A stretch of 37,499 bases of DNA from an uncultured Paenalcaligenes sp. (GTDB lineage: Bacteria > Pseudomonadota > Gammaproteobacteria > Burkholderiales > Burkholderiaceae_B): positions 1 through 37,499 of the forward strand of contig CANQRK010000006.1 in assembly GCA_947626245.1 (NCBI GenBank), given 5' to 3'. Position numbers and translations under genes: made by a program. The notes under the pieces are model-generated. The model did not search any database, was not told the origin of the DNA, and saw only the letters and a program-made list of their open reading frames with translations. Below, piece by piece: positions 1 to 37,499 of this stretch. Position 1 is the stretch's first letter. Each line of letters starts with the position of its first letter.

Positions 1-2
1 CA

Positions 3-758
3 CCCTATTTGGAAAAAGCAGTCATTGCCATCAATCAATTGCCGCGACAGCCCGATGCGATCATTATTACTGGCGATCTGACTGATTTCGGACGTTTAGC
101 CGAATACCAGCACCTACGAGACTTGTTGTCCCCGTTAAGCGTGCCTGTGTACATGCTGCCCGGCAACCACGACGAGCGCAATATTCTTGCCCAAAGCTTC
201 CCTAATCAAGACTACCTACACTCCACCCTAGAACACGATTACACACAATACGTGGTGCCTGTCGGCCCATTGCGCCTGATTGCGTTGGATACCAGTGTCA
301 TCGGTCAAAGCAGCGGCGCACTCTGTGCAGAACGCTTGGCATGGTTAAAACAAGCGTTGATCGACAATGCAGAGCACCCCGTGGTCATCGCCATGCACCA
401 TCCCCCGTTCAACACCTTGATCGGTCATATGGATAAAATTGGCTTGCTACAGGGGGCTCCAGAGCTGGAAGCACTGCTACGCCGCTTTACCAATATTGAG
501 CGCATTATTTGCGGGCATTTACACCGCCCCATTTCCACTCGTTTTGGTGGCACCATTGCCTCCACCTGCCCAGCACCTGCGCATCAAGTCTGCTTAGACC
601 TACATCCAGAAGCTGAATCAGCATGGTGTCTAGAACCCCCTGCGATGGAAATCCATGCTTGGGATCCTCAAGCACAGCGTCTAGTCTCTCACCTAGCTGT
701 CATCGGTGAATTCGAGGGCCCTTACCCCTTCCACGAGGACGGTAAGCTCATCGACTAA
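3..758 (+). CDS. Metallophosphoesterase (cyclic nucleotide phosphodiesterase/Icc-CpdA-like), 5'-truncated by window edge
   Basis: Motifs GDLTDFG, GNHDER, MHHPPF, GHLHRP typical of calcineurin-like phosphoesterases. The frame is open to the window edge; the listed TTG at 9 is probably internal. Confidence 0.85.
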   Translation, partial: PYLEKAVIAINQLPRQPDAIIITGDLTDFGRLAEYQHLRDLLSPLSVPVYMLPGNHDERNILAQSFPNQDYLHSTLEHDYTQYVVPVGPLRLIALDTSVIGQSSGALCAERLAWLKQALIDNAEHPVVIAMHHPPFNTLIGHMDKIGLLQGAPELEALLRRFTNIERIICGHLHRPISTRFGGTIASTCPAPAHQVCLDLHPEAESAWCLEPPAMEIHAWDPQAQRLVSHLAVIGEFEGPYPFHEDGKLID

Positions 759-763
759 TTCCC

Positions 764-924
764 TTGTACGAGGGGGCCATGCACCCGATACGCTTGGGCT
801 AGGTAGTGTTGAAGGGGTAAGCGGTTCAGCGCGGAGCGAACGCAGTGAGCGAGCACTGCTTAGCGAACCCCTTCAACACTACCTAGCCCAAAAAGGATTT
901 CGGAGGCAGGGCTACCTCGTACAA
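764..924. repeat. Nested inverted repeat element (outer arms TTGTACGAGG/CCTCGTACAA; inner 24-bp perfect arms)
   Basis: 764-773 TTGTACGAGG is the reverse complement of 915-924. 794-817 TTGGGCTAGGTAGTGTTGAAGGGG is the exact reverse complement of 868-891. The 50-nt centre contains GCAGTG(AGCGAG)CACTGC at 842-859. Confidence 0.9.
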
Positions 925-949
925 CATCACCCTGTAATGGAGCTGCTGC

Positions 950-958
950 TGATATAAT
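950..958 (+). promoter_or_regulatory. Candidate extended -10 promoter element for prmB
   Basis: TGATATAAT, ~37 nt upstream of the prmB ATG. No good -35 seen. Confidence 0.45.
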
Positions 959-994
959 AGAAGGCTTGTTATTTTCATTTAGAGCAGGCCATTT

Positions 995-1924
995 ATGAGC
1001 GCTACGCCCCACCCTTTTTATGCTGAAGCATTAACCGAACTCGCTAGCACACGAGACGTATTGCGTTGGGCGCTAAGCCAGTTTCATCGCCATGAACTTA
1101 GCTTTGGTCACGGTAGCGACAATGCTTCCGACGAAGCTATTTACCTGCTTTTACACAGCTTACATCTACCTATAGACACCGCTCTAGATCCCTTTTTAGA
1201 CGCACGACTCACTCGTAGCGAAAAAATCGCTTTTTTTGAACTGATTCGTCGTCGCTGCGAAGAGCGTTTACCTGCCGCCTATTTAACTGGCGAAGCGTGG
1301 CTACAAGGGCTGCGTTTTAAAGTCAGCCCAGACTGTATTGTGCCGCGCTCTCCCATTGCAGAATTACTCAGCACACAGCTTGCCCCTTGGGTCGAAGCCC
1401 CGCATGCTATTCACTCCGTTTTAGACGTCTGTACAGGCTCCGGCTGTTTAGCTATTTTAGCGGCACTTACTTTTCCCAATGCCCAAGTCGATGGCGTAGA
1501 TATCTCTACTGCCGCCTTAGCCATTGCCAAAGACAACATCCAAGACTACGACTTAAGCGATCGCGTCTGCGCTTTAGAAAGCAATCTATACCAAGCCGTA
1601 CAAAATAAAAAATACGACCTCATTATCTCCAACCCTCCGTATGTCAACGAAGGTTCAATGCAAGCCCTACCCTCCGAGTACCTACACGAGCCCAGACTGG
1701 CACTAGCCGGCGGCGATGACGGCATGGACTTAGTACGTATTATTTTGGCTCAAGCCGCTGACCACCTAACCGAAAATGGCTTACTGGTCTTGGAAATTGG
1801 CAATGAGTACGATAATTTCTGCTCTGCATTCCCCGAGCTAGATCCGGTTTGGCTTAGCACCGAAACAGCAGATGATCAAATTCTGCTCTTGAATTACGAC
1901 CAACTCCGCGCCTTCAGCGCTTAA
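995..1924 (+). CDS. prmB: Ribosomal protein uL3 N5-glutamine methyltransferase
   Basis: N5-Gln MTase motif SNPPYV, SAM motif DVCTGSGCLAI, PrmB-like N-terminus (PAAYLTGEAWLQGLRFKV). Confidence 0.9.
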   Translation: MSATPHPFYAEALTELASTRDVLRWALSQFHRHELSFGHGSDNASDEAIYLLLHSLHLPIDTALDPFLDARLTRSEKIAFFELIRRRCEERLPAAYLTGEAWLQGLRFKVSPDCIVPRSPIAELLSTQLAPWVEAPHAIHSVLDVCTGSGCLAILAALTFPNAQVDGVDISTAALAIAKDNIQDYDLSDRVCALESNLYQAVQNKKYDLIISNPPYVNEGSMQALPSEYLHEPRLALAGGDDGMDLVRIILAQAADHLTENGLLVLEIGNEYDNFCSAFPELDPVWLSTETADDQILLLNYDQLRAFSA

Positions 1925-1940
1925 ACATCAAAGGAATAAC

Positions 1941-3869
1941 GTGATTCGTGCAACGGATTTAGGTTTACGCCGCGGAACAAAGGTGCTCTTGCACAATGCT
2001 CAGTTTGTCATCAACCCAAAAGAACGTGTGGGTATTGTGGGGCGTAATGGTGCGGGCAAATCCTCATTATTTGCTTTATTCCAACACCTACTGGATGCCG
2101 ATCAAGGCGTGCTAGATATCCCTAGCCGTTGGCGCATCGCCAGTGTAGAGCAAGAAATAAGCGATAGAGATCGTCCCGCGCGCGAGTTTGTTATCGATGG
2201 GGATAGCGCTTTACGTCAACTTCAAGCCGAGCGTGCCGCTACGCCTGACTCCGATGGTAACCGCATCGCTCAACTAGAAAACGCGCTTATCGAAGCCGAT
2301 GCTTGGACGGCTCCTTCACGAGCCGAGCAACTGTTAGCGGGTTTAGGGTTTAAACCCGAGCAGTGGATGCTGCCTGTGGGACAGTTTTCTGGTGGATGGC
2401 AAATGCGTATTGCGCTAGCTCGCGCTTTAATGGCACCCTCCGACCTACTCTTGCTTGACGAGCCCACCAACCACCTCGACTTAGACGCTATGCTGTGGTT
2501 AGAGCGTTGGTTGCAATCCTACCCCGGCACGGTACTGACTATTTCGCACGATACCGAGTTCCTTGATGCTGTTAGCACTCATATTCTGCATTTTGAGCAA
2601 CAACAGCTGTTCAAATACAAAGGCAACTACTCCGACTTTTTAAGTCAACGCGCTGAACGCTTACGCCAAGACCAGTTAGCGTGGGAAAAACAACAACGTG
2701 AAGTGGCCCATCTGCAAAGCTTTATTGATCGCTTTAAGGCCAAAGCCACCAAAGCCAAACAAGCGCAAAGCCGTGTTAAAGCTCTAGCTAAAATGCAAGA
2801 ATTAGCACCGGTACGTTTAGATAGCTCAATTCAATTCAGCCTGCCCACCCCCGAGCATATGCCCGACCCTCTGTTACGATTGGCCGATGCCAATCTAGGG
2901 TACAGCAGCCCCGAATTACGCACTATCTTGCATCAAGTCAAAGTTGATGTACGCAGTGGTAGTCGTATTGGTATTCTGGGCATGAACGGTGCCGGTAAAA
3001 GTACGCTAATCAAAACCTTGGCGGGCGAACTCAACATACTAAGTGGCGAACTCATTCCTTCAGCTAGACTTGCGGTAGGCTATTTTGCTCAGCATCAGCT
3101 TGATATGATCGAGGCCGAACTCAGTCCCATTCAGCATATGCAGCGTCTTGCCCCCGAGGTTCGCGAGCAAGAACTACGCAACTACTTAGGGCGCTTTGCC
3201 TTTAGTGGGGATATGGCTACCGACACAACGGCTGGCTTTTCCGGTGGAGAAAAAGCGCGTTTAGCTTTGGCTTTAATTGTTTGGCACAAACCTAACCTTT
3301 TATTGCTCGACGAGCCCACTAACCACTTAGATGTGGAAACCCGCGAAGCATTGGCTGCCTCATTGGCAGAATACGAAGGCAGTGTGCTAGTCGTCTCGCA
3401 CGATCGACAACTATTGCGCTCGACAGTAGATAATTTTTGGATTGTGGCGGATGGTCAGGTTGCTGAGTTTGATGGCGACCTTGAGGATTACCGCGACTGG
3501 TTACTTTCCCGAGCAGCTCAACACCGCAGTAGCAAACCCATCGAAACAGGAGCTGAGACCTCTTCAGTCGATCGTCGCACGCAACGTCGTCTAGAAGCCG
3601 AAGCGCGCCAAAAAATCGCTGCACTCCGCAAACCTCTGGAAAAACAAATTCAGCAACTCGAAAAAAGCATGGAGCAAAATAAACAACGCCTCCAGCAGCT
3701 AGACGAGCTCATGAGCGATCCAGAGTTTTATGGTGATCAATACAAAGACCAACGCCCCACCCTGCTCACCGAACACGGAGAAATCAGCAAACAACTAGAC
3801 AACGCTGAAGAGCAATGGTTAGCGCTGCAAGAGCAAGTCGAACAAATCGAACAAGATCACAAAGTGTAG
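1941..3869 (+). CDS. ABC-F family ATP-binding protein (YheS/Uup-like)
   Basis: Two Walker A motifs (GRNGAGKSS, GMNGAGKST), two signature motifs (FSGGWQMR, FSGGEKAR), LLLLDEPTNHLD twice, no TM domain. Confidence 0.92.
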   Translation: MIRATDLGLRRGTKVLLHNAQFVINPKERVGIVGRNGAGKSSLFALFQHLLDADQGVLDIPSRWRIASVEQEISDRDRPAREFVIDGDSALRQLQAERAATPDSDGNRIAQLENALIEADAWTAPSRAEQLLAGLGFKPEQWMLPVGQFSGGWQMRIALARALMAPSDLLLLDEPTNHLDLDAMLWLERWLQSYPGTVLTISHDTEFLDAVSTHILHFEQQQLFKYKGNYSDFLSQRAERLRQDQLAWEKQQREVAHLQSFIDRFKAKATKAKQAQSRVKALAKMQELAPVRLDSSIQFSLPTPEHMPDPLLRLADANLGYSSPELRTILHQVKVDVRSGSRIGILGMNGAGKSTLIKTLAGELNILSGELIPSARLAVGYFAQHQLDMIEAELSPIQHMQRLAPEVREQELRNYLGRFAFSGDMATDTTAGFSGGEKARLALALIVWHKPNLLLLDEPTNHLDVETREALAASLAEYEGSVLVVSHDRQLLRSTVDNFWIVADGQVAEFDGDLEDYRDWLLSRAAQHRSSKPIETGAETSSVDRRTQRRLEAEARQKIAALRKPLEKQIQQLEKSMEQNKQRLQQLDELMSDPEFYGDQYKDQRPTLLTEHGEISKQLDNAEEQWLALQEQVEQIEQDHKV

Positions 3870-3985
3870 CAGCAGGCCACGCCTGTGATAAAGCCCGATC
3901 GGGGGCATGGCCCCCTCGTACAACATCACCCCTGTAGGAGCAGGCCACGCCTGCGACCAAACCCGATCAGGGGCATGGCCCTTTT
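3865..3985. repeat. Tandem pair of REP-like palindromic units (period 68 bp)
   Basis: TGTAGCAGCAGGCCACGCCTGTGATAAAGCCCGATCGGGGGCATGGCC at 3865, and TGTAGGAGCAGGCCACGCCTGCGACCAAACCCGATCAGGGGCATGGCC at 3933. Confidence 0.85.
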
Positions 3986-3989
3986 AGGA

Positions 3990-6281
3990 TTAGCCGCCGA
4001 CGATGATGTCTAGCTTTGCTATACCTAGAGCTAGGGTTTTGGTGCCAGCATCACGGAAGTGAATTTGGGCTTGAGCCTCTGTCCCTGTACCGCTTAAGGT
4101 CAACACGGTACCCTCACCAAACTTGGCATGACGTACACCCTGACCCACACGGAAATGCTGATCACCCACAACTAAGCCGCTTTTGGCTACCGTAGACGCC
4201 ATTCCACCCGTACTAGACGACTGGCCGTAATTAGAGCGAGCTTGATCCCAAGAAGCCCCACCACGTCCAAAACCACCCACCCAAGCACTACTCACCACCG
4301 GAGCAGCTTGTCGTGGCGTTAACCATTTCACATTTTCCTCGGGTAGCTCATCTAAAAAACGGGAGCGTGTGGCATAACGCGTTTTACCATGCAACATTCG
4401 ACTTTGCGCTAACGTCACATACACTCGTTTTCTACCTCGAGTTAAAGCAACATACATAAGACGGCGCTCTTCCTCGAGCCCATCCAGTTCGGCTAAGCTA
4501 TTTTCATGAGGGAATAGACCTTCTTCGAGTCCGGTAATAAAAACCCCATCAAACTCCAAACCCTTAGCCGCATGAATAGTCATCAGTTGCACGGCTGCCT
4601 GACCTGCTTGAGCTTGGTTATCACCCGCCTCTAGAGAGGCATGTGATAAAAATGCCCCCAAGGGTGACATGGCTGCCAATACCGCATTTCCATTTTCATC
4701 CACTGACTTGGCTTCGGGAGTAATAGGAATCCGACCCGCCACCTCGTCTGCCAAGCCTTCTTCGGTTACAAAAACCGTAGCGGCATTGACTAGTTCTTGC
4801 ATGTTTTCTAAGCGCTCAGCCCCTTCACGATCTGCTTTGTAGTGATCTAGCAAACCACTGTCGTGTACCACCTGCTCGATTAACTCGGGCAGGTTTAGCA
4901 TTTGAGCTTGTGAGGCCAGCTGATTAATGAGAGCAACAAATTTACCTAAATTGGTGCCAGCACGCCCAGTCATATAGGGCACAGCGCGATACAAACTGCA
5001 ATTATATTGACGAGCATAGTCGCCCAATTGCTCTAAAGAACGCGCCCCAATACCACGTGTGGGAAAGTTCACCACTCGCAACCAAGAGGTATCGTCGTTC
5101 GGGTTGTCAATTAAGCGTAAATACGCCAATACATGCTTAATTTCTTGGCGTTCAAAAAATCGTTGTCCGCCATACACTTTGTACGGAATACCTGAACTAA
5201 ATAGCTGATGCTCCAATACCCGTGACTGCGCATTGCTACGGTACAACACAGCGATTTCATCATGAGGAAAACCATCTCGTAATAAAGCCCGAATTTCCTC
5301 AATAACCCACTGAGCCTCTAAAGCATCAGAGGCCTTTTCAATAATACGTACCGTTTCACCCTGCCCCGCGTCGGTCCAGAGTTTTTTACCTAACCGGTCT
5401 GCATTATGTGAAATCAGCGCGTTCGCCGCATCCAAAATGTGACCACTGGAACGGTAGTTTTGCTCTAGACGTACTACATTGCCTTTGGCATAGTCACGCT
5501 CGAAGCATTTCATATTGCTGATATCAGCCCCACGGAATGCATAAATAGACTGATCATCATCGCCCACAGCGAACATAGCCGCCTGACCACCTGCTAATAA
5601 CGTAAGCCACGCATACTGCAACGGATTTGTGTCCTGAAACTCATCAATTAAGATATGCGTAAAACGCTGCTGATAATGCTGTCGTAACGGCGCATGGTTT
5701 TGCAACAGTTCGTATGCACGCAACAAAAGCTCGGCAAAGTCTACAACACCTTCACGTTCGCATTGTTGTTGATAGATTTCGTAAATTTCAACTAATCGGC
5801 GTGTATGCGGATCGTAGGCCTCAATACGTTGCGGACGCAGGCCTTTTTCCTTTTGGGCATTGATAAAGCGCTGTACATCTCGGGGCGCAAACTTTTCGTC
5901 ATCAATATTGTTTGCCTTAATCAAACGACGAATAGCTGCGAGCTGATCTGCACTGTCAAGAATTTGAAAGCTTTGCACTAAACCCGCGTCTTGGTGGTGT
6001 AAACGCAACAAGCGATTACAGAGCCCGTGGAATGTCCCCACCCACATACCGCGCGTATCAATAGGCAATAACGAATTAAGCCGCATCAGCATTTCGCGAG
6101 CGGCTTTATTAGTAAAGGTCACAGCCAAAAACGCATACGGACTGACCCCTTGTTGCATTAACCACGCCATTCGCGTGGTTAATACCCGGGTTTTACCGCT
6201 ACCTGCCCCCGCTAAAATTAGCGTGTGTTGGGCAGGTTGCGTAACAGCTTGAGCTTGTTCGGGATTTAAGTTTTGGATCAT
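3990..6281 (-). CDS. uvrD: UvrD/PcrA-type 3'-5' DNA helicase
   Basis: LNPEQAQAV, AGAGSGKTRVL, DEFQDTN, GDDDQSIYAFRGA, MTIHAAKGLEF, VALTRGRKRVYV; C-terminal Tudor-like region. Confidence 0.93.
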   Translation of the reverse strand: MIQNLNPEQAQAVTQPAQHTLILAGAGSGKTRVLTTRMAWLMQQGVSPYAFLAVTFTNKAAREMLMRLNSLLPIDTRGMWVGTFHGLCNRLLRLHHQDAGLVQSFQILDSADQLAAIRRLIKANNIDDEKFAPRDVQRFINAQKEKGLRPQRIEAYDPHTRRLVEIYEIYQQQCEREGVVDFAELLLRAYELLQNHAPLRQHYQQRFTHILIDEFQDTNPLQYAWLTLLAGGQAAMFAVGDDDQSIYAFRGADISNMKCFERDYAKGNVVRLEQNYRSSGHILDAANALISHNADRLGKKLWTDAGQGETVRIIEKASDALEAQWVIEEIRALLRDGFPHDEIAVLYRSNAQSRVLEHQLFSSGIPYKVYGGQRFFERQEIKHVLAYLRLIDNPNDDTSWLRVVNFPTRGIGARSLEQLGDYARQYNCSLYRAVPYMTGRAGTNLGKFVALINQLASQAQMLNLPELIEQVVHDSGLLDHYKADREGAERLENMQELVNAATVFVTEEGLADEVAGRIPITPEAKSVDENGNAVLAAMSPLGAFLSHASLEAGDNQAQAGQAAVQLMTIHAAKGLEFDGVFITGLEEGLFPHENSLAELDGLEEERRLMYVALTRGRKRVYVTLAQSRMLHGKTRYATRSRFLDELPEENVKWLTPRQAAPVVSSAWVGGFGRGGASWDQARSNYGQSSSTGGMASTVAKSGLVVGDQHFRVGQGVRHAKFGEGTVLTLSGTGTEAQAQIHFRDAGTKTLALGIAKLDIIVGG

Positions 6282-7486
6282 GCGGCGTAACGACGCAGGC
6301 GCAAGGCAAACTGCTCTAGGCTATCAATTCCGCTTTGTTGAGCACGTTGTACCCAAGCACGTAAGTCGGCTAGCAATTGCTCGCTAGTTGAGCTGGAGCT
6401 TTCCCACAAGCGTGCTAACTCAACTTGCATCTGAACCACGGTGGACAATTTGCCATCGTCCTCGAGGACTTTTTGCAATTGAGTTCGTTGCTCTTCGCTA
6501 AGAACCTGATCCCCACGACCGATCCAATCGCGACAACGCTGTAACAAAGAAAGTTGGCTTTGGTCTTCTTTGTTGGTTAGACGCGAAATTTCCTCGGTAG
6601 CGGCTTGGCGAATGACGTCGGAATAGCGCGCTAGGATTTCGTAGCGGTGTGTAATCACACCCTGCAGCGTGTCTAAACTAATGTCGGAAGTAGCGGCCTT
6701 GTTTGCTGGCTCTAGGCGCAGTTTAGGAGCCACCTTTTTAACCTCGGCTAGTTTGAAAAAGCGCAAGATACTAATGTACATCCAGCCTAAGTCAAACTCG
6801 TACCATTTGCTGGAGAATTTAGCAGAAGTACCATAAGCATGGTGGTTATTATGTAGCTCCTCGCCACCAATGATAATTCCCAAAGGGAACACATTGGTGC
6901 TGGTATCTGGGCTAGCAAAGTTACGATAGCCCAAAGCATGACCTACACCGTTTACCACACCGGCTGCCCAGAACGGAATCCACGCCATTTGTACTGCCCA
7001 AACGGCCAAACCAACTAAGCCGAACAAGGCCAAATCGATGCTTAGCATAATTAAGATGCCTAGCAAGTTATGGCGAGAGTACACATTGCGCTCCATCCAG
7101 TCATCGGGGGTACCGTGACCAAATCGTTTGAGCGTCTCTTCGTTTTGTGCTTCTTCGCGGTAGAGTTCTGCACCACGGAAAAACACCATACCCAAACCAA
7201 ACACAACAGGAGAATGAGGATCGCCCTCGCGCTCGCAACGTGCATGGTGTTTACGGTGAATAGCAACCCATTCCTTGGTGATCATGCCCGTAGTAAGCCA
7301 GAGCCAAAAACGGAAGAAGTGCATGACTGCTGGATGTAACTCTAGGCCACGGTGAGCCTGACTGCGGTGCAAGAATAAAGTCACCGCCATGATGGTGATG
7401 TGCGTTAGTACCAAGGTGCACAGAACAATCTGCCACCATGACCACTGTAATAGCCCGCCGGCTAGGAAATTAAGTATATTTTGCAT
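6278..7486 (-). CDS. Acyl-CoA/fatty acid desaturase with a C-terminal extension
   Basis: Histidine boxes HRSQAHRG, HRKHHARC, HNNHHAYG; hydrophobic TM segments; stop overlaps the uvrD start. Confidence 0.88.
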   Translation of the reverse strand: MQNILNFLAGGLLQWSWWQIVLCTLVLTHITIMAVTLFLHRSQAHRGLELHPAVMHFFRFWLWLTTGMITKEWVAIHRKHHARCEREGDPHSPVVFGLGMVFFRGAELYREEAQNEETLKRFGHGTPDDWMERNVYSRHNLLGILIMLSIDLALFGLVGLAVWAVQMAWIPFWAAGVVNGVGHALGYRNFASPDTSTNVFPLGIIIGGEELHNNHHAYGTSAKFSSKWYEFDLGWMYISILRFFKLAEVKKVAPKLRLEPANKAATSDISLDTLQGVITHRYEILARYSDVIRQAATEEISRLTNKEDQSQLSLLQRCRDWIGRGDQVLSEEQRTQLQKVLEDDGKLSTVVQMQVELARLWESSSSTSEQLLADLRAWVQRAQQSGIDSLEQFALRLRRYAA

Positions 7487-7579
7487 AGACCTATTATGGA
7501 TAAACCATGTGAGTCAATTACAACTAAAGAAAGACAGCTTTCAGTTTAATTCGCTTTCTGAAAAGGGGTTTGCGTTAGA

Positions 7580-8920
7580 TCAAACCGCGTCTGTTTTTCG
7601 CTGTAATACGGCCGCAAAGAAACCATCTGTATGATGATAGTCTGGGCGGAGTTCTAGGTAAGGGCCTGCCATCGTCAGGTCAGGACTCCGTGAAGCTATT
7701 ATAGGATTAACATCCATTAGCTCAAAGTGGGGGTGTTGTTGTAAAAACCAAGCGACTTGGTCTTGGTTTTCTTGGGGCAACACGCTACAAGTAGCATAAA
7801 CCAAACGGCCTCCGGGCGCGACACATTTTGCAGCTCGCTCAAGAATCTCTCGTTGAATCTGCACATAATGATCCACACCTGAAGCCTGCAAGCGCCATTT
7901 AATGTCAGGATTACGACGTAATGTGCCTGTACCGCTACACGGTGCATCAACCAAAACCCGCTGGGCTTTGCCTTGGAGGCGCTTGACCCGAGGATCATTC
8001 GCTTCGTTGACTGCTACTGGTACTATATTCGATAAACCACTACGTGCAAAGCGAGGTTTGGCACGAGCCAAACGCGCTGCTGACGTATCAAAAGCATATA
8101 AACGACCCGTGGATCGCATCAATGCGCCTATCAATAGGGTTTTCCCCCCTGCACCAGCACAGAAATCAATAATCATTTCCCCGCGCTTAGGTGCAACCAA
8201 GGCGGCTAGCAATTGACTGCCCTCGTCCTGAACCTCGATTTCGCCTTTTTCAAACTGAGGCCAATTTGCCACATAAGGACGCCCACGCAAGCGAATACCC
8301 CACGGAGACAAAGCCGTTGCTGTTGGCTTAAAGCGCGCCGTTTCACCGTCAGACAACTGCGCCAAAACGGTATCACGGTCTGCTTTTAAAGGATTAACGC
8401 GTAAATCTAAAGGTGCCTCTGTATTAAACGCAGCAGCCAAATGCTCGTAATCTGGCATGGTTTCTAGTTGCTGTGCTAACCAGTCTGGCAGACTGTAGCG
8501 CTGAGCAAAAGACATTTCCAGTGCATCTAAGGCGATCACGTGTTCCAGCCAACCTTGCTCAGCCTCGTCTAGAGCTCCGCGTATGTCTTTATCCCAGGTA
8601 TTTAACAAACCTAAAATAGCCAGACGACGAGAACCAGAGCCCACGCCGCTTTCTGCTAAATAACGGTAACGGCGTAAATGGCGCAATACATCAAAGGCGG
8701 CATTTGTCACCTCGGAGCGATCACGCCCGCCCATGTTTTTTTGCTTGCGCATCCAGTGCGACAAGACAGCATCCGCTGGATGCTCCCACTGTAATATTTG
8801 CCCTAAGACCGCGGTGACCTGGTCAATGCGACGCGCCACCAAAGAAATTGGTGTGTTTTTTTGCGTAGTATTATGGCGCGCAGGGCCTGTTTTTTTACGT
8901 GGGGAACGTTGTGTAGACAT
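7580..8920 (-). CDS. rsmB: 16S rRNA (cytosine-967-C5) methyltransferase
   Basis: VQDEGSQLLA, DFCAGAGGKTL, DAPCSGTGTLRRNPD, YATCSVLPQEN. Start chosen at MSTQRSPRK. Confidence 0.88.
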   Translation of the reverse strand: MSTQRSPRKKTGPARHNTTQKNTPISLVARRIDQVTAVLGQILQWEHPADAVLSHWMRKQKNMGGRDRSEVTNAAFDVLRHLRRYRYLAESGVGSGSRRLAILGLLNTWDKDIRGALDEAEQGWLEHVIALDALEMSFAQRYSLPDWLAQQLETMPDYEHLAAAFNTEAPLDLRVNPLKADRDTVLAQLSDGETARFKPTATALSPWGIRLRGRPYVANWPQFEKGEIEVQDEGSQLLAALVAPKRGEMIIDFCAGAGGKTLLIGALMRSTGRLYAFDTSAARLARAKPRFARSGLSNIVPVAVNEANDPRVKRLQGKAQRVLVDAPCSGTGTLRRNPDIKWRLQASGVDHYVQIQREILERAAKCVAPGGRLVYATCSVLPQENQDQVAWFLQQHPHFELMDVNPIIASRSPDLTMAGPYLELRPDYHHTDGFFAAVLQRKTDAV

Positions 8921-8942
8921 AAATCTAAAAATTCTAAAAGTA

Positions 8943-9605
8943 TTAAAGCGCAAATGCGCGGTGAGCTACGCCATCCACTTGAACTCTACCTGTTTCAAGT
9001 AAACGCACTCGCCCTTCGACTAACCATTGCAACACCTCATTATAGACACGGTGCTCAATGGCTAATAAACGACCGGCCAAACTGGTCTCATCATCCTCTT
9101 GTTGTACAGGCACGATGCCTTGGGCGATAATAGGACCATGATCCAGCACAGCTGTCACAAAGTGTACGGTACAACCATGCCATTGCAATTGTGCATCCAA
9201 GGCCTGCTGATGCGTATTCAGGCCTGGAAACAAAGGCAACAGCGATGGATGTATATTAATCAGTTTGCCATCAAATTGCTCAACAAAGCTTGGACTCAGT
9301 ATCCGCATAAAGCCTGCTAACAACACATAATCAGGTTGATAGGTCTGAATCACTGTAGCCAGTTGGTCATCAAACTGTTGACGGCTAGCAAATGCCTTGT
9401 GCTCTAACACTTCGGTCACCAGGCCTTGTTCTTGGGCCCACTGTATACCCAGAGCATCTGCTTTATTTGCAATAACAGCAACTACTTCAGCAGCTAACTG
9501 TTTCTTTTTTATAGTTTCTACTATAGATTGCATATTAGAGCCGCGTCCCGATATAAGGATAACAATGCGGCATTTTTTACTTGAGTCCGTCAACTTTCGC
9601 TCCAA
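8943..9605 (-). CDS. purN: Phosphoribosylglycinamide formyltransferase
   Basis: ISGRGSNMQSI, LLAGFMRILSPSFV, INIHPSLLPLFPG, HFVTAVLDHGPIIAQ. Confidence 0.93.
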   Translation of the reverse strand: MERKLTDSSKKCRIVILISGRGSNMQSIVETIKKKQLAAEVVAVIANKADALGIQWAQEQGLVTEVLEHKAFASRQQFDDQLATVIQTYQPDYVLLAGFMRILSPSFVEQFDGKLINIHPSLLPLFPGLNTHQQALDAQLQWHGCTVHFVTAVLDHGPIIAQGIVPVQQEDDETSLAGRLLAIEHRVYNEVLQWLVEGRVRLLETGRVQVDGVAHRAFAL

Positions 9606-9634
9606 CGTTTTTCAAAGACAATTTTGTTTTGCCC

Positions 9635-10600
9635 GTGAAACCTACTTTTTCCATCTATCGCAATTTGCCTCGCTACAACACGAGTGCAGCCAGTGCCTTA
9701 ACCATCGGTAATTTTGATGGGGTGCATCTGGGGCATCAGGCAATCTTGCACCGTCTCAATCAAGAAGCACAACAACGCAATTTAATTCCAAGCGTGATGA
9801 CGTTTGATCCTCATCCGCGTGCTTTTTTTGCCGAGCGTGCGCAACGCCCTGAATTGTACCCTGCTCAGATCAATACCCTAAGAGATAAATTGCAAAAACT
9901 AGCAGAGCATGGGGCTCAACAAGTCATTTTGCAACGTTTTAATCAGGCGTTTGCTACGCTTAGCCCTCAACAGTTCATCGAAGAACTTCTTATTCAAGGA
10001 CTAAGCGTTAAATGGCTCCTGATCGGACAAGATTTTAAATTTGGCCATAAACGTCAAGGCGACGTCGAGTTACTTAAAACAGCAGGTGCGCAGCACGGCT
10101 TTACGGTTGAGCGTATCGAAGACGTGGTTGACGCCGTGGGCCAGCGTATTTCCAGCTCGGATGTACGCACCGCCTTAGCCCAAGGCAACTTAGCAGCGGC
10201 CCATACCCATTTGGGCTACCCCTATTGTATTAGCGGCCATGTGATTCATGGTCAAAAGCTAGGTCGCACCATCGGCTACCCCACCCTCAACCTCGCAGTG
10301 CCTGCCCATTGCGCAGCGCGTACCGGAGTATATATAGTAAAATTATTTGGTTTAGCGGATCAGCCTATGGCTGGTGTAGCCAGCTTAGGGGTGCGCCCCA
10401 CCGTCGAAGACGGTGGTCGCCTATTGCTCGAGGTGCATCTTTTAGACCGAGAGGTCAACGCTTACGGTAAACTAATTAAGGTTGAGTTTCTACATTTCGT
10501 TAGAAACGAAGAAAAATTTTCAGATCTTCAGACAATGATGGCTGCCATCGATACCGATGCCCGCAGCGCTCGTGAGTATTTTGCCTCCCATGGACTATAA
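9635..10600 (+). CDS. ribF: Bifunctional riboflavin kinase/FAD synthetase
   Basis: [46 protein letters not shown] start at 9635 preferred over ATG 9581. Confidence 0.9.
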
Positions 10601-13430
10601 AAACACATTAAACCTACCCGAATCCCCCTTCCCCATGCGTGGAAACCTACCCAAACGTGAGCCTGCTTGGGTTCAGGAATGGCAGGAAAACAACGTCTAC
10701 GCTGCCATCCGTGCAGCCAGTGCGGGGCGTCCTAAATTTGTTTTACACGATGGCCCTCCCTATGCGAATGGTTCTATTCACATTGGGCACGCCGTCAACA
10801 AAATACTCAAAGACATTATTGTCAAAAGTCGAAACATGGCCGGTTTCGATGCACAATACGTACCCGGCTGGGACTGTCATGGCATGCCCATCGAAGTCCA
10901 AATTGAAAAACTCTACGGCAAAAATTTGCCAGTCCAAGAGGTTCAAGCCAAAGCCCGTGCCTATGCTAAAGAGCAAATTGACAGCCAACGCAAAGACTTC
11001 ATTCGCCTAGGTGTACTGGGTCAGTGGGACAACCCCTACCTCACCATGAACCACAGCAACGAAGCCGACGAGCTACGTGTATTGGGGCGCATTTTAGAAA
11101 AAGGCTTTGTCTTCCGCGGCTTAAAACCAGTGAACTGGTGTTTTGATTGTGGTTCTGCTTTGGCCGAAGCCGAAGTCGAATACGCCGATCGTACAGACCC
11201 CTCTATCCATGTGGCCTTCCCCTTTGCTGACAAAGCCAAAGTCGCTGCTGCATTTGGCCTAGATAGCGTTGATGATGGTGCCATTGTGATCTGGACCACC
11301 ACTCCTTGGACCATTCCGGCTAACCAAGCTCTCAACGCTCATCCCGAATTTGAATACGCGTTGGTTCAACTAGACTCCCCTCGCGCTACCGGTTCCACCC
11401 TAATTCTAGCCAAAGACCTCGTAGAGAAATGCCTCGAGGAATGGGGCCTAAGTGGTCAAATTATTGCCACTACCACAGGTGAGAAACTTGAGTTACTCAC
11501 CTTTACTCATCCTCTAGCTAATACTCACGAGGGCTACCAACGCGTTTCCCCCATTTATTTGGCTGATTACGTGTCGCTAGACTCAGGTACCGGTGTGGTG
11601 CACTCTGCTCCTGCCTATGGGGTAGAGGATTTTATTTCCTGCAAAGGCCATCACATCAAAGACGATGACATCCTCAAACCTGTCTTGGGCAACGGCGTCT
11701 ATGCTGAGTCCTTGCCTTTGTTTGGTGGTCAATTCATCTTTAAAGCCAACCCAAAAATTGTCGAAGCGTTAGACCAAGCCGGCTCTTTACTCAAAGCAGT
11801 TCAGTTTCAACACAGCTACATGCATTGCTGGCGCCACAAAACACCCATTATTTATCGTGCAACCAGTCAGTGGTTTGCCGGGATGGACGTGGACAACACC
11901 ACCGGTCGCTCCTTGCGTGAAATGGCCCTCGAAGCCGTTGAAAACACCGAATTCTACCCATCATGGGGCCGTGCACGTTTGCACGCCATGATTGCAAACC
12001 GCCCCGACTGGACCTTATCCCGTCAGCGTCAATGGGGCGTGCCCATGGCTTTCTTTGTACACAAAGAAACAGGCGAACTACATCCTCGCACCCCCGAGCT
12101 TATCGAGCTAGTCGCACAACGCATTGAAAAAGAAGGGATCGAGGCTTGGCAAAAAATCCAGCCCGCCGACTTACTAGGCGATGAGGCTGAGTTCTACGAA
12201 AAAAACACAGACACACTAGACGTCTGGTTTGACTCCGGCAGCACCCATGCCACAGTATTGGGTGGCAACGACGACCCACAAATCAAAGGTTCACACTCCG
12301 ACCAGCTGACTTGGCCAGCTGACCTCTACCTAGAGGGCTCTGACCAACACCGAGGCTGGTTCCACTCGTCCTTGCTGACTGGCTGCATGATGTACGGTCG
12401 CGCGCCCTACAAAGCCCTACTCACTCACGGCTTTGTGGTGGACGGAAAAGGTCGCAAAATGAGTAAATCGGTAGGTAACGTCATTGTGCCGCAAACCATT
12501 GCCGATACCCTAGGGGCTGAAATTCTTCGTTTATGGGCTGCCGCCACCGACTACTCTGGTGAGCTCTCTATTTCTGATGAAATTCTCAAACGTGTGGTTG
12601 AGTCCTACCGTCGTATTCGCAATACCCTTAAATTCCTTTTAGGTAATATTGCCGACTTTGACATTGATAAAGACGCTCTGCCTATAGACCGCCTATTAGA
12701 GATCGACCGTTACGCTTTAGGCATGACGGCTCAAATGCAAGAACAAGCCATTGAGCATTACATGGCTTACGACTTCCACCCCATTGTGGCTCGTTTGCAA
12801 ACCTTCTGCTCCGAGGACCTAGGGGCGTTTTACCTCGATATTCTCAAAGATCGTCTCTACACCACTAAACCAGACAGCTATGCTCGTCGCTCGGCTCAAA
12901 CAGCGCTCTACCATATTACCCGTGCGCTCTTAAAGCTAATGGCTCCGATTTTGTCATTTACAGCCGAAGAAGCCTGGAAGGACCTCCACTTAGGCAAAGA
13001 GCAACCCCTCACCATCTTTACCGAATCCTTCCATGCGATTCCTGTAGCGCGTGACAATGCACCGTTGTTGGCACAATGGACTCGTATTCGTGAAATTCGT
13101 GCTGACGTAATGCGTCAAATCGAAGTGATTCGTAGCGAAGGCAAAATCGGTTCGTCTCTGGCCGCCGAAGTCGACATCTACGCCAATGGCGAAGACTACG
13201 CTTTATTATCTCAATTGGCCGACGACCTTCGTTTTGCTTTATTGGTATCACGTGCCACCTTGCACAGTGGTGACTCCTTACGCATCGAAGTCACACCAAC
13301 CACCGCTGAAAAATGCGATCGCTGCTGGCATCATAGTCATGATGTGGGCAGCAACGAAGAGCATGCCTCTTTATGCGGTCGTTGTGTCAGCAACCTAGAA
13401 GGTACGGGCGAAGTTCGTGAGCACGCTTAA
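10590..13430 (+). CDS. ileS: Isoleucyl-tRNA synthetase
   Basis: HIGH-type motif [30 protein letters not shown] editing domain, C-terminal zinc-binding CDRCWHH...CGRC. Start at [10 protein letters not shown] overlaps the ribF stop. Confidence 0.96.
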
Positions 13431-13947
13431 CACCTCTAGCTCTAAAGCCTCCTCTCTAAAGCGAGGGGGCTTTATTTATTGGCTGCTTATTGCCTTAGCC
13501 ATTGTGTTGGTGGACCAAATCACCAAGCAAGCCATCGAGCACAGTCTTCATTACGCAGAGCGCCTGCATCTACTGCCTTTTTTTGATCTGACTCTACTCT
13601 ATAACCCAGGCGCAGCCTTTAGCTTTTTAGCTGAAGGCTCTGGTTGGCAGCGTTGGTTTTTCACTGGCATTGCATTAGTAGCGACCGTTCTTATTGTTCA
13701 TTTACTGCGCAAACACCCCGAACAAAAGCTATTTTGCGCATCACTCAGCCTGATTTTAGGCGGTGCCATCGGCAACTTAATTGATAGACTGTTGCACTCT
13801 CACGTTATTGATTTTTTATTGTTTTACTGGCGTGATGCGTATTTTCCTGCCTTTAATGTAGCAGACATAGCGATTAGCTGTGGCGCTGCTTTACTAATTT
13901 TGGATGAAATTTTACGCATCAAAAAGCAGAAAAAAACCAAAGGGTAA
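13417..13947 (+). CDS. lspA: Lipoprotein signal peptidase II
   Basis: [31 protein letters not shown]...[11 protein letters not shown]. Confidence 0.94.
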
Positions 13948-13951
13948 CACC

Positions 13952-15154
13952 ATGCAAGCCTTAGCCAACAAACGTTTAATTTTAGGCCTAACCGGCGGCA
14001 TTGCCTGCTATAAAAGCGCCGAATTTTTACGTCGAGCCCAAGACCAAGGGGCTGAGTTTGATGTGGTCATGACCCAAGGGGCTCAGCAATTTATTACACC
14101 GGTTACCTTTAAAGCCCTCTCGGGCCGTCATGTTCATACAGACCTTTGGGATAACAGCAGCCCAGACAACATGGCTCATATCCATCTGAGCCGTGACGCC
14201 GATGCCATTATTATTGCGCCGACTAGCACCAACTTCATTGCTAAACTGGCTACAGGCTTAGCCGATGACTTGCTCAGCACGCTTTGTGTCGCTCGCGGCA
14301 ACTGCCCCTTGATTGTAGCGCCTGCCATGAACAAAGAAATGTGGGCCCACCCCGCCACCCAACGTAATATTGCGCAACTTAAAGCCGATGGCGTTCATAT
14401 TATTGGCCCTGGCAGTGGTGATCAAGCCTGTGGCGAAGTCGGCGATGGCCGGATGCTGGAACCCCTACAACTGTTAGCTGAGGTAGTCGCATTTTTTGAA
14501 CCTAAATCCCTACAAGGAAAAAAAGTTCTGATCACCGCTGGCCCTACCTCTGAGCCCATTGACCCCATCCGCACAATTACCAACCGCTCCTCAGGCAAAA
14601 TGGGTTATGCCATTGCTCAAGCTGCCTTTAATGCAGGTGCCGAGGTGCAGTTGGTCTCGGGCCCAGTCAAACTAGACACACCTTATGGTGTCAAACGCTA
14701 TGACGTAGAAAGTGCACATGATATGCAATCTGCCGTTATGGCCTTGGCTCCACACGCTGACGTTTTCATTAGCGTGGCGGCTGTCGCCGACTGGCATGTC
14801 AGCAATGCTAGCCAACACAAACTCAAAAAAGACGCCAATCAAACGGCCCCCCATTTAGAGTTTGCACCTAACCCCGATATCTTAGCGGGCGTTGCCGCCA
14901 TGAGTCCCGCCACCAAGCCCTACTGTGTAGGCTTTGCTGCTGAAACAGAAAACCTGCTCGAGCATGCGCAAGCCAAACGCTTACGCAAAGGCGTACCACT
15001 ATTAGTCGCAAACTTAGCCCAAGTCGCCATGGACAAAGACGACACCCAGCTAATGATGATACACGACCAAGGCCACGAGCAATGGGACCCTCAGTCCAAG
15101 CACGAAGCCGCCCAGCAGTTAGTACGCTATATTGCCCAGCGCCTCCCCTCTTAA
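13952..15154 (+). CDS. coaBC: Phosphopantothenoylcysteine decarboxylase/phosphopantothenate-cysteine ligase
   Basis: LGLTGGIACYKSAE, APAMNKEMW, ITAGPTSEPIDPIRTITNRSSGKMG, FVGFAAETE-like motif. Confidence 0.94.
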   Translation: MQALANKRLILGLTGGIACYKSAEFLRRAQDQGAEFDVVMTQGAQQFITPVTFKALSGRHVHTDLWDNSSPDNMAHIHLSRDADAIIIAPTSTNFIAKLATGLADDLLSTLCVARGNCPLIVAPAMNKEMWAHPATQRNIAQLKADGVHIIGPGSGDQACGEVGDGRMLEPLQLLAEVVAFFEPKSLQGKKVLITAGPTSEPIDPIRTITNRSSGKMGYAIAQAAFNAGAEVQLVSGPVKLDTPYGVKRYDVESAHDMQSAVMALAPHADVFISVAAVADWHVSNASQHKLKKDANQTAPHLEFAPNPDILAGVAAMSPATKPYCVGFAAETENLLEHAQAKRLRKGVPLLVANLAQVAMDKDDTQLMMIHDQGHEQWDPQSKHEAAQQLVRYIAQRLPS

Positions 15155-15172
15155 TTTTTACCTTAGTCCCAC

Positions 15173-15622
15173 ATGAAAAGTATTGCTGTTAAAATTCTTG
15201 ATGATCGCATCAAAGAACTTCCCGCCTATGCGACTCCTGGCTCTGCTGGCTTAGATTTACGTGCCTGTTTAGATGAAACCATCCACTTAGCTCCCGGTCA
15301 AACTCAACTCATCCCAACAGGCTTAGCCGTCCATATTGCCGACCATAACTATGCGGCCATGCTTTTACCGCGCTCGGGTCTAGGCCATAAACACGGTATT
15401 GTATTGGGTAATTTAGTGGGCCTGATTGATTCCGATTACCAAGGCCCTCTTATGGTGTCATTATGGAATCGTAGCCAAGACACCTTCGCCATCGAACCCA
15501 TGGATCGCATTGCACAAATGGTCATCGTTCCAGTCATTCAGCCCACCTTTCACTTGGTGGATGACTTTAACGATGAATCTAGCCGTGGCATAGGCGGTTT
15601 TGGTAGCACAGGCCAAAACTAA
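15173..15622 (+). CDS. dut: dUTP diphosphatase
   Basis: [43 protein letters not shown]. Confidence 0.95.
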
Positions 15623-15627
15623 TTGCA

Positions 15628-15662
15628 CAAAAAAAGCCCAGTGAATAAACTGGGCTTTTTTT
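15628..15662. terminator. Bidirectional intrinsic terminator between dut and clpA
   Basis: AAAAAAAGCCCAGT-gaataa-ACTGGGCTTTTTTT between convergent genes. Confidence 0.9.
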
Positions 15663-15670
15663 GTACTGAG

Positions 15671-18013
15671 TTAATCAATCAACTCGGCTTCGGGATGTTG
15701 AGGCTCGGGGTGACCACTAGGGTCTTTGCCTGAGCCCTTGTCATCGAAAACCAATACCACCTTGTCATCGGTGTCTAAGTCTACGGTAACCGCCCCTCCG
15801 TTGGTTAAACGACCAAAGAGCAGCTCATCGGCCAAAGCACGGCGAATGGTGTCTTGGATAAGGCGATGCATAGGACGCGCACCCATCAATGGATCAAAGC
15901 CCTTAGCTGCCAAATACTGACGTAAGGCATCCGTAAAGCTGATGTCTACACGTTTGTCATGCAACTGCTGTTCTAGCTGAAGCAAAAACTTGTCCACCAC
16001 ACGCAAGATAATTTCGCGTGATAACGGCGCAAACGGAATAATGGCATCAAGACGATTACGGAACTCGGGCGTAAAGAGACGCTTGATGGCTTCCATTTCG
16101 TCACCGGTCTCGCGCTTGTTCGCAAAACCAATGGTGTTTTTGCTAATGGCTTCGGCTCCCGCATTGGTCGTCATAATAATGATGACATTACGGAAGTCTG
16201 CCTTACGGCCGTTATTGTCTGTTAGGGTGCCATGGTCCATAACCTGCAAAAGAATGTTGTAAACATCAGGATGAGCTTTTTCAATCTCGTCTAGCAACAA
16301 GACACAATGCGGCTGTTTAGTGACTGCCTCGGTTAATAACCCCCCTTGGTCAAAGCCTACATACCCAGGAGGCGCACCTATCAGGCGTGACACAGTATGG
16401 CGCTCCATGTACTCCGACATATCAAAGCGCAAAAGCTCGATACCCAATACAAAAGCTAACTGTCGAGCGACCTCGGTTTTACCCACACCCGTTGGCCCTG
16501 AAAACAGGAACGAACCAATAGGCTTATCAGGTCGACCCAAACCAGAGCGCGTCATTTTAATTGCCGCAGACAAAGCCTCAATGGCTTTGGACTGGCCAAA
16601 GACCACTGTATTCAAATCGCGCTCTAGGGTAGCCAGCTTGTTGCGATCGTCTGTGGAGACATTTTGCGGCGGAATACGCGCAATTTGCGCCACAATGGCT
16701 TGAATATCCGTTTTACCAATGGTTTTCTTTTGACGCGAAGGCGGCAATAGTCGCTGCGCAGCCCCCGCCTCATCGATGACATCGATGGCTTTATCGGGTA
16801 GAAAGCGGTCGCCAATATGGCGTGCGGACAACTCGGCCGCAGCGCTGAGAGCGGCTTGGGTATAACGCACCCCATGATGCTCTTCGAAGTAGGGTTTTAA
16901 GCCACGTAAAATCTGAATCGTTTCATCAACAGTAGGCTCGGCTACATCCACTTTTTGGAAACGACGTGATAACGCTTGGTCTTTTTCAAAGATGCCTCGG
17001 TACTCGGTATAAGTGGTGGCCCCCATGCATTTCAACTGCCCAGAGGACAAAGCCGGTTTAAGTAAGTTAGACGCATCTAAGGCCCCACCGGAGGCTGAGC
17101 CTGCCCCAATTAAGGTATGAATTTCATCAATAAACAAGACCGAACCCGGTTTGCGGTCTAGATCTTTAAGAACGGCCTTAAGACGTTGTTCGAAATCGCC
17201 ACGGTATTTTGTACCTGCCAGCAAAGCCCCCATATCCAACGCATACACCACGGTGTTTTGTAAAATATCAGGGATTTGTTTATTCACAATGCGTAAGGCT
17301 AAGCCCTCGGCAATAGCCGTTTTACCCACCCCTGCCTCGCCAACCAACAAAGGGTTGTTTTTACGACGACGGCACAGCACCTGAATAACGCGTTCAATTT
17401 CCTTGTCGCGCCCAATCAGAGGATCGATACGCCCCTGCTGAGCTAACGCATTTAAGTTATTGGTGTACTGATCTAAAGGCGACTTTTGCTCTTGGGGGCC
17501 AGGAGCCGACTGCATGGGAGCTTGCGGCTGCTCGGCAGGCTCTTGAAGTTTTTGTGCCAAGGGCTCGTGCGAAGCATTTTTAGCAATGCCATGCGACAAG
17601 TAATTAACCACATCAAGACGAGTGACGCCCTGCTGATGTAGGTAATAAATGGCATGCGAGTCTTTTTCGCCATACATAGCAACCAGCACATGGGCGCCAG
17701 TTACCTCGGTTTTAGTCGTAGAACTGGATGAAACATGCATAATGGCACGTTGTATAACGCGCTGAAAGCCCAACGTAGGCTGTGTATCGACTTCTTGGGA
17801 ACCTTCGACCACAGGTGTGTTGTCCGCAATAAACTTACGTAGATGCTGGCGTAGGACAGGAATATCCACAGAGCAAGCGCGTAGCACGTCGGCTGCCGCC
17901 GCATTGTCTAGTAAGGACAACAGCAAGTGCTCTACCGTGATAAATTCATGGCGTGCGGCACGAGCCTCGACAAAGGCCATGTGTAGACTGACTTCTAATT
18001 CTTCGGAGATCAT
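15671..18013 (-). CDS. clpA: ATP-dependent Clp protease ATP-binding subunit ClpA
   Basis: Two AAA+ modules (GEAGVGKTAIAEGLA, SGPTGVGKTEVARQLA), Clp_N repeats, adjacent clpS. Confidence 0.95.
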   Translation of the reverse strand: MISEELEVSLHMAFVEARAARHEFITVEHLLLSLLDNAAAADVLRACSVDIPVLRQHLRKFIADNTPVVEGSQEVDTQPTLGFQRVIQRAIMHVSSSSTTKTEVTGAHVLVAMYGEKDSHAIYYLHQQGVTRLDVVNYLSHGIAKNASHEPLAQKLQEPAEQPQAPMQSAPGPQEQKSPLDQYTNNLNALAQQGRIDPLIGRDKEIERVIQVLCRRRKNNPLLVGEAGVGKTAIAEGLALRIVNKQIPDILQNTVVYALDMGALLAGTKYRGDFEQRLKAVLKDLDRKPGSVLFIDEIHTLIGAGSASGGALDASNLLKPALSSGQLKCMGATTYTEYRGIFEKDQALSRRFQKVDVAEPTVDETIQILRGLKPYFEEHHGVRYTQAALSAAAELSARHIGDRFLPDKAIDVIDEAGAAQRLLPPSRQKKTIGKTDIQAIVAQIARIPPQNVSTDDRNKLATLERDLNTVVFGQSKAIEALSAAIKMTRSGLGRPDKPIGSFLFSGPTGVGKTEVARQLAFVLGIELLRFDMSEYMERHTVSRLIGAPPGYVGFDQGGLLTEAVTKQPHCVLLLDEIEKAHPDVYNILLQVMDHGTLTDNNGRKADFRNVIIIMTTNAGAEAISKNTIGFANKRETGDEMEAIKRLFTPEFRNRLDAIIPFAPLSREIILRVVDKFLLQLEQQLHDKRVDISFTDALRQYLAAKGFDPLMGARPMHRLIQDTIRRALADELLFGRLTNGGAVTVDLDTDDKVVLVFDDKGSGKDPSGHPEPQHPEAELID

Positions 18014-18107
18014 GTATCCTCCTTCACGGTAATAAAGGTTTCAATAACTTCTATAATAGTGCCAAAACGAAATATTTAAAGGTCTTCACCTAAAAATAAC
18101 TTGTCTT

Positions 18108-18431
18108 TCACGCTTCGGACACTGGCTCCATAATACACTTCAAAGGATGTTGCTCGGTTTGGGCCAGCAGATGAACCTGCTGAATACGAGTTTGAGCAAT
18201 GTCCTTCGGATAGATACCACAGACTCCTCGACCTTGGTAGTGAATAGTCAGCATGATCTGCTCAGCCTCTTCGGCTGTTTTGTGGAAAATACCCATTAAG
18301 ACACCCACTACGAACTCCATAGTAGTGAAATCATCATTGAGCATAATCACCTTGTAAAAAGGAGGCGGCTTGACGTCTACCTTTTGCTCTTCTTTTAACT
18401 CATTTTCATTAATTGTGATATTTAAGCTCAT
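18108..18431 (-). CDS. clpS: ATP-dependent Clp protease adaptor ClpS
   Basis: PPFYKVIMLNDDFTTMEFVV, MLTIHYQGRGVCGIY. Confidence 0.95.
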   Translation of the reverse strand: MSLNITINENELKEEQKVDVKPPPFYKVIMLNDDFTTMEFVVGVLMGIFHKTAEEAEQIMLTIHYQGRGVCGIYPKDIAQTRIQQVHLLAQTEQHPLKCIMEPVSEA

Positions 18432-18533
18432 AATTAAATACTAGGTAATTTCCATAGTTGACGGGTATATACTATATTCAGCATTATATAAGTAACCCTG
18501 ATTGATATTCATAACATTTCAATATAGGATTAC

Positions 18534-18571
18534 AAGTAGAAATCAAATGATTTCTACTGTTTTTTTTATTT
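18534..18571 (+). terminator. Terminator/attenuator-like hairpin immediately upstream of the cold-shock ORF
   Basis: AGTAGAAATCA-aa-TGATTTCTACT (11-bp perfect arms, 18535-18558) followed by GTTTTTTTTATTT. Confidence 0.85.
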
Positions 18572-18593
18572 AAATCGTCAAGAGGCAGTTAGC

Positions 18594-18833
18594 ATGTCTG
18601 ATACAATTCTCTCTAGTGGGGACAGCCCTCAACTATCCGGAACAGTTAAATGGTTCAACGATGCCAAGGGCTTTGGCTTCATCACCCCTGATCAAGGCGG
18701 AGAAGACCTATTTGCACATTTTTCGTCCATTCAAATGAATGGTTTTAAAACGCTTAAAGAAGGCCAAAAAGTTCTTTATGAAGTCGCACAAGGTCCAAAA
18801 GGTCAGCAGGCACTGAACATTACGTCAGCCTAA
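18594..18833 (+). CDS. Cold-shock domain protein (CspA/CspD-like)
   Basis: [31 protein letters not shown]. Located divergently from clpS-clpA. Confidence 0.93.
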
Positions 18834-18864
18834 CTCCTCTTAAAAATCAACGAATTAAAATAAT

Positions 18865-19320
18865 ATGGTAACAATACTTACAGGGCGATCTCGCCCTGTT
18901 TTTTATTTAATAATTGCGTTAATTATATTAACTTTTTCTAACTATAGTTTTGCATATACAAATAACAAAAAGATAGATTTAGAAATAAATAATTACTCAA
19001 TTCAAGCAGAAGTCGCCGATACCGAGTCAAATCGAGCACAAGGCCTTATGTTTAGGCAACAGTTAGCCACTAATAGCGGCATGCTGTTTGTATTTGAGCA
19101 ATCGGGTCTGCCCTGCTTTTGGATGAAAAACACGCCCCTTAATCTTAGCATTGCTTTCATCACAGACAAGGGAGTCATCACTAATATAGAACATATGCAA
19201 GCACAAAGCCTAGATGGCCATTGTCCCGTTGCGCCTATTCGCTATGCTTTAGAAATGAAGCAAGGGTGGTTTGAGGGAAAAGCCAAAGCGGGAGATACCG
19301 TGCATGGGTTGCCCATGTAA
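18865..19320 (+). CDS. DUF192-family secreted protein
   Basis: N-terminal signal-like segment (VFYLIIALIILTFSNYSFA), then EVADTESNRAQGLMFRQQL, MLFVFEQ, CFWMKNTPLNLSIAFI. Confidence 0.85.
   Translation: MVTILTGRSRPVFYLIIALIILTFSNYSFAYTNNKKIDLEINNYSIQAEVADTESNRAQGLMFRQQLATNSGMLFVFEQSGLPCFWMKNTPLNLSIAFITDKGVITNIEHMQAQSLDGHCPVAPIRYALEMKQGWFEGKAKAGDTVHGLPM
18880..18904 (+). terminator. Intrinsic terminator downstream of the cold-shock gene, embedded in the 5' end of the DUF192 ORF
   Basis: ACAGGGCGA-tc-TCGCCCTGT followed by TTTTTATTT. Confidence 0.85.
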
Positions 19321-19339
19321 CGTCCATACCAAAGGACGG

Positions 19340-19368
19340 TACGAGGGGGGGCCATGCGCCCCCTCGAT
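19340..19368. repeat. Copy of the GATCGGGGGCATGGCCCCCTCGTAC repeat family (reverse orientation)
   Basis: TACGAGGGGGGGCCATGCGCCCCCTCGAT, between convergent genes. Confidence 0.7.
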
Positions 19369-19376
19369 AAAACTAA

Positions 19377-20579
19377 TTAAACACGCTCAAGAATAATAGC
19401 AATCCCTTGGCCTACCCCAATGCACATGGTGCAAACGGCGTAACGACCACCACTGCGCTGCAGCTGATTCACAGCAGAAAGCACTAAACGTGCGCCACTC
19501 GCCCCCAAGGGATGGCCTAACGAAATAGCACCACCATTGATATTTACACGAGGATCATCATCCGCCAAACCCAACCCACGCAGCACTGCTAATCCTTGGG
19601 CTGCAAAGGCTTCATTTAGCTCAATGACATCCATTTGATCTAACGTTAAGCCTGCTACCTTTAATGCTTTCCGTGTGGCGGGCTCTGGACCTATGCCCAT
19701 CACACGAGGCTCTACCCCAGCATTTACCATAGCGACCACACGGGCTTTAGGAGTAAAACCGTGTTTTTTAGCTGCCGCCTCGGAAGCGACTATTAACGCC
19801 GCTGCCCCATCATTGACGCCAGAAGCATTGCCTGCCGTAATGGTGCCATCTGCACGCACAATAGGACGTAATTTAGCCAAAGCCTCTAGGGTAGTTTCAC
19901 GTGGGTGCTCGTCCACATCTACACGAACAGGGTCACCACGACGTTGCGGTACAAAAACAGGGGTGATTTCCTCGGACAAAACACCGGATGCCTGCGCTTG
20001 AGCCGTGCGCTGTTGGCTACGTAAGGCAAATGCGTCTTGGTCTTCGCGAGAAATAGCAAACTGATCAGCCACATTTTCTGCCGTCTCTGGCATGGAGTCC
20101 ACACCGTACTGGGCTTTCAACAAGGGGTTGATAAAACGCCAACCAATAGTGGTGTCATAGACAGCGTTATCACGGCTAAATGCCGAACTAGCTTTGGGCA
20201 TCACAAAAGGCGCACGACTCATGCTCTCAACGCCCCCAGCTAAAATGAATTCAGCATCACCTGCGCGAATAGCGCGTGCGGCAGAACCAATGGCGTCTAG
20301 GCCTGAGCCACACAAACGGTTGATGGTCATTCCTGGTACATCAATAGGCAAACCAGCGAGCAAAGCCGACATACGCGCTACGTTACGGTTATCTTCCCCT
20401 GCTTGGTTGGCACAGCCATACAGCACATCATCCAACTGACTCCAGTCTACATTGGGATAACGCTCCATCAGTGCTCGCAAAGGAACTGCGCCTAAGTCAT
20501 CGGCACGGACCTGTGACAAACTGCCGCCATAACGCCCGAAGGGGGTACGCAATCCATCACAAATATACGCTTCACTCAT
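19377..20579 (-). CDS. Thiolase (3-oxoadipyl-CoA/acetyl-CoA acyltransferase, PcaF-like)
   Basis: [72 protein letters not shown]. Confidence 0.88.
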
Positions 20580-20706
20580 AATGCCTCCAAAATAATATGA
20601 TTCAAATTAATTGAATTTTAAACCTAAACAGTATCATTAAATAAAGTTTAGTCGAAGTGACTGATTTATGGCCATATTTCGTACTAGCAATAACCCTTAG
20701 TCAACA

Positions 20707-20738
20707 AAAAAGGCCCTGCATGAAAACAGGGCCTTTAG
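20707..20738 (-). terminator. Intrinsic terminator of the superoxide dismutase gene
   Basis: Minus strand: AAAGGCCCTG-ttttcatg-CAGGGCCTTTTTT. Confidence 0.85.
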
Positions 20739-20770
20739 CGCTAAAACAGAGGGCAAACTGCCACTAAGTA

Positions 20771-21349
20771 TTAAGCAAAGTTTTTGCTGGCAAAATCCCA
20801 GTTAACCAATGCCCAGAAATTTTCTAGGTATTGGGGACGAGAGTTGCGTGTGTCGATGTAGTAAGCGTGTTCCCATACATCACAGGTCAACAAAGGCTGA
20901 TCGTCTGTCGTAATAGGCGTACCGGCATTGCTGGTGTTAACGATGTCTAAAGAACCATCGGCTTTTTTGACTAACCAAGTCCAACCAGAACCGAAGTTAC
21001 CTGCAGCAGATTTGTTGAATTCTGCTTTGAAGCCATCAACACTACCCCATTTAGCAGCAATTGCATCTGCCAAAGCACCAGTAGGCTCGCCACCACCGTT
21101 AGGGGATAAGCTATTCCAGTAGAAAGTGTGGTTCCAGACTTGGGCTGCGTTGTTAAACACACCACCTGAAGACTTCTTGACGATGTCTTCGAGGCTATCG
21201 TCGGCCATATCGGTGCCTTCGATGAGGTTGTTTAGGTTGGTGACGTAAGTTTGGTGATGCTTACCGTAGTGGTACTCTAGAGTTTCTTTAGAAATACGAG
21301 GCTCTAGTGCGTCTAGGGCGTAAGGTAATGCAGGAAGGGTAAAAGCCAT
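20771..21349 (-). CDS. sodB: Fe/Mn superoxide dismutase (probably Fe-type)
   Basis: [59 protein letters not shown]. Confidence 0.94.
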
Positions 21350-21395
21350 GTTTAATTCCTTCTAAGTTTATGCTTAATAGCGTTACGGTTTAAGT

Positions 21396-22760
21396 TTAAA
21401 GCAAGTCATGCTTTTGTTTTAACTTAACATGCAGATGACCATGCGCCAACTGCACATGTAAGGATTCATTAAGAGTTGTCTGTAATGCGTTTTTAATAAT
21501 CGCGCCCTGTGGGTTACGTACAATAGCATAACCCCGTTCGAGCACGGCATTTGGATTTAATACCTGTAACGTTTGCTGTGCTAAAACCAAGCGCTGTTGC
21601 TGCTGTTTGAGTTGTTGCTCGGTTGATTGTAACAAACGTCCTTGTAGCTCGTGCAAACGATGTTGCGCATACGCGGTATTAGGACCACTATGCTGCAAGC
21701 GATGGGAGACATGCTGCAAACGCTGACGCTGTGACGTCACAGATAAAGTCCGTGCTAACCGCTGCACCATCGAATGCCACTGCTGTCTCATATGGGCTAC
21801 GCGCTGCTGTGGCGACTGCAAGCGACCAAACGCATGATCTAAACGCAATCCTGACCTGTCGATAATTCTAGCTTGAGCTTGGTGTAGGCGGCGTAATACC
21901 CCTAACAAATCGGCGTTACTTTGTTGCCAACTTTGGCAGCAAAGCTCGGCGGCAGCCGTAGGAGTCGGTGCACGCATATCTGCCACGAAATCAGCAATGG
22001 TAAAATCGGTCTCGTGGCCTACTCCGCTAATAATTGGAATAGGACTGGCATGGATAAGACGCGCTAAACGCTCGTCGTTAAAGCTCCATAAATCCTCTAA
22101 ACTACCGCCACCTCGAACTAACAAAATGGTTTGCACTGCTTGGTCAGCAATGGCTTGTCCTAAAGCACTACACAGCTGATCGGCAGCCTCGGCCCCCTGC
22201 ACAGCGGCAGGGTATACATAGACCTCTACATGGGGAGCGCGTCGCTGCATAGTGGTCAGCACATCACGCAATGCCGCGGCAGCCAGTGAGGTCACCACCC
22301 CGATACGCCTAGGGGTATGAACCAAAGGTAAACGTTGCGCAGGATCAAACAGCCCCTCGCTAGTTAGCTTGGCTTTGATGCGTTCGAATTCAGCATGCAA
22401 GTCACCCAAACCCACTCGCTCTAGACTATCGACCTGCAGTTGATAATCACCCCGCGGCTCGTATAAGCTAACAGCCGCATAAAAACGGTATTTTTCGCCC
22501 GTTTTAGGTATGAAACCTACTCGCATCGCTCGACCACGGAACATCACGGCCTTAACCGACGCCCCCTCGTCTTTGATAGTGAAGTACCAGTGTCCAGAAG
22601 CCGCTTGAGTGAAATTTGAAATTTCACCTTGTACCCAAATTCGTCCCACTTGTTGCTCTAAGATAAGCGCCACTTGGCGATTGAGCTGTGTTACGGTTAG
22701 GGTGTTTGGAGATGCATTTGCGCTAGAATACAACCTGGTCCTCCGCCATGAAATGAGCAA
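21396..22760 (-). CDS. xseA: Exodeoxyribonuclease VII large subunit
   Basis: VWVQGEISNF-type OB fold, GVVTSLAAAALRDVLTT, LVRGGGSLEDLWSFNDE, ISGVGHETDFTIADFVADMRAPTPTAAAEL. Confidence 0.94.
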   Translation of the reverse strand: MLISWRRTRLYSSANASPNTLTVTQLNRQVALILEQQVGRIWVQGEISNFTQAASGHWYFTIKDEGASVKAVMFRGRAMRVGFIPKTGEKYRFYAAVSLYEPRGDYQLQVDSLERVGLGDLHAEFERIKAKLTSEGLFDPAQRLPLVHTPRRIGVVTSLAAAALRDVLTTMQRRAPHVEVYVYPAAVQGAEAADQLCSALGQAIADQAVQTILLVRGGGSLEDLWSFNDERLARLIHASPIPIISGVGHETDFTIADFVADMRAPTPTAAAELCCQSWQQSNADLLGVLRRLHQAQARIIDRSGLRLDHAFGRLQSPQQRVAHMRQQWHSMVQRLARTLSVTSQRQRLQHVSHRLQHSGPNTAYAQHRLHELQGRLLQSTEQQLKQQQQRLVLAQQTLQVLNPNAVLERGYAIVRNPQGAIIKNALQTTLNESLHVQLAHGHLHVKLKQKHDLL

Positions 22761-22819
22761 AAATTGTACAACCCAGTACCATGCCGCTTGAACGCGGCTT
22801 TGCCGCCGTTACGCATTGG

Positions 22820-22844
22820 GTTATCCACAGAATATGTGGATAAC
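22820..22844. promoter_or_regulatory. Inverted pair of consensus DnaA boxes
   Basis: G-TTATCCACA-GAATA-TGTGGATAA-C: two exact TTATCCACA 9-mers in opposite orientation, 5-bp spacer. Confidence 0.75.
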
Positions 22845-22916
22845 ACCTAAAGCATCGCTATGGCACGTCGTTTTACACTAAAATAGACTCCCCACGATCA
22901 GATAAAGGAATCGCTT

Positions 22917-23519
22917 GTGCTGAGCATTATTCAGGCCGCAGGTTGGCCCATTTGGTTTTTATTACTGTGTTCCATTATTGGACTCGCTCTTATTATAGAG
23001 CGCGCTTTTAGTTTGCGCAGCGCAAAAATCATAGACCTTCGTTTACGCGACCAAGCCTACGAGCTAGCACAGCAACCCACTCTGCTACCCGAGCAAATTC
23101 AACGCCTAAATCAAGGCAGCCCCTTGGGTCAGCTTTATGCCAGTCTACTCGAAAACCGTCACGCCGCCGAAGCCACCCGGCGCCAAGCTGCCGAGGAAAT
23201 TGGCTCTACCATTCACTTTCAACTGAATCGCTATTTACCTGCTTTGGGTACCGTCGCGGTGGTGGCTCCCTTGCTAGGACTCTTTGGCACAGTCGTAGGC
23301 ATGATTGAGATCTTCTCGGCTTACTCTCCACAAGGCAGCGACCCCACTCTCTTGGCCAATGGCATTGCCATGGCGCTTTATAATACAGGATTTGGTATTT
23401 TGATTGCGGTACCCGCCTTGGTTTTTCACCGCTACTATCGCTCCCGCGCCGACTATTTACTCAATAGTCTAGAAATCGAATCCAGTCGCTTCAACCGCTT
23501 TATAGATCAAGTAGCATGA
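22917..23519 (+). CDS. exbB: MotA/TolQ/ExbB proton channel family protein
   Basis: VAPLLGLFGTVVGMIEIF, GIAMALYNTGFGILIAVPALVFH. Confidence 0.88.
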   Translation: MLSIIQAAGWPIWFLLLCSIIGLALIIERAFSLRSAKIIDLRLRDQAYELAQQPTLLPEQIQRLNQGSPLGQLYASLLENRHAAEATRRQAAEEIGSTIHFQLNRYLPALGTVAVVAPLLGLFGTVVGMIEIFSAYSPQGSDPTLLANGIAMALYNTGFGILIAVPALVFHRYYRSRADYLLNSLEIESSRFNRFIDQVA

Positions 23520-23914
23520 ATTTCAGACGCCGACGCGACACTTCTACCGATCAGCTCGTCCTCGACTTTATTCCCCTGATCGATATTTTGTTAGTGGTGC
23601 TCATTTTCATTACCGTCACCACTACTTTTTCTCGCGTTCAAGAAATTCCCGTCAACCTACCCAGTGGCAGCTCCCAAGTCCTGTCAAGCGAAAGCCAAGT
23701 GCTAGCTATTAGTCAAGACGGTCAATATGCGCTAAATGGCCGCTTTTTAAGTCAGAACGAACACAGTCTGGCCGATGCGCTTGCCGCCCTACAGGATAAA
23801 AGCGCCCTACTGATTTACGCGGACGCCAATGCGCGTCACGCCACCGTGGTTCACGCACTCGAATCCGCACGCTCTGCGCAGTTCGACAAAATTAGTTTTG
23901 CCACCCAAGAATGA
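23516..23914 (+). CDS. exbD: ExbD/TolR family biopolymer transport protein
   Basis: DFIPLIDILLVVLIFITVTTTF N-terminal TM motif with Asp; ATGA overlap with exbB. Confidence 0.88.
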   Translation: MNFRRRRDTSTDQLVLDFIPLIDILLVVLIFITVTTTFSRVQEIPVNLPSGSSQVLSSESQVLAISQDGQYALNGRFLSQNEHSLADALAALQDKSALLIYADANARHATVVHALESARSAQFDKISFATQE

Positions 23915-24972
23915 GTTTACGCGCCTCTATCGAGCACTGGCTCCACCAACAATGGGCTAAACGTGGCCTATATAGCTGGCTACTTAGACCTCTTAGCCGT
24001 CTGAGCGGCTTATACATACAGTACAAAAAAAACCAACCGCGTACCCCCTTACCTACATCGCGCCCTCCTATTATTATCGTGGGCAATGTGATCGTAGGGG
24101 GTGCAGGCAAAACACCCGTAGTTTTAGCCCTCTGCCATTATTTACAAGCCCAAGGTTGGACACCCGGTCTGATTAGTCGAGGCTACGGCGTCACCATTGG
24201 CGACTCGCCTTTAGTTGGTCAAGGCCAACTCGATGCCCAACGCTATGGCGATGAACCCAGTTTACTAGCACAACAAAGCGGTGCACCTATTGCAGTCCAC
24301 CCAAAACGTGTCAATGCCGTGCTTGCCCTGATGCAACACTACCCTCAGGTCGATGTCATTATTGCCGATGACGGCTTGCAACATCAGGCTTTAGAACGTG
24401 ACCTAGAGATCATTGTCCAAGACCAACGCGGCATAGGGAATGGTCTAGTCTTGCCAGCAGGGCCTTTGCGCGAACCTCCCGCTCGTCTGGCTCAAGCTGA
24501 TTGGTTGATTACGCAAAGCCCCTATAACCAACCCTTGCCCCAGACGCCGCATCCGACTGACATCGAGCGTTGCATACGTATGCAATTGCAGGCAGCTCGA
24601 TTTGAGCAGCTAATCAGCGGCCAGAGTCTATCAACTCACGACTGGTTGCAACACCACAGCGCACACAGCCATGCTGCAGTCGCCGCTATTGGCCAACCCG
24701 ATCGCTTTTTTCACATGTTGAAAAACTTGGGCTTGCAGCTAGAGACTCAGCTCGCCTTACCCGACCACGCTCAATTTAGCGCCTCCACCTTTAGTCAATT
24801 AAAGGCGAATTTAATACTAATTACTGCCAAAGATGCCGTAAAATGTAAGCAAATTACCGATTCACGTATTTGGGTAGTGCATGTAGAGCCTGAATTTACA
24901 CCCTCGACGTGGCTAGAAGCGCTTTGTCAGCAACTGACTCAGTTAACCCAAGCCCGCACCCCCTCACTCTAG
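23911..24972 (+). CDS. lpxK: Tetraacyldisaccharide 4'-kinase
   Basis: IVGNVIVGGAGKTPVVLAL, GLISRGYG, GDEPSLLA, IIADDGLQHQALERD, AGPLREP. Confidence 0.94.
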   Translation: MSLRASIEHWLHQQWAKRGLYSWLLRPLSRLSGLYIQYKKNQPRTPLPTSRPPIIIVGNVIVGGAGKTPVVLALCHYLQAQGWTPGLISRGYGVTIGDSPLVGQGQLDAQRYGDEPSLLAQQSGAPIAVHPKRVNAVLALMQHYPQVDVIIADDGLQHQALERDLEIIVQDQRGIGNGLVLPAGPLREPPARLAQADWLITQSPYNQPLPQTPHPTDIERCIRMQLQAARFEQLISGQSLSTHDWLQHHSAHSHAAVAAIGQPDRFFHMLKNLGLQLETQLALPDHAQFSASTFSQLKANLILITAKDAVKCKQITDSRIWVVHVEPEFTPSTWLEALCQQLTQLTQARTPSL

Positions 24973-24981
24973 AGATACATT

Positions 24982-25146
24982 ATGGATTCCTACTTATTTG
25001 ATGTCTTGGTTTGCCCTCTTTGCAAAGGCAAACTAGAACGCAAAGACGAGCAGCTCATTTGTCGCCAAGACCAACTGGCCTTCCCCATTCGTGATGGCAT
25101 TCCCGTCATGCTAGAAAGCGAAGCTTCTCCTGTTACCAATAACTAG
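24982..25146 (+). CDS. Trm112/YcaR-family small protein, missing from the supplied ORF track
   Basis: Manual translation [54 protein letters not shown] (54 aa); between lpxK and kdsB as commonly seen. Confidence 0.9.
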
Positions 25147-25150
25147 CCTT

Positions 25151-25915
25151 ATGTCTTTCATCGCTATTATTCCTGCTAGGCTCGCCTCGACTCGGCTCCC
25201 CAATAAACCGTTGGCCGACATTATGGGCAAGCCCATGGTCATACGCACCGCCGAACAAGTGCAAAAAACGGCAGCAAAAGCCGTCTACATTGCGACTGAC
25301 AGCCAGCAAGTCATAGACATCGCCCAGCACTACGGTCTACAAACTCTGCTGACTCAAGCTGACCACCCTACGGGTACGGACCGCTTAGCTGAGGCCGTCG
25401 ATCTACTGGGCCTGATGGATAGCGAGATTATTGTCAATATTCAAGGCGATGAGCCGTTAATCCAACCGCAGCTCATCGAGGCCGTAGCCAATCTATTGCA
25501 CCAGCAACCCAATGCTGCCATTGCGACGGTGGCTACGCCCTACACCTCAGACGAGTCTTTTTTTGATCCCAATAGCGTCAAGGTAGTGTGTGGCCTCAGT
25601 GGCCAAGCGCTTTATTTCTCCCGAGCCCCTATCCCGTGGGCCCGAGATGCGCTACAACAGCAGCCCAAGCGTATCGCGGCTGGGCTTACCCCTTTGCACC
25701 ATATTGGAATCTACGCGTACCGCGCATCTTTTTTACGCCAGTTCCCTAATTTAGTGCGCGGCCCCCTAGAAAACTTCGAGTCACTCGAGCAACTACGTGC
25801 TCTTGAAAATGGCTATAGCATCAGTGTGTATGTCACCCCCGATGCACCAGCCTTAGGCGTAGATACGCCTGCCGACCTAGATAAGGTACGCGAAATTTTT
25901 AAAAATCGGTTATAA
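25151..25915 (+). CDS. kdsB: 3-deoxy-manno-octulosonate cytidylyltransferase
   Basis: IIPARLASTRLPNKPLADI, QGDEPLI, YFSRAPIPWARD, LEQLRALENGYSISV. Confidence 0.95.
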   Translation: MSFIAIIPARLASTRLPNKPLADIMGKPMVIRTAEQVQKTAAKAVYIATDSQQVIDIAQHYGLQTLLTQADHPTGTDRLAEAVDLLGLMDSEIIVNIQGDEPLIQPQLIEAVANLLHQQPNAAIATVATPYTSDESFFDPNSVKVVCGLSGQALYFSRAPIPWARDALQQQPKRIAAGLTPLHHIGIYAYRASFLRQFPNLVRGPLENFESLEQLRALENGYSISVYVTPDAPALGVDTPADLDKVREIFKNRL

Positions 25916-25925
25916 ACGAGGTTTT

Positions 25926-25989
25926 GCCTATTCAATTTGAGTCCTCTATGGATGCTTTGACAGCGCTTGAGGGCTCCAATTCGATAGGC
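25926..25989 (+). promoter_or_regulatory. Long imperfect hairpin in the kdsB-adk intergenic region (leader or terminator/attenuator)
   Basis: GCCTATTCAATTTGAGTCCTC (25926-25946) opposite GAGGGCTCCAATTCGATAGGC (25969-25989): 17 Watson-Crick pairs, 2 G-U, 2 mismatches, 22-nt loop. Confidence 0.6.
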
Positions 25990-26014
25990 TGAATTTATTT
26001 TTACAGGTATTTAG

Positions 26015-26683
<669 letters not shown>

Positions 26684-26696
26684 TTTGCTCTTAATC

Positions 26697-26722
26697 AAAT
26701 CCGGCTTATGGCCGGATTTTTA
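26697..26722 (+). terminator. Intrinsic terminator downstream of adk
   Basis: AATCCGGC-ttatg-GCCGGATTTTTAT. Confidence 0.85.
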
Positions 26723-26736
26723 TTGTGAGGTTATGT

Positions 26737-27495
26737 ATGGAAATCAAAGACAAAGTCTTTATTGTAACGGGTGGTTCCTCTGGTCTAGGTGCAGGCACCG
26801 TACGTATGTTGGTACAGCATGGCGCCAAGGTCGTCATTGCCGACATACAAGACGAGGCGGGCCAACAACTCGCTGCCGAGCTAGGACAATGCTATGTTCA
26901 TACCGATGTAACCAATGCCGCTGATGCGCAACAGACCATTGACCAGGCGCTACGCCTTGGCCCTCTCTATGGCCTCGTTAATTGCGCTGGAGTCGCCCCT
27001 GCTGCCCGCATCGTAGGTCGAGAAGCCCCTCACGACCTAGACCTCTTTCAACAAGTCGTCTCTATTAATTTAATTGGCACATTCAATATGTGTCGTCTAG
27101 CCGCTTTTGCTATGAGCAAAAACCCACCTCTAGACACCGGAGAACGTGGCGTTCTCATCAATACAGCCTCGGTAGCGGCCTTTGATGGTCAAATTGGTCA
27201 GGCGGCGTATGCCTCGTCCAAAGCCGCCGTTGCTGGCATGACACTTCCTATTGCCCGCGACCTCGCCCGACTAGGCATTCGTTGTGTTACTATTGCTCCC
27301 GGTATTTTTGCTACGCCCATGATCTTTACCATGCCTCAAGAAGTCCAAGACTCTTTGGCAGCCAGCATTCCTTTTCCTTCTCGTCTAGGCCGACCTGAAG
27401 ACTTCTCTAAACTGGTTTTCAGTATTATCGACAACGAAATGATTAATGGTGAAACCATTCGTTTAGATGGAGCGATCCGAATGGCACCCAAATAA
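26737..27495 (+). CDS. SDR-family oxidoreductase (3-hydroxyacyl-CoA dehydrogenase-like)
   Basis: VTGGSSGLGAGTVR Rossmann motif, NCAGVAP, YASSKAAVAGM, HSD10-like APGIFATPM. Confidence 0.88.
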   Translation: MEIKDKVFIVTGGSSGLGAGTVRMLVQHGAKVVIADIQDEAGQQLAAELGQCYVHTDVTNAADAQQTIDQALRLGPLYGLVNCAGVAPAARIVGREAPHDLDLFQQVVSINLIGTFNMCRLAAFAMSKNPPLDTGERGVLINTASVAAFDGQIGQAAYASSKAAVAGMTLPIARDLARLGIRCVTIAPGIFATPMIFTMPQEVQDSLAASIPFPSRLGRPEDFSKLVFSIIDNEMINGETIRLDGAIRMAPK

Positions 27496-27497
27496 CT

Positions 27498-29054
27498 ATG
27501 AGTTTATTGCGCTCTGCCGCTACGATTAGTAGTCTAACTTTACTATCGCGCATTACTGGTTTAGTGCGCGATATTTTAATTGCTCGCAGCTTTGGTGCGG
27601 GCCCGCTAAGCGATGCCTTTTGGGTTGCTTTTCGTATTCCCAACCTCCTTAGACGTTTATTTGCCGAGGGCGCTTTTTCTCAAGCCTTTGTGCCTATTCT
27701 TAACGAGGTACGCAGCCAAGGCTCTGAAAAAGAAGTTAAGCTACTCTTGGATCGTGTCGCCTTGGCCTTAACTAGCGTGGTTATGCTCATCACCTTATTG
27801 GGCATGCTCGCTACTCCATGGGTCGTCAGCGCCATGGCTAGCGGCCTAACCGCAGCCGCCAAACAATCGGAATTTGAAGCCGCCGTCTGGATGACGCGCG
27901 TCATGTTTCCCTATATTGTCTGTATGTCCTTGGTGGCCTTAGCCTCCGGTGTACTCAATACGTGGAGCCGCTTTGCGGTACCCGCCTTTACTCCGATCTT
28001 GCTAAATCTGGCGATGATCTTAGCCAGTGTGTTCGCTGCCCCCTATTTTGATCCGCCTATTTACGCCCTAGCGATCGGTGTTGTTGTAGGCGGCTTGGCT
28101 CAGCTTAGCGTGCAATGGGCCGCCCTAGCACGCCTAGGTCTCATGCCACGCTTTTCTTGGCGTGTGCACCAAGCATGGGCAGACCCTTTGGTTAAACGCG
28201 TGGTCAAACAAATGTTACCCGCTATTTTAGGGGTATCAGTGGCTCAGCTTTCCCTACTGATCAATACCAACATTGCCACCTGGCTAGAGTCCGGCAGCGT
28301 TACGTGGTTGTCTTTTGCCGATCGCCTAATGGAGTTCCCGACGGCTTTATTAGGAGTGGCTTTAGGAACCGTGTTACTGCCCAAACTATCAGCTGCCCAC
28401 GCCGAAGATGATCAAACCCGCTATCAGGCGTTATTAGATTGGGGCTTACGATTGGTCGTTATGCTAGGCGTACCGGCCGCTATCGGCTTAGCTTTGCTTA
28501 GCGAAGGGCTAGTCGCCACTTTATTTAACTATGGGCAATTTAACGCCAACGATGTGACCCAAACTCAAACCGCGGTCATTGCCTATGCCGTCGGTTTGTT
28601 AGCTCTGCTCGCCATTAAAATCTTAGCTCCAGCTTTTTATGCCCGCCAAGACATCAGAACACCGGTGCGCATCGCTATTTTCGTCCTCGTTTTGACTCAA
28701 GTCATGAATCTATTTTTAGTGCCAACCCTAGCTCATGCGGGTTTGGCACTGTCTATTGGGCTTGGTGCTAGCATTAATGCGTTATGTTTATTGTATTTAT
28801 TGCATAAACGCCACATTTATCGCCCCCAAGCAGGCTGGCTCCGGTTTATACTACGGTTATTCCCTGCACTTGCTGTGATGACCTCTATCTTGTTAATGGC
28901 GAACCATCACATAGATTGGATCGCCCTAGCACACGCACCGTGGTTACGCGCCTTATATCTATTTTTACTTGTGGGTATTTGTGCAGCATGTTACGGTTTT
29001 ATCCTTATTGTATTTGGCTTTAGACTGCGTGACTTTACAAAGCCGCGCCCCTAA
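27498..29054 (+). CDS. murJ: Lipid II flippase MurJ
   Basis: SLTLLSRITGLVRDILIARSFGAGPLSDAFWVAFRIPNLLRRLFAEGAFSQAFVP; polytopic membrane protein. Confidence 0.95.
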   Translation: MSLLRSAATISSLTLLSRITGLVRDILIARSFGAGPLSDAFWVAFRIPNLLRRLFAEGAFSQAFVPILNEVRSQGSEKEVKLLLDRVALALTSVVMLITLLGMLATPWVVSAMASGLTAAAKQSEFEAAVWMTRVMFPYIVCMSLVALASGVLNTWSRFAVPAFTPILLNLAMILASVFAAPYFDPPIYALAIGVVVGGLAQLSVQWAALARLGLMPRFSWRVHQAWADPLVKRVVKQMLPAILGVSVAQLSLLINTNIATWLESGSVTWLSFADRLMEFPTALLGVALGTVLLPKLSAAHAEDDQTRYQALLDWGLRLVVMLGVPAAIGLALLSEGLVATLFNYGQFNANDVTQTQTAVIAYAVGLLALLAIKILAPAFYARQDIRTPVRIAIFVLVLTQVMNLFLVPTLAHAGLALSIGLGASINALCLLYLLHKRHIYRPQAGWLRFILRLFPALAVMTSILLMANHHIDWIALAHAPWLRALYLFLLVGICAACYGFILIVFGFRLRDFTKPRP

Positions 29055-29105
29055 TATATAGTATTAGTCTTTGCCAATTAAACCTTTTTCAATTAAATAC
29101 TAACT

Positions 29106-29372
29106 ATGGCTAATTCAGCACAAGCACGTAAACGCGCCCGTCAATCCGTAGCGCGCAACTCTCACAACGCCAGCATGCGCTCCATGATGCGCACTTCCAT
29201 CAAACGCGTACGCCAAGCTATCGACGCTGGTGACCAAACCGCTGCTAACGAAGTTTTCCGTAAAGCAGCTAGCGTTATTGATCGCGTTGCTGACAAAAAC
29301 ATCATCCACAAAAACAAAGCTGCTCGTCACAAGAGCCGTCTAGCCGCTGCCATCAAGGCAATGGCCGCCTAA
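29106..29372 (+). CDS. rpsT: 30S ribosomal protein S20
   Basis: [26 protein letters not shown]...[19 protein letters not shown]. Confidence 0.97.
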
Positions 29373-29420
29373 ATCGGCTAGGTTTAATTGGCCGAGACAG
29401 CGTAGCCTTTACAGGCGATC

Positions 29421-29452
29421 AAAAAAGGGTGCATTTAGCACCCTTTTTTTTG
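29421..29452 (+). terminator. Intrinsic terminator downstream of rpsT
   Basis: AAAAAAGGGTGC-attta-GCACCCTTTTTTTT. Confidence 0.88.
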
Positions 29453-29505
29453 GTGTAGTCAAACCTGAAAAATCAAGCTACTACAAAAAAAGCAGCCCAC
29501 GCTGC

Positions 29506-29832
29506 CTAATCCATTGCTACGCCAGAAGTTCGCAAATCGTTGTCTTTAGCAAAACCGCACACAAATTTCCATGCCAGAGGCTCTAGGTCTCGGAGTCTAG
29601 GGTCTACGACCACACACCTTACTCCATCAATTAGACGCGGCACCACATAAGGCGAATAAGTGAACGGGCCACCGGCTGAACCGGCTGGTCTATACTGAGA
29701 AAGCACCCCTGCTAAACGCTCGGCCCAATCGCTGGGTCGGAAACGTTGACCTGAGTTAGTAGTGCCATGAATTACAAGCATTATCGACATAGAATTCCAA
29801 GAATAAACAACCTGTGACTGCAAAAACTCCAC
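29506..29832 (-). CDS. DUF3579-like hypothetical protein
   Basis: LVIHGTTNSGQRFRPSDWAERLAGVLSQY...YSPYVVPRLIDGVRCVVVDPRLRDLEPLAWKFV. Resembles DUF3579 proteins I recall next to argF in betaproteobacteria. Confidence 0.7.
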   Translation of the reverse strand: MEFLQSQVVYSWNSMSIMLVIHGTTNSGQRFRPSDWAERLAGVLSQYRPAGSAGGPFTYSPYVVPRLIDGVRCVVVDPRLRDLEPLAWKFVCGFAKDNDLRTSGVAMD

Positions 29833-29966
29833 AGCAACATTGTAGCCTATTGCACTGAATCCACCTACTTTGATTTACAGCCTTAGAACACGGGGCGGGA
29901 CTAGGCGGATCTCTGACTTTGCACTATTATATAAAATTGGCTTACTTTTTTTTGCTAAGGTTTTGT

Positions 29967-30899
29967 ATGAACGCTCCGGCACCTATACGGCACTATCTAC
30001 AGTTTAATGACTTGTCTAAAGACGAAACACTCTATCTGCTTAATCGCGCCCGCCTTATCAAAGAGCGCTTCAAGCGCTACGAGCCACACCTTACTCTGCA
30101 CGACCGCACCCTAGCGATGGTATTTGAAAAAGCCAGTACCCGTACTCGTGTCTCTTTTGAGGCAGGCATGTACCAAATGGGCGGCTCCGTCATTCACCTT
30201 ACCACAAATGACTCTCAGCTCGGACGCTCCGAGCCCATCGAGGATACCGCTCGTGTTATTTCACGTATGGTTGACCTCATTATGATTCGCACTTTTGGTC
30301 AAGAGCGTATCGAGCTATTCGCCAAACATTCTCGCGTGCCTGTTATTAACGGTCTCACTAACGAATACCACCCTTGTCAAATCCTCGCTGACATTTTCAC
30401 CTTTACAGAGCACCACGGCTCTATTCAGGGCAAAACCGTAGCATGGATAGGTGACGGCAACAACATGGCCTACACATGGCTACAAGCCGCCCAAATGCTA
30501 GGGTTCAAGCTACACATTTCCTCTCCACAGGGCTACACCCTAGACCCGGCCCTTATCGGCAACCCAGATCCGTCCGTCTTCCAGGAATTCGATGACCCCA
30601 TGGAAGCCTGCAAGGGCGCTCATTTGGTCACTACCGACGTCTGGACCAGCATGGGCTTCGAAGAAGAAAACGAAGTACGCCGCAAGGCCTTTGCCGATTG
30701 GTGCGTGGACGAAGACATGATGGCTGTAGCGGCTCCCGATGCCTTATTCATGCATTGCTTACCGGCTCACCGTGGCGAAGAAGTCACCGCCGAAGTCATT
30801 GATGGCTCCCAAAGCGTGGTCTGGGACGAAGCCGAAAACCGCATGCACGTTCAAAAAGCATTGATGGAATTTTTATTAGTTGGCCAGCTGGACAGCTAA
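29967..30899 (+). CDS. argF: Ornithine carbamoyltransferase
   Basis: FEKASTRTRVSFEAGM, HPCQILADIFTF, WIGDGNNMAYTWLQAA, MHCLPAHRGEEVT. Start MNAPAPIRHY. Confidence 0.95.
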   Translation: MNAPAPIRHYLQFNDLSKDETLYLLNRARLIKERFKRYEPHLTLHDRTLAMVFEKASTRTRVSFEAGMYQMGGSVIHLTTNDSQLGRSEPIEDTARVISRMVDLIMIRTFGQERIELFAKHSRVPVINGLTNEYHPCQILADIFTFTEHHGSIQGKTVAWIGDGNNMAYTWLQAAQMLGFKLHISSPQGYTLDPALIGNPDPSVFQEFDDPMEACKGAHLVTTDVWTSMGFEEENEVRRKAFADWCVDEDMMAVAAPDALFMHCLPAHRGEEVTAEVIDGSQSVVWDEAENRMHVQKALMEFLLVGQLDS

Positions 30900-30944
30900 C
30901 TACACAAAATAAAGCACGTTTAGAGCGCGTTTTCGATAAAGGCT

Positions 30945-31020
30945 GATCGGGGGCATGGCCCCCTCTCACAATCTGCCTCTACGCCCATGATGTAATGATG
31001 ATTGGGGGGGCATACCCCTC
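30945..31020. repeat. Two copies of the GATCGGGGGCATGGCCCCCTC repeat
   Basis: GATCGGGGGCATGGCCCCCTC at 30945-30965 (identical to 3897-3917) and GATTGGGGGGGCATACCCCTC at 31000-31020, between convergent argF and argG. Confidence 0.75.
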
Positions 31021-31021
31021 A

Positions 31022-31050
31022 TAAAAAAAGGAGCCGTAAGGCTCCTTTTT

Positions 31051-31052
<2 letters not shown>
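31022..31052. terminator. Intrinsic terminator (argG side, bidirectional)
   Basis: AAAAAAAGGAGCC-gtaa-GGCTCCTTTTTTT. Confidence 0.88.
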
Positions 31053-32415
<1,363 letters not shown>

Positions 32416-32500
32416 TTAATCCATCTATTATATCCCTCATTACAAAGGCTTTCAGCAAAGAATGTTATTCTTAGAGTCTTTGCCCATTGAATCGACACTT

Positions 32501-32893
32501 ATGCCTGAAATTCATATCGCTGCAGCCATTATCCTGAATGAACACGGCCAAATGCTGCTGGTTCGCAAGAAAAACACCCAACGCTTCATGCAAGCAGGTG
32601 GTAAAATCGAAGCTAACGAAAGCCCTTTGCAAGCTATACTGCGCGAACTCGATGAAGAAATCCAAATTCAGCCTGATCCCAGCAGCTTGTATTACCACGG
32701 CCACTTCAGTGCTCCTGCGGCCAACGAGCCCAATCATACGGTTTCTGCCCATCTCTATCAGTTAACATGGCATAATCCCATACACATAGCAGCAGAAATC
32801 GAAGAAGCCGTCTGGCTGTCACCTCAAGACGCCCTAGACACCTTGGCTCTGGCTCCGCTAACCGAACACACTATTATTCCGTTATTGATTTAG
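32501..32893 (+). CDS. NUDIX hydrolase
   Basis: Nudix box GKIEANESPLQAILRELDEEI. Start MPEIHIAAAI. Confidence 0.87.
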   Translation: MPEIHIAAAIILNEHGQMLLVRKKNTQRFMQAGGKIEANESPLQAILRELDEEIQIQPDPSSLYYHGHFSAPAANEPNHTVSAHLYQLTWHNPIHIAAEIEEAVWLSPQDALDTLALAPLTEHTIIPLLI

Positions 32894-32905
32894 GCTCCAG
32901 AGAGC

Positions 32906-33454
32906 ATGAACACACATACTACCCAAACTACGCATTGCTTTACTCTGCAACAGTTACGCGCAGCAACCCAAGCCGGCGGCGTAGCTGGCGTGTCCCTAAA
33001 AGCCCAAGGCAGTGGCTTTTATATTCAAATTCAGCTGCGCACTGGACAACACGCCGTTTTGGTCACTGCTCGGAGTCGTTCACCTCGTATGTTTAAAAAC
33101 CCCGCTCAGTCCTTTGGGGTGCTTAAACGCGTCGGCATTGTAACGGGCAGCTTTGATGTCACGCATTACGCCCCCGAACAACAGCCCACCAACGACACCA
33201 AACAAAAAGAAAAAGTCAGCGCTCCCAAGGTCACCAAAGCCCCTCGAGCCAAAAAAGCGCCCGTTGTTACGCCCACCCCTGTCGCTGCTAGCACCCCCTC
33301 TGCCGCCACGCAACCTGCCGTAGCGCCAACCATACCCGCGCCAGCACTCGCAGTCACACCCAAACCCAAACCAAGCCCAGAGCCTGCTCCTAGCGTGCTC
33401 AATGAACCCGAGAAAAACGACCTCTCTTTGGGAATACAGCAGTCTTTAATCTAA
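32906..33454 (+). CDS. Hypothetical protein with short N-terminal domain and Pro/Ala/Lys-rich tail
   Basis: Complete ORF followed by a terminator hairpin. Globular-looking residues ~1-85, then low-complexity P/A/K/T tail. Confidence 0.65.
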   Translation: MNTHTTQTTHCFTLQQLRAATQAGGVAGVSLKAQGSGFYIQIQLRTGQHAVLVTARSRSPRMFKNPAQSFGVLKRVGIVTGSFDVTHYAPEQQPTNDTKQKEKVSAPKVTKAPRAKKAPVVTPTPVAASTPSAATQPAVAPTIPAPALAVTPKPKPSPEPAPSVLNEPEKNDLSLGIQQSLI

Positions 33455-33466
33455 GACGAGCATTAC

Positions 33467-33490
33467 AAAAGGGGCCTGTGGCCCCTTTTT
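33467..33490 (+). terminator. Intrinsic terminator
   Basis: AAAAGGGGCC-tgt-GGCCCCTTTTT. Confidence 0.8.
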
Positions 33491-33519
33491 ACTATTACGC
33501 AATATATTTAGGCAAACCT

Positions 33520-34677
33520 CTATATCGCTTGGGGCCTAAGTGGCAATACCCCTAATAAGTAGTCCATTAGCTCTTTAACGGGCGCAATCCGTTTTCCAAA
33601 AGGCAAGACCTCGGAGCCGCGGAAAAACAAGCCACGTGCTATATCGCCCACCAACGCATAACCTAACTGCCTATCTATACAAAACTGCCCGCTTTTGGCT
33701 ACGCCATCACGTAAACCACAAAAGGCCAAACAATCAAAACCCTCTGAGCAATCTCGAGGCGTGGCAACCTGTTGCAGTTTAGACTCTTTGTGCAAGTAGG
33801 AATCCAACCAAGGAGTACGTACCGCACGTGCTGGCAAGCCAGCCACGCTCATGAAAGTGACAATGTCGTCTGGCTCGGCCTGCACCAAGACCTGTTTAAA
33901 GTTAGGGTGTGCATCCCCTTCTTCGGTAACGGCAAAAGCGCTACCCAACTGCACGGCACTGGCACCGGCGGCCAATAACTGCTGTACCTGCTCGGGTCGG
34001 TGAATACCCCCAGCTACAATTAACGGTATAGGCGCTAAGTCCATTTTTTCGAATACGGCAGTCGTTTGCTGTAGTGCGACCTCAAATTGATAGTTGTCAT
34101 TGTCCATATTCCCCAAATCAGCCAAACCTAAATGGCCAGCTGCAAACTTGGGGCTTTCAATCACAATGGCATCAGGCAAGCGATTTTTACGTTGCCATTT
34201 GCGCAAAACCAGCTGGATGCCTCTGGCATCAGACAAAATAGGAATTAATGCGACATCAGGGTAATCAGCGGCTAAATCGGGAAGATCTAAAGGCAGTCCT
34301 GCACCGACCACAATGGCATCCGCACCACTTTCACACGCTTGTCGCACGTACTCAGGATAGGCTTCAACAGCCTTCATGATGTTTACCGCAATCGCTCCTC
34401 GCCCTTGAGATAAGGCCTTGGCCGCTTTAATTTCACGGTCTAGCGCAATTAAATTACACTCGTTAATGGTGGCTTTAGAGGAGTCCTGAGCGCAGCGCTG
34501 CATCAGATCAGCATGGTGGCGGCGTAAATCTACGCTGGAAATCGTTCCCAAACCACCTAGTTGAGCCACGGAGCCCGCCAAGCGGTGTGCTGAAACCCCT
34601 ACTCCCATACCCCCTTGCACTACGGGCAAAAGCGCTTTGTTTTTAAGAGTGAAATGTTGTGTGTGAATACTATGCAC
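33520..34677 (-). CDS. Nitronate monooxygenase/2-nitropropane dioxygenase-like flavoprotein
   Basis: PVVQGGMGVGVSAHRLAGSVAQLGGLGTISSVD, IVVGAGLPLDLP, IVAGGIHRPEQVQQLLAAGASAVQLGSAF. GTG start at 34677 preferred over 34746. Confidence 0.83.
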   Translation of the reverse strand: MHSIHTQHFTLKNKALLPVVQGGMGVGVSAHRLAGSVAQLGGLGTISSVDLRRHHADLMQRCAQDSSKATINECNLIALDREIKAAKALSQGRGAIAVNIMKAVEAYPEYVRQACESGADAIVVGAGLPLDLPDLAADYPDVALIPILSDARGIQLVLRKWQRKNRLPDAIVIESPKFAAGHLGLADLGNMDNDNYQFEVALQQTTAVFEKMDLAPIPLIVAGGIHRPEQVQQLLAAGASAVQLGSAFAVTEEGDAHPNFKQVLVQAEPDDIVTFMSVAGLPARAVRTPWLDSYLHKESKLQQVATPRDCSEGFDCLAFCGLRDGVAKSGQFCIDRQLGYALVGDIARGLFFRGSEVLPFGKRIAPVKELMDYLLGVLPLRPQAI

Positions 34678-34789
34678 TGTGAGTCCTTCCAATAACAAAT
34701 ACTGAAGACTCACTATGCCCCCAAAAACAAAGAGCGACCTTAACATGGGTCAAGGTCGCTGCATTTAGTCTGCTATTTTGGCAAAGGGA

Positions 34790-36082
34790 TTAATACATGC
34801 CATGAAAAACAGCGTCTTCGGGGCCTATATGTGAAGGGGGGCTCCAGGTCACATCGCGCATCGAATGTTGAACTAAATTCTCTACCCCTAACAACACAGC
34901 AAAAATAGCCATTCGTACTGGAATACCATTATCTGCTTGGCGGAAAATCGCTAAGCGTGGGTCGTGATTTAGATCTATGCTTAGGTCATGCGCATCATCA
35001 CGACTGTCCCGTGGCAACGGGTGCATAATGATGACGTCTTCTTTGCCATATTGATCCAACAAGGCTTTATTAATTTGGAAGTCGGCACTGTAACCTTCGA
35101 GCTGCTCATCACTAAAACGTTCTTTTTGCACTCGAGTCGCATAAATAACATCCGCCCCTTTGATGCTAGTCATCGAGTTGGACTGCTCAATAACGTGATT
35201 TCCCCGTAAAGCCACCTGCTCAATAATATCTGCCGGCATTTCTAGGCCTGGGGGGGAAATAAGCGTGAAGGTTAAGCCCTTGTACAGGGCAAGCATTTTC
35301 ATCAAGGAGTGCACCGTACGACCGTACTTAAGGTCGCCCGTAATGGCTATATGCGCGCCATCAAGCAATTTCCCTAATCGAGAAAACTCGGTCAAAATCG
35401 TGTAGAGATCGAGCAAGGCTTGGCTGGGGTGTTCGCCCGCCCCATCGCCACCATTGACCACAGGAATATTGGTTGCGGCAGCAAATTCGGCTACCGATCC
35501 CTGCTCGGGGTGACGGATGACCATCGCATCGACATAACCGCTCATGACCCGACTGGTATCGTAAATGGATTCACCTTTTGCCATAGAGGAAAAAGTAAAT
35601 CCGGTGGTGTCACACACGGAACCACCCAAGCGACAAAAGGCAGCACCAAAGCTAACACGGGTACGGGTACTGGCCTCGAAAAATAAGTTACCCAATACCG
35701 CCCCCTCGAGCACTCGAGAGACTTTTTGACGACGGGCAATGGGTTGCATCATATCGGCGATGCGCACGAGCTCTTCGACGGACTCGCGAGTAAACTGATC
35801 AACGGAAATGAGCTGGTGCTTGCCATGAATGGCAATACGGTCGCGCAGAGGGCCACGCTGACTGTTTTGCGCATATTTTTCCAAGAGCGTCTCATTTTCT
35901 ACGATTTCAGTGACAAATCGTTGGACGACTTCGGGCATACCTCGAAACTCTTGGGATCCCTCGGGCAACAACCATGTGTCTAAAGCCCGACGTTTAACCC
36001 CTATACGCGCTGCAAAAACATCTCGCGTCAAATTTAAGCGACGCATCGCATCGCGCAAAAAAACCTGTTGTGAAACAGCCAT
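34790..36082 (-). CDS. pyrB: Aspartate carbamoyltransferase with N-terminal HTH-like extension
   Basis: FFEASTRTRVSFGAAF, GEHPSQALLDLYTI, ITGDLKYGRTVHSL, IMHPLPRDSR. ~65-residue N-terminal segment RLNLTRDVFAARIGVKRRALDTWLLP resembles an XRE-type HTH. Confidence 0.88.
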   Translation of the reverse strand: MAVSQQVFLRDAMRRLNLTRDVFAARIGVKRRALDTWLLPEGSQEFRGMPEVVQRFVTEIVENETLLEKYAQNSQRGPLRDRIAIHGKHQLISVDQFTRESVEELVRIADMMQPIARRQKVSRVLEGAVLGNLFFEASTRTRVSFGAAFCRLGGSVCDTTGFTFSSMAKGESIYDTSRVMSGYVDAMVIRHPEQGSVAEFAAATNIPVVNGGDGAGEHPSQALLDLYTILTEFSRLGKLLDGAHIAITGDLKYGRTVHSLMKMLALYKGLTFTLISPPGLEMPADIIEQVALRGNHVIEQSNSMTSIKGADVIYATRVQKERFSDEQLEGYSADFQINKALLDQYGKEDVIIMHPLPRDSRDDAHDLSIDLNHDPRLAIFRQADNGIPVRMAIFAVLLGVENLVQHSMRDVTWSPPSHIGPEDAVFHGMY

Positions 36083-36102
36083 GAGTTAATTTCCTAAAAA
36101 CA

Positions 36103-36115
36103 TACGCAATGCGTA
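36103..36115. promoter_or_regulatory. Palindrome TACGCA-A-TGCGTA upstream of pyrB; candidate operator
   Basis: 6-bp inverted arms with 1-nt spacer, 20 nt upstream of the pyrB start codon. Confidence 0.4.
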
Positions 36116-36180
36116 CATTTTAAACCCAAAGCAGATGACAACTGGTTTTTTTGTGCAAATGATAACAAATAACGACAGTT

Positions 36181-36738
36181 TTACTGTGCGTCTTCGCCTG
36201 CAATAATTTGTGCAGCACGAATCGCGTTTTCACGGCTACCTACCATGAAAACCAAACGTCCTTCGGTGATGGGCTCGAGAAAGCCTGGAATAGCCAACAA
36301 TGTGCCATCTACCACCAAGGCCAGGCGCTTGCCTGGGTTTTGTTCAGTAATACGGGCTAAACGATCCGTCGCCTGGGGGTTAAAATTGAGTGCCAATAAG
36401 CCTTCACCCGTTTCAGCTGTACCGGCTTCGACAGCAGATAAATCGCTGCGAGCTAAAAAAGCCTCGGGCTCTAGGTAAAGCACAGTGGCCTCATCAATCT
36501 GCACCTCAGCCCAAGTGGGTTGAGGAGTGGTATCAGCCAAAAACACCAACAACGGTGCAGCCATTTGGGCTTCGGGAGCGGACTGCGGTGTAGTCTGCTG
36601 AGGCACAGGGCTGGTCGCAGGAGGCGTGCTGGAAGCGGACTCGGGCGCATCTGCGGTTGGAGGCACAGTTTGACATGCAGCCAAAGCCACTAAAGCGACC
36701 GGCGCCAATAAACGACTAACAAGTTTTAAACTGGGCAT
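36181..36738 (-). CDS. Lipoprotein with SecD P1-like domain
   Basis: Lipobox LVALAAC, low-complexity linker, then LNFNPQATDRLARITEQNPGKRLALVVDGTLLAIPGFLEPITEGRLVF, reminiscent of the SecD periplasmic domain. Confidence 0.65.
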   Translation of the reverse strand: MPSLKLVSRLLAPVALVALAACQTVPPTADAPESASSTPPATSPVPQQTTPQSAPEAQMAAPLLVFLADTTPQPTWAEVQIDEATVLYLEPEAFLARSDLSAVEAGTAETGEGLLALNFNPQATDRLARITEQNPGKRLALVVDGTLLAIPGFLEPITEGRLVFMVGSRENAIRAAQIIAGEDAQ

Positions 36739-36925
36739 AACTAATACCTTCCTCTTAAAAATAGCGATTTAACGCTTCAAGTGTAGCAATATCTCCGTTC
36801 CTACTCTATGCATTAATGCATAACTTAACAATTTCTCACTCGAATCCGCATTGTTTTTTCTAAAAAAGCAGTCTACTCTTAATTTACCGCTACTTAGCAC
36901 TTTTTTACCGCTTTTTACCTACTAT

Positions 36926-37447
36926 ATGCACCCTAGCAACCTAGAGGAACTAGAAAAAACTCGCCAGCATTGCCAAAAGTTGGTGTCCAGACGTGCTTTG
37001 GTCTCTGCTGCGGCCGCTGTCATCCCTATTCCAGGGGTAGATGTCAGCACAGATGTGGCCTTGCTCTTGCAGCTTATCCCTACGATTAACGAACGTTTTG
37101 GACTTAGCCCCAAACAAATCGAAACCCTTAGTCCAGAATTAAAAAAAATCGTCGTGGTAGGTGGTGCTAACTTAGGGGTAGGGCTTTTGGGCAAAATGAT
37201 TACGCCCCAACTTATTATTCAGCTCTTGCAGCGCCTTGGTTTAAAAAAACTGGCCGGCAAATACGCCACCAAATACGTTCCTCTTGTTGGTTCTGTCATT
37301 GCCTCTTCTATTAGTTATGCCGTGCTTCGCAAAGTAGGTAATCAACACATAGAGGAATGCTACAGCATTGCCCAACAACTACTACAAGCTAGCTCTACTG
37401 AACTCAGCACCTCTTCTATGGCAAAAGCCCCCTACTCAAAAAAATAG
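36926..37447 (+). CDS. DUF697/YcjF-like membrane-associated hypothetical protein
   Basis: AAAAVIPIPGVDVSTDVALLLQLIPTINERFGLS; KYVPLVGSVIASSISYAVLRKVG. Confidence 0.6.
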   Translation: MHPSNLEELEKTRQHCQKLVSRRALVSAAAAVIPIPGVDVSTDVALLLQLIPTINERFGLSPKQIETLSPELKKIVVVGGANLGVGLLGKMITPQLIIQLLQRLGLKKLAGKYATKYVPLVGSVIASSISYAVLRKVGNQHIEECYSIAQQLLQASSTELSTSSMAKAPYSKK

Positions 37448-37499
37448 AGGGCTTTTCGGTCAAACAAGTCGATACGCCTACGCCATTTGCGTCAGTGTT

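Follow-up and report, generated by a model that had tools for sequence, protein, structure and literature searches.

Structured Intergenic Repeats in Bacterial Chromosomes

REPs consist of hairpins with stems of 5-13 bp and a GTAG foot, and they often lie between convergent genes (PMC3733652). TnpA-REP reads one strand of the folded hairpin, recognizing its loop, a bulge or mismatch, and the GTAG foot (PMC8266576). Larger intergenic repeats of 90-170 bp, including ERIC, bcr1, and RU, are cited in studies of other repeat families (PMC3110155; PMC2267715). BRE, a betaproteobacterial repeat of Bordetella and Polaromonas, is about 90 bp long, is found on the chromosome in up to 29 copies per genome, and occurs in clusters at a locus (PMC3110155).

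The window considered here is the whole stretch of 37,499 nucleotides from an uncultured Paenalcaligenes sp. (GenBank assembly GCA_947626245.1, contig CANQRK010000006.1; the genome is designated G000). Positions 764-924 of the window form a nested hairpin of about 160 bases, with 25-bp perfect arms and REP-like outer ends. The reading preferred here, held with moderate confidence, is that the hairpin belongs to a non-autonomous structured repeat, similar to REPINs and BIMEs, whose copies were distributed in single-stranded form by a trans-acting enzyme and that likely has a side role at the 3' ends of transcripts.

The Hairpin at the Window Locus

The piece occupies a gap of 236 bp between a metallophosphoesterase gene, which ends at 758, and the gene for the L3 glutamine methyltransferase, which starts at 995; the original prediction was correct in finding no coding content there. 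It was equally correct about a nested inverted repeat with exact outer 10-bp arms, TTGTACGAGG (764-773) and CCTCGTACAA (915-924). The inner perfect repeat, given as 24 bp, is present but is one pair longer, and the outer parts resemble the interspersed family that was noted near 3897, with a match of 96% (Table 1). Folded as DNA, positions 764-924 reach -58.7 kcal/mol versus -24.0 kcal/mol in dinucleotide shuffles (z -12.8); RNA folding of both strands of the 160-base piece, a check that had been suggested, also gives energies well below those of shuffles (z -11.6 and -9.4). The GTAG motif is confined to the plain units at 3865-3981, while the window piece has GTAC at both ends. A further plain REP-like unit without the hairpin core lies at 30942-30971.

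Table 1. Features of the window copy, related units in the window, and type C copies in other Paenalcaligenes genomes.
Feature	Position	Strand	Basis
Outer REP-like module, inverted copy (TTGTACGAGGGGGCCATGCACCCGAT), GTAC at 766-769	764-789	-	96% complementary to 3898-3923; genome REP matches
Hairpin stem, left arm, copy-specific sequence	794-818	+	25-bp perfect inverted repeat with 867-891; own-versus-swapped arm test
Conserved 47-nt core, type A (AGCGGTTCAG...CACTGCTTAGCGA)	820-866	+	58-copy ungapped alignment; covariance model match
Apical block	834-852	+	GA/GA, 2-bp stem, and GNA counts in 58 copies; covariation
Apical tandem G-A/G-A, outer block	834-835 with 851-852	+	
Apical GC/GC	836-837 with 849-850	+	
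Apical tandem G-A/G-A, inner block	838-839 with 847-848	+	
Apical AC-GCA-GT: 2-bp stem and GNA triloop	840-846	+	
Hairpin stem, right arm	867-891	+	perfect inverted repeat with 794-818
Outer REP-like module (TTCGGAGGCAGGGCTACCTCGTACAA), GTAC at 919-922	899-924	+	3 mismatches to REP consensus
Two plain REPIN-like units of the outer module without hairpin core; first unit GTAG at one end, GTAC at the other	3865-3981	+	sequence; similarity to the window outer module
Type C copies, G002	L068:7456, L069:4607, L069:11165, L070:2933, L070:9397		
Type C copy, P. hominis	L076:7490		
Type C copy, G006	L057		

Copies and Distribution

BLASTN of the piece against its own genome finds dozens more places, centered on 820-868. 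The 47-nt core is evident from an ungapped alignment of 58 copies. A covariance model derived from these copies matches the window at 800-886 (90 bits, E 2.5e-24); it identifies 49 copies in this genome, as well as 20 in Paenalcaligenes hominis (G005), 9 in G006, and 5 in G002. The multi-copy status of the piece, which had only been inferred, is established by these searches, and the copy number rules out a chance hairpin or a single-copy feature. The model finds no copies in the seven other Paenalcaligenes genomes, which leaves the element in 4 of the 11 species, and a search of 258 further genomes from the same bacterial family gives no match. A loosened core pattern matches genome contigs only from Paenalcaligenes, and searches of plasmid and viral collections returned no match. 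The apex pattern gives five single hits in 398 other genomes of the phylum, none of which refolds to a long hairpin with the Paenalcaligenes tip. A scan of Rfam found no family above its gathering threshold; the best match, mir-491 (27 bits versus a threshold of 62), is a chance hairpin match.

None of the interior copies in this genome is inside a called gene. Many contigs end near copies, so the repeat may explain part of the fragmentation of the draft genome.

A Conserved Tip on a Variable Stem

Core plus arms measure some 87-95 nt, and the arms form 20 pairs on average. When copies of this genome are compared with each other, the median identity is 0.87 for the core but only 0.42 for the arms. 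The left and right arms of the same copy pair at a mean of -32.2 kcal/mol, versus -13.9 kcal/mol when arms are swapped between copies.

Across the 58 copies the core extends the stem into a single hairpin, which RNAalifold picked independently; 95.6% of its positions are paired versus 82.1% after shuffling, and covariation is 0.464 versus 0.205. From the base, the order is GC/GC (type A) or AC/GT (type B), CAG/CTG, and GC/GC, followed in the upper part by a tandem G-A/G-A block, a GC/GY step, a second tandem G-A/G-A block, a 2-bp stem, and a triloop. The tandem blocks are intact in 58/58 and 55/58 copies. The apical stem is AC/GT in 24 copies, GT/AC in 17, and GC/GC in 12, and the triloop is GNA in 46 of the 58. 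The apical pairs take three standard forms, but the orientation of the loop does not change, so the constraint on the tip is strand-specific. Tandem GA motifs form sheared G-A pairs, and the blocks of the element presumably have the same geometry.

One core step is G-T in 27/58 copies, a wobble that is tolerated on the given strand; together with blocks that read GA rather than TC, this identifies the given strand as the folded form. These strand marks place the constraint on a single strand, either ssDNA or RNA, and not on a cruciform. The cloverleaf or cruciform core originally proposed is not supported, covariation favoring a different, single-strand-specific hairpin: a three-way core is favored by energy for the window copy, but its covariation across copies (0.127) is that of shuffled alignments (0.121). 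The inner hairpins on which that proposal drew, GTTC/GAAC and GCAGTG/CACTGC, do exist in the letters and in the predicted minimum-energy fold of the window copy, yet the family as a whole does not conserve them.

Two accounts of the paired but variable arms were considered. According to the first, the arms are copied from the target site by insertion of the core into an existing terminator stem; this was rejected because arms are shared within a subtype at different loci (92% between loci L016 and L018) and because the DNA beyond the right arms is rich in A rather than T. The second is based on template switching during replication, which can keep freely varying arms paired (PMC8794818). The element would then be a functionless fossil repeat, its arms held complementary by quasipalindrome correction instead of selection. 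Such a fossil agrees with arms that vary freely and still pair, with nearest-neighbor arm identities of mostly 0.6-0.82 (most copies are well diverged and no recent burst is visible), and with a genome in which no mobilizing enzyme was found. Template switching, however, would erase the tandem G-A mismatches that nearly every copy retains, and it is at odds with apical pairs that switch among three standard types under a loop of constant orientation; this account is considered unlikely. Conservation restricted to the tip of a free but paired stem points to the part that an enzyme or other protein must read.

Modules and Arrangement

The hairpin in this genome is usually flanked by GTAC motifs, near both ends in many copies but not all. 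The REP-like module TCGGAGGCATGGCCTCCTCGTAC begins 29-48 nt past the core in most copies, and in several copies the left GTAC doubles as the end of another REP. This REP has 52 matches in the genome and 0-1 in ten other Paenalcaligenes genomes; the P. hominis copies have no REP-like ends, with neither GTAC nor GTAG. Since the REP ends are confined to the G000 species and the core occurs in four species, the element is a composite of two separable modules, a species-specific REP end and a common hairpin core. The predicted interspersed, non-coding composite with REP-like ends is thus upheld, and the division into modules is more specific than the description as MITE-like. REPIN-like inverted pairs are also found: type A is paired with inverted type B in both G000 and P. 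hominis, and in the latter clusters of 2-4 copies alternate in orientation, type A against type B.

Genomic Context and Transcript Ends

The context figures are indications, since they come from crude ORF calling and a simple scan for terminators, on contigs selected because they hold copies. In this sample 20 of the 34 copies with genes on both sides are in convergent gaps; among copy-free control gaps on the same contigs, each at least 60 bp long, the figure is 20 of 167 (Fisher p 2e-8). Canonical U-tract terminators in convergent gaps are found at 7/38 gene ends with a copy versus 36/58 without (p 2.5e-5).

At the window locus, where this genome has the element, P. hominis and G006 have an ordinary terminator between the same two genes, with a TGATATAAT promoter box after it, and the gap after the same upstream gene also lacks the element in G003 and G009. 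Comparison of the orthologous locus, as had been advised, therefore shows that the presence of the element here is lineage-specific; with 49 copies in one genome and an empty gap in sister species, it is not a single-copy sequence that is invariant among relatives. The sister-species flanks agree at about 68-79% and the gap itself cannot be aligned, a divergence too great to define the insertion point or any duplication.

The scarcity of canonical terminators in gaps with copies raises the possibility, rated as appreciable but well short of probable, that the element is maintained by the host as a bidirectional terminator or 3'-end stabilizer of convergent transcripts, with the tip as an RNA-protein binding site. 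The ordinary terminators at the window locus in two sister species and the tolerance of G-U wobble in the core agree with such a role. A plain transcription terminator is not what the window locus contains, however: there is no T-run after the hairpin, which excludes an intrinsic (Rho-independent) terminator by sequence, and no terminator-like site was found on either strand at 650-1050. Co-directional gaps hold four sense and four antisense copies, showing no orientation preference despite the strand-specific tip, copies are also located in divergent gaps and by Tn7-like ends, and 7 of the 11 species of the genus do without the element.

Enrichment between convergent genes, where supercoils collect, together with inverted A/B pairs like those of BIMEs, would also suit a chromosome element that binds a putative nucleoid or topology protein. 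The constraint is on one folded strand rather than on a duplex binding site, and this possibility is regarded as very improbable.

For the preferred reading, a mobile repeat with a side role, copies would persist where they are least harmful, between convergent genes, and the element probably serves there as the 3' hairpin of both transcripts.

Possible Mobility and Candidate Enzymes

Spread of the element in the past is supported by differences in copy number, by the lack of a copy at the orthologous site, and by clusters like those of BIMEs. The mechanism proposed for it starts from a hairpin some 90 nt long. Its strand-specific tip, with sheared G-A pairs in tandem and a triloop of the GNA type, would be the recognized signal; the arms of 20-26 bp would need only to pair and could otherwise drift freely. 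Copying around the chromosome would most likely involve the folded ssDNA and a transposase-like enzyme supplied in trans, often producing inverted A/B pairs, and in the G000 species the hairpin would have become joined to REP modules ending in GTAC.

No match to PF01797 (Y1/RAYT, IS200-type transposases) was found in the G000 assembly, which is 92% complete. P. hominis has several IS200-like genes; its PF01797 matches number 17, many of them partial. The enzyme is present in G001 and G003, which lack the element; its carriage thus does not track the repeat. Strand bias relative to GC skew, considered as a sign of lagging-strand transposition, was rejected (13/35, not significant). MITE-type terminal inverted repeats are present in the window copy, as the outer 10-bp arms, and no parent transposon sharing the ends of the element was seen. 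Degenerate IS200-like Y1 fragments with the middle missing occur in P. hominis at C3:19982-20189, C1:316864-317071, C1:473977-474184, and C2:64296-64503; one of these lies roughly 300 bp away from a hairpin of type C.

Type C copies, with arms GCAGCGAGCTAACGAGTG, adjoin Tn7-like ends next to glmS (Table 1). Five of them lie within 42 kb in G002, several next to 5'-truncated genes that resemble tnsE; an NCBIfam scan of the G002 gene returned no family. This layout suggests repeated insertion of a Tn7 derivative without tnsABCD, and the G002 copies mark the point at which the Tn7-like element by glmS appears to have lost the transposition genes upstream of the putative truncated tnsE. The same region contains an integron integrase (TIGR02249, E 2e-90; L068:8494-9210) that is apparently short at its N-terminus.

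A Similar Repeat in Another Burkholderiales Genome

An order-wide sample searched with the model gave one weak match, in another Burkholderiales genome (G644). Two copies stand there in inverted orientation; their long arms are unrelated, but the tip is the same, GAGCGA-NN-GNA-NN-GAGCGAG. The genome has about 15 distinct copies (L168, L190-L209), with the Paenalcaligenes tip on different arms. Arms of the same copy pair at -39.7 versus -26.3 when swapped. The tandem-GA block is replaced by CC-GNA-GG in about half of the copies, which independently supports the apical hairpin. One inverted pair adjoins transporter-like genes. The two repeats may reflect shared descent or convergence. A bolder proposal, put forward tentatively and judged rather unlikely, is that they represent a new class of structured repeat, marked by a strand-specific GA/GNA tip on free arms, that arose or spread in at least two Burkholderiales families, would be moved by an ssDNA-processing enzyme, and would act as a portable bidirectional 3'-end signal that replaces terminators.

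Comparison with Known Systems

The ERIC, bcr1, and RU families are generally conserved along their length, whereas only the tip of the element is conserved and its arms vary from copy to copy. These families resemble the element in size and copy number, in forming a long imperfect hairpin, in lying between genes, and in their species-restricted spread.

BRE is arranged as head-to-tail tandems and is described with neither inverted pairing nor a conserved fold (PMC3110155), a description that sets the element apart. IS200/IS605 ends and integron attC sites act as strand-specific folded ssDNA (PMC8266576). The element has neither IS200-type ends nor a reading frame, however, and in contrast to attC, which has conserved boxes at the base of its stem, its conserved block is apical and its basal arms vary.

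The closest likeness is to REPs, REPINs, and BIMEs, which are also multi-copy, extragenic, and palindromic, with inverted pairs of two subtypes; the A/B clusters match the BIME/REPIN layout in a much larger unit, and the outer modules of the window copy look like REPs. Strand-specific recognition of a hairpin with a required irregularity (PMC8266576) and location between convergent genes (PMC3733652) are further points in common. A REP unit, however, is 20-40 nt with a stem of 5-13 bp, and only the outer modules here are of that size; the element has copy-specific arms of 20-26 bp and a conserved 47-nt tip with tandem G-A blocks, with no GTAG foot and no RAYT in G000. Since it departs from REPs in size and GTAG motif and comes without the enzyme, it is not classed as a REP. 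It offers a compact system in which to ask how folded ssDNA elements spread when no transposase is recognizable, and whether repeats of this kind come to replace transcription terminators. Known REP-type elements keep stem and loop together, whereas here the tip alone is kept.
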